A stretch of DNA of 38,012 nucleotides from a virus. The translations under genes and the position numbers were made by a program. The stretch lies in IMG/VR virus record IMGVR_UViG_3300035698_007535, positions 1-38,012 of that record; one strand, given 5' to 3'. Position 1 is the first letter of the stretch. Each line of letters begins with the position of its first letter. The notes under the pieces were generated by a model that saw nothing but the letters and a program-made list of their open reading frames with translations, was not told the origin of the DNA and did no database searches. Shown here one piece after another: positions 1 through 38,012 of this stretch.

Positions 1-360
1 ATTTATGCAGGGGCACCCATTGATGTACCGAAGCAGACCAAAGAGCTTAAAGTTGAGCGGATTGTAGTGGACATTAACGGACAGGCATTAGGCGTTAGCG
101 TTGACTTAACAGGTGTAGATACCCCTTTGTATGTATCGGACAAAACGAAGGCTTACTACGGAAAGATACTCGCTCCGTTTGTGTCCGAGATACTCGCACT
201 TGAGTTGGCGGCACAAGGGTATACCGTTACAAAGAACACAATCGACTTAGACACTACCGGCGTGACTATTACCAAGACATCCGAGCAGAAAGTGGTAGTG
301 GTGGACGGCGAGAAAGTGACGAAAGAGTACGATGTTATCACCATTAAAGTCGAAAAGTAA
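1..360 (+). CDS. Partial phage protein of unknown function (5' end outside window)
   Basis: The frame is open from the first base of the window, so this is the C-terminal 119 residues of a longer protein. I do not recognise a family. The visible part is rich in Val, Thr and charged residues in alternation, as in beta-strand structural proteins. It lies directly before a LamG-like gene and the lysis-type genes, so a virion or tail-associated protein is plausible. That role is inferred from position only. Confidence 0.75.
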   Translation: MYAGAPIDVPKQTKELKVERIVVDINGQALGVSVDLTGVDTPLYVSDKTKAYYGKILAPFVSEILALELAAQGYTVTKNTIDLDTTGVTITKTSEQKVVVVDGEKVTKEYDVITIKVEK

Positions 361-370
361 GGGGGCATAC

Positions 371-1219
371 GTGAAATCAAGAATAGACAAGATGTGTGAG
401 GACAGCTACAAAGCAGAGTACAAAACCGAAAAGATATTGACGGTCGGCACTGTTGCTGTGTTGGTATTGATAGCGTGCTTTCTATTGGCAATCGGCCTAG
501 CAGTCGCGGAGCCTCTGACGGTTAGGATCGGCGGTAAGACCCTCCGCGTATTCGACTCAGCCCCAGCGGTCGTGCTAGATAAATCTGGCAACGGCAACGG
601 CAATACCGGCACATACTCACTAACAAGTCAAACAACAAAAGGGATAGAGCTTAATACCATAAATGCAACAATCACATACAGCGAAAAAGGATTTTCGTTG
701 AGCAATGGGTTTGCTATGTCATGTTGGGTTTATCCTTTGGTAACAGGGTGCGGTGGAAATATTTTAAACAAGCACGGAGCGGCGGGAAATTATGGAGTGG
801 TTTGCACTTTTCGGTTAGCAAACAACAACACCTCTTTTAATTTTTCTAATGACGGCACGGCATGGACAAACGCCCTTTATGGTAGCGACAACAGCATAGT
901 TGCAAGCAACTGGTATCATTTGGTTTTCAGTTATGACGGAGCCAACAAAATCATATATACCAATGGATATGAAGATACAAGGTTGGCGCAAAGCGGTCTT
1001 GTAAATATTAGCACAGTAGATTTAATATCAGGAAAGCTTGCCTACAATTCCGAATACATAATCAAGCAGATGAGCGTATACACTGAGTTGTCAGCTTTGG
1101 AAGTAACAACCCTATACTCAGCCGGACGCAACGCGCCAAAAGACGCAATCAGCACAAACGACTTATTTCTGTTTTACGACTTCGACTATTCCGCAAAGAC
1201 CGTAAGGATAGCGCCATGA
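371..1219 (+). CDS. Membrane-anchored LamG/ConA-like lectin-fold protein
   Basis: The 282-residue product has a charged N-terminus, one hydrophobic segment at about residues 24-46, then an outer part resembling LamG/concanavalin-A-like jelly-roll domains. The characteristic stretch WYHLVFSYDG followed by IYTNG lies in its middle. Such domains bind glycans or proteins at the cell surface or on phage fibres. I chose the GTG at 371 because AAGGGGG sits five bases before it; an earlier in-frame start at 332 would overlap the previous gene and lacks a site. The transmembrane anchor is unusual for a virion fibre and may instead place the domain on the infected cell. The fold call is fairly safe; the role is inferred. 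Confidence 0.8.
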   Translation: MKSRIDKMCEDSYKAEYKTEKILTVGTVAVLVLIACFLLAIGLAVAEPLTVRIGGKTLRVFDSAPAVVLDKSGNGNGNTGTYSLTSQTTKGIELNTINATITYSEKGFSLSNGFAMSCWVYPLVTGCGGNILNKHGAAGNYGVVCTFRLANNNTSFNFSNDGTAWTNALYGSDNSIVASNWYHLVFSYDGANKIIYTNGYEDTRLAQSGLVNISTVDLISGKLAYNSEYIIKQMSVYTELSALEVTTLYSAGRNAPKDAISTNDLFLFYDFDYSAKTVRIAP

Positions 1220-2139
1220 ACATCATTATAAAAGCGAAAGAATTAGTTAGACGGGCGTTGTGCATAGGTATCACTGGCGGCGGTCTGCCGGAGTGCAAAA
1301 AAGACGCCGGAGTATTTACTGCTCTTTTACAGCGCCCTGGCACAGTATCAAAGCACCCTGTTACTGGTGAGCCGTTATTCTTTCCTTTTACCGATCGTGA
1401 GGGGAAAGAGGTACGCCCGTATGAAGTGCGGTACATAAGCTACGATGAGTATTCCGTTGAGCAATTATGCGAACACATACCTTGGCTACAAGAAGCAGGG
1501 AAACGTATTTATATGTCCAGCCATCACGGGTTCTTGGTGAAGATAAAACGCAAGAAGTATCGGGGCGTCTGGTGGGGTAAAGGAAAGGCGTACACTTTCG
1601 GACATTTGAAAGAAGAATTTTTTAAGTACATAGACGACGATGAGAGCGAGCTACAAGAGTTCTGGGACTGCTGTTTTGCAAAGGGAATCAAAAGGGGTGT
1701 TTCGGCGCCTTCTAACGCACTATTACAAGCAAATGGGGGTATACCCTTGCTTACCCCAACACTTAAGGCGGTAGACGGCGACACGCTCGACATACCGCCA
1801 CAGCAACTAATTTCTGAGGGTACGAATTGTAGGAATACCGCTATATACACGGCTACACAGGCAAATAAACCGGCATACGGTGCAATCTGGGGAGCGCCGA
1901 GGTCATACAACCCTATTGATAGCTTCGGTATGTCATGGTATACGTTAAATTTACTCTCCGCACTTTGCATTACACACAGCGGCGGATATTACAAAAATTT
2001 CAGAAGCGGAAAGAATGTGAACAAATGGACGAACCGCAGAATGGAAAGGATAAGACACCTTTACCCTGCTGACTACGCCACAGTAGCTATGCCGGATAGT
2101 TCTTGTACAGGCGGTAAATTTCCGACATTAGACAATTAG
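1216..2139 (+). CDS. Hypothetical protein of the tail/lysis-proximal region
   Basis: This is a 307-residue protein whose ATG overlaps the preceding stop codon (ATGA), so translational coupling is likely. I do not recognise the family. It is rich in Trp and Tyr (for example GVWWGKGKAYTFG) and has scattered Cys and no signal peptide or membrane span. The aromatic content and the neighbouring lectin-fold gene would fit a cell-wall or glycan-contacting protein, but no catalytic motif is visible. It lies in one transcription unit with the lysis-type genes. Confidence 0.75.
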   Translation: MNIIIKAKELVRRALCIGITGGGLPECKKDAGVFTALLQRPGTVSKHPVTGEPLFFPFTDREGKEVRPYEVRYISYDEYSVEQLCEHIPWLQEAGKRIYMSSHHGFLVKIKRKKYRGVWWGKGKAYTFGHLKEEFFKYIDDDESELQEFWDCCFAKGIKRGVSAPSNALLQANGGIPLLTPTLKAVDGDTLDIPPQQLISEGTNCRNTAIYTATQANKPAYGAIWGAPRSYNPIDSFGMSWYTLNLLSALCITHSGGYYKNFRSGKNVNKWTNRRMERIRHLYPADYATVAMPDSSCTGGKFPTLDN

Positions 2140-2150
2140 GGGAACACGCT

Positions 2151-2540
2151 ATGCCGATGACACCGGAAGATAAACGAGCATTTGAAGATTACTTATGGAG
2201 GAAGCTCGACCGCCATCTTAATGAAGAAATAGGAAAGACAATGACACCGATTGCGAAATTTGTTGAGACGGCAACGGCAAAGCTAACTGCCCACGATATA
2301 GAAATAGTTAAACTAAAAGAAAACCAATATCACTGCAATGTGCATTTCGAATCCCTGAGCCAACACGACGCCCGCATACAAGCGCTTGAACAGACAGGCG
2401 GTGTGTGTGTCCATCACGGACGACTGCAAGACAGCATAAACGAAATACTTGTAAAAGTCGGAATTAAATCATACGTCTCACATATACTATGGGCAATGGT
2501 GTGTACGTTAGTATCAATACTTGTTTACCATTGCCGATAA
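2151..2540 (+). CDS. Coiled-coil protein with C-terminal membrane anchor (lysis-associated candidate)
   Basis: The product has 129 residues. The first 100 are helical and charged with heptad-like spacing, and the last 20 form one hydrophobic segment ending in a short His-Cys-Arg tail. This layout resembles XhlA/hemolysin-like phage membrane proteins and some spanin- or holin-associated proteins. The gene sits between an unknown protein and a lipoprotein, and close to a holin candidate. A tail-anchored protein acting at the cytoplasmic membrane during lysis is the most likely role, by analogy only. An AGGGGAACACGCT leader provides the ribosome site. Confidence 0.7.
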   Translation: MPMTPEDKRAFEDYLWRKLDRHLNEEIGKTMTPIAKFVETATAKLTAHDIEIVKLKENQYHCNVHFESLSQHDARIQALEQTGGVCVHHGRLQDSINEILVKVGIKSYVSHILWAMVCTLVSILVYHCR

Positions 2541-2556
2541 ACAGCAAGGAGAAGTA

Positions 2557-3012
2557 GTGCGTATAACCATCAACAAAAAATACTTGACGTTTTTGGCATT
2601 AGGAGTAATGGCATTATTTCTCCTTGCTTCGTGCGGATCCAAAGAGACAACCTACATTAAAGCAGGGGGCTTCACCTATTACGACCAAGATGTAATAATG
2701 CCCCGCACCGTCATTATGCACACAAGGGTAGCCGGAATACAAGTCGATTACAGTGAGCAAACCAAATTCCCAAATGTGCGGTTCGGGTTGATTGACATAA
2801 TGTGGGTTACGGACGTGAAGAGCGCCACGATAAAAATATGGTCGTTTTTCAGTGTGCCGTGGTTAGCTGTAAGCAGTAACTACTATGACATAGTGCCATC
2901 GGTATACGTTTCAACAAATGAATACGTCCCGAGTAATCCGGTGGCTGTGATAGAAATGTTGGAACGAGAATTAGAATTAACATTTGACCCCACAGCAGAG
3001 GCAATACCATGA
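2557..3012 (+). CDS. Lipoprotein (lipobox LASC), possible lysis or exclusion factor
   Basis: The 151-residue product begins with a basic segment and a hydrophobic stretch ending in LLASCGS, a good signal-peptidase II lipobox. The mature protein should be lipid-anchored at that Cys. I chose GTG 2557 because AAGGAG lies five bases upstream; an earlier TTG at 2521 lacks a site. The mature part is not a short proline-rich Rz1-type spanin, so an outer-membrane spanin is possible but not shown. Phage lipoproteins may also act in superinfection exclusion. It overlaps the following peptidase gene by four bases, implying co-translation. Confidence 0.8.
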   Translation: MRITINKKYLTFLALGVMALFLLASCGSKETTYIKAGGFTYYDQDVIMPRTVIMHTRVAGIQVDYSEQTKFPNVRFGLIDIMWVTDVKSATIKIWSFFSVPWLAVSSNYYDIVPSVYVSTNEYVPSNPVAVIEMLERELELTFDPTAEAIP

Positions 3013-3740
3013 ATCAAATAATACTGAAAAATAAAGTAGTTACGGGCGACAAACGCTTAGACCGTGTGCCAGAGTTTGATGAGCGAAGCAGGGCGTTTCC
3101 TATTCGCAAGCTACTGAAAAAGAAAGCAAAAAAACTACGCTCATACTCATGGCGATGCAACACATGGCTCGACCAAGGCGCAGAGGGCGCTTGTGTTGGG
3201 TTTGGTATCGACCACGAATTAGCGGCTCGACCTGCCGAAGTACCCGACCTCACAAATCAACACGCCAGAGAAGAAATTTACTGGAAAGCCCAGATGCGTG
3301 ACCCGTGGGCAGGAGGCGCTTACCCAGGGGCATCCCCTTTTTACGAGGGTACAAGTGTACTCGCAGGGGTGCAGGTAGCGCACGAAGCAGGGTGGTTTGA
3401 GAGTTATCACTGGGCTTTTAGCTTGCAAGAATTACTCTTAGGGTTGGGGTATCACGGACCTAGTGTAATGGGTACTGCATGGTACGAGGGAATGATGACC
3501 CCAGACGAAAACAACATGGTTACACCTACGGGACAAATCGTTGGCGGTCATTGTTGGCTTGCGAACAAGGTTGATATAGTACGCCGGAAAGTGAGAATTA
3601 AAAACTCTTGGGGTAAAGACAAGTGGGGCGAGGACGGCTGTGCGTATATTACATTCGACCACCTTGACTATCTATTAAAACAGGACGGCGAGGCTTGTTT
3701 TTTCAAACACCGCCACCGCCACCGCAACCAACACAGATAA
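3009..3740 (+). CDS. Papain-like (C1 family) cysteine peptidase
   Basis: The 243-residue protein carries the papain signature. The oxyanion Gln and catalytic Cys lie in DQGAEGACVGFG (Q56, C62), the catalytic His in VGGHCW (H181), and the Asn with its trailing Trp-Gly in KNSWG (N199, W201). The order and spacing match C1-family peptidases without a long propeptide. There is no signal peptide. The C-terminus ends in an odd His/Arg-rich run. In this cluster it could be a wall-cleaving endolysin, a virion-processing protease or an effector acting on host protein. The catalytic assignment is strong; the substrate is unknown. Confidence 0.88.
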   Translation: MNQIILKNKVVTGDKRLDRVPEFDERSRAFPIRKLLKKKAKKLRSYSWRCNTWLDQGAEGACVGFGIDHELAARPAEVPDLTNQHAREEIYWKAQMRDPWAGGAYPGASPFYEGTSVLAGVQVAHEAGWFESYHWAFSLQELLLGLGYHGPSVMGTAWYEGMMTPDENNMVTPTGQIVGGHCWLANKVDIVRRKVRIKNSWGKDKWGEDGCAYITFDHLDYLLKQDGEACFFKHRHRHRNQHR

Positions 3741-3743
3741 ACC

Positions 3744-3965
3744 ATGAACCATGAACCACAATACAGAGGGTACAAACCTTTAGAACTGATAATAGCTTTT
3801 GGCGACTGGCTCGTTGGAAAGAAAACATATTGCGTAGGTGTGATAATAGTTGTGCTGTGCGTGCTATGTGTTTTTGACGTTATACCGGAAAGCAAAATAG
3901 CGTGGTTTATCGGTGCAATGGTTGGGCTTGGTTTCATTACGCTTCGGGTAGGTATCAAGAAATAA
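3744..3965 (+). CDS. Two-helix small membrane protein, holin candidate
   Basis: The 73-residue protein has two hydrophobic segments, at about residues 30-45 and 53-67, separated by a short charged turn (VIPESK). It ends in a basic tail (RVGIKK). Length, topology and its place between two papain-fold hydrolase genes fit a small class of phage holins that form membrane lesions and release or activate the endolysin. Holins share little sequence, so the call rests on topology and context. About 90 bases without a gene follow, with a weak hairpin around CTGTT/AACAG. Confidence 0.65.
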   Translation: MNHEPQYRGYKPLELIIAFGDWLVGKKTYCVGVIIVVLCVLCVFDVIPESKIAWFIGAMVGLGFITLRVGIKK

Positions 3966-4054
3966 CTTAGGGCTTCCCTGTTTAGATTACAACAGCCCTT
4001 TGCCACAGCGCAAGTTTTCAACAGGGGAGTTCTTTTAATTTTACGGGTAGCACG

Positions 4055-4672
4055 ATGCAAAACTCATGTAATATTATGACAGGCGACTGGTTCTTTAAGA
4101 AAAGAGATCCAAATAATACTAATGTGTTTTCAGAAAGCATATACCGATTCCAGAAATACAAGCGGTTAGTTCCAGAACCGTATTGCCAGTATACACACGT
4201 TGGCATAGTCAAAGACTTTCCTATCGGGGTACACTCGGTATTGGGGGGGAGTAACACTTTCAAAGCGCTATGGAAACGTGGCGGGGTTGAGCGTGTGGAC
4301 ATCACTAAGCGGTACGGAAAGGTTGACATATACCGCTATGCTGACTGGGCGGTTAATCAAGCGGCAAGCACTTGTATACGGCAGGACATGGTTGACTATC
4401 TTGACGACATGGTAGGCAAGGTACATTACGATATACTTTCAATAATAGCGTTTGAATTACCTATGGTAGCGCAGTATATAAAGCACCTTATTTTACGCAG
4501 ATACCCCGACTATGAATTTAATAGCGTGTTCTGCTCAGAGGGCGTACTTGATGCACAAGACCATGTAGGCATTGAATTATTCCACGGCTTAAAGAATGAA
4601 GTTATCGCCCCTGGGCAGGTCGCGGCACACAACCAGCTACTATTCATGGGTACATATCCCAACGTATTATAA
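4055..4672 (+). CDS. Permuted papain-fold hydrolase, YiiX/C92-like (amidase/endolysin candidate)
   Basis: The 205-residue product shows the circularly permuted NlpC/P60-type order seen in YaeF/YiiX (C92-like) proteins. These are an early GDW motif (residues 10-12), a His in YTHVGIV (H48), a Tyr-Asp pair in the middle (Y125-D126), and a late catalytic Cys in FCSEGV (C160-S161-E162). Family members cleave amide bonds in peptidoglycan peptides or lipid-linked substrates. Lying behind a holin candidate, it is the best endolysin candidate here, but no wall-binding domain is visible. The ribosome site (ACGGGTAG) is weak, so the start is less certain than the fold. Confidence 0.75.
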   Translation: MQNSCNIMTGDWFFKKRDPNNTNVFSESIYRFQKYKRLVPEPYCQYTHVGIVKDFPIGVHSVLGGSNTFKALWKRGGVERVDITKRYGKVDIYRYADWAVNQAASTCIRQDMVDYLDDMVGKVHYDILSIIAFELPMVAQYIKHLILRRYPDYEFNSVFCSEGVLDAQDHVGIELFHGLKNEVIAPGQVAAHNQLLFMGTYPNVL

Positions 4673-4688
4673 ACCACACAGAGCAACA

Positions 4689-6338
4689 ATGAAGCCCACA
4701 CCGACAGACATAAATGTGATATGCGAGGGGAGCGACACGCTACACGTGAACAAGCTCACCAACCTGCAGGGCAATCTAAAAGACTTGCCGGAGGAAAATT
4801 ATTACAAGCTACGAGCGTTGATAGAGTCAGAAGGCTTTGCTTATGTAGTGAGCGTTGCAAGATGTAACGGCAAGCTATTAGGCATACTGGACGGACACCA
4901 ACGGGTGTATACCATAAAGAAAATGCTCGAGGACGGGTTTAGTCTTGACCGAAATAAACTGCCCGTAGCATACGTTGACGTTGACGATGAGAAGCACGCA
5001 AAGCGGTTGATACTTGCCGCGGTGTCTCAATTTGGAAAAGTAAACCCAGAGGGGCTTGATGCATTCTTAGCCGAGGCAGAACTTGACCTAGAAGACCTTT
5101 CTAACTTTGACCTGCCGGATTTTGACGAAGAGGCTTTTCTTGAAGAAAGAATGGGTGATGCTCCCGAGGGGGACGGAGAAATGGAAAAGGGGTCGACGGG
5201 CGTGTTACGCAGGGACGGCTATTGCGCCTTTGCAATCCGCTTTGACATTTGTTCGGGTGTGTGTCCGCTTGGGTGTGTATATTGCTTCGCATCTGCTACA
5301 CCGGCGCTCAAACATTCGACAGGAGTACGACCGAAACGCAAGACCGTGATTCTAAACGCTCTCAGACAAGCAGAGGAATTTAAGATGGCAACAATAGGGT
5401 GCATGAACGACCCTTGCGTTGCAGGCGTCCACGATGAGCTTGTATACCTACTTGAAAACGCCCGTAAATTAGGCATACACCTAACGATGGCAACAAAGAA
5501 CCCTGCCATGCTTGCCAAGGTGATGAAAGAGCTTGAAACGCCACCGGAAATGATAGTTTGCAAAACAGCGTTTTCTATGATTGACGAGAAAAAGCGAAAA
5601 ATACTTGAACCTGCCTGCCCGTCGATCGCTAACAGAAAAGAAGCGCTCATGGAGCTTGATTCAATGGGCGTTGACGTTGTGCTACGTATGCAACCGCTAT
5701 TCCTTGGGTACTATGACGGATTCGAGAAGTTCTTTAAGGAAATGAGTTTTGCCAGTATAGTCAACGTGGAACCGTTCAAATGTTGTGCGCCAGGTATGCA
5801 GTACTTCAAAAGAGTTGAGCCGGCTTTGGATGAACCGCTACTTGACTATATAAGGCGTTGGTCGCCAAACGATGAAGTTGAAACAGAAATGGCAATGCAC
5901 TGGTATAAGACCGATAGAGTAAAGGTACACGCAGAGCTATTGAAAATAAAAGCAATGGTAGAAAAGAACAAAATGCAATTCGGTATCTGCAACGGCAATT
6001 TCGGTTATTATTCCGGTATGCTGAACAGCACTGATAATTTTTGTTGCCAGTGCAAAAGCCATAAGGACGCAGAGGTAAATTACGATAAAGACAGTATTTG
6101 TGTCCGTATAAAAGAAAAGCGTTTATACGAGGTGCAGGTTGATAGTTTGACCGACAAAGAACCGCAGAGCGAAGAGCTTGCACGCATTGAAACGGTGAGT
6201 AGCGCCGAGAATGTATGCAGGGGGTACAAAGACGATGTAATTGACATGAGCGAGCAAACACTTGCAAAAATGCAGAAAGAATACGATAATAGAGTTGCCG
6301 CACAGGAAAAAGACCAAGCAACGTCTGATGAAACTTAA
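4689..6338 (+). CDS. ParB-like domain fused to SplB-like radical SAM enzyme
   Basis: The product has 549 residues. Residues 10-115 form a ParB/sulfiredoxin-like domain with the signature LDGHQRVYTIKKM (68-80). An acidic linker (about 120-165) resembles the one joining ParB domains to DNA methylases in other phages. Residues 185-370 form a radical SAM domain with the cluster motif CPLGCVYC (C192, C196, C199), and with ATKNPAML and ILEPACPS segments as in SplB/spore-photoproduct-lyase-like proteins. Further Cys at 365, 366, 434, 452, 453 and 455 could bind a second Fe-S cluster. The likely activity is radical chemistry guided by a DNA- or nucleotide-binding domain; the substrate is unknown. I chose ATG 4689; an in-frame start at 4596 would overlap the previous gene. 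Confidence 0.88.
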   Translation: MKPTPTDINVICEGSDTLHVNKLTNLQGNLKDLPEENYYKLRALIESEGFAYVVSVARCNGKLLGILDGHQRVYTIKKMLEDGFSLDRNKLPVAYVDVDDEKHAKRLILAAVSQFGKVNPEGLDAFLAEAELDLEDLSNFDLPDFDEEAFLEERMGDAPEGDGEMEKGSTGVLRRDGYCAFAIRFDICSGVCPLGCVYCFASATPALKHSTGVRPKRKTVILNALRQAEEFKMATIGCMNDPCVAGVHDELVYLLENARKLGIHLTMATKNPAMLAKVMKELETPPEMIVCKTAFSMIDEKKRKILEPACPSIANRKEALMELDSMGVDVVLRMQPLFLGYYDGFEKFFKEMSFASIVNVEPFKCCAPGMQYFKRVEPALDEPLLDYIRRWSPNDEVETEMAMHWYKTDRVKVHAELLKIKAMVEKNKMQFGICNGNFGYYSGMLNSTDNFCCQCKSHKDAEVNYDKDSICVRIKEKRLYEVQVDSLTDKEPQSEELARIETVSSAENVCRGYKDDVIDMSEQTLAKMQKEYDNRVAAQEKDQATSDET

Positions 6339-6369
6339 TTTATAAACAACTAACAACATGAGGTGTATC

Positions 6370-6576
6370 ATGGCAGGATGGGGCGCAGGCGGTGGCGGTG
6401 GAAAACGATCTACCAAACGTGGCGGAGTAAAGCAGATTCGCGGTAATGTCAAATCATTGGCACGTGCCGGAGTTCGTGGCAAAACGCCGAGAATAAACGG
6501 ACGGCGATCTAAAGCGGCTACACGTGCGGCACTTAAAACGGCGGCACAATCAAGGCGTGGACGACGGTTTACCTAA
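6370..6576 (+). CDS. Small basic Gly-rich protein, copy 1 of a paralogous pair
   Basis: This 68-residue protein opens with MAGWGAGGGGG and continues as an Arg/Lys-rich, low-complexity chain with no acidic residues. The start is set by GAGGTG six bases upstream, and by the next gene, which shares the same leader and first codons. The composition fits a nucleic-acid-binding or DNA-condensing protein. Because it follows a radical SAM gene and has a paralog, a modified-peptide substrate is a second, speculative option. Confidence 0.75.
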   Translation: MAGWGAGGGGGKRSTKRGGVKQIRGNVKSLARAGVRGKTPRINGRRSKAATRAALKTAAQSRRGRRFT

Positions 6577-6638
6577 GCACACAGAGATAGAGCAACGACT
6601 GTATTTTTCTAATTAATACACAAACAAAGAGGTGTATC

Positions 6639-6863
6639 ATGGCAGGATGGGGTTCAGGCGGCGGTGGAGGTTCCACCAAACAGGCTGGGAGTGTATCTAC
6701 ACGTAAAGGAGTAAAAGGACACTGGGCTAAAGCAAAAGCTAAGAAAGTCAAAGTCTCCACATCACGGAATGCTACCAAAGCAGGCATCGGAACGAACAAG
6801 GCAGGGCGGCGTTCTACGCAGCTTGAAAACGCTCGATCCGGTAAATACGGCGGTTTCATGTAG
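6639..6863 (+). CDS. Small basic Gly-rich protein, copy 2 of a paralogous pair
   Basis: This 74-residue protein starts MAGWGSGGGGG and continues with Lys/Ser/Thr-rich sequence. It is clearly paralogous at the N-terminus to the preceding gene but has diverged behind it. The 5' leader GAGGTGTATC and the first eight codons are nearly identical in the two genes, showing a tandem duplication. A strong terminator follows 26 bases downstream, closing this transcription unit. The function is unknown; the charge suggests DNA or RNA binding. Confidence 0.75.
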   Translation: MAGWGSGGGGGSTKQAGSVSTRKGVKGHWAKAKAKKVKVSTSRNATKAGIGTNKAGRRSTQLENARSGKYGGFM

Positions 6864-6888
6864 GCTGATTAGCTTACAAACGCATTCC

Positions 6889-6922
6889 AAACCCTCTCAA
6901 TATCAGTATTGGGGGGGTTTTT
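6889..6922 (+). terminator. Rho-independent terminator after the radical SAM/basic-protein unit
   Basis: A 14-bp stem (6889-6902 with 6907-6920, two G-U pairs) closes a UCAG tetraloop. Its 3' arm ends in T residues that continue to 6922. It lies just downstream of the second basic-protein gene and marks the end of the late/lysis transcription unit. Confidence 0.9.
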
Positions 6923-6970
6923 CTATGCAATATCTACGATATAAACTGTGTCAAAATGTCCCAAATGAAC

Positions 6971-7004
6971 CTATGGGGTCGCTATGGGGTGGCTATGGGG
7001 GTGG
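6971..7004 (+). repeat. Three tandem 11-12 bp G-rich direct repeats (iteron-like)
   Basis: Copies start at 6971, 6982 and 6993, with the shared core CTATGGGG followed by TCG, TGG or GTGG. They border an AT-rich tract, the arrangement seen in iteron-type origins. The runs of four to five G could also support a G-quadruplex. No gene covers them convincingly. Confidence 0.75.
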
Positions 7005-7016
7005 TGGTCGGAACTG

Positions 7017-7260
7017 AATGGACATATATATATTATATTAATACTAGTATATATTTATTATAATAGGATATTCAATATTCAATATAAGGTTATATAAGAA
7101 TTATAATACTTGTATAGCTAGAACGGAATTAATATTATTTAAGTATTGAAATGTCAGAATAAAAATATAGAAATAAAAAATATTTGGTATGTCAAATATA
7201 TATGTAAATAAGTATTCTATTGCTTAAATTCTAAGGCGTTGTTATTGAAAAGCAATAGCA
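7017..7260 (+). other. AT-rich non-coding tract, candidate replication origin or unwinding region
   Basis: About 240 bases are made almost wholly of A and T, with alternating TATA runs, a duplicated ATTCAAT and no believable reading frame. The tract follows three tandem G-rich repeats and ends in a 9-bp inverted repeat. The whole 6923-7492 stretch shows no supported gene. A DNA unwinding element is a reasonable reading, but a purely regulatory or spacer role cannot be excluded. Confidence 0.45.
7217..7258 (+). repeat. 9-bp inverted repeat CTATTGCTT / AAGCAATAG
   Basis: Perfect arms at 7217-7225 and 7250-7258 enclose 24 bases. A further TTGCTATTG lies at about 7274. They sit at the edge of the AT-rich tract and may be protein-binding sites. 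Confidence 0.65.
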
Positions 7261-7340
7261 TTGTATACCTCACTTGCTATTGTGTCATGTGGGTATAGTC
7301 ACGGCTTCAGAATGACATACTATGGGTATACCAACCACAC

Positions 7341-7380
7341 AGCATACAGACAGCATACAGACAGAATACCAGTATACCAG
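7341..7380 (+). repeat. Tandem 11-bp repeat AGCATACAGAC and ATACCAG repeats
   Basis: AGCATACAGAC occurs twice head to tail (7341-7351, 7352-7362). AATACCAG and TATACCAG follow at once. A related TGTATACCAGTATA lies upstream of the promoter at 11736, so these may be regulator sites upstream of matched promoters. Confidence 0.65.
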
Positions 7381-7492
7381 TAACTGCGCTTGTAACTTGT
7401 TCTGAGCCAACGAGTTAACCGAAAAACCACCTCTCCAAAAAAATATATGTCGCTCTGCCGGAAGCACTTAAGGGTATGAAAGGAAAAAGTAT

Positions 7493-7521
7493 TTGACAGA
7501 GGTATAATACTATGGTATAAT
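7493..7521 (+). promoter_or_regulatory. Strong sigma-70-type promoter with operator-like dyad
   Basis: TTGACA (7493-7498) and TATAAT (7516-7521) are separated by exactly 17 bases, both matching consensus. The spacer holds ATAC-TATG-GTAT (7507-7518), a dyad that recurs in the promoters at 11736 and 13423. GGTATAATAC is also repeated directly at 7501 and 7514. It likely drives the early region to its right. Confidence 0.85.
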
Positions 7522-7533
7522 ACCATTATGCAG

Positions 7534-7550
7534 GGTGTGACAGACACACC
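7534..7550 (+). promoter_or_regulatory. Inverted repeat GGTGTG-N5-CACACC just after the promoter start
   Basis: Six-base arms at 7534-7539 and 7545-7550 lie within about 25 bases downstream of the expected transcription start. That position suits an operator or a small leader hairpin. Confidence 0.5.
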
Positions 7551-7582
7551 AGACAGTTATTTGACAAGTGAGAGAGTGTAGA

Positions 7583-7801
7583 ATGAAAGTAGAGGAGTGG
7601 GAGACTATGAGAATAGCCAGCCACCCTGCCACCCGAAAGTATAAGACAGAGTCCGCAAAGAATAGTGGAGGAGGTCGACCCAGTAAGTGCGTCAAAAAAT
7701 TGGGTGGAGCGAATGGGGTTATAAACTTTATAAGTAATTCAACCATAGTAAATGGCTCGCCAGCCTGTCTGAGTGGAAAGTTGTTTTTTTACTCATTATG
7801 A
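7583..7801 (+). CDS. Possible small protein behind the early promoter
   Basis: This open frame of 72 residues is the only one of note downstream of the promoter at 7493. The product is basic and Ser/Gly-rich with no recognisable domain. The ribosome site is poor (GAGTGTAGA), and the composition is not clearly that of a protein. It could instead be part of an untranslated early leader. Listed with low confidence because the transcript must carry something before 7979. Confidence 0.3.
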   Translation: MKVEEWETMRIASHPATRKYKTESAKNSGGGRPSKCVKKLGGANGVINFISNSTIVNGSPACLSGKLFFYSL

Positions 7802-7917
7802 AACAGGGACGCTACCGTAAAAAGTAATACACTCTATAATATAACCCATAGCGTTATATACTTGTAATAGTTTTTTGACAGTATAGCTTTTAGTCTCTAA
7901 ATGAAAAGTAGTCATTT

Positions 7918-7951
7918 ACTTACTCAGTATCGTATTGAGTAAGTGTATAAT
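7918..7951 (+). promoter_or_regulatory. 9-bp dyad ACTTACTCA/TGAGTAAGT next to a -10 box
   Basis: Perfect arms at 7918-7926 and 7936-7944 are followed directly by TATAAT (7946-7951). The following gene starts 28 bases on. No good -35 hexamer is seen at normal spacing, so this may be a regulated or activator-dependent promoter with the dyad as operator. A second TATAAT lies at 7835-7840. Confidence 0.55.
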
Positions 7952-7978
7952 ACAACCCTAATAAACAGGAGTAACATT

Positions 7979-8242
7979 ATGTCAAATGGCACAAAGACAA
8001 CAGCAGCAGCGATTTCAGTTCGGGTAAAAGATTGGACGACCGCAAAAGTACGGTCGGAGGATCCTCCCAAAGCTCTGAACCGGACACGTTTTACCGTCTC
8101 TCGCTCCTTTGTGGACGCGAACGATGAGGATGTTCTGGAAACTATTGCAACGTTCCGCTACCATAAGGACGCGGTGGCGAGTGCAAAAGCGATCGCGAAA
8201 GCGTGCGACCCGTCGACCGACATGGTCATTATAGACGGCTAA
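7979..8242 (+). CDS. Hypothetical early protein
   Basis: The product has 87 residues and starts at ATG 7979 behind AGGAG (7967-7971). It is mildly basic at the N-terminus and ends in DMVIIDG. I do not recognise it. It is the first firm gene after the control region and so is probably expressed early. A terminator-like hairpin follows its stop, so it may form its own short unit. Confidence 0.75.
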   Translation: MSNGTKTTAAAISVRVKDWTTAKVRSEDPPKALNRTRFTVSRSFVDANDEDVLETIATFRYHKDAVASAKAIAKACDPSTDMVIIDG

Positions 8243-8263
8243 AAATGCCTGCGCTTAGGGATA

Positions 8264-8297
8264 GTGCCTCGGGAAAGCAATTTTCCGAGGTACTTTT
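8264..8297 (+). terminator. Terminator-like hairpin after first early gene
   Basis: A 13-bp stem (8264-8276 with 8281-8293, G-U pairs included) encloses GCAA and is followed by TTTT. It resembles an intrinsic terminator with a short U-tract. Confidence 0.7.
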
Positions 8298-8322
8298 CAT
8301 TATTAAAAAAAAGGCGGATTTT

Positions 8323-8481
8323 ATGGAAAACAAGCAAAAAAACTACAAAAAAATTGAAACAGTGAACGATATTCGTGTCTACCTCAGAAATATATTGAGA
8401 ACCGAGGGAAACCCGAAAATCGCTCATAAAATAAATATAAATATACGACCTGAGGAGGTGGTGGACGAGTCGAGCCTGTAG
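8323..8481 (+). CDS. Small hypothetical protein (52 aa)
   Basis: The product is Lys- and Asn-rich at the start (MENKQKNYKKIE), then helical and charged, ending DESSL. A purine-rich AAAAAGGCGG lies eight bases before the ATG. An upstream extension to 8245 would run through a terminator-like hairpin and is unlikely. No family is recognised. It is one of a series of small genes in hairpin-bounded units. Confidence 0.6.
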   Translation: MENKQKNYKKIETVNDIRVYLRNILRTEGNPKIAHKININIRPEEVVDESSL

Positions 8482-8508
8482 TTGAAAAAATGCCCGATTT
8501 TTATAATG

Positions 8509-8526
8509 GGGAGCGTAAAAGCTCCC
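8509..8526 (+). terminator. Intergenic hairpin GGGAGC/GCTCCC
   Basis: Arms at 8509-8514 and 8521-8526 enclose GTAAAA. This is the first of a recurring GGGGAG/CTCCCC hairpin family placed after small genes here. There is no T-tract, so RNA end protection or processing is as likely as termination. Confidence 0.55.
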
Positions 8527-8574
8527 AACTACATAAACAGTATTGAGTGTGTAAATGGCTACTTTTTATAGTGA

Positions 8575-8608
8575 CTAATAGCGCAATAACTAGCACTTAG
8601 TTATAACC
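8575..8608 (+). promoter_or_regulatory. Recurring 34-bp element with ATAACTA-N5-TAGTTAT dyad (copy 1)
   Basis: The dyad is perfect (8586-8592 and 8598-8604). The whole 34-bp block recurs at 9359-9392 with 30 of 34 bases matching. It stands 20 bases before the next start codon, so it is a candidate operator or promoter for single-gene units. Confidence 0.65.
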
Positions 8609-8627
8609 TAAAAAACAGGATCCAAAA

Positions 8628-8885
8628 ATGAATTGGAACGAAACTTTAAAATCGTTGCTTGGGAGTATAGTAGGCGTGCTGTCGACTACTCCTTGGCTGA
8701 GTGTACAGGGACGTCTGAGATTTCAAGATGGAAAATATATGATATTTGTCGCAGAGACAACTGGCGCCCATGCTTCAGCGATATTTGCTCACGAAGAAGT
8801 TGACACGATTGAGCGGTACGGCGACGATAAACTCGTCAGAGCGTTTATAAGATTCGATTCAGGCACAAAATGTTGTACTGGGTAA
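8628..8885 (+). CDS. Hypothetical early protein (85 aa)
   Basis: The start is supported by AACAGGA eleven bases upstream. The product begins with a helical, partly hydrophobic stretch (ETLKSLLGSIVGVLS) and continues as alternating polar and hydrophobic residues suggesting beta strands. It ends in a Cys pair. No known family is recognised. Position among small hairpin-separated genes before an ArdC-type gene suggests an accessory anti-host or anti-defence role, by context only. Confidence 0.7.
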   Translation: MNWNETLKSLLGSIVGVLSTTPWLSVQGRLRFQDGKYMIFVAETTGAHASAIFAHEEVDTIERYGDDKLVRAFIRFDSGTKCCTG

Positions 8886-8891
8886 AACAAT

Positions 8892-8909
8892 GGGGAGTTT
8901 TTACTCCCC
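8892..8909 (+). terminator. Intergenic hairpin GGGGAGT/ACTCCCC
   Basis: Seven-base arms (8892-8898, 8903-8909) close a TTTT loop. It is the same hairpin family as at 8509 and 9288. The next ribosome site (CAGGAAA) starts ten bases later. Confidence 0.55.
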
Positions 8910-8930
8910 TACCAACAGCAGGAAACGATT

Positions 8931-9275
8931 ATGAATAAGGGATTGCAAAAAACGTATGAGTTATTCGCCAAGCAAACACTGTTAGCCCGATATGGAGAAC
9001 GGTGCGAGAAGTGGCGGATGAAAGCAAAAGATTTGGGTTTTGACGTCCACCAACTGGACATGATATTCGATGTCATGTTAGAACGGACGCACCACGACAA
9101 CGGTTCCGCACGATTTATTAATTGGAAAGAACCGATAAAGTGTTCGCTCCCCAAAGATTGTTGGCAGGTCGCCAAAGCAGCCTGCATATTCTTTCACGGG
9201 ATTTCACCGAAAGTAAAAAGCAATGCCGCCGATGACACAATAAAAATCACAACTGACGGATATTGTACATTTTAA
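8931..9275 (+). CDS. Hypothetical early protein (114 aa)
   Basis: The start follows AGCAGGAAACGATT, a leader identical in its last bases to that of the frameshifted gene at 9409. The product is mixed alpha/beta in character with several Cys, Trp and His residues but no recognised motif. It has no signal peptide or membrane span. The neighbours are equally unknown small genes, so an accessory early function is inferred. Confidence 0.7.
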   Translation: MNKGLQKTYELFAKQTLLARYGERCEKWRMKAKDLGFDVHQLDMIFDVMLERTHHDNGSARFINWKEPIKCSLPKDCWQVAKAACIFFHGISPKVKSNAADDTIKITTDGYCTF

Positions 9276-9280
9276 GGTTA

Positions 9281-9331
9281 CTGTTATGGGGGAGCCTAAA
9301 AAACTCCCCCCACCGATTGAGTGTAGGTTAT
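9281..9331 (+). repeat. 50-bp intergenic direct repeat, copy 1 (contains hairpin)
   Basis: This block matches 9562-9611 apart from one indel and one substitution. It contains a GGGGGAG/CTCCCCC hairpin (9288-9294, 9304-9310) and ends in GATTGAGTGTAGGTTAT. The two copies flank a broken gene. Bases 9331-9346 are also an inverted near-copy (15 of 16) of 8571-8586. Confidence 0.9.
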
Positions 9332-9358
9332 TGCGCTATTATTCACACCAACCAAAGG

Positions 9359-9392
9359 CTAGTAGTGCTATAACTATCACTTAGTTATAACC
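9359..9392 (+). promoter_or_regulatory. Recurring 34-bp element with ATAACTA-N5-TAGTTAT dyad (copy 2)
   Basis: The dyad arms are at 9370-9376 and 9382-9388. The element lies 17 bases before the next start codon, as its sister copy at 8575 does. Candidate operator or promoter. Confidence 0.65.
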
Positions 9393-9408
9393 AAAACAGG
9401 AAACGATT

Positions 9409-9556
9409 ATGAAAGCAAGCCTGTATTTCAACAGATGACTTCGGTAAATACCGCCGCCGGAAAATCAAGCAAGTAAATATATTGTTTGAAGCAATAGACG
9501 TTGATTTTGTAGATTTACCACTCAATACAAAAGGACACCTGACGATAATGTTGTAA
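9409..9556 (+). pseudogene. Small hypothetical gene broken by a frameshift
   Basis: A good ribosome site (CAGGAAACGATT) precedes ATG 9409, but the frame stops after nine codons at TGA 9436-9438. The +1 frame is open from there to TAA 9554-9556 and reads like a real protein (FGKYRRRKIKQV, then an acidic-hydrophobic end). Removing one base near 9433 would give one protein of about 48 residues. The site AGA-TGA-C could in principle be a leaky stop or frameshift site, but mutation or a sequence error is simpler. It lies between two copies of a 50-bp repeat, so the cassette may be decaying. Confidence 0.55.
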
Positions 9557-9561
9557 AAGTC

Positions 9562-9611
9562 CTGTTATGGGGGAGCCTAAAAAACTCCCCCGCCGATTGA
9601 GTGTAGGTTAT
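9562..9611 (+). repeat. 50-bp intergenic direct repeat, copy 2 (contains hairpin)
   Basis: This is the near-identical partner of 9281-9331. Its hairpin arms are at 9569-9575 and 9585-9591. Recombination between the copies would delete the broken gene between them. Confidence 0.9.
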
Positions 9612-9674
9612 AGCATTACTAGTCGTACTGATAGCATTCTTTTGCACTCTAAATAACAAACAGGAGATATGCAA

Positions 9675-10109
9675 ATGAATGTTAAATCATTTACAGAAAG
9701 ACTGCGTGGCATAGACGACGGCAACAAGTATCAGAGAGTAACAATAAAACTCCACATTTCCTTGTCTGACATAATAGATGAGGAAAAAAGCGAAACAAAC
9801 ATATACAAGGAATGCCGTTTAAGCCATATCATGTACAACCAATATTTGAAAAGGATGTATGCGGTATTTGTGAGAGTCGATAAGACTCTACCAGTAAGGC
9901 TTACGGTAAAAAGCATGGTTGATATGTTTGAGTATTTGAAACCCGATGCCGAAATATATTTTGTCGTGCAAGACAAAAAAGGGGCAGAAATCGAATGCGT
10001 TAAGTGGGGAGAATATGACGTATTGTTTCACCTTACAAACGAGGTGGAGATATGCAGAAATACGGACAAAGTAGATATGCTTTTGTCTACCGACCTAATG
10101 CCAGAGTAA
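9675..10109 (+). CDS. Hypothetical early protein (144 aa)
   Basis: AGGAG at 9662-9666 is eight bases from ATG 9675 and only two from an earlier ATG at 9669, so 9675 is preferred. The product is charged, with a predicted helical core around YLKRMYAVFVRVDK. No membrane segment or known motif is seen. It belongs to the run of small genes between the control region and the antirestriction gene. Confidence 0.75.
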   Translation: MNVKSFTERLRGIDDGNKYQRVTIKLHISLSDIIDEEKSETNIYKECRLSHIMYNQYLKRMYAVFVRVDKTLPVRLTVKSMVDMFEYLKPDAEIYFVVQDKKGAEIECVKWGEYDVLFHLTNEVEICRNTDKVDMLLSTDLMPE

Positions 10110-10121
10110 CTTTCGATAATA

Positions 10122-10156
10122 AATAATGGGGAGCTTATAACTCCCCTATTATTTAG
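10122..10156 (+). terminator. Intergenic hairpin AATAATGGGGAG/CTCCCCTATTATT
   Basis: A six-base GC-rich stem (10128-10133 with 10141-10146) extends into a further six A-T pairs with one bulged base. It belongs to the GGGGAG/CTCCCC hairpin family. The T-rich 3' arm makes termination possible. Confidence 0.55.
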
Positions 10157-10197
10157 GTTGCAAATGAGTGCTATCATACAACAAACAGGAGACTAAA

Positions 10198-10497
10198 ATG
10201 TTAAATCCATTTAATAAGCCAAACGTCGATTACACTTTTTTGTTTGCCCTTTTAGGCAGTATGCTGAAAGTCGCACCCGTTCAGGAAATTAACGATGCAC
10301 CTTTTAATGAGCCAGTTTATGTCAAACTGGATAAAGCAGGGAAAAACCTGCTCAACTGGTGCCGGACACACGGATACAAAACGGTCATAAAACATGACTG
10401 GTTTACCGTGGTCGATTACCTTGACGAGTTTACAGAAATGAATAGCTGTTTAGCTATCAGCGCAATGTTCAGCAGAGGATTTAAAACAAATAACTAA
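10198..10497 (+). CDS. Hypothetical early protein (99 aa)
   Basis: ATG 10198 follows AACAGGAGACTAAA, a strong site. The N-terminal part includes a hydrophobic helix (FLFALLGSML). The rest is mixed with aromatic residues (HDWFTVVDYLDEF). No family is recognised. The ArdC-type gene starts ten bases after the stop, so the two are probably co-transcribed. Confidence 0.75.
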   Translation: MLNPFNKPNVDYTFLFALLGSMLKVAPVQEINDAPFNEPVYVKLDKAGKNLLNWCRTHGYKTVIKHDWFTVVDYLDEFTEMNSCLAISAMFSRGFKTNN

Positions 10498-10507
10498 CAG
10501 GTGAATT

Positions 10508-11432
10508 ATGAAAGTGTATGATATTATTCTAGAGCGTATAACCAAGCTCGTCAAAAAGACGGGTTTGATGCCCTGGCAACATGACTGGCGCACAGGCGGT
10601 TCTTGCATACCTTACAATTATAAGGAAATGCGAGAGTATAGCGGGATGAACATATTCCTACTCGCGGCTACTCAGATGGCAGAGGGTTGGGAGTTTCCGG
10701 CGTTCCTTACCGAGAAGCAAATTGCTGATATGGGCGGGAGCGTAAAGCCGGAGGATAAAGAAAATAAGGCATACACGCCAATATTCTTTTTCAAAAAGTC
10801 CCAATTTAAGGATGAACACGGTATAGTGCTAGACGAAAAAGGCAACCCAAAAACTTGCTGGATTCAAAGGTTTTTCCGTGTGTATAACATTGCACAGTGC
10901 GATGGAATACCAATGCCGAAAAGCACTGACGTCCCGATGGAACCGCTGAAAAAACCGGAAAAAGTTGTCAAAGGGTATACGGATTGTCCGGAAATTAAAA
11001 AGGGCAAACCGAGCTACTCACCCAAGACGGATGTTATTGAGTGTCCGCCACTTGCACAGTTCAAAACGCAAGAGGGATATTATTCTTCGCTGTTTCACGA
11101 AATGGTGCATAGTACAGGACACCCGACACGGATTGAGCGCCCCCTTAAAAGGCAGGTTCGATGTGGAGTCTTACAGCAAAGAAGAGTTGATAGCTACACT
11201 GGGTAGCTCGTTCTTGTGTGCAAGGTGCAAGATAGATAGCGCTGTAATAGAGAACCAAGCAGCGTACATTAAAGGATGGTTACAGCACTTGACGAACCAC
11301 CCGAAAGAAATTTCGATGGCGGCTAGCCAAGCTCAAAAAGCAGTAAGGTATATTCTCAAAGAAGAGCGTAAAAAGTACGTTCCGAAAGAGAAATCGAGTA
11401 AGTTGAAACGCAGTACTAAGGTGGCACGATGA
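10508..11432 (+). pseudogene. ardC: ArdC-type antirestriction protein (zincin), frameshifted
   Basis: The first frame gives an N-terminal ssDNA-binding-type domain (MPWQHDW, then YSGMNIFLLA) and the metallopeptidase motif HEMVHSTGH with its HExxH zinc site. It then loses the family pattern and stops at 11206. The family resumes in the +1 frame with GRFDVESYSKEELIATLGSS and a typical ArdC C-terminus to 11432, including the Glu expected as third zinc ligand. Removing one C from the CCCCC run at 11140-11144 restores a continuous 307-residue protein. ArdC proteins protect incoming DNA from restriction. The break may be a mutation, a sequence error, or +1 slippage on CCC-C. Confidence 0.85.
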
Positions 11433-11599
11433 GCGACCTAAGAAAAGAAGTGGACGCCAACGATCTAATGACTATATGTGGGACTTGCCAACAGTTTTAC
11501 GATATAGAGGAAACCGAGTGTCCGTGGTGCAGATGGGCGAGAGAAAAACGAATAGCAAAAATGTTGCAACTAGACGACTTGAGAGCGATAGAGAGTTAA
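11429..11599 (+). CDS. Small zinc-ribbon protein (56 aa)
   Basis: The ATG overlaps the stop of the ArdC frame (ATGA). Two knuckles, CGTC (residues 18-21) and CPWC (34-37), should bind one zinc. A basic helix follows. It is one of many tiny Cys-rich proteins in this genome. A DNA- or protein-binding accessory role is inferred. Its coupling to the shifted ArdC frame is indirect evidence that the downstream frame is, or was, translated. Confidence 0.75.
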   Translation: MSDLRKEVDANDLMTICGTCQQFYDIEETECPWCRWAREKRIAKMLQLDDLRAIES

Positions 11600-11635
11600 A
11601 CTAAATGGGCTAAAAGCTATACTGTTACAACACCT

Positions 11636-11664
11636 GCCACCCGTAAAACGGTGGCTATTTTTTT
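11636..11664 (+). terminator. Intrinsic terminator closing the small-gene/ArdC block
   Basis: The stem GCCACC/GGTGGC (11636-11641, 11650-11655) is followed by TATTTTTTT. It separates the accessory block from the next promoter. Confidence 0.8.
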
Positions 11665-11735
11665 ACCCTATATCAGAACAGGTAAACAGGGTGCTGTATA
11701 CCAGTATAGCGTGTGTGCCTAAAAGCGAAAAACAC

Positions 11736-11764
11736 TTGACTTTAGTAGTATACTATGGTATAAT
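11736..11764 (+). promoter_or_regulatory. Promoter of the second early unit, operator shared with 7493
   Basis: TTGACT (11736-11741) and TATAAT (11759-11764) have 17-base spacing. The spacer carries ATAC-TATG-GTAT (11750-11761) as in the promoter at 7493. TGTATACCAGTATA lies about 30 bases upstream. Confidence 0.85.
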
Positions 11765-11823
11765 AGAGGTATTGAATAAAAGTACCTAAGAATGCTTATA
11801 ACCTTATATAATAGGGGAGCCAA

Positions 11824-12069
11824 ATGGCAACTAAAAAGACCACAAAAATACAGAAAATAAACAAATATATCTACGGTTGGAAATTGTACGTTGATTACGG
11901 TCAAGGGTGGGAGTACGAAACATTTGAATGTACGTACAGGAACTATCGAGAGAATAAAAAAGCCTATGAGTTGAATTGCAGATGCCCGCAAAAATGGAGC
12001 AAAGGCAGAGTACTCAACGACAGCAATATTCCCGAAGCAGAACTAACGATGAACGCAAGGCAACTATGA
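11824..12069 (+). CDS. Hypothetical protein (81 aa), first gene of second early unit
   Basis: AGGGGAG lies five bases before the ATG. The product is strongly basic at the N-terminus (MATKKTTKIQKINK) and Tyr/Trp-rich in the middle, with a CRC pair. No family is recognised. It is the first gene behind the promoter at 11736 and its stop overlaps the next start, so it is translated together with the following gene. Confidence 0.75.
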   Translation: MATKKTTKIQKINKYIYGWKLYVDYGQGWEYETFECTYRNYRENKKAYELNCRCPQKWSKGRVLNDSNIPEAELTMNARQL

Positions 12070-12245
12070 CAGCAATTCATCACGTTATTATTGAACACGG
12101 AGAACGCCGTAGTATGAATCAAGATTATTGGGTGTGTACCACACACTTAAAAGAGGAATCGGAAGAGTCTCAGAACAGCGTTGTAGCGGTGGTTGAAAAA
12201 GACGAGCTACACGTATGCGAAGTATGCGAAAGTAGCGAATGGTAA
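12066..12245 (+). CDS. Small acidic protein with Cys/His pairs (59 aa)
   Basis: The ATG overlaps the previous stop (ATGA). CTTH (residues 24-27) and CEVC near the C-terminus are spaced as a possible small zinc site. The rest is acidic. The length is well below typical enzymes, so a regulatory or binding role is likely. No family is recognised. Confidence 0.7.
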   Translation: MTAIHHVIIEHGERRSMNQDYWVCTTHLKEESEESQNSVVAVVEKDELHVCEVCESSEW

Positions 12246-12269
12246 ACTAATAACCAACAGGAGAGTGCA

Positions 12270-12551
12270 ATGGCAAAAAGCGTGACAATCGAAACTTCAA
12301 GAGTAGTGCCAAGTTCTGACGCTCTTGTGATATTTCTAACCGACATGAAAGAACTACCAGATTGCAGTTACGGGTTAGTTGCTGACCAATTAGCGGCTGT
12401 ACTTGCAAACGATGAAGAGGTAGAACTTTTACCGCCGGCAGTTGCTTTATCGGAAGAGTTAGAGCTTGTGAAAGCACAGGTTACTGTTGAAGTAGACGAA
12501 TCGCCAGTTGAGTCCCTACCGCCCAAAGACGGTGAAGAAAGCGACTGGTGA
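12270..12551 (+). CDS. Acidic hypothetical protein (93 aa)
   Basis: A clear AACAGGAG precedes the ATG. The product has a short folded-looking N-terminal half with a possible helix (YGLVADQLAAVLAND), followed by a Glu/Asp/Pro-rich tail ending in ESDW. Small acidic early phage proteins often mimic DNA or bind host factors, but there is no direct evidence of that here. A strong hairpin follows. Confidence 0.7.
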   Translation: MAKSVTIETSRVVPSSDALVIFLTDMKELPDCSYGLVADQLAAVLANDEEVELLPPAVALSEELELVKAQVTVEVDESPVESLPPKDGEESDW

Positions 12552-12558
12552 TAACCCA

Positions 12559-12589
12559 GGCGGGGGAGAACCGCATATTTTCCCCCGCC
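12559..12589 (+). terminator. Strong intergenic hairpin GGCGGGGGA/TCCCCCGCC
   Basis: The nine-base perfect arms (12559-12567, 12581-12589) are extended by three weaker pairs. No T-tract follows, so partial termination or mRNA protection is more likely than full termination. The next ribosome site (AGAGG) begins five bases later. Confidence 0.6.
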
Positions 12590-12605
12590 ATCACAAGAGG
12601 TAATA

Positions 12606-12794
12606 ATGAAAATACTAATAGTGTTTGACACAGACAACAGCATATTTGATTATGAATACAAAGCAGAAATAGCGAGAGTGCTTGCACGGTGCAGAATAGC
12701 GATAAGCCACAGCAAAGCAAGCGAGCCATTCAGGGAAAGCATAAGGGACACAAACGGCAACAGAATCGGCTACGTTGCAAGGAGCAGTCAATGA
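12606..12794 (+). CDS. Small basic hypothetical protein (62 aa)
   Basis: AAGAGG lies five bases before the ATG. The product starts with a beta-like MKILIVFDTDN and continues as a basic helix with several Arg. It overlaps the next gene by four bases. No family is recognised. Confidence 0.65.
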   Translation: MKILIVFDTDNSIFDYEYKAEIARVLARCRIAISHSKASEPFRESIRDTNGNRIGYVARSSQ

Positions 12795-13048
12795 AAACAC
12801 CGTATTTAGTAGAAGTGACAGAGACAATAACGATTGTCAGAAGATTTAGAATGTTTGCAAACACAGCGACAAAAGCAAAAGCAGTAGGGATATATTACCA
12901 AAGAAGGAATAAGTTTGCTCTCAGCAAGCCGATAATGAAAAGAAGCGAAGTCGTAGCAAAAGTACAGCGCACAGTAATCCCGTGGAACGAACCCATAATA
13001 GTTACATTAAACCCTGACGCAGAACCAACCGTGATTGAGGAAATATAA
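12791..13048 (+). CDS. Hypothetical basic protein (85 aa)
   Basis: The start at 12791 is fixed by AAGGAG six bases upstream and by the ATGA overlap. The product is rich in Thr, Val, Lys and Arg (VTETITIVRRFRMF), consistent with a small beta-rich nucleic-acid-binding fold, and it ends acidic. No known family is recognised. The next gene begins within its stop codon. Confidence 0.7.
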   Translation: MKTPYLVEVTETITIVRRFRMFANTATKAKAVGIYYQRRNKFALSKPIMKRSEVVAKVQRTVIPWNEPIIVTLNPDAEPTVIEEI

Positions 13049-13185
13049 TGTATAACACATTCAACAAGCAAGGCAGAGATATACGTAGGCATTATTTCTT
13101 AACCAAAAAATATATGGCAGAGGGAATGACACGGGAGAAAGCATCCGAAAGAGCAACTAACGCTATGCACGGGAGGAAAAAATGA
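13048..13185 (+). CDS. Tiny basic protein (45 aa)
   Basis: The ATG overlaps the previous stop by one base (TAATG) and follows GAGG. The product is basic and largely helical (REKASERATNAMHGRKK). Its end overlaps the next start codon. Tight coupling on both sides argues that it is a real gene despite its size. The function is unknown. Confidence 0.65.
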   Translation: MYNTFNKQGRDIRRHYFLTKKYMAEGMTREKASERATNAMHGRKK

Positions 13186-13415
13186 GAAATCAACAGTGGG
13201 AGCCAAATTATGACGGTTTGTTTTTGGGGATAATGCAAGACCGCATTACATACCTCAGAAAACAGCTTGAATCATTGAGGTTAGACAGCCCGAAAAAACG
13301 CTCATTGCAAGCACGGATCGGTGAGCTTGAAAAAATGGCTAAGGTCTTAAAGGTACGCCGTCAGCAACGGCAGAGCCACAAACGGAACAATCTGAAACTG
13401 CACAAATGCGGGTAA
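13182..13415 (+). CDS. Basic coiled-coil protein (77 aa)
   Basis: GGGAGG precedes the ATG. The middle of the protein forms a charged heptad-like helix (RITYLRKQLESLRLDS, then RIGELEKMAKVLKV), and the tail is very basic with Gln, His and Lys. A nucleic-acid-binding or oligomerising role is plausible. It is the last gene before the third copy of the shared promoter. Confidence 0.7.
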   Translation: MRNQQWEPNYDGLFLGIMQDRITYLRKQLESLRLDSPKKRSLQARIGELEKMAKVLKVRRQQRQSHKRNNLKLHKCG

Positions 13416-13422
13416 AAAGGGG

Positions 13423-13451
13423 TTGACTTTCATACAATACTGTGGTATACT
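13423..13451 (+). promoter_or_regulatory. Promoter of the regulator/recombination unit, shared operator
   Basis: TTGACT (13423-13428) and TATACT (13446-13451) are 17 bases apart. The spacer contains ATAC-TGTG-GTAT (13437-13448), one base different from the core in the other two promoters. It stands directly before a Cro-like gene, which suggests autoregulation. Confidence 0.85.
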
Positions 13452-13498
13452 ACTCCTTATACAATAGGCAACACTAAAAGCATTATACAGGTACTACA

Positions 13499-13741
13499 AT
13501 GGCGAATAAAAAAGTACACAATGAATTAAAAAGGCGACTCAAAAGAGTTGGCATCACTACTACCCGAGAGCTATACACAAAAATGGTGGATGAGGGGTAC
13601 AGGGGGAGCGAGCTTGGAGTACGCAAATTATTTAACGGAACGAACACCCCTGGAATAACAACAATTCCATTTCTTGAAACTGTAATTAACCTACCTGCTG
13701 GGACTATCAACCAGTGGTTCTTACCCGAGAGGAAAAAATGA
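13499..13741 (+). CDS. Small HTH (Cro/XRE-like) regulator candidate
   Basis: The 80-residue protein is basic and helical with the order expected of a compact lambda-repressor-type HTH. A first helix (HNELKRRLKRVG) is followed by a possible HTH in the TTTRELYTKMVDEGYRGSELGV region, then FLETVINLPAGTI before the C-terminus. The match is loose, so this is a candidate. It has its own promoter carrying the dyad shared with two others, making it the best guess for the repressor of all three. Its stop overlaps the recT start. Confidence 0.6.
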   Translation: MANKKVHNELKRRLKRVGITTTRELYTKMVDEGYRGSELGVRKLFNGTNTPGITTIPFLETVINLPAGTINQWFLPERKK

Positions 13742-14604
13742 ATAACGAAACAGCAACCGCAATCGTGCCAGTTCGTGAGTTGACGGAGGGGACATTGCTA
13801 AAGACCAAACCCGATTTGAATTGGGGGCAGGACGTATTTGAAGCAGTTGAAAAAATAGGCGAGGTATTCTGCTCGTCAAAGTTTTTCGGATGTGAAAACA
13901 CAGCACAAGCGAAAGTATTAGCGCTTGCCTGTATAATGGAAAATCAGTCACCGTTTAACCTGCTCAGAGAGTACCATATTGTACAGGGTAAACTTTCGAT
14001 GCGTGCTGACGCCATGCTTGCCAAATTTCAAAATGCCGGAGGTGAGTTTTTGTGGGAGCAGGATAGCAACGACAAGACCATTGCCAAATTGAAACTATGG
14101 TATAAAAAGGCGCAGGGCGTGACCGTAGAGTTTTCGATGGTAGACGCCAAAAACGCAAAGCTTATTCGTGGCGGTTCGGCATGGGAGAAATTTCCCGATG
14201 CCATGCTACGGGCAAGGTGTGTTTCAAAAGCAATGCGAATGTACGCACCTGAAATTGTGTGTGGCATTTACACTCCCGACGAAATTCACGACTTCGGGAG
14301 CAAGGTTGTGGATATGAGCGCCCAACGGTTGGAAGCGTTAGAGGATATGAAAGGTGCGGTAGAGGACGCACCAAAAGACACGGTAGACATGGATGCTGAA
14401 TTATTGAAAGTGTTTGGCAAACGTGAAAAAGACTGCCGTGAGTATCTCGTTAATTTGGGTTGGATGAAAGACGGTGAAGAGTTGTCTGTTATCACAGACG
14501 AACACAAGCAAGAAGTTATTGCCGACCCTGCCGGATTCCGAAAGGCGGTCAAAGAGTACCTTACAAAAAAGAGCGAGGGATTCTTCGACCCACCGACTGA
14601 ATGA
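13738..14604 (+). CDS. recT: RecT-family single-strand annealing protein
   Basis: The 288-residue product carries RecT-family features: an N-terminal helical part (AKVLALACIMENQSPFNLL), then HIVQGKLSMRADAMLAKF, and a core with SAWEKFPDAMLRARCVSKAM and GIYTPDEI. RecT proteins coat single-stranded DNA and anneal complementary strands, working with a 5'-3' exonuclease that follows here. The start is set by GAGGAAAAA and the ATGA overlap with the regulator gene. It probably supports recombination-dependent replication or repair of the phage genome. Confidence 0.9.
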   Translation: MNNETATAIVPVRELTEGTLLKTKPDLNWGQDVFEAVEKIGEVFCSSKFFGCENTAQAKVLALACIMENQSPFNLLREYHIVQGKLSMRADAMLAKFQNAGGEFLWEQDSNDKTIAKLKLWYKKAQGVTVEFSMVDAKNAKLIRGGSAWEKFPDAMLRARCVSKAMRMYAPEIVCGIYTPDEIHDFGSKVVDMSAQRLEALEDMKGAVEDAPKDTVDMDAELLKVFGKREKDCREYLVNLGWMKDGEELSVITDEHKQEVIADPAGFRKAVKEYLTKKSEGFFDPPTE

Positions 14605-14619
14605 CCTCTACCATAAAAC

Positions 14620-14680
14620 GGCTCCGGCAGGTGTGGCTAACGCCGCGACTGATCCTCCAATCTTGCCGGAGCCACCACAC
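14620..14680 (+). promoter_or_regulatory. Hairpin with possible H-type pseudoknot before the exonuclease gene
   Basis: A perfect 10-bp stem GGCTCCGGCA/TGCCGGAGCC (14620-14629, 14664-14673) is followed at once by CCACAC (14675-14680). That is complementary to GTGTGG in the loop (14631-14636). Stem plus loop-to-tail pairing gives a classical H-type pseudoknot ending right at the AGG of the next ribosome site. Possible translational control of the nuclease relative to RecT. Confidence 0.6.
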
Positions 14681-14691
14681 AGGCAAAAATT

Positions 14692-15828
14692 ATGTTAGTA
14701 TCAAAGCAACATTTAGAAAGCGAAAAAGCGAAAGCGCCAGTATTCCGACCGTCGGGATTGAACGGACTTGCAAAGTGTTTCCTATTCCAAGGTGAAGCAG
14801 AGGACACGGACGCCGAGGATAGCGAAGAGGCACAGCAAGGGCAAATAGAACACACCGCCATGAAGCTGATGCTGAACGAGCTTGTCAAAACGGGTACTCT
14901 TGCAAAGGCGGGTAAAAACTTAGATGCAGACGCTTACGACAGGTGCTTGTGGGGCGTACAGCACGTACTCACTGACGAGCAAACCGATTCTACAATACTG
15001 GCAGAGCAACGGCTATTTCTTGCCGAGGGATTCACCAAAATAATGTACGGCACGGCTGACGTTGTTATACTCAACAAGGACACCGATACACTCATTGTAA
15101 AAGACTATAAAACGGGTGGCATTGTACGAGACTGCCGACCGCAATTAATTTGTTATGGTCTGGCGGGTATGTGGAAGTATCACTATAAAAAGGTTGAGTT
15201 AGAAGTAGTGTATACCCGTATGAGAAAAACCGAGAAATATGTGATCGACGAGGACGGAGCGAAAGGGGTTCTGTCTACAATATTCACAAACTACTTTGAA
15301 AATGACAATCCCGAAGCGCACTTGAATGAATACTGTATGTTCTGCGCCCGTAACACTGTCTGCCCGTTAATGACTGAAATCGTTAATGCCATAGCCTTAA
15401 AACGGGAGGACTGGGCGTTAGAGGGCTACCATCACGCCGACTATTTAAGCACAGAAGAAAATAGGGGTAAGGCGATAACGCTTGCCAAACTTATGAATAC
15501 GTGGTCGGACGGCGCTATATTTCATGTTAAGAGCGCCATGATGCAAGGCAATGCAGCCGAGGGGTGGAAATTAAGACAGCAGAGAGGAAAGGGAAGCGTG
15601 CCGAACACTATCGGGGCTTACTTAGCAACCGACTTAAAGCCGGATGATTTTATGAGTATATGTAACATTTCGGTAACACGGATAGCAGACTATATATGGG
15701 AGAGCGCCGAGGGGCAACTTGCGTACAAATCGAAAGCGGCTTGTAAAAGGGCGGTTGTAAAAAAACTGGAAGAGCGAGACTTAATAGAGCGCGGTGACGA
15801 TGTATATGTTTTAACCAGAGAGAAGTGA
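14692..15828 (+). CDS. Cas4/RecB-like PD-(D/E)XK exonuclease with Fe-S cysteines
   Basis: The 378-residue product has the nuclease motifs in order: H54, D123 in GTADVV, VKDYKTG (D138, K140) and QLICYGLAG (Q151, Y155). Cys at 29, 215, 218 and 224 (first one before the core, then CMFC and a further C) are placed as the four Fe-S ligands of Cas4/AddB-type nucleases. Phage members act as exonuclease partners of annealing proteins, as expected beside recT. The C-terminal 120 residues look like a helical DNA-binding extension. Start by position; AGG lies eight bases upstream. Confidence 0.88.
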   Translation: MLVSKQHLESEKAKAPVFRPSGLNGLAKCFLFQGEAEDTDAEDSEEAQQGQIEHTAMKLMLNELVKTGTLAKAGKNLDADAYDRCLWGVQHVLTDEQTDSTILAEQRLFLAEGFTKIMYGTADVVILNKDTDTLIVKDYKTGGIVRDCRPQLICYGLAGMWKYHYKKVELEVVYTRMRKTEKYVIDEDGAKGVLSTIFTNYFENDNPEAHLNEYCMFCARNTVCPLMTEIVNAIALKREDWALEGYHHADYLSTEENRGKAITLAKLMNTWSDGAIFHVKSAMMQGNAAEGWKLRQQRGKGSVPNTIGAYLATDLKPDDFMSICNISVTRIADYIWESAEGQLAYKSKAACKRAVVKKLEERDLIERGDDVYVLTREK

Positions 15829-15835
15829 GGTAACA

Positions 15836-16639
15836 ATGCCTAACAGGATTATACGTGAGGGGTTTATAGACAGTACAGCTATAAGCAAACTCACACATTT
15901 CAGCGAATGCGTTTATCACAGGCTATTGCTTATGGTAGACGATGCCGGACGGCACGAAGCGGACACTATGTATTTACGTAGTAGACTGTTTCCACGAAAG
16001 GCAAATGTGGATGACAGGCAAATGCGGGACGCTATAACAGAAATAGCAGAATGTGAATTGATAACGCTGTATAAGACGAGTGGCAAATTATACCTACAAG
16101 TGATGCTGTTTCAGCGGTGCGGTAATACACTTACTGCTGACCTACCAGACAAGAACGGAGCGTATGATATAAATTATGTAGCCGTGCCAACCAAAGACGG
16201 GCTAACCGACTATGTAACAAGCTCGATGCCCAACTATTATGACAAGACAGAAACGCCAGAGTTTGACTTAGGTGATCCGGTCGTTCCGTTGTCTGGCGTC
16301 CGAGCAACATTAGCAACCCGCCTAAAAAAGAATTTCAACAAAATACAAATACATAAAATATATCAAGAGTACCCCCGTCATGTTGGCAAAATAAAAGCAT
16401 TGGTGGCGATTGAAAAAGCGCTACGGCATAAGGCACATGAATGGAAAGGTGAAACAGTAGAAAAAATGATTGACATAGTGAGAGTGTACGCACAATCAGA
16501 CGACGGCAAGGGAAAATATTGTCCGCTACCTGCTTCATGGTTTAACCAAGGACGCTACGAGGATGACACAAATGAATGGAACGACAAGAAAAAACGGAAT
16601 ACTGCCTCCACTGACGAAAAAACAGGTGAGCTTCAATGA
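15836..16639 (+). CDS. Replisome organiser / replication initiation protein
   Basis: The 267-residue protein begins like phage replisome organisers: IIREGFIDSTAISKLTHF, then YHRLLLMVDDAGRHEAD and LRSRLFP, which form a winged-helix domain. It ends with the loader-contacting tail pattern PASWFNQGRYED. Such proteins bind the origin and recruit the helicase loader encoded by the next gene. The ribosome site GAGGTAACA is good. The following gene starts inside its 3' end, a common pattern for this pair. Confidence 0.82.
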   Translation: MPNRIIREGFIDSTAISKLTHFSECVYHRLLLMVDDAGRHEADTMYLRSRLFPRKANVDDRQMRDAITEIAECELITLYKTSGKLYLQVMLFQRCGNTLTADLPDKNGAYDINYVAVPTKDGLTDYVTSSMPNYYDKTETPEFDLGDPVVPLSGVRATLATRLKKNFNKIQIHKIYQEYPRHVGKIKALVAIEKALRHKAHEWKGETVEKMIDIVRVYAQSDDGKGKYCPLPASWFNQGRYEDDTNEWNDKKKRNTASTDEKTGELQ

Positions 16640-17297
16640 GGGGCAAATCCGCAACATGGTAAAGGCACGGTTGGAAGCAAGAGGATTCCAAAAAAACGAG
16701 TTAGAACAGCGTTTCAATACGTTCAGCAAACACGACCCCGATTCAGGTACGAGGAAAGACCGTTGCGAGGAATATGTAAAATCGTATAGAGAGGGGCGCC
16801 CGTGGTTGTTTATGTTGGGCGCTTGCGGTACAGGCAAAGACCACCTGGCATCTGCCGTTGTTCACGAAATAGTATACCAGAACACAAAAGCCAGACTGGT
16901 TCACCACATGGACATTGATAGAATAAACCTTGTTTCCGGCAACCTGTTTACTATGTTGAGCGGGATCCGTTACATGGCGTACCAATTAGAAATGGGTGAG
17001 ACTAAAGCAATAAATAAAATAGTTAAGAATGACATTATAGTTATTCGTGATGCTGGCGTTCAAGACCTCACCGAAGCAACCCGAGCGTTTTTGGTTGAAT
17101 TATTCGACCAAATATATAAGCAGGAAAAAATATTGATACTCACGGCAAACGTCAGACCGGAAGTGTTCAGTAGTGCTTTCGATCCCAGAATAATGAGCCG
17201 GCTAAAAGAATTGGGGTTTCAATCAGAGTATAACGGCAAGCAAATGCCTTTCCTAAATTCGTTTAACAGCATAGACTATCGGGGGTTAATAGAATGA
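16572..17297 (+). CDS. DnaC-like AAA+ helicase loader
   Basis: The 241-residue product has Walker A GACGTGKD (residues 83-90) followed by HLASAV, as in DnaC/IstB loaders, and a Walker B-like IIVIRDAG (155-162). The usual second acidic residue after the Asp is replaced by Ala, which could lower ATP hydrolysis. I chose ATG 16572 because GAGG sits nine bases upstream; the ATG at 16563 abuts that site. It overlaps the organiser gene by 68 bases. It should load the host replicative helicase onto phage DNA. Confidence 0.88.
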   Translation: MNGTTRKNGILPPLTKKQVSFNEGQIRNMVKARLEARGFQKNELEQRFNTFSKHDPDSGTRKDRCEEYVKSYREGRPWLFMLGACGTGKDHLASAVVHEIVYQNTKARLVHHMDIDRINLVSGNLFTMLSGIRYMAYQLEMGETKAINKIVKNDIIVIRDAGVQDLTEATRAFLVELFDQIYKQEKILILTANVRPEVFSSAFDPRIMSRLKELGFQSEYNGKQMPFLNSFNSIDYRGLIE

Positions 17298-17527
17298 CAA
17301 TGCGGACGATAGGCGACAAACGGTTTATTGAAACGCTTGAACATATCAAGAACGAGAGTACCCGTGCTGACTATTACAAAGAAGCACTGGAACACATAAC
17401 CCGATTTGGTTTTGTAGACCGAAAAGGAAAGACCGCAAAAGTGGGAGTAATAAAAGACGGTATGCGGAGCGTCATAACAGTTGATATGTTTATAGCTAAC
17501 GCAATAGAAGAGGGAGAGAGAATATGA
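17294..17527 (+). CDS. Hypothetical protein of the replication operon (77 aa)
   Basis: The ATG overlaps the stop of the loader gene (ATGA). The product is mixed charged with a helical first half (TRADYYKEALEHITRFGF) and a beta-like second half. No family is recognised. Coupling to replication genes suggests a small accessory function. Confidence 0.7.
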   Translation: MTMRTIGDKRFIETLEHIKNESTRADYYKEALEHITRFGFVDRKGKTAKVGVIKDGMRSVITVDMFIANAIEEGERI

Positions 17528-17820
17528 CAGATAGACAAGCACAAAAAATAGTTGATTGTGTTGACGAATTGCACAAACTAACAAAGCAGGTTGGTTGTAT
17601 TGCGTGGCAATATAGTGCCACGTATGACATTGGAGATGGGAAAGCGCAAATAAAACATTTACGCAACGGGAATGGAAGAAATCTATATACAATTATTTGT
17701 GATGCTGTATTAGAAATGGCAATAGACCTAAAAGACATATCGGCTGAAAAGTTTATAGACGACATGGCAAGCGAAATTAAATATGAATATAACCGCTTGA
17801 AAAAAGGAGACCAAACATGA
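17524..17820 (+). CDS. Hypothetical protein of the replication operon (98 aa)
   Basis: Strong GAGGGAGAG before an ATG that overlaps the previous stop. The product is mostly helical, with paired Cys near residues 12 and 25 and an acidic C-terminal helix ending in a Lys-rich tail. No motif is recognised. Its own stop overlaps the start of the exported lysozyme-like gene. Confidence 0.7.
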   Translation: MTDRQAQKIVDCVDELHKLTKQVGCIAWQYSATYDIGDGKAQIKHLRNGNGRNLYTIICDAVLEMAIDLKDISAEKFIDDMASEIKYEYNRLKKGDQT

Positions 17821-18275
17821 AACACATTATAAACTCGATAATAATATTTCATAAGCGAATTATACTTATGGCGCTGTTATGTTTTACAAATGCTTGTCTA
17901 TACGCCGGAACGACGTTTGATGAAGTGTTAGACGGCATACATTGGGTAGAATCCCGTAGGGGTGAGAATACCAACCATTATGACGGGGTGAGTAATGGGG
18001 GCTATGGCGTGACCGTTGGCGCTTGTAATGAGCTTGTGCGCTTACATTATATAACAAGCTATACCAACCTATTGCTACACAAAGAAAACAAGCGTGTAGC
18101 GACCCTATGCCTCAAAATGTGTTATCAAAAGCAGGGTTCATTATGGGGTGCGTGCAAAATGTACCACGGGGCGACCGATGCTGCAGAGAATGAAAAGTAC
18201 GCCCGTGACGTGTGGGCAGAAATTGACCGACAACGCAAAAGGAGGAATCGTGCCAAGAAAAGTAGCAAGGTGTGA
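17817..18275 (+). CDS. Exported lysozyme/transglycosylase-like protein
   Basis: The 152-residue product begins with a basic-hydrophobic export signal (RIILMALLCF, ending near CLYAG). The next part, IHWVESRRG (E45) followed by SNGGYGVT, resembles the catalytic Glu and the GxYGV/GYGxxQ segment of SLT/lysozyme-fold enzymes. That would cut glycan strands of peptidoglycan in the periplasm. The C-terminus is very basic. It is odd to find it in the replication operon and not with the lysis genes. The signal is clear; the enzyme call is moderate. Confidence 0.65.
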   Translation: MKHIINSIIIFHKRIILMALLCFTNACLYAGTTFDEVLDGIHWVESRRGENTNHYDGVSNGGYGVTVGACNELVRLHYITSYTNLLLHKENKRVATLCLKMCYQKQGSLWGACKMYHGATDAAENEKYARDVWAEIDRQRKRRNRAKKSSKV

Positions 18276-18378
18276 ATACTGCCGAGGGTGGGCGTCTTAT
18301 ACGAGAGATACCCTAATACGAGACAGACCGAGAGTGCCGATATGTAAAACTTGTCTGAGTGCATACACAAAGGACTAG
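18250..18378 (+). CDS. Tiny zinc-ribbon protein (42 aa)
   Basis: GTG 18250 follows an excellent GGAGG four bases upstream, inside the end of the previous gene. The product has CEYC and CKTC knuckles about 25 residues apart and many Arg. It is probably a one-zinc binding module. The strong ribosome site makes a real gene likely. Confidence 0.7.
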   Translation: MPRKVARCEYCRGWASYTRDTLIRDRPRVPICKTCLSAYTKD

Positions 18379-18413
18379 AAGCAGATGTTTAACGTCAAAA
18401 AGATAGGTGAGGA

Positions 18414-18803
18414 ATGAGAAACAAGATGAGCGACCACAGCGATAGCAAATTCAATGTAGCCGAGTTAGCAAAGGGCGCTTTGTGCTTGCTAATACAGAAT
18501 GAAATCGTTGCAATAGGCATGAAAAAAGACAGCGTAAATGCCCAAGATATTACACTTGAAATACCAGAGTGGCGCCGGAACGCTATCGGGGCGGTTATAG
18601 GAAACATGGTGCGGAAAGAGTGGCTAATAGAAATCGGCAGAATGAAACCGCCACGCAAGAGTTCACACGGCAGGAAAATAAATGTATACCGCTTAACCGA
18701 CAAAGCCAGACTGGTTGATATTACCGCTTCACAAATGACGGCATACAGGGCGGTGGTTGAGCCGGACGTATTAGAACAATCAGAAATAACCACGTTGTTT
18801 TGA
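18414..18803 (+). CDS. Winged-helix-like protein (129 aa)
   Basis: GGTGAGGA lies directly upstream of the ATG. The segment from ELAKGALCLLIQNE through EWRRNAIGAVIGNMVRKEWL to INVYRLTDKA has the helix-helix-recognition helix-wing order of winged HTH proteins, with basic residues in the wing (PPRKSSHGRK). A DNA-binding regulator or replication accessory role is inferred. An alternative start at 18426 would lose four residues only. Confidence 0.6.
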   Translation: MRNKMSDHSDSKFNVAELAKGALCLLIQNEIVAIGMKKDSVNAQDITLEIPEWRRNAIGAVIGNMVRKEWLIEIGRMKPPRKSSHGRKINVYRLTDKARLVDITASQMTAYRAVVEPDVLEQSEITTLF

Positions 18804-18811
18804 GGTGAAAT

Positions 18812-19057
18812 ATGAGTGAACTATGTAGCTGTATCAAGCGGAAATGTTACACACCGTATTGCCCTTATTGCGGGCGCAAAATACCACTAAATGAATATCC
18901 GGCAGAGGGTGGTATAGCAATAAGCACAGGCGTATTTAGACGCCCGAAAAAAGGAGAGCGTTATTTGTCGGGTTGTATTCCTATGGCTTATATTGCGCCA
19001 AACGACTTAACAGCAAAATACTGGATAGCTGAACAAGTAAAACCAACAGGAGAATAA
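18812..19057 (+). CDS. Zinc-ribbon-like protein (81 aa)
   Basis: GAGGTGAAAT precedes the ATG. The N-terminus carries Cys at 5, 7, 12, 17 and 20, the last two as CPYCGRK, a zinc-knuckle pattern. The rest is unremarkable apart from a YWIAEQVK end. Unknown function; it directly precedes the SbcC-like ATPase and may be its partner. Confidence 0.7.
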   Translation: MSELCSCIKRKCYTPYCPYCGRKIPLNEYPAEGGIAISTGVFRRPKKGERYLSGCIPMAYIAPNDLTAKYWIAEQVKPTGE

Positions 19058-19060
19058 AAA

Positions 19061-20560
19061 ATGAGCGACTTAACACCAGATGTATTAGAGCCAGACGAAC
19101 TACAAGCAACAGGCACAAACGGATTGAGAGTAATGCGCTTCTACGCTGAGAATATTAAAAAACTCAAAGTGGTAGAGTTTATCCCCGACCGTAACATAGT
19201 TACAGTAACAGGCAAAAACGAGCAGGGTAAAACTTCTCTACTTGATAGCTTGTTTTGGGCGCTATGCGGTAAAAGAGTAGTACAGCCAATGGCGCTACGC
19301 AGGGGAGAGGAAAAAGGCAAGGTAGAAATTGATTTAGGAAAGTACATTGTTACGTGGTCTGTGACGAAAGCAAACACGTACTTGAAAATCGTAACGAAAG
19401 AGGGTACAACAATAAGCTCCCCCCAAGCGTTACTCGATGAAGTCATAAACACACAGACATTCGATCCCCAGGTATTTGCAAACGCTTCCGGCAAAGAACA
19501 GCGCAAAATGTTGGTATCGGCATTGACTATTGAGGGCGACTACGACACCGTAATAAATGAGCTTCCAGAATGGGCAGGAGCGATAGAAGTTGAAGCAACA
19601 GAGGTGCTTGACATTTATGACGAAATGCACGATGAAGTATTCGCAATGCGGAAACAGCAGAACCGAAATGTAAAAGAATACAAAGCATCACTTAAACTGT
19701 TAGGAGCGCCGGAAGAGGTAAAAGAGATAGATGTCGGTGCGGTTGCCATTGCGCTTATGAAAGAGAAAGAAAAGCACAGCGAATATCTCACGCTAACAGA
19801 AAACATAGAAACAGGGCAAGAGGACATAGACGAAGTAAAAAAAGAAATCGAAAGATTGAAAGGTAACGTAGAAAAATTAAGCATACAAAAAACTGACTAT
19901 GAAAAGCAATTAGACGCAATGAAAATAGCGCTGAACAAAGTTGACGCTGAACAAATCGCAAAGAATGTTACAAACTATGAGACGCAAATAAACGATGCCG
20001 CAGAAACGAACAAGCAAGCGGAGCAGTATAAAACATACGTGCAAGCAAAAGCCGATGTAGAGTCATGGGAGAGAATGGTTGCAACGTCAGAGGAAAAATT
20101 GCAGGTAATAACACAACAGAAAGAGAAAACGCTTGCAACGATTACATTTCCAGTTGACGGTCTTGAAATAGTCCCTAACGGTGTGCTATACAATCACGTC
20201 CCGTATGAGCAAGCAAGTTCTGAGGAACGGCTGAGAGTATCGGTAGCGGTAGCAATGGCGCTCAACCCCGCAGCCAAAATTATACGGTATGACGCCAGTG
20301 TGCTTGATAAAAAACACAGAGCAATAATACACGAAATGGTTATAGGGAAAGACTATCAAGCGTGGGAGGAAATTGTTGCTAACGAAAAAGCGGAAATAGG
20401 GGTATACATAGAAGAGGGAGAAATAGTAGCAATCGACGGGAAAGAACCGCCGGAGCTACCTAAAAAAGCAAAGGTGGCAAAAAAGGCAAGCAAGAAAGCT
20501 AAAGCGGTAAAGAAAGAAGATCCGCCGGAAAAGAAAAGTGAGCTAGACGAATTGTGGTAA
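19061..20560 (+). CDS. SbcC/RecF/SMC-like ABC ATPase with Lys-rich tail
   Basis: The 499-residue protein has an SMC-type N-terminus with Walker A GKNEQGKTS (51-59). A short antiparallel-type coiled coil (about 235-355) follows. Then come the signature ASSEERLRVSVAVA (385-398) and Walker B KIIRYDAS (406-413, D411). A C-terminal extension of Lys/Ala repeats (about 465-485) ends in an acidic ELDELW. Such ATPases tether or process DNA ends; no SbcD nuclease is next to it. AACAGGAG precedes the start. The basic tail probably contacts DNA, and the acidic end may be a partner-binding peptide. Confidence 0.85.
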   Translation: MSDLTPDVLEPDELQATGTNGLRVMRFYAENIKKLKVVEFIPDRNIVTVTGKNEQGKTSLLDSLFWALCGKRVVQPMALRRGEEKGKVEIDLGKYIVTWSVTKANTYLKIVTKEGTTISSPQALLDEVINTQTFDPQVFANASGKEQRKMLVSALTIEGDYDTVINELPEWAGAIEVEATEVLDIYDEMHDEVFAMRKQQNRNVKEYKASLKLLGAPEEVKEIDVGAVAIALMKEKEKHSEYLTLTENIETGQEDIDEVKKEIERLKGNVEKLSIQKTDYEKQLDAMKIALNKVDAEQIAKNVTNYETQINDAAETNKQAEQYKTYVQAKADVESWERMVATSEEKLQVITQQKEKTLATITFPVDGLEIVPNGVLYNHVPYEQASSEERLRVSVAVAMALNPAAKIIRYDASVLDKKHRAIIHEMVIGKDYQAWEEIVANEKAEIGVYIEEGEIVAIDGKEPPELPKKAKVAKKASKKAKAVKKEDPPEKKSELDELW

Positions 20561-20567
20561 TAACTGA

Positions 20568-20620
20568 GCAGGGCGGTTGATGTATTATAAAAGTTGCCGT
20601 AATACTGTTAGCCGTCCTGC
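20568..20620 (+). other. Intergenic inverted repeat GCAGGGCGG/CCGTCCTGC
   Basis: Nine-base arms (20568-20576, 20612-20620, one G-U) enclose 35 bases. It sits between the ATPase gene and the next, just before AAGGA. This could be an attenuator or mRNA-stability hairpin. Confidence 0.5.
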
Positions 20621-20637
20621 AACCTTTAAGGAATGAT

Positions 20638-20880
20638 ATGGAACTTGTAGACTTTGACGAAAGGGACGTACTTATAGCAGAGAATCAAGTAGAGTACTTT
20701 ACAATGCCAGCAAAAAAAACGAGACACGGTATCGTATGCTGTTGGAAACTAACGTGGAAAGAACGGGTGCGATTGTTATTCACGGGCAAAATATGGCACT
20801 GTATATTGTTGTTTGGAAAGCCTGTTCAACCACAGATGCTGTACATTAAAAAGCCAGAAATGGAAATGGAAGAGGAGTAA
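20638..20880 (+). CDS. Small phage protein of a widespread unknown family (80 aa)
   Basis: The central WKLTWKERVRLLFTGKIWH followed by LLFGKPVQPQ is a pattern I know from many phage genomes, always as a short protein of unknown function. The ribosome site is AAGGAA. It has no export signal and no catalytic motif. It lies between the SbcC-like ATPase and a small Cys protein. Confidence 0.75.
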   Translation: MELVDFDERDVLIAENQVEYFTMPAKKTRHGIVCCWKLTWKERVRLLFTGKIWHCILLFGKPVQPQMLYIKKPEMEMEEE

Positions 20881-20884
20881 AATT

Positions 20885-21136
20885 ATGAGCTACGGAAAAT
20901 GCAAAGCGTGTGGAGAGGAAATCCAATGGGTGAAGCTGAGAAAGCTGAATGGTGAAACAGTAAACCACCCCGTAGATGCGAACCCAAAGAAAGGGCTTGT
21001 GCAAGCGGTACAAACCAAAGACGGCGACGAAGTGATTGCAGAGTGCCAAGGCGACACACCCGTGCTTAATTTTCGCAAGGTGTATATTTCACACTATGCA
21101 ACGTGCCTAAACGCAGATGAGTTCAGACATAAATAA
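20885..21136 (+). CDS. Zinc-ribbon protein (83 aa)
   Basis: GAGGAG lies seven bases before ATG 20885. The N-terminal CKACGEEIQWV gives one zinc knuckle, and a late HYATC could complete the site. The middle is beta-like (NHPVDANPKKG). A similar layout is common in small phage and actinobacterial proteins of unknown function. Its role is unknown. Confidence 0.75.
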   Translation: MSYGKCKACGEEIQWVKLRKLNGETVNHPVDANPKKGLVQAVQTKDGDEVIAECQGDTPVLNFRKVYISHYATCLNADEFRHK

Positions 21137-21173
21137 CAACCAAGTAACATAACAAAAAACAGGAGTAACACAA

Positions 21174-22718
21174 ATGAATATCGAAACGAGTAAAATACGG
21201 AAATTAGGTGTCTGGCATTTAGAGCCGGCAAAAGTAGCTGATATGGCGTCCAGTATAGGTAAATTGGGGTTACAGCAACCAATAGGCATCGAGCATGACG
21301 AAGCCAATAAAACCTATTCTTTGCTGTGGGGCAATCACCGCCTTGAAGCAATTAAAAAACTGGGTATCAAGACGCTCAAAGATGAATGGTTCAGAATAAA
21401 GAAAACGGCTGACATTGAAAAGGCGGGTGGCGATCCTATACGGTCAATGCTACGGTATGTAGAAAATGCACACCGCAGGACAATGAAGCCGTGCGAAGAG
21501 TATCATATACTCTGTGAGCTTGACAGTTCAAGCATTGAGACGGCAGCAGGGATATTGAACAAAGACATAAAATGGGTGAAGCGTTTACTCAATTTGAAAA
21601 ACCTCGCTCCTAAATGGATGGCAGAGTTCAAGAATGAAAAAAACGAAAAGCCTATTGCGTTCTATGAAGCGTTAGCCGTTTATCCGTTAAGAGTGCAGGA
21701 GGCGGTAGACGTTCAAGCGGTAATGCACTATCATGCGGGTGCTTTGGTCGTATTCATGCAGAACAATTATGAGAATATACTGGACGAAGCAATATGGGCG
21801 CTCGATGCCAAAATAGAAAGCAAGTATGGCAAACTTGTTACCTGTGCCAAATGCACCGAAACGTCAGCTAATAGTGGCGACTTGTTTGACGATAATGACG
21901 GCGCCAACCGTTGCTTAAACCCTCTTTGTTGGGCAAAGAAGCGGGTTGAGACAATCAGAACAAAAATGGACGGAATGGACGAGAAGTACGGTAAAGGCAA
22001 GTGGCATTTGATTAGCTTGTATTTACCTGCTATTCTGAAACAGTTTGAAAGCATGGTAACACCTACCGACAGCTACATTACAATCGCTAAAAAAGACGGT
22101 GGGCTTCCGGCGCTGAATATCGGCACGGGACGTCAGGGAAAAATGACCGAGGGAAAAGTAACGTACATCAAACTTATTGAGAAGCAAACGCCCAAGCAGA
22201 AAGAAAAAGAAAAGGTGCGTGCCGAGTCTGGCGGGGATCCGGAAAAGGCAAGTCGGCTGACTGTACTGGCACAAATGCAAGCATACGACCGCAGACGGTA
22301 TCGGCTTATGTTAGGGTGGTTCATGGAAAAGGTAGTTGAGAAAAAGCTGACCAACATACCAGAGTTATCTACCCTGTTCAAAATGGCGCTAACTTTCGGA
22401 CTCGATGGAGTATCTTACACGGGAGTGCGTACCGCCGAAGCGCTACTTGTTTACGATGGTTACACGGCGCCCATGTTAGAAGAGGCAATAATGGAAAGCC
22501 TTTCAAACACCATTGACAATATGCGAAAAGAGTTCGGACACCCCAACAGCCCAACGCCAAAGGACATTGAGGGATTCAAACTCATGCTGTCATATTTTCA
22601 AGTAAACCATGACAAGATATACGCCAAAGCGGTAGCAGAAATACCAGACGCCAAAAAGTGGGCGCCATCAGCCAAGCTAATACGTGAAGAGCTTGACTTA
22701 AAAGCAACAAAGAAATAA
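21174..22718 (+). CDS. ParB/RepB-like protein with Cys-rich middle domain
   Basis: The 514-residue product starts with a ParB/Srx domain (signature LLWGNHRLEAIKKLG, 51-65). A KorB-type helical region follows (ENAHRRTMKPCEEYHIL, then AAGILNKDIKWVKRLLNL). A Cys block has CAKC (224-227), C247 and C252, and the C-terminal half is helical. The CxxC-plus-CLNPLCWAKK arrangement is known from plasmid and phage ParB-like proteins. Such proteins bind DNA, and some cut it or regulate transcription. No ParA is seen, so classical partition is not supported. AACAGGAG precedes the ATG. Confidence 0.82.
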   Translation: MNIETSKIRKLGVWHLEPAKVADMASSIGKLGLQQPIGIEHDEANKTYSLLWGNHRLEAIKKLGIKTLKDEWFRIKKTADIEKAGGDPIRSMLRYVENAHRRTMKPCEEYHILCELDSSSIETAAGILNKDIKWVKRLLNLKNLAPKWMAEFKNEKNEKPIAFYEALAVYPLRVQEAVDVQAVMHYHAGALVVFMQNNYENILDEAIWALDAKIESKYGKLVTCAKCTETSANSGDLFDDNDGANRCLNPLCWAKKRVETIRTKMDGMDEKYGKGKWHLISLYLPAILKQFESMVTPTDSYITIAKKDGGLPALNIGTGRQGKMTEGKVTYIKLIEKQTPKQKEKEKVRAESGGDPEKASRLTVLAQMQAYDRRRYRLMLGWFMEKVVEKKLTNIPELSTLFKMALTFGLDGVSYTGVRTAEALLVYDGYTAPMLEEAIMESLSNTIDNMRKEFGHPNSPTPKDIEGFKLMLSYFQVNHDKIYAKAVAEIPDAKKWAPSAKLIREELDLKATKK

Positions 22719-22728
22719 CGCTGACAAT

Positions 22729-22752
22729 CCCCCTGTGCGAAAGCATGGGGGG
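22729..22752 (+). promoter_or_regulatory. Hairpin overlapping the ribosome site of the next gene
   Basis: Ten-base arms (22729-22738, 22743-22752, two wobble pairs) close a GAAA tetraloop. The 3' arm GGGGGG runs into the GGAG ribosome site (22751-22754), so folding should reduce initiation at 22762. Confidence 0.65.
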
Positions 22753-22761
22753 AGTACCTTA

Positions 22762-23172
22762 ATGAGCGATACAGACGAAAAGAAAGTAATTGACCTGTTT
22801 GACTATGCCGAGAGGTTAAAAGAGCGTGACAATACCACGAAAAACGCCCAAAACGAGGCTACACGGCACGAACCCAAGCAAGGCAATACCACCCTACCAG
22901 TGAAGCCTAAAAAACGCCTAAAAAGGGGTACAAAAGGGGTTGACAATTATGGTATAATAGTAGTTGAGAAAAACGGTACAAAATTTCACTATTATTTGCA
23001 GAGCGCCCTACGATACGTCATAAAAAATTGCAAGTGTAATTCGTGCAAACAAGCCATGATAGACGTAGAAATAGGTATGAACGAAACAAACGAAATACGC
23101 AGAGCGATTGACTACGCATTTAGTGAAGCAGGAGAAAAACCACTAACTGACCTTGAGGGAGTAGACGTATGA
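22762..23172 (+). CDS. Hypothetical protein with basic middle and Cys pair (136 aa)
   Basis: ATG 22762 follows GGGAG. The N-terminus is acidic and helical, the middle very basic (KPKKRLKRGTKG). A CKCNSC cluster lies in a helical C-terminal half. No family is recognised. A near-copy of the promoter -10/operator core (TATGGTATAATAG) lies within the gene at about 22949-22961 but has no -35 at proper spacing. Confidence 0.7.
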   Translation: MSDTDEKKVIDLFDYAERLKERDNTTKNAQNEATRHEPKQGNTTLPVKPKKRLKRGTKGVDNYGIIVVEKNGTKFHYYLQSALRYVIKNCKCNSCKQAMIDVEIGMNETNEIRRAIDYAFSEAGEKPLTDLEGVDV

Positions 23173-23339
23173 TACCAGAACCACTTAAAACAATATTAGC
23201 GTACTTAGGCGCCACGTCGATTATATGTTTTCTTATTCTGTGTTGCTGTGCGGTATGGTATTTCTTTTTCGGCAGGGCGATACAACTTGACGACTATAAA
23301 CAGGAGCAGGAGAAAAGCAATGAACCCCGAAACAGATAG
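23169..23339 (+). CDS. Single-span membrane peptide (56 aa)
   Basis: The ATG overlaps the previous stop (ATGA). Residues 10-34 form one hydrophobic span with a Cys triplet (LILCCCAVW), followed by a charged cytoplasmic-type tail. Small membrane proteins in phage early operons often alter host envelope functions. The function is unknown. Confidence 0.65.
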   Translation: MIPEPLKTILAYLGATSIICFLILCCCAVWYFFFGRAIQLDDYKQEQEKSNEPRNR

Positions 23340-23634
23340 TTGCAGTAGGTGTCAGTATTTTGGCGAGAAAGAGTGTGCAATAAAAGACTTCGGATTGTGT
23401 AACTTTCACAACACGTTAGTTACTTCTCACGCCATTTGCAAGAATAGCTGTACAGTACGCCATTTGATGGTGTGCAAAACGGACGTGTGCGTTTATTTTA
23501 CAATGAGCGACGAGGCACGGCAAGCATGGTACGATAGTTTAAGAACAAACGAAGCCAAAATAAAAGCCAATTCAAATAACAACCAACAGGAGAAAGAAGA
23601 TGAAAACGTACAAGGGAAAACTACTGACGCTTGA
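23320..23634 (+). CDS. Cys-rich protein (104 aa)
   Basis: AGGAG precedes ATG 23320 within the end of the membrane-peptide gene. Nine Cys and two His in the first 60 residues (CSRCQYFGEKEC, then CNFH, CKNSC and others) suggest one or two zinc or Fe-S sites. The tail is Asn/Gln/Glu-rich and unstructured-looking. No family is recognised. Confidence 0.7.
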   Translation: MNPETDSCSRCQYFGEKECAIKDFGLCNFHNTLVTSHAICKNSCTVRHLMVCKTDVCVYFTMSDEARQAWYDSLRTNEAKIKANSNNNQQEKEDENVQGKTTDA

Positions 23635-24061
23635 CGACATGGTGACAAATGGATTTGCAAGCATAGGCGTTACCAACGGCATACTATGTATAGACACAGG
23701 CGAGCAGGGCATGATAGCGCCTAGTGTGCTTGCTAAGTTTGGGAAAGAAGTTAATATCTATTATGACGAGCATAGCGTAATACTAGACAATGACAGCGGG
23801 TATAAGTGCGTGTATCTGAAAATATGGTTTGAAAAGTTGAACGATACGCCGGAAATACCACCCTGCCCGTTTTGCGGGTTTGACTCGCCAGTATGCGGAC
23901 AAGCGTGCGACTTTGATGTTAGCAACAATGTTACTAATTCACAAAGTTATGTGGTGCTATGCTCTCAGAACGATGAGGGCTGTGGCGCAAAAAGTTGTTA
24001 TTGCGAAACCAGAGAAGAAGCACTCGCTAAATGGAGCATCAGAAATGGAGTACAAGCATGA
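23600..24061 (+). CDS. Protein with C-terminal Lar-like (restriction alleviation) zinc domain
   Basis: The 153-residue product has a beta-rich N-terminal half. The C-terminal half resembles the Lar restriction-alleviation family: PCPFCGFD (C89, C92), C121, C128 and the ending TREEALAKWSIRNG. Lar proteins modulate host type I restriction. Similar zinc domains occur widely in phages without proven activity, so the antirestriction role is inferred. AACAGGAG precedes the ATG, which lies inside the previous gene. Confidence 0.75.
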   Translation: MKTYKGKLLTLDDMVTNGFASIGVTNGILCIDTGEQGMIAPSVLAKFGKEVNIYYDEHSVILDNDSGYKCVYLKIWFEKLNDTPEIPPCPFCGFDSPVCGQACDFDVSNNVTNSQSYVVLCSQNDEGCGAKSCYCETREEALAKWSIRNGVQA

Positions 24062-24318
24062 AGCTACCCCAATTAACAATCGTGCAAGAAGTTGACGGTA
24101 TTACCCACAGAGTACAAGTGGAAACAGAGGTATGGGATAAAGAAAAGGGCAAGCCGCGAAAATACGAAATGAAAGTTTATTATTGCCGATACAAAGAGGA
24201 CTCCGAGCCAACGGTAATGACGTTAAATCATAGCGAGACTACTGAGCTACGCCCGACCCGAAAAATGATTGACGTTATCGGAGAGAAGTGGTTTGACAAA
24301 ATGAAGCTGTACAAATGA
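24058..24318 (+). CDS. Hypothetical protein (86 aa)
   Basis: GGAG lies seven bases before ATG 24058, which overlaps the previous stop (ATGA). The product is beta-rich and charged (GITHRVQVETEVW, then YEMKVYYCRY). No motif is recognised. It is coupled to the VRR-NUC gene that follows. Confidence 0.7.
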   Translation: MKLPQLTIVQEVDGITHRVQVETEVWDKEKGKPRKYEMKVYYCRYKEDSEPTVMTLNHSETTELRPTRKMIDVIGEKWFDKMKLYK

Positions 24319-24332
24319 GCAGAGGTATAAAC

Positions 24333-24734
24333 ATGAGCGAGGCAGAGCTTAGGCATTTGCTACGAAACGACCCCGATGCAAACAAAGAGCTTGCAAAAGA
24401 GTTCGGCATTGTAAAAGACTCTGACGAATCCCCTGCAGTAAAGAGCGAAAATGACGAGAAAGAAAGCGTTTTACAGCGTGATGCAGAGCAGTATTGTTAC
24501 AGGCGCGGTTGGCGCTACTTCCATTTAGCAAAGCCGAAAGGCAACATGGCGGGGCTGCCCGATCTGCTTGTATGGGCTAGAAAGGGGTTTTTCATGTGTG
24601 AGTTTAAGACCAAGAAAGGGAGGCTATCAAAAGAGCAAATAAAGTTTATAACTGACATTGAAGCAATGGGACACAAGGTACACGTATTCAAATCAATAGA
24701 AGCATTTGTAACAGTAGCAAAGGAGTACAGATAA
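24333..24734 (+). CDS. VRR-NUC family nuclease
   Basis: The 133-residue protein carries the PD-(D/E)XK motifs of the VRR-NUC family: GLPDLLVW (D77), CEFKTKKG (E90, K92), then LSKEQ (Q102), ending in a VFKSIEAF strand-helix. Phage members act as structure-specific or Holliday-junction-type nucleases. I chose ATG 24333 because AGAGG lies seven bases upstream; the ATG at 24315 has no site. The first 45 residues are an acidic, probably flexible extension. Confidence 0.87.
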   Translation: MSEAELRHLLRNDPDANKELAKEFGIVKDSDESPAVKSENDEKESVLQRDAEQYCYRRGWRYFHLAKPKGNMAGLPDLLVWARKGFFMCEFKTKKGRLSKEQIKFITDIEAMGHKVHVFKSIEAFVTVAKEYR

Positions 24735-24991
24735 TGACAACACAACTATTTAAGCCCGTCAGACAGAGTAAATTTACTGCCATTTCGGGAGAGACTAATC
24801 AAGCAATGCACTGTATTGAGTGCGGGGCAAAGTGGCAATATGTAAAAAGAATACAATCGTTCCGGCACAAGAACACGCCAAAAGGAATGTTGCTGATGGT
24901 GTTTGAGTGTAAAAAGTGTGGTTCAGCATTTCAAGTAAGGCGCACATTCTCTTCTAATAAATCAGGTCATTGGGTACATTATGAGTGGTAA
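24734..24991 (+). CDS. Zinc-ribbon protein (85 aa)
   Basis: The ATG overlaps the previous stop (TAATG). CIEC (residues 27-30) and CKKC (59-62) are about 30 residues apart, as in classical zinc ribbons that bind nucleic acid. A basic tail (QVRRTFSSNKSGH) follows. The function is unknown. Confidence 0.75.
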   Translation: MTTQLFKPVRQSKFTAISGETNQAMHCIECGAKWQYVKRIQSFRHKNTPKGMLLMVFECKKCGSAFQVRRTFSSNKSGHWVHYEW

Positions 24992-25019
24992 ACAAGAGCT
25001 ATATATGCACAAAGGGTAG

Positions 25020-25328
25020 ATGGTACGTAAATTGAACCCAAGCATAACGCTACACCAACCTATACTGTTTCGATTGGTAAGCACGACAGCCGAGTTTTTG
25101 TGTTGGGCTATTGTTATACAAACTAATGCGGGTATGTTTCACATGGTCTGCATAGAAATGCATCAACTAAACAGAATTTCGGAAACGCAATTTTCGAGCG
25201 TTTCATCTATGGAACATATGCTAAAAAGGGCGGGATATGTTATAACAGAAATGTTCCTGTACGACAATTTCTTTGAATTGATTGACGCCGTTAAACAAAT
25301 GACCGTGAAGAATAATGAAAAACTTTGA
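25020..25328 (+). CDS. Hypothetical protein (102 aa)
   Basis: AAAGGG lies close before the ATG. The product is fairly hydrophobic with several Met and Cys (VSTTAEFLCWAIVIQ) but has no clear export signal or span. No family is recognised. The next gene starts within its last codons. Confidence 0.6.
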   Translation: MVRKLNPSITLHQPILFRLVSTTAEFLCWAIVIQTNAGMFHMVCIEMHQLNRISETQFSSVSSMEHMLKRAGYVITEMFLYDNFFELIDAVKQMTVKNNEKL

Positions 25329-25725
25329 TGTGCCAGGGACGTATGAAGTAAAGGGCAAGCGTGACAATAAGGTTGACGATTCCTTGTTTAAGAGCAGGGG
25401 CAGGGTCACGGTGAACGTCGTAACAATACGCAGGGGAAAGAACAAGTGCATAGCCGTTGATACCGACTACGAGCCGAGCCAGTACCTTGTATATGGCGTG
25501 ACAATAGTTGCAACGATACTGGGTGTATTCACTATACGGCTATATTCTCTTGAAAGAAAGCGGTTGACGTTGGACGTATACGATGCCATGTACACCCGCA
25601 ACATTTCATATTTATTAAACACTTGTGCTTACTTCACCCGTAACTTTTGGATCTTAAAGACAGAAGCAAAAATACGGCAGGAGAGAGTACTTAAACGGTT
25701 CGCTAAAATATGGGGTATCAACTAA
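25315..25725 (+). CDS. Basic protein with one possible membrane span (136 aa)
   Basis: The first 60 residues are charged. Residues 58-75 (LVYGVTIVATILGVF) are hydrophobic enough for one span. The C-terminal 60 residues are basic with many aromatic residues. No family is recognised. The following membrane peptide begins within its stop codon, suggesting the two act together at the membrane. Confidence 0.65.
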   Translation: MKNFDVPGTYEVKGKRDNKVDDSLFKSRGRVTVNVVTIRRGKNKCIAVDTDYEPSQYLVYGVTIVATILGVFTIRLYSLERKRLTLDVYDAMYTRNISYLLNTCAYFTRNFWILKTEAKIRQERVLKRFAKIWGIN

Positions 25726-25847
25726 TGGACACGCTAAAAGAAATAATACTGACAATCGAGGCGTGGGAGTATATACTTGCTGTGCCTGCTGTGGTTATAT
25801 TATTAACAATCCAGTACTTAATTAAACGCAACGAAAGGAAAAAATAA
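25725..25847 (+). CDS. Single-span membrane peptide (40 aa)
   Basis: The ATG overlaps the previous stop by one base, and its own stop overlaps the next ATG. Residues 15-33 are a hydrophobic span (ILAVPAVVILLTIQYLI) followed by a basic tail. Coupling on both sides supports reality. The function is unknown. Confidence 0.65.
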   Translation: MDTLKEIILTIEAWEYILAVPAVVILLTIQYLIKRNERKK

Positions 25848-26065
25848 TGAATGGTTTTTTATCACAAGCAAAAATGGACGCCGAAATTGACTACCGCCGG
25901 AGAATACAAAAGACAGCCGGCGATGACAAAATGTTTTTTATGGTAGCCCTAAATTTAACTGGCAAGCGTGATAAACTTGAAGAGAAAGCCGCCAAAATAA
26001 TAAATAAAAACGGGTATTTGAAAGCCCTTAAAATATCAAAAGCAAAAGGAAAACGCCATGCCTAG
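25847..26065 (+). CDS. Basic helical protein (72 aa)
   Basis: GAAAGGAAAAAATA precedes the ATG, which overlaps the previous stop. The product is helical and basic, especially at the end (KISKAKGKRHA). A nucleic-acid-binding role is possible. No family is recognised. Confidence 0.65.
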   Translation: MNGFLSQAKMDAEIDYRRRIQKTAGDDKMFFMVALNLTGKRDKLEEKAAKIINKNGYLKALKISKAKGKRHA

Positions 26066-26624
26066 AGTCACGACACAAAAAAGCCGTAAAGAAATCGAAT
26101 GCGGAAAATGTCACGCTGTAATAAACAAGGGTGACACATATCACAAGTTCAAATTCATGCACAGTAGCCCGAACAAACGATGCACGAATTGTTACCCGAA
26201 AGCGTCAGAGCTTACCCAGAGCGACAAACTAAGCAGCATCTATTCGTGTCAAGAACAGCTTGCAGAGTTGCAGATGTGTAATGACTGGAAAGGGGTAACG
26301 TCAGAGTCGTTTGACGACGTGACGAGCGCACTTGAAGAAATCAAGGACGAGCTTGAAAGTGTAGGGGAAGAGTACGGAGAGAGCGCAGACGCAATCGAGG
26401 AACACTTTGGCGAGACTGAGCAAGTAAGTGACTGCCGAGAGAAGCAAGAGAACATTGAATCAGCCGTTGCAGAAGTTGAGTCGTCTATTGCCACCATAGA
26501 GGAATCAAAAGAAGCGTTTGAAGAAATGGCAGAGGGCAGTACAGATGAGCAAAAAGAAACGTATGTGGGAGAGTGCATAAACACAGTAGACGGCGCTATA
26601 CAAGATATAACCATTGAAATATAA
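26058..26624 (+). CDS. Zinc-finger plus acidic coiled-coil protein (188 aa)
   Basis: Residues 15-50 hold CGKCHAVINKGDTYH and a later CTNCYPKAS, forming a treble-clef-like or ribbon zinc site. Residues 65-188 are a strongly acidic helical region with heptad-like spacing and many Glu. The acidic half could mimic DNA or form a dimer, while the finger binds a partner. AAAAGGAAA precedes the ATG. I have no firm family name. Confidence 0.75.
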   Translation: MPRVTTQKSRKEIECGKCHAVINKGDTYHKFKFMHSSPNKRCTNCYPKASELTQSDKLSSIYSCQEQLAELQMCNDWKGVTSESFDDVTSALEEIKDELESVGEEYGESADAIEEHFGETEQVSDCREKQENIESAVAEVESSIATIEESKEAFEEMAEGSTDEQKETYVGECINTVDGAIQDITIEI

Positions 26625-26721
26625 AAACCATGGAAAAAATTGAACACGCAACAGGCGACGTGGTAATGATATGGCAAGACCCCGTTTCGCAGAACATAAT
26701 ATAAAATATCACGGCATAACA

Positions 26722-26737
26722 GCCCCCGAAAGGGGGC
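26722..26737 (+). other. GCCCCC-GAAA-GGGGGC tetraloop hairpin
   Basis: A perfect six-pair stem with a GNRA loop stands just upstream of GGAG (26741-26744), the ribosome site of the next gene. It may shield or present that site. There is no T-tract, so it is not a terminator. Confidence 0.65.
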
Positions 26738-26751
26738 ACCGGAGAAAGATT

Positions 26752-27087
26752 ATGAAAGACGGGACAATGAAAGCAGGAGTAGTAATAATAATACGCCAGA
26801 CACCAGAGACCGCCGGGCTTATCCAGCCGATGCTATTTGAGCAAGGCTACACGTGGCGGAGAGGACACGCAAAAGTAGACAACCGGAAAGCGAGAGTTCT
26901 TGTCGTGCGGTGCACAAATAAAGTAATCTCATTCGTGCCGGAAGTGTCGCGGGTAGAGCTTGGCGAGAGAATAGAAGAATTAAGGGAAGAGTACCAGACG
27001 GTTGTTTATATCGAGAACCCGATGGACATATTCAAGGCATACGAAGCAGTGAAACACTACACATGGCAGAGAGCACCAGAACCATAA
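26752..27087 (+). CDS. Hypothetical protein (111 aa)
   Basis: The start at 26752 is set by GGAG seven bases upstream. An earlier in-frame ATG at 26671 would run through the hairpin and has no site. The product has beta-strand-like segments (AGVVIIIRQ, ARVLVVRC) and a later helix (ELGERIEELREEY), a small alpha/beta fold. No family is recognised. Confidence 0.7.
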   Translation: MKDGTMKAGVVIIIRQTPETAGLIQPMLFEQGYTWRRGHAKVDNRKARVLVVRCTNKVISFVPEVSRVELGERIEELREEYQTVVYIENPMDIFKAYEAVKHYTWQRAPEP

Positions 27088-27095
27088 CAGAGGGA

Positions 27096-27344
27096 ATGGC
27101 GGTATTAAGATATTGCCATTATAAGCGTGGGAGCGTTGAACGGTGGCGAGTTAGGTTTATAAGCGACGATCACATTTGCGACCGTTTCATTCACCAACCA
27201 AAGCAGGAGTTACCGGATGCAAGTAAAGTTCAAAAAGGGCAAGAAATGGGAGTCATACCATGCAGTAACGGGCATGACGATACCGGAAATAAGCAGTCTG
27301 GTAACAATGCGGACACTCATAAGCGCCACGTTCATAATGGATAA
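27096..27344 (+). CDS. Possible small protein overlapping the next gene
   Basis: The frame fills the gap between two supported genes and starts behind AGAGG, but it overlaps the next gene by 128 bases. The first part (SVERWRVRFISDDH) looks protein-like, the end does not. It may be a truncated or overlapping gene. Low confidence. Confidence 0.35.
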   Translation: MAVLRYCHYKRGSVERWRVRFISDDHICDRFIHQPKQELPDASKVQKGQEMGVIPCSNGHDDTGNKQSGNNADTHKRHVHNG

Positions 27345-27408
27345 AAACATAGAGCAAGCGTGCATATTAGTAACACGGGACGACTTTCCAAAGGCGGTAA
27401 AAAGATAG
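27217..27408 (+). CDS. Small protein, paralog-like to the one at 28911 (63 aa)
   Basis: GGAG lies seven bases before the ATG. The N-terminus (KKGKKWESYHAVTGMTIPE) resembles that of the product at 28911 (KKVEWYTWEAITGFDLPN), with similar length and following helix. The pair may be a local duplication. The function is unknown. Confidence 0.65.
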   Translation: MQVKFKKGKKWESYHAVTGMTIPEISSLVTMRTLISATFIMDKNIEQACILVTRDDFPKAVKR

Positions 27409-27464
27409 TAATGGACATACATAATGAGCCGATCTCCGGCAAAGTATTGCAGAACGTGTAAATA

Positions 27465-27938
27465 ATGGATATGAAAAGAACGCCATTAAAAAGAGGAAAA
27501 AAGAGCCTAAAACGTACCCCATTAAAACGGTCAAAAACACGGCTTAAACGTACCAAATTGGGCGCCTGTGGCAAAAAGACGAGGGCGGTAATGGTACACT
27601 ATACCCCGCACCATTTAGGGGTATTCTGTGAGGCTTGTAGAGGTAAAAAACCGCCCGTAGACAGGCTATCAGACGTTGGACACCACTACATACGGAGAGG
27701 GCTATTGACGGCAGAGGAAATAAATATGGAATCAATGCAACTCTTTTTATGCACTGAACACCACAACGAATTTCATTTTAGCAAGCACACAAGCGGTTTA
27801 CGATTCTACCGGAAGTATAATTTAGTGGAAACAATAAAGAAGCGCTGTAACAACGATGCCAGGCTAATGAAGTGGTTGGCAGGGCAAGCGTACAAACTAA
27901 TGTTAATCGAAACAATGAAACAGGAGACTGAGCAATGA
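27465..27938 (+). CDS. HNH/NinG-like protein with basic repeated N-terminus
   Basis: The product has 157 residues. The first 35 repeat KRTPLKR-like units, a pattern known in front of phage HNH and recombination-type endonucleases. A zinc-binding nuclease-like core follows: CEAC (55-58), VGHHYIRRG (H73, H74) and LCTEHHNEFH (C96, H99, H104). HNH enzymes nick or cut DNA and often assist packaging or recombination. The start may be 27465 or 27471; the ribosome site is weak. Confidence 0.72.
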   Translation: MDMKRTPLKRGKKSLKRTPLKRSKTRLKRTKLGACGKKTRAVMVHYTPHHLGVFCEACRGKKPPVDRLSDVGHHYIRRGLLTAEEINMESMQLFLCTEHHNEFHFSKHTSGLRFYRKYNLVETIKKRCNNDARLMKWLAGQAYKLMLIETMKQETEQ

Positions 27939-28579
27939 AAGCATACGAAGCAAAGATCGAGCGCCCCCCTTATAGTGACACCATAAGGCAAATAGTTATA
28001 GCTGATAACTACGCCCAGGCAAGCGGCTTAATTGAGTCGCACAACTCAGAGGACGAGGGCGAAAGCAATATCATGTCAATAGAGTGCATAAGTAGAAATG
28101 TACTTGTGCATGAGATGTCTGAAAGCATGGCTCGTATGGTAATACACACAGAGAGTACAACAGGGTATGCCAACCAACTTATAAAGCTTATAGATTCAGA
28201 AGGTGTAACAGTACGGGAAGCGGTAGAGGGCGCAAAACTTATTATAGAACGAAAAGAAGCAGAAAAGCTCCCGTTGTCAGAACGGATAAAAGCGTTTGCG
28301 AAAGAAAATGGCGTGACAATGGACGAAACAGAGTATGCTTTAGAAGCAGAAAGAATATCAGAGCCAGTAAGAAGCCATGACGTTGAAATATCGGCAGGGT
28401 GGAACGAAGGCGACGGCTGGAGCTTCGGTTGTGATAACAGACATTGTTGGCGTATAGTAAACAAGTGGACGTGTGCAGACAGAGAATATAGCGGAACCTC
28501 TGCAGAACGATACGTAAACCCCAGAGAGTACGGACACTTAGACGATGCACTCAACTACTTACGGGCGGTGAAAAAGTGA
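27935..28579 (+). CDS. Hypothetical protein (214 aa)
   Basis: The ATG overlaps the previous stop (ATGA) behind AACAGGAG. The first 60 residues look like a small alpha/beta module (QIVIADNYAQASGLIES). The middle is helical and charged, and the C-terminal 60 are rich in Trp, Cys and Gly (GDGWSFGCDNRHCW). No family is recognised. It couples to a tiny zinc-ribbon gene. Confidence 0.7.
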   Translation: MKAYEAKIERPPYSDTIRQIVIADNYAQASGLIESHNSEDEGESNIMSIECISRNVLVHEMSESMARMVIHTESTTGYANQLIKLIDSEGVTVREAVEGAKLIIERKEAEKLPLSERIKAFAKENGVTMDETEYALEAERISEPVRSHDVEISAGWNEGDGWSFGCDNRHCWRIVNKWTCADREYSGTSAERYVNPREYGHLDDALNYLRAVKK

Positions 28580-28713
28580 GCGAGCAAGAAAAATGCCGAT
28601 TATGCGGCAAAGTAATGGAGCAAGCGGACGGAGTAAAGCAGGGCGGACAAAAGGTAACGATATACTTTTGCACCTGTGCTAACGTATATTCACGGGACAA
28701 GAAGGAGAACTAA
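28576..28713 (+). CDS. Tiny zinc-ribbon protein (45 aa)
   Basis: GTG 28576 overlaps the previous stop (GTGA). CRLC near the start and CTC near the end make a minimal zinc site. One of the series of very small Cys proteins in this operon. The function is unknown. Confidence 0.65.
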   Translation: MSEQEKCRLCGKVMEQADGVKQGGQKVTIYFCTCANVYSRDKKEN

Positions 28714-28714
28714 T

Positions 28715-28909
28715 ATGACTGTAAGAGAAATCAAGAAGCAGATGAATTACCGAGTAGCCAAAGGGAATGAAAGACGGTGTTGGCGTTGCAAATGGAGTAC
28801 GCAAAGACCTTTTACCGATGGCAGGAGATACGATTGTAGACGTAACACCAAATCGTTTGTGGTTCAGGTATTTAGCACCTGCGACCGAGCAGAGAAACAG
28901 GAGAATTGA
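28715..28909 (+). CDS. Basic zinc-binding protein (64 aa)
   Basis: AAGGAG precedes ATG 28715. CWRC (22-25), a later DCRR and a final Cys give a four-Cys arrangement resembling small phage zinc proteins. The protein is highly basic. DNA or RNA binding is likely but not shown. Confidence 0.68.
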   Translation: MTVREIKKQMNYRVAKGNERRCWRCKWSTQRPFTDGRRYDCRRNTKSFVVQVFSTCDRAEKQEN

Positions 28910-28910
28910 T

Positions 28911-29120
28911 ATGAAAATAATGCTAAAGAAAGTCGAATGGTACACGTGGGAAGCAATCACGGGCTTTGACCTGCCTAATTGTAAGACGTTTGAAATGTTG
29001 GCAAGCATGATGAATACAGCAATGTCCGTTGACACAGACATAGAGCGAATACTGATAGAGGACATAGAATACAAAAGTTTAAGCAATATTGGCACTGTAA
29101 CATTTGAAAGGAAAGAGTAA
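28911..29120 (+). CDS. Small protein, paralog-like to the one at 27217 (69 aa)
   Basis: AACAGGAG lies upstream of ATG 28911. Its first 25 residues align by eye with the product at 27217 (shared KK, W, A-[VI]-TG, P positions). The rest is helical then beta-like. The function is unknown. Confidence 0.68.
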   Translation: MKIMLKKVEWYTWEAITGFDLPNCKTFEMLASMMNTAMSVDTDIERILIEDIEYKSLSNIGTVTFERKE

Positions 29121-29335
29121 TGTGGGTATCAGAACCAAAGAAATTGACTTGTGAGGACTGCAAGTATAGAATATATACCACAATCAAAAGCGGCAAGTGG
29201 ACTGAGTACGCATGGGTGTGCGGTAATATACTCATGCACAAACGGCGATGCCGGAAGTATAAGAAGGTAAATAAAATGCAAGAACCCTTTTTTGTAGAGG
29301 CTTGCGAGCATCACACATTAAGAGAAGAGTGGTAA
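29120..29335 (+). CDS. Cys-rich protein, last gene of the early/middle operon (71 aa)
   Basis: The ATG overlaps the previous stop (TAATG) behind GAAAGGAAAG. CEDC (residues 11-14), C34, C44 and a final CEHH form a possible zinc site in a basic protein. A hairpin and a strong terminator follow, ending the transcription unit. Confidence 0.7.
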   Translation: MWVSEPKKLTCEDCKYRIYTTIKSGKWTEYAWVCGNILMHKRRCRKYKKVNKMQEPFFVEACEHHTLREEW

Positions 29336-29346
29336 AGGCTAACAAT

Positions 29347-29388
29347 CCGAGTGCAGGGTTAAAGGGGTTTACCCCTAAATAGACTCGG
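29347..29388 (+). other. Stem-loop CCGAGT/ACTCGG with inner AGGGG/CCCCT hairpin
   Basis: The outer arms are at 29347-29352 and 29383-29388, the inner arms at 29363-29367 and 29371-29376. It lies between the last early gene and the terminator. It may stabilise the mRNA end or be a small structured RNA. Confidence 0.55.
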
Positions 29389-29422
29389 TTTATATACAGG
29401 CTGACTCCTGTTTGTTGGCGAG

Positions 29423-29455
29423 AGAGGCTCTATCGAAAGGTAGGGCTTCTTTTTT
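29423..29455 (+). terminator. Strong intrinsic terminator of the early/middle operon
   Basis: A 12-bp stem (29423-29434 with 29439-29450, three G-U) closes a GAAA tetraloop and is followed by TTTTT. It separates early/middle genes from the late promoter a few bases downstream. Confidence 0.92.
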
Positions 29456-29461
29456 GTTCGC

Positions 29462-29491
29462 TTGACATACCAGAACACCATTTGCTATTAT
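29462..29491 (+). promoter_or_regulatory. Promoter for the terminase/late region
   Basis: TTGACA (29462-29467) and TATTAT (29486-29491) are separated by 18 bases. It lacks the ATAC-N4-GTAT dyad of the three early promoters, so it should be controlled differently. About 180 bases of untranslated leader lie between it and the first late gene, with no other gene seen there. Confidence 0.8.
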
Positions 29492-29672
29492 CATTGCGTG
29501 ACAGCCGTTGCTTGCTGTCTCCTGTGTGGTAGAGGTCAACTGTTGGGGAAATAATATTTATTCTATTTCGGTAGTTGAGTACCTATATCTCTGACAGTTG
29601 GCTTAACCAAAGTTAAACTATTGTATTAAACTCGTTTGCGTGTCAGCGACACAACTTAGGATTGGCAGAGCC

Positions 29673-30398
29673 ATGAATAAAAGACATAACCGTAGTACTA
29701 TATCAAAGGGAAATGGCAAAAAGGTCAAAAAGGGGCAACAAGCGGCAAGGAAGGTTAAATCCTCACGCGCTCGAAGCAAATTATTCTACCTTTTACCGGA
29801 TCATGCGGAGCTTATTTGTGAAACTATTGCGTCATTCAAATACACCAAAATGGCAGATATTGTCAAGCTGTGTATGGAAAAGTTTGTGGGCTACCCGTCC
29901 GGCAAGCCTGAATCGGCTATTAAACAATGGTGGAATGAAAAACTTTCAAAGAAATTTCCACGGGATAGTTACGGCAGGGTCACGGACGCTTGCAAATTCA
30001 AAGAGCGCATTGATGTCCTACGGGTTGAGTGGCGTGGCGGTCTTAAAGAGAAGTATAAACTTGCGAATGCTACTGGACGATTTGAAGAGCTTGAAAGAAT
30101 GTACTGGCTTGCAATGGAGGAAAGGGTTGTACGTATCGGGTCGTATAAGACTATTGAGGAGGTTCCTATTACTGACGCTGACGGTATCATTACAGGGTAT
30201 GAGCGCAGAGTTGCCTACAAGCCGTACCCCGTTAAAATGCGGGATATGCCGCTTGCCAAGTCAATACTCTGCGACCTTGCCCGTGAGTGCGGTGATCTCG
30301 ACAACAAAGAACCGCCACCAAACGGCGCCATTACATTCACTATTGTTAAGACCGATAAGAAGCATTGGCAAGAGGGAAACGCTAATGCCCATAGTTAA
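29673..30398 (+). CDS. Small terminase-like protein
   Basis: The 241-residue protein has a Lys/Arg-rich N-terminus. A helix-turn-helix-like part follows (CETIASFKYTKMADIVKLCM), then the segment KFKERIDVLRVEWRGGLKEKY typical of phage small-terminase-like proteins. It lies directly before, and overlaps by 14 bases, the large terminase gene. It should recognise phage DNA and regulate packaging. The start is uncertain: 29673 has AGGA twelve bases upstream, while GTG 29640 has no site. Confidence 0.75.
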   Translation: MNKRHNRSTISKGNGKKVKKGQQAARKVKSSRARSKLFYLLPDHAELICETIASFKYTKMADIVKLCMEKFVGYPSGKPESAIKQWWNEKLSKKFPRDSYGRVTDACKFKERIDVLRVEWRGGLKEKYKLANATGRFEELERMYWLAMEERVVRIGSYKTIEEVPITDADGIITGYERRVAYKPYPVKMRDMPLAKSILCDLARECGDLDNKEPPPNGAITFTIVKTDKKHWQEGNANAHS

Positions 30399-31746
30399 TC
30401 TTGATACCCAAGCCAAGTGCGACGACCGCCCGAAAGTAAGGGACTACAATATACCCTTGTACGACTATCAGCACGAAGCCTATGACCTACGGGACGTTGA
30501 CGGCAACAGCGCCTTTATTAAAGCGATTGTAGGTGGGTTCGGTAGCGGTAAAACGTATGCACTGGCGGTACGGGCAATACAGTTCTGCTTAGAGAATCCA
30601 GGTCTTTTCGGGGCGGTAGTCTCTCCCAACCTACCGATGGCTAAGAGAACCATTATACCTACAATGAAAGGTATTCTGAACGACTCAAAAATACCGTACT
30701 TCTTTCGGGCAAGCGACCATTATTTCTCAATCAACGGCGCTCAAATAGACATACTCTCTGGACACGACCCCGATAACCTAAAAGGACCGAATTACGGGTG
30801 GGGCGGTATAGACGAGCCGTTTATCCAGAAGCATGAAGTATTACAGTTCTTTCTCTCCCGCTTACGTGTGCCGCAATCAACCATGTTAGAGCTATTCCTC
30901 ACAGGGACGCCGGAACAGCTAAATTGGGGCTATGACATCTTGGAGGGTAAGGGTAAACTGCCGGACGCTAATTACATTAGGGTGAGTAGCCGTATCAACC
31001 TGCCTGAGAAAACATTGCAGGTACTATTGAATACGTACAGTGAGGAAATGGTGGCGTCATACATTGATGCTGGCTTTGTCATGCTGAACACCAAGGCGGT
31101 ATACTATAATTTCTCTCGTATCAACAATGTACGCAAGTTGAAATACCGTGCCGACTTGCCTATAATACTCTCATGTGATTTCAATAAAGCGCCTATGTGT
31201 TGGAACATAATACAGGAACACCCGACCGTCATTGAGCTTGCAGACCGCAGATGGCCGTACCTAGACACTCACGTAATAGACGAGCTACACATAGACGGCA
31301 CAAACACGCATGAATGTATCGAAGAGTTTATAGACAGGTACAAACGGCACAGGGGTAAATTTTTGGTTACGGGTGACTATTCCGGCAATGCCATATCGTC
31401 TACTATTGACACGGTGAGCAACTTTGACGTTATTATTAAAAAGCTACAACTCAAATTTGGATCTCATAGAGTAGGGCTGGAGCTTATGCCGAACCCGTTA
31501 AGAACGACACGGCACAGCCAAACGAATGCCGAGTTCTTGAATCACAAAGGCGAGACACATTTGTACATAGACGAGGAATGCACGCACACCATAGACGATT
31601 ACTCGTTTGCAAGCGTCAAGCCAGGTACGAGAGATATAGACAAGGGACACCATGACCCTCACCACTCAGACGCAGTTGATTACAGAGTTTGGTGGAAAAT
31701 AAACAATTCTGCTATTAATGTAACGGATGTAATAGGGGCGGCATAA
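30385..31746 (+). CDS. terL: Terminase large subunit
   Basis: The 453-residue product contains the ATPase motifs Walker A GGFGSGKT (50-57), Walker B ending in GGIDEP (D143, E144) and the coupling motif FLTGTPE (171-177). It also has the RNase H-like nuclease acidic residues in ILSCDFNKA (D265), VTGDYSG (D331) and DPHHSDAVDY near the end. It pumps DNA into the procapsid and cuts it. ATG 30385 follows AGAGGGAAA. A longer in-frame extension upstream only shadows the small terminase gene. Confidence 0.95.
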   Translation: MPIVNLDTQAKCDDRPKVRDYNIPLYDYQHEAYDLRDVDGNSAFIKAIVGGFGSGKTYALAVRAIQFCLENPGLFGAVVSPNLPMAKRTIIPTMKGILNDSKIPYFFRASDHYFSINGAQIDILSGHDPDNLKGPNYGWGGIDEPFIQKHEVLQFFLSRLRVPQSTMLELFLTGTPEQLNWGYDILEGKGKLPDANYIRVSSRINLPEKTLQVLLNTYSEEMVASYIDAGFVMLNTKAVYYNFSRINNVRKLKYRADLPIILSCDFNKAPMCWNIIQEHPTVIELADRRWPYLDTHVIDELHIDGTNTHECIEEFIDRYKRHRGKFLVTGDYSGNAISSTIDTVSNFDVIIKKLQLKFGSHRVGLELMPNPLRTTRHSQTNAEFLNHKGETHLYIDEECTHTIDDYSFASVKPGTRDIDKGHHDPHHSDAVDYRVWWKINNSAINVTDVIGAA

Positions 31747-33327
31747 ATGTATTTAATGAAAGGTTATAGAGGCGATGTGGTAAAGGAGGCTCTGGCACGG
31801 GCGTTAAAGTCTATGCAGGGCGAAGAGAAAGGACAAATAGAGGATAGGAAATTGGTGTATAAGGGTAAGTTGTCTGAACTCATCAAGCAAAAAATAAAGA
31901 TAATATTCACCAATGACGAAGAACAAAGAGTACTGGAAAAGTTTATTTCATCAAACGTAAATGTTCTAAAGTATGTTATTGACGAGGTGTGCCGGACGTA
32001 TCGGTACGGGTGTGAGCGCCAGTGGAATTACGACGAGCCGAAAACGGTTGACGGCAAAGTCACCACCAGTGATGACGCAATGAGCAAGCGCTATAAAGAC
32101 ATTTGCGAAATTAGTGATCTTGATGAGAATTTAGACCATGTAGACAAAATGACTATGCTGTGCCATGACGTGATACTACGCCATAAGTATACGAAGTTCG
32201 GTCACTCATGGTTTCCTATGACTCGGGATATGTGCGACGTGGTACAGTCGGAAGAGGACTTCAAAAGAATCACGGGCGTTATATGGTATGAAATACCTAC
32301 CAACACGCCTATTATCAACGGCAATATTGACAACATAACGGGCTTGAAATGGCACTATGCAACTGCTGACGAGTTCAAAGTGTATGATAAGAATTTCGAC
32401 CTAATACCCGCAATGACTACGCCGAACCCGTATAAGAAGTTGAACGACTCTATACAGTGGCCATCGTTAAAAGCATTCTACCCGTTCTTTGACTTCCATG
32501 ACGGGATAAGAGAAAACAGCTTTTGGCGTGACGTATATGACGAAGCCCTTTTAGATGCTGCAGCAGAGGTTGGCGTATGGCTCACATACTTAAACGGTCA
32601 ACTAAAATTCAGCACATTCAAACAGCTATTTGAAACCTCGCCAGGTATCGGTAGCGGTGGTACGGGTGCAGAGGGTGGCACACAGAAGCTATCATGGTTA
32701 CACGCTTATAAAGCACCTCTCGGTGGTAACTTGGGCGTCATTGATTACACGGTGAACCTCAAAATGACTCTTGACTGCTTACAGGATAAATTGTCTATGT
32801 TGGCAATATGCTTCGGATTGCCAGGGAATGCTTTTCAATTACGACCCACCCGTGAGCCAGGTATGACGTTTGTTGCAAATCGTGGGGCGCTCAATGAATT
32901 ACGGCAGGGCAGGGAAAGCGGGTTTATAAAAGCGGAGCGTGCTATCGGGCGTACAGTTCAGTTTACTGGCAACGTGACGGGCGGCAACTTTGAGAATTAT
33001 CCGCAAGACTACAAAATAGACCAGAAGCTGAACCCCGATAAAATGACGGTCAACTTTCAAGAAGCAGAGAAGCAGGTTGATCCGAAAGAAGACAGAGAAC
33101 ATTGGGACTGGTTATTTGAAAAAGGTCTGGCTAACTTCTCTGAATACTTAGTTGAAAAGAACCCCGACATATCGGTTGAAGAAGCGAAAAAGCGGGTAGA
33201 AATAAACACGGCTGACTTGATACAGCACCAAGCAAAATTACGCCAAGCCAGTGACTTCGGACTGACCGGATCACAGGCAAGGAATAAGCTCAAAACAACA
33301 AAACCTAATAACAACCCAACGGAGTAA
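31747..33327 (+). CDS. Portal protein
   Basis: The 526-residue product follows terL directly. It has portal-like features: a helical first half, an aromatic-rich middle (WHYATADEFKVYD) and a helical, charged C-terminus with KKRVEINTADLIQHQ. The residues around LSMLAICFGLPGNAFQL resemble the portal core helix. Its position between terminase and capsid genes is canonical. It forms the dodecameric vertex through which DNA passes. GGGGCGG before the ATG serves as ribosome site. Confidence 0.85.
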   Translation: MYLMKGYRGDVVKEALARALKSMQGEEKGQIEDRKLVYKGKLSELIKQKIKIIFTNDEEQRVLEKFISSNVNVLKYVIDEVCRTYRYGCERQWNYDEPKTVDGKVTTSDDAMSKRYKDICEISDLDENLDHVDKMTMLCHDVILRHKYTKFGHSWFPMTRDMCDVVQSEEDFKRITGVIWYEIPTNTPIINGNIDNITGLKWHYATADEFKVYDKNFDLIPAMTTPNPYKKLNDSIQWPSLKAFYPFFDFHDGIRENSFWRDVYDEALLDAAAEVGVWLTYLNGQLKFSTFKQLFETSPGIGSGGTGAEGGTQKLSWLHAYKAPLGGNLGVIDYTVNLKMTLDCLQDKLSMLAICFGLPGNAFQLRPTREPGMTFVANRGALNELRQGRESGFIKAERAIGRTVQFTGNVTGGNFENYPQDYKIDQKLNPDKMTVNFQEAEKQVDPKEDREHWDWLFEKGLANFSEYLVEKNPDISVEEAKKRVEINTADLIQHQAKLRQASDFGLTGSQARNKLKTTKPNNNPTE

Positions 33328-33331
33328 CACA

Positions 33332-33799
33332 ATGAAAAAATTAATGTCCATCATTCTAATGCTGGTTATGCTGGTTTGTCTCAGCCTGTATGCCACCGAT
33401 GCCGCTACTGACTTTTACGCCATTACGTATAAGGCGCCTGTTGGTAACTATCTCGGCTTGCAAGCACTACAAGACTGCACCCCTGCAATCGGGGTTATTG
33501 CCCTGCCGGACGCCGGAGCGCTTTCGACCAACTTCATTATAAGCCGGACGTATAGTGGAGCCACCAACTACATCACTACCAACGTGGTACAGGACACAGC
33601 TTTCACGCCGTTGTCTTGGGACACAACATTTTGGCCCATCGCTAACTCAGACGGTATTGGGCTACGTATTCTCATACTGACCAATCCGCCTACCATTTCC
33701 GTTTCCAATGTTGTGTCGGACGCGGTCATTACGATACCGTACTCTAACCTGTGGATAAATGTAGACGGTAGCACAAACGGTTGGAAGTTGATACAATAG
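33332..33799 (+). CDS. Exported beta-rich protein inside the head operon
   Basis: The 155-residue product begins with a textbook signal peptide (MKK, then IILMLVMLVCLSLYA) and a likely cleavage site at ATDA. The rest is Thr/Asn/Ile-rich with predicted beta strands and no recognised domain. AACGGAG precedes the ATG. Export of a protein from between portal and capsid genes is unusual. It may be a surface or exclusion factor inserted into the operon. Confidence 0.75.
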   Translation: MKKLMSIILMLVMLVCLSLYATDAATDFYAITYKAPVGNYLGLQALQDCTPAIGVIALPDAGALSTNFIISRTYSGATNYITTNVVQDTAFTPLSWDTTFWPIANSDGIGLRILILTNPPTISVSNVVSDAVITIPYSNLWINVDGSTNGWKLIQ

Positions 33800-33840
33800 T
33801 GCGTGCTTTTAATTTTCACCCTTAAACTGAGGGCTGTAAA

Positions 33841-34020
33841 ATGCTTAGAAAACTTGAATTACAGTTTACATCAAACGGGGCTACGGTCAGCGTTTACCGT
33901 AAACCAAAAAAGAAAGACGATCCTACATTTGTTGAGGACGACAGTTACAGCGTGGAGGGTGACAATGTTGCTATCACGAAAAAGGTAGCTGACGTACTCG
34001 CAAGCGAACACAAGAAATAA
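33841..34020 (+). CDS. Small hypothetical head-region protein (59 aa)
   Basis: GAGGG lies about eight bases before the ATG. The product starts with beta-like residues (LRKLELQFTSNG), has a KPKKKDD turn and ends in a short helix. Small proteins of this kind often lie between portal and scaffold genes. The function is unknown. Confidence 0.7.
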   Translation: MLRKLELQFTSNGATVSVYRKPKKKDDPTFVEDDSYSVEGDNVAITKKVADVLASEHKK

Positions 34021-34076
34021 CCGTCAGAGATGGTTTAATAACCTTTATACTTTGGCAGAGCCGGAGAACACACAGA

Positions 34077-34727
34077 ATGAAAATTGACATTAAAAAACTG
34101 ATTGCAGACCTAATAGCATTGGGTGTAGTTGTTCCGACAGAAATCGAGAGCAAATTGGTAACTGTGTTTGAAACACATATACCAGACGGTGAAGTATTCA
34201 CGCAGGCTGACATTGATACCGCTGTGTCCGCAGTAAAAGACACGGACAAGACTATACGGGAACTCAACGACAGACTGATTGAAAAGGTCACTGGTAAAAA
34301 ACGCGAACAGTTTGAAGAGCAAGACCGTTTTGCAAAAATCGAGACCGCCTTTACTGAAAAGGTAGACGGGCTAGAAACTACTAACACCACCTTGAGTGAA
34401 TCGCTTAATACCTACAAGGAAAAAGAGCGCTCGGCAGTCGAGGAGGCTTTTAAGACCAATAAGACATTGGTTGATGAAGTGTTAGCAGACGAAGCCAACA
34501 AGGGCTTGGTTGATGAATTTCCTACACTGGGGGCAGAGCCGACACTGGACGAAATGACGGCATACAACGGGGCGCTGGACAAGATGCAAAAACTTAAAGT
34601 ACCTGCATTTTCGGGTACAGTCACGCCTGTTGAAAAACCCGATACCTCACCGTCTACGCTTGGGGAAGTTGACCCAGAAGCTATGACGGACGAGGATATA
34701 AGAAAAGTTCGGGGCGGCAGGCGCTAA
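34077..34727 (+). CDS. Scaffold-like coiled-coil protein
   Basis: The 216-residue product is acidic and strongly helical with coiled-coil spacing over residues 50-130. A flexible Pro/Thr-rich segment follows, and it ends in a basic tail (VRGGRR). Composition, length and position directly before the major capsid gene fit a capsid scaffolding protein that guides shell assembly and leaves. No protease domain is visible. The call is by analogy and context. Confidence 0.72.
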   Translation: MKIDIKKLIADLIALGVVVPTEIESKLVTVFETHIPDGEVFTQADIDTAVSAVKDTDKTIRELNDRLIEKVTGKKREQFEEQDRFAKIETAFTEKVDGLETTNTTLSESLNTYKEKERSAVEEAFKTNKTLVDEVLADEANKGLVDEFPTLGAEPTLDEMTAYNGALDKMQKLKVPAFSGTVTPVEKPDTSPSTLGEVDPEAMTDEDIRKVRGGRR

Positions 34728-34757
34728 TACATTTTTTATAACAGAAAGGAATAACCG

Positions 34758-35819
34758 ATGAAACTCTCTAAACTTTTTCTCATGCTGTGGAATGCCTTTG
34801 CATTTCCTATGTATCTCGCAGTAGCCAACGCACATTTGAGTTCTGCAAACGTGGTGAATAAGTACCTCAATCGGGTAGCGCTTATTCGTGCCGTGCCGAA
34901 CCTTATTCATACGCTGTTTGCGGTAGAGGAATCGCTTGGTAATGCGGTAGGCAAATATATGGAGTTCTTTCGTACCAACAAAATCACGGTAGACGTAACA
35001 CCGTTGACTGAGGGCGTAACGAAAGATGCTATTGCTTACACACAGACCAAAGTTTCTCTGACTATTGAACAGCACGGCAACTATATTCTGACATCTGACC
35101 TTACGCAAGCAACCGAGACTGACGTGGCGCTTAACGACGCCGTTGATACCCTTGGTGAGAATGCGGGTGAGACTCTTGATACAGTCGCCCGTGAAGCGTT
35201 TGTGGGTGGCACTACGGTATGCCGTGCAAACGGTGTGGCGTCACGTGTCGCTATTATAACAGCGTGCGCCAAAGCCGATCTTGACCGCTTGCAGAATACT
35301 CTCAAGTCAGCTAACGCCGGAATGATTACCCGTCTCGTCCCTACGGACACACGGACGGATATTCAGAACGTGGCAGCCGCTTACCCTGTAATTGTTCATA
35401 CCGACCTTGAGGACGATATTGAAACAGCCGCAGGTACTAAGTGGACACCTGTTGAGAAGTATCCTACCGGTGCAGTAATATTCCCTGGCGAATTTGGCAA
35501 GTATCGCAGTTTGCGTTTCATGTCTACAACCAATGCGAAAGTCCATGCCGATCTGGGCGGGGCTGTCGCTGGCACTGGCTTACGCTCGACTACTGGCACA
35601 TCATGTGACGTTTATACCATGCTTGCTTTTGCAAATCGTGGTTGCGCCCGTGTAGCACTCGCAGGTGAAAGCCTCCGTATTATCCGTAAGAGCGCAAAAG
35701 AGGGCGGTACTTCTGATCCTCTCGAACAGCGTAACACTACGGGTTGGAAGGCTTCACAGGTATTTGGGATTCTCGACCATAATTTCATTGCCCGACTTGA
35801 ATTAGCCGCCACAGAATAG
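34758..35819 (+). CDS. Major capsid protein, N4-gp56-like family
   Basis: The 353-residue product resembles N4-gp56-type HK97-fold capsid proteins: TPLTEGVTKDAIAYTQTKVS, then IEQHGNYILTSDLTQAT and LGENAGETLDTVAREAF, followed by a beta-rich C-terminal half. AGAAAGGAATAACCG precedes the ATG. The first 25 residues are unusually hydrophobic (FLMLWNAFAFPMYLA), odd for a capsid protein. A long 12-bp inverted repeat follows the stop. It should be the most abundant virion protein. Confidence 0.87.
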   Translation: MKLSKLFLMLWNAFAFPMYLAVANAHLSSANVVNKYLNRVALIRAVPNLIHTLFAVEESLGNAVGKYMEFFRTNKITVDVTPLTEGVTKDAIAYTQTKVSLTIEQHGNYILTSDLTQATETDVALNDAVDTLGENAGETLDTVAREAFVGGTTVCRANGVASRVAIITACAKADLDRLQNTLKSANAGMITRLVPTDTRTDIQNVAAAYPVIVHTDLEDDIETAAGTKWTPVEKYPTGAVIFPGEFGKYRSLRFMSTTNAKVHADLGGAVAGTGLRSTTGTSCDVYTMLAFANRGCARVALAGESLRIIRKSAKEGGTSDPLEQRNTTGWKASQVFGILDHNFIARLELAATE

Positions 35820-35844
35820 TATACTACTACTCTTGGTTGATAAT

Positions 35845-35911
35845 GGCAGTCGCCCTTGTTATTCCCTCTCTTGGTTATACAAGTAGCGATTCTCCTGTGA
35901 GGGCGACTGCC
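35845..35911 (+). terminator. 12-bp perfect inverted repeat after the capsid gene
   Basis: GGCAGTCGCCCT (35845-35856) pairs with AGGGCGACTGCC (35900-35911) across 43 bases. A short CCTTTTC follows. It may attenuate transcription after the capsid gene or protect the 3' end of its mRNA. Confidence 0.65.
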
Positions 35912-35946
35912 GACCTTTTCACATAATTTCCACACGGAGCAGAACA

Positions 35947-36504
35947 ATGACACATAAAGAAGAATTGATAGCACAGGCTGACGCACTCAACATTATAGGT
36001 TGTGAGGACATGACCGTGAAAGAGTTAGAGGTGGCAATCGAAAACATACCGCCCGAAGCCGAAGCCGAAATGACCGAAGAAGATACCGAAGAGCTTACGG
36101 ACACTGACCCTGCCGAAATCGACCCGTCTGACGAAACAGTGCCAGAGACCGCACTTGAAAAGAGCCGTGCCATTGATGGACTCGGCAAGTTTGAGGGCGC
36201 TTATAAGGTACGGGTACAAATAAGCAAGCCACAGGGTGATGAAGCCAACGGTTGCTTTCTGGGCGCTAACAACAGGCGCAAATGGGTGACGTATGATGAA
36301 CCGACTGACATACCCGAAGCACATTACTGGAACTTGAAGGATTCAACTGTTCCGAAAATTGTGCAGAGCAAGAATGCTACAACGGGTTTGCTCCAGAATC
36401 ACATTACGACTATTCCGGCTTACCAGTACGCTGTATACGGTATCATACGTGGTGGGGTATTCACGCCCAGTACCGCCAAGGATATTGTAGCGTCTGGCAC
36501 ATAA
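35947..36504 (+). CDS. Hypothetical head-region protein with acidic N-terminus (185 aa)
   Basis: CGGAGCAGAACA precedes the ATG. The first 25 residues look like a small helical (LEM/HeH-like) module (KEELIAQADALNI, then TVKELEVAI). A very acidic linker follows (about 36-66), then a folded part with aromatic residues (EAHYWNLKDST, AYQYAVYGII). Position suggests a head decoration or completion protein. No firm family name. Confidence 0.7.
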   Translation: MTHKEELIAQADALNIIGCEDMTVKELEVAIENIPPEAEAEMTEEDTEELTDTDPAEIDPSDETVPETALEKSRAIDGLGKFEGAYKVRVQISKPQGDEANGCFLGANNRRKWVTYDEPTDIPEAHYWNLKDSTVPKIVQSKNATTGLLQNHITTIPAYQYAVYGIIRGGVFTPSTAKDIVASGT

Positions 36505-36510
36505 GAAAAT

Positions 36511-36583
36511 AGCGGGGTGGAGCAGTCGGTAGCTCGTTAGGCTCATATCCTAAAGGTCACGGGTTCAAGTCCCGTCCCCGCAA
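36511..36583 (+). tRNA. tRNA with CAU anticodon, initiator (fMet)-like
   Basis: The 73-base cloverleaf is complete: acceptor 36511-36517 with 36576-36582, D stem GAGC/GCTC, anticodon stem TTAGG/CCTAA with loop CTCATAT (anticodon CAT at 36544-36546), and T stem ACGGG/CCCGT with loop TTCAAGT. Three features recall bacterial initiator tRNA: an unpaired first pair (A1/A72), A11-U24 in the D stem, and near-GC pairing below the anticodon (A29-U41, then two G-C). No CCA is encoded. Alternatives are elongator Met, or Ile decoding AUA after lysidine modification; AUA codons look frequent in these genes. Confidence 0.93.
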
Positions 36584-36590
36584 TATTATA

Positions 36591-36652
36591 GGCGGGTGAT
36601 CCATGTCGAAAGCCATGAGTCGCGCTCGGGTGGCATGGAATACTCACCCGTC
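36591..36652 (+). ncRNA. Stable stem-loop right behind the tRNA
   Basis: A nine-pair stem (36591-36599 with 36644-36652, one G-U) continues into six more pairs (36600-36605 with 36634-36639) after a four-base bulge, leaving a 28-base loop. It begins eight bases after the tRNA. It lacks a T-loop consensus, so it is not a second tRNA. It could be a processing signal or a small structured RNA. Confidence 0.6.
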
Positions 36653-36657
36653 CAAAT

Positions 36658-36765
36658 TATAGGCTGATAGACGGAACGGCTCTTTCTATTGGTTATATGA
36701 CAATGACAATTTGTGTTATGGAAAATACAACAAACTCAAGCGATCGGCTGTCAGCCTATATTTTT
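36658..36765 (+). terminator. Long-range stem with T-tract after the tRNA segment
   Basis: Arms of 13 bases (36658-36670 with 36748-36760, one G-U) enclose 77 bases without a gene and are followed by TTTTT. This is terminator-like, but the large loop suggests a folded RNA domain and not a simple hairpin. The next gene starts 28 bases later. Confidence 0.6.
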
Positions 36766-36792
36766 AACCGCTGTAATTCTTAGAGGTATCAC

Positions 36793-37512
36793 ATGGCACT
36801 CCATTGTCATATTTGCGACAGGGACTTACTTTCATTAGCAGATGAGCTCGCCGCTTCTCTCTGGTCGAATGTACCAATTTGGCCATCAACCGCACCTGCA
36901 TACGACGGGGTTGTGTCCGCACTCGACCTCACTACTCTAAACTCAGTTGCAACCGATTTCTCCGTAGCGTCAGGCGGGCTTGCCGCACCCTCAGTAGGTA
37001 TGATAGTGAATATTGTCGGGGAAGGCTTTTACAGAATTACAGCGGTTACAGATGCACACAACGTAAAAATAGAAGCAGACGCTACCAAGCCATCAATGGC
37101 ATTTTCGGTTGTAGCGGGTACGGGCAAGCAATTTGTAGTCGGTGGGTATAGCGAACAGATCCAAACTATATTTGACGAAGTATGGGCGCTTGACGGAATG
37201 CAACGGTACGCTGCAAATGTTGATGACCCGTTAGAGTACGACCCCAACGAGTTTGTTAGCTCATTAGTTGATAGTGCATTGTATATACCGTCTACGTGCC
37301 GGACTGCTGACATGGTACTAAAATGGGGAGCGCTTAAATTAGTGTATCTGAAAGCCGCACGCAATGACGAAAGCAGTTATATGGACAAGTACAAAATAGC
37401 AGATGCCGAATACGAGAGCGCACTTTCAAAACTCAACCTACCACACGACTTTGATTCCGACGGCGTTATTGACTCAAACGACTCTGTAAAACAAACTGCA
37501 CTGGTGAGGTAA
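36793..37512 (+). CDS. Head-tail connector-type protein with EF-hand-like loop (239 aa)
   Basis: TAGAGG precedes the ATG. The first half is beta-rich (PSVGMIVNIVGEGFYRITAV), the second half helical (RTADMVLKWGALKLVYLKAA). Near the end DFDSDGVIDSND matches a calcium-binding DxDxDG loop. Position after the capsid genes fits an adaptor or connector protein. The calcium loop may stabilise the virion joint. The N-terminus has CHICD, a possible metal pair. Confidence 0.7.
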   Translation: MALHCHICDRDLLSLADELAASLWSNVPIWPSTAPAYDGVVSALDLTTLNSVATDFSVASGGLAAPSVGMIVNIVGEGFYRITAVTDAHNVKIEADATKPSMAFSVVAGTGKQFVVGGYSEQIQTIFDEVWALDGMQRYAANVDDPLEYDPNEFVSSLVDSALYIPSTCRTADMVLKWGALKLVYLKAARNDESSYMDKYKIADAEYESALSKLNLPHDFDSDGVIDSNDSVKQTALVR

Positions 37513-37904
37513 TGAACGCTAGAGATATGGCGCTATACGCTGTACGAACAGGCGCAAACATATTACAGCAACAGAACAGAACCGAAGCAATCAAAGCCGG
37601 CGAGGAATACCTTGACGGCACTTTTAATGCTGAAATGGCTGTGCAATCGTATAACATGGCACAGGCAGAGGTTAAGGCGTTGGTTGAGTTCTTATTTGCT
37701 AATCAGAAGTTTGTACCGCCTAGTTGTGAGCGCTTGGTTCGGTGGTTAATAGTTAATTCAGACCTTGCATTCGCGGGGTACAATCCGTATATGAATGCAC
37801 TGGCAGTTGAAACAAGCGCCCGTATACTGGACACGAATGTTATCGACACGGCTACCGAAATAGCAAGTGAAATGAAAAAAGCGGTGGACAAAATCAATGG
37901 CTAA
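37512..37904 (+). CDS. Hypothetical connector-region protein (130 aa)
   Basis: The ATG overlaps the previous stop by one base. The product is helical with no motif I recognise (QSYNMAQAEVKALVEFLF). Order and size match the second or third protein in a head-completion set. The next gene begins inside its last codons. The function is inferred from position. Confidence 0.7.
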   Translation: MNARDMALYAVRTGANILQQQNRTEAIKAGEEYLDGTFNAEMAVQSYNMAQAEVKALVEFLFANQKFVPPSCERLVRWLIVNSDLAFAGYNPYMNALAVETSARILDTNVIDTATEIASEMKKAVDKING

Positions 37905-38012
37905 TGACTGGAAAGACCATTACTCCCCTCTGAACATAGAGATCGGTTTGGAAGCGTCTGTAAAGACTTCCGGCGCCCAGGCTACGGTATCATTGTCTGA
38001 ACACGTTGCAGG
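37897..38012 (+). CDS. Partial head-tail region protein (3' end outside window)
   Basis: GGTGG lies about eleven bases before ATG 37897, which overlaps the previous gene by eight bases. Only 38 residues are visible (starting MANDWKDHYSP), too few to assign a family. By position it may be another head-completion or tail gene. Confidence 0.6.
   Translation, partial: MANDWKDHYSPLNIEIGLEASVKTSGAQATVSLSEHVA

Follow-up and report, generated by a model that had tools for sequence, protein, structure and literature searches.

The window analysed here is a 38 kb stretch of viral DNA (positions 1 to 38,012 of IMG/VR virus record IMGVR_UViG_3300035698_007535, label G000) with genes for a terminase and a major capsid protein. 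On the plus strand it contains an open frame of 549 codons, the product of which consists of an N-terminal ParB-like domain and a C-terminal radical SAM (rSAM) domain joined by an acidic linker (Table 1). The start at 4689 is preferred over an in-frame ATG at 4596 because the upstream gene stops at 4672. Directly 3′ of the fusion gene lie two tandem short ORFs (6358–6576 and 6639–6863) with basic, Gly-rich products (MAGWG…GGGGG). A second, distinct ParB-like protein of 514 aa is encoded at 21174–22718 (Pfam ParB_N 0.0012; phrog_4715 5e-12). An ArdC-type anti-restriction protein is found at 10508–11432 (ArdcN 2e-18), with its metallopeptidase part split across two overlapping frames, which is likely a frameshift. 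The listed terminase ORF (29713–31746) shares its 5′ part with an ORF in a different frame (29640–30398); the large subunit itself probably begins near 30390.

Table 1. Features of the ParB–radical SAM fusion gene and its product in the window.
Feature	Position	Strand	Basis
ParB–radical SAM fusion protein, 549 aa	4689..6338	+	Open frame; full-length relatives L110 and L111; clade support 100/99
ParB/Srx (ParB-CTPase fold) domain with methylase-type C-terminal extension, residues 9-155	4713..5153	+	phrog_498 and phrog_620; fusion profile against ParB/Noc PDB chains; viral fold matches
DGHQR motif, residues 68-72 (box II / phosphate-binding motif of the ParB fold)	4890..4904	+	Alignment of the fusions
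Acidic low-confidence linker, residues 156-178	5154..5222	+	pLDDT < 50 over residues 141-178
C179, conserved Cys ~13 residues upstream of the core motif	5223..5225	+	Present in phage rSAM1 and most rSAM2
Radical SAM partial-barrel core, SPL-like fold, residues 179-345	5223..5723	+	AlphaFold2 core pLDDT > 90; Foldseek 4fhc
Radical SAM motif CPLGCVYC (C192, C196, C199)	5262..5285	+	Pfam Radical_SAM 2.4e-4; invariant in two alignments (A3, A5)
C434, C452, C453 and C455, which together with C179 may form an auxiliary Fe-S cluster site (inferred)	5988..6053	+	Cys pattern C…C…CC

The preliminary description of this locus, made from the sequence alone, had placed a ParB/Srx domain at the N-terminus, followed by a linker resembling that between ParB domains and phage methylases, and both assignments hold. 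Two profile matches cover residues 12-146: one to the N-terminal part of phrog_498 (‘DNA methyltransferase’, the ParB-DNA methyltransferase family; 7e-10), which extends through the acidic segment to residue 146, and one to phrog_620 (ParB; 9e-7). A profile of the three known fusions plus the relative L113 matches solved ParB/Noc chains at 3.6e-9. A Pfam search with the single window protein did not detect ParB, and the relative L110 matches ParB_N above cut-off (5.7e-10). Membership of the ParB fold is met by the sequence profile together with the fold of the N-terminal domain. The box II Gly/Arg motif required for NTP binding is present, with G69 and R72 invariant across the three fusions; NTP binding itself is inferred. 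The protein does not qualify as a partition ParB of the Spo0J/Noc type, as the ParB domain is followed by rSAM instead of an HTH and a dimerisation domain, and none of the scanned window ORFs was assigned to the ParA family.

The ParB domains of the relatives L110 (6.6e-19) and L078 (4.7e-24) match the N-terminus of the MTase_II model of PADLOC. As judged from these profile matches, the ParB of the fusion is the same subtype as that carried on phage DNA methylases. The fusions of ParB to a DNA methyltransferase known from phages (phrog_498; PADLOC MTase_II; PMC12704722) share with the window protein the N-terminal ParB-CTPase-type domain and its C-terminal extension, a phage origin and a nucleic-acid modification context. 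They differ in the catalytic domain, which is a Rossmann methyltransferase in place of radical SAM. Binding of CTP, ATP or GTP has been described for ParB-fold domains, some of those joined to SAM-dependent methyltransferases among them (PMC12704722).

The C-terminal part of the protein has the CxxxCxxC arrangement (C192/C196/C199) of the radical SAM superfamily. Pfam Radical_SAM matches residues 189-343 with 21.7 bits, short of the curated cut-off of 29.5 bits, and phrog_13321 matches residues 192-348 at 6.6e-7. The AlphaFold2 model of the fusion protein has a mean pLDDT of 70, rising above 90 in the cores. Searching solved structures with this model using Foldseek gives spore photoproduct lyase (SPL; SplB, 4fhc) as the top match (8.7e-7), and the matches among viral structures are rSAM proteins, ParB proteins and DNA methylases, including ParB methylases. 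Superfamily membership is met by the motif and by the structural matches to SPL and other rSAMs. Orthology to SPL by sequence is unmet: a PDB sequence search with the fusion protein or with a profile of rSAM1, one of two phage rSAM families distinguished here, found no match, and the fusion profile that matched ParB chains did not match those of SPL. The likeness to SPL rests on Foldseek alone. The radical SAM core and the SplB-like character read from the sequence beforehand are upheld, as are the six further C-terminal Cys residues (C434, C452, C453, C455, C471 and C510); the preliminary description proved right wherever its details could be checked.

The upstream Cys and the C-terminal CC pair occur in all sampled phage rSAM1 proteins and in most members of the second family, rSAM2, and are absent from the cellular SplB/PA0069-like relatives L139-L144. 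From the recurrence of this extra Cys set in phage rSAMs it is inferred that the set probably binds an auxiliary Fe-S cluster. A Tet_JBP domain was not matched by Pfam in the fusion protein, and only a functional analogy to TET/JBP is proposed below.

Relatives of the window protein were recovered only by alignment-based scans of IMG/VR; with the single protein as query, neither full-length tblastn against phages and plasmids nor an IMG/VR pattern scan returned any. These scans found two more full-length ParB-rSAM fusions, L110:5174-6997 (4e-42) and L111:3118-4704 (4e-40), and the presence of the same two-domain protein in two other phages shows that the architecture is not a product of chance. 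In a maximum-likelihood tree of the rSAM part the three fusions form one clade, the sister of which is L113 (support 99/95), where ParB (100-888) and rSAM (861-2039) are separate overlapping genes. A single fusion of a gene pair would be the simplest history. The ParB domains differ among the three fusions, which would allow for domain swapping. With branches as long as those of this tree, the support values overstate the certainty of the exact placement; the rSAM part of the window fusion shares at most 32% identity with its relatives. The opposite fusion order is seen in an unrelated phage, L006, where rSAM1 runs in one frame into a C-terminal ParB domain (7782-9389). A typical ParB start at the junction suggests that this fusion could have arisen by loss of a stop codon. 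Downstream of it lie a second ParB, a C5-methyltransferase and the terminase. Apart from one Cloacimonadota locus, a scan of genome contigs found nothing but distant SplB/PA0069-like proteins, and it gave no link to a host of the fusion.

The pairing of ParB and rSAM genes, defined as a ParB within 300 bp of an rSAM, was counted over 124 rSAM clusters at 90% identity. ParB lies downstream of rSAM1 in 37 clusters, with one more both downstream and fused, and upstream of rSAM2 in 12 clusters, with three more fused; the reverse order or the opposite strand was not seen in any of the 124. At 60% identity the counts are 4+1 for rSAM1-ParB and 12+3 for ParB-rSAM2. In both families the order of the fusion mirrors that of the genes. 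A ParB occurs within 300 bp of rSAM1 in 26/65 loci. Random placement within these short loci gives 14.4 ± 3.1, and the excess is only moderate because ParB genes cluster in the region. The strict side preference is a stronger argument for pairing than position shuffling. Part of the adjacency could reflect location, as ParB-type proteins are common near phage terminases. The loci are also a small set, mostly fragments, and partly chosen via ParB matches; the rSAM2 loci L112, L116 and L121, retrieved in this way, are biased. With ParB domains of relatives matching MTase_II, and ParB and rSAM adjacent or fused in many phages, the idea that the methylase has been replaced by a radical SAM enzyme stands. 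An association of ParB with rSAM was not found in the literature searched, which did not cover key hypermodification papers, and the main text of a 2025 survey of ParB folds (PMC12704722) contains neither ‘radical’ nor ‘photolyase’.

A survey of phage genomes for the fusion and its neighbours, as suggested in the preliminary description, returned the same fusion (L110, L111), the reverse order (L006) and neighbourhoods of hypermodification and terminase genes. The relatives often lie just upstream of the terminase, beside base-hypermodification genes. The order rSAM1-ParB-HMUDK-ADDT-rSAM2, with 5-hmdU DNA kinase (HMUDK) and amino acid:DNA transferase (ADDT), is found in L078, L079, L021, L083 and L114, and in the first two it continues with MetK, TerS and TerL. 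The L078 cassette is complete through MetK (5001-10058), and its phage-encoded SAM synthetase neighbours two radical enzymes that consume SAM. Other cassettes contain the TET-associated glycosyltransferase (TAGT): rSAM1-ParB-TAGT-rSAM2 in L071, a variant order in L014, a spread-out ParB with TAGT-rSAM2-MetK-rSAM1 in L041, rSAM1-ParB-TAGT without rSAM2 in L031, and ParB-TAGT-rSAM2-TerS-TerL in L132. The order in L116 is ParB-rSAM2-TerS-TerL, and in L110 and L111 the fused ParB-rSAM2 is followed by the terminase. A TAGT-rSAM2 fusion of 705 aa is encoded in L098 (6114-8228) and L100 (6606-8720), directly after ParB and before SAM synthetase; its TAGT domain is above the Pfam cut-off (5.6e-8). Pfam cut-offs are likewise exceeded by HMUDK of L083 (1.8e-6; weaker in L078), ADDT of L078 (6.5e-9) and L083 (2.2e-8), TAGT of L014 (2.1e-18), L041 (2.2e-14), L071, L132 and L098, and SAM synthetase (3e-11), present in L078 and L041, while for kinase-like genes in L010 and L021 the assignment rests solely on similarity to the L078 gene. 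C5-methyltransferases lie beside rSAM in several loci (e.g. L003, L037, L063) and 2.5 kb upstream in L110, where a radical SAM protein of a different type (619-1635) and a C5-cytosine methyltransferase (1858-2661) are encoded 5′ of the fusion.

No HMUDK, ADDT, TAGT, MetK or methyltransferase was found among the window ORFs scanned (the record may be incomplete). Because the window lacks partner genes and its fusion gene is not next to the terminase, the argument from neighbourhood rests on distant relatives. The DNA-modification reading may, by analogy, still be called well supported, and we consider it probable that the fusion is a phage DNA-base-modifying enzyme in which a ParB tether is combined with functionalisation of a pyrimidine near C5 to give a protective product. 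A defence role was rejected, as the window protein (P0001) matches no PADLOC defence model and the ParB domains of relatives match the methyltransferase model; the rSAM2 of L078 weakly matches RTasDUF1848 in PADLOC (0.006).

The preliminary description had proposed a new DNA modification or repair reaction guided by the ParB module. Modification is favoured by the hypermodification cassettes, and guidance by ParB remains an inference. Repair, in which a ParB-targeted SPL analogue would reverse thymine lesions in phage DNA, draws on SPL being the closest solved fold and on the weak relation of phrog_9252 (‘DNA repair photolyase’) to rSAM1. Modification is the likelier of the two, given that the relatives have hypermodification enzymes and terminase as neighbours and no repair genes. 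SplB itself belongs to sporulation and gives no significant sequence match, and the window protein adds to its fold a ParB domain, relatives in phage cassettes and the Cys set that is missing from cellular SplB-like L139-L144. With these differences we regard repair as improbable. A peptide or protein substrate (RiPP-like or a host protein), with ParB as an NTP-dependent regulator, is brought to mind by the two Gly-rich ORFs downstream and by the many auxiliary-cluster rSAMs that act on peptides. SPL, though, ranks above peptide maturases in the fold search. The RiPP-type substrate was rejected on the ground that no such ORFs are seen beside the L110 and L111 fusions, which are followed by terminase genes, and a peptide or protein substrate of any kind is very hard to credit.

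Phages with TET/JBP dioxygenases offer a comparison for the chemistry. The actinophages Wooper and Tonitrus carry ParB, TET/JBP, ADDT and 5-hmU DNA kinase genes ahead of the terminase, and the Tonitrus set has been published as a thymine hypermodification system (PMC11955845). In Phelemich genes 2 and 5 are TET and kinase homologues, with ParB and ADDT also present, and Kozie has TET, ADDT and kinase homologues with no ParB identified. The Wooper and Tonitrus cassettes resemble the rSAM cassettes in placing ParB and base-modification genes upstream of the terminase, and the actinophage ADDT is homologous to that of the rSAM cassettes (3.6e-16); they differ in having a TET/JBP dioxygenase in place of rSAM. 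Searches of Wooper, Phelemich, Tonitrus and Kozie yielded no rSAM belonging to these families. Pfam detected Tet_JBP in 0/35 rSAM records, and a more sensitive profile, built afterwards from actinophage TETs, found none in the window and 21 rSAM records; the positive control was detected in both searches. Thymidylate synthase or dUMP hydroxymethylase was found in 0/36 records including the window, with the control, Lysinibacillus phage LysYB1, detected. LysYB1 (L150, OP628075.1) itself carries a 639-aa ADDT-like gene with a kinase and thymidylate-synthase-type genes, and the 3′ half of its ADDT-like gene weakly matches the A6 profile (6.7e-6).

These distributions are suggestive of a swap between TET and rSAM, with the caveat that the records are fragmentary. 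The leading specific idea, as a particular form of the DNA-modification explanation, is that the phage rSAM stands in for TET/JBP without needing O2 and would oxidise or activate the 5-methyl of thymine or 5-methylcytosine in DNA, supplying the handle that TET or dUMP hydroxymethylase supplies elsewhere. Where ParB, ADDT and 5-hmdU kinase occur together, the phage has either TET (Wooper, Tonitrus, Phelemich) or rSAM (L078, L079, L021, L083, L114); TAGT, named for its link to TET, co-occurs with rSAM and no TET, and the nearest fold is that of SPL, which acts on thymine in DNA. Against this, a TET or hydroxymethylase could be missing from the assemblies, two rSAMs in some cassettes leave the handle-maker ambiguous, and rSAM2 may act after amino acid transfer, as is reported for phage M6. 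The window also lacks downstream enzymes, and an anaerobic lifestyle of the phages is only assumed. The idea can be held only tentatively.

The case of M6 also bears on whether the reaction is new. Lee et al. reportedly described in 2022 a SplB-like radical SAM isomerase in thymidine hypermodification of Pseudomonas phage M6, which we take to be gp53 (annotated as a DNA repair photolyase), and since such an enzyme would then already be known, the claim of a new reaction is unproven. Like the window protein, gp53 is a SplB-like rSAM in a setting of phage base hypermodification. It aligns by hhalign with both phage families (1.5e-10 against rSAM1, 2.2e-8 against the P0001/rSAM2 profile) and on this evidence is a real but distant relative of the phage rSAMs. 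It has no ParB domain, and M6 encodes a thymidylate-synthase-type gene, whereas the window has neither this nor downstream enzymes. The phage rSAMs could correspondingly be DNA-adduct isomerases that rearrange an amino acid already placed on thymidine by ADDT-type enzymes, as the position of rSAM2 directly after HMUDK-ADDT in L078, L083 and L114 would also fit. However, there would be no substrate for an isomerase in the window, L110, L111, L113 or L116, because no ADDT or kinase lies in reach there, and L041, L071, L098 and L132 pair rSAM2 with TAGT, not ADDT. On balance, an isomerase is rather unlikely.

To return to DNA-base modification, the ParB-like domain, as an NTP-dependent DNA-clamp or tether module, would most likely keep the enzyme bound to phage DNA until packaging. 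In the manner of SPL on thymine, the radical SAM domain would most likely direct a 5′-deoxyadenosyl radical at a DNA pyrimidine, at C5 or close to it. The computations establish the domains, the fold, the repeated pairing and fusion with ParB, and the hypermodification and terminase genes around the relatives, whereas a DNA substrate and the base and position attacked are inferences. The product is inferred to be protective and would shield the genome from restriction, alone in the window phage, and in related phages would be the handle for kinases, amino acid transferases or glycosyltransferases. That ParB-linked phage rSAMs are an oxygen-independent equivalent of TET/JBP on the 5-methyl of T or 5mC, with ParB as an NTP-driven DNA tether, is a possibility to which we would give less than even chances.

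Phage base hypermodification is known, and what is new, judged by the literature searched, is the pairing of ParB with rSAM. Very few enzymes, to our knowledge, use radical chemistry to alter intact DNA. An rSAM coupled to ParB would add a new branch to phage DNA modification and would help to explain the recurrence of ParB-like domains beside phage DNA-modifying enzymes. If it is indeed equivalent to TET, it would explain how base handles arise in phages without an oxygen-dependent TET, and would open a radical route to DNA hypermodification.
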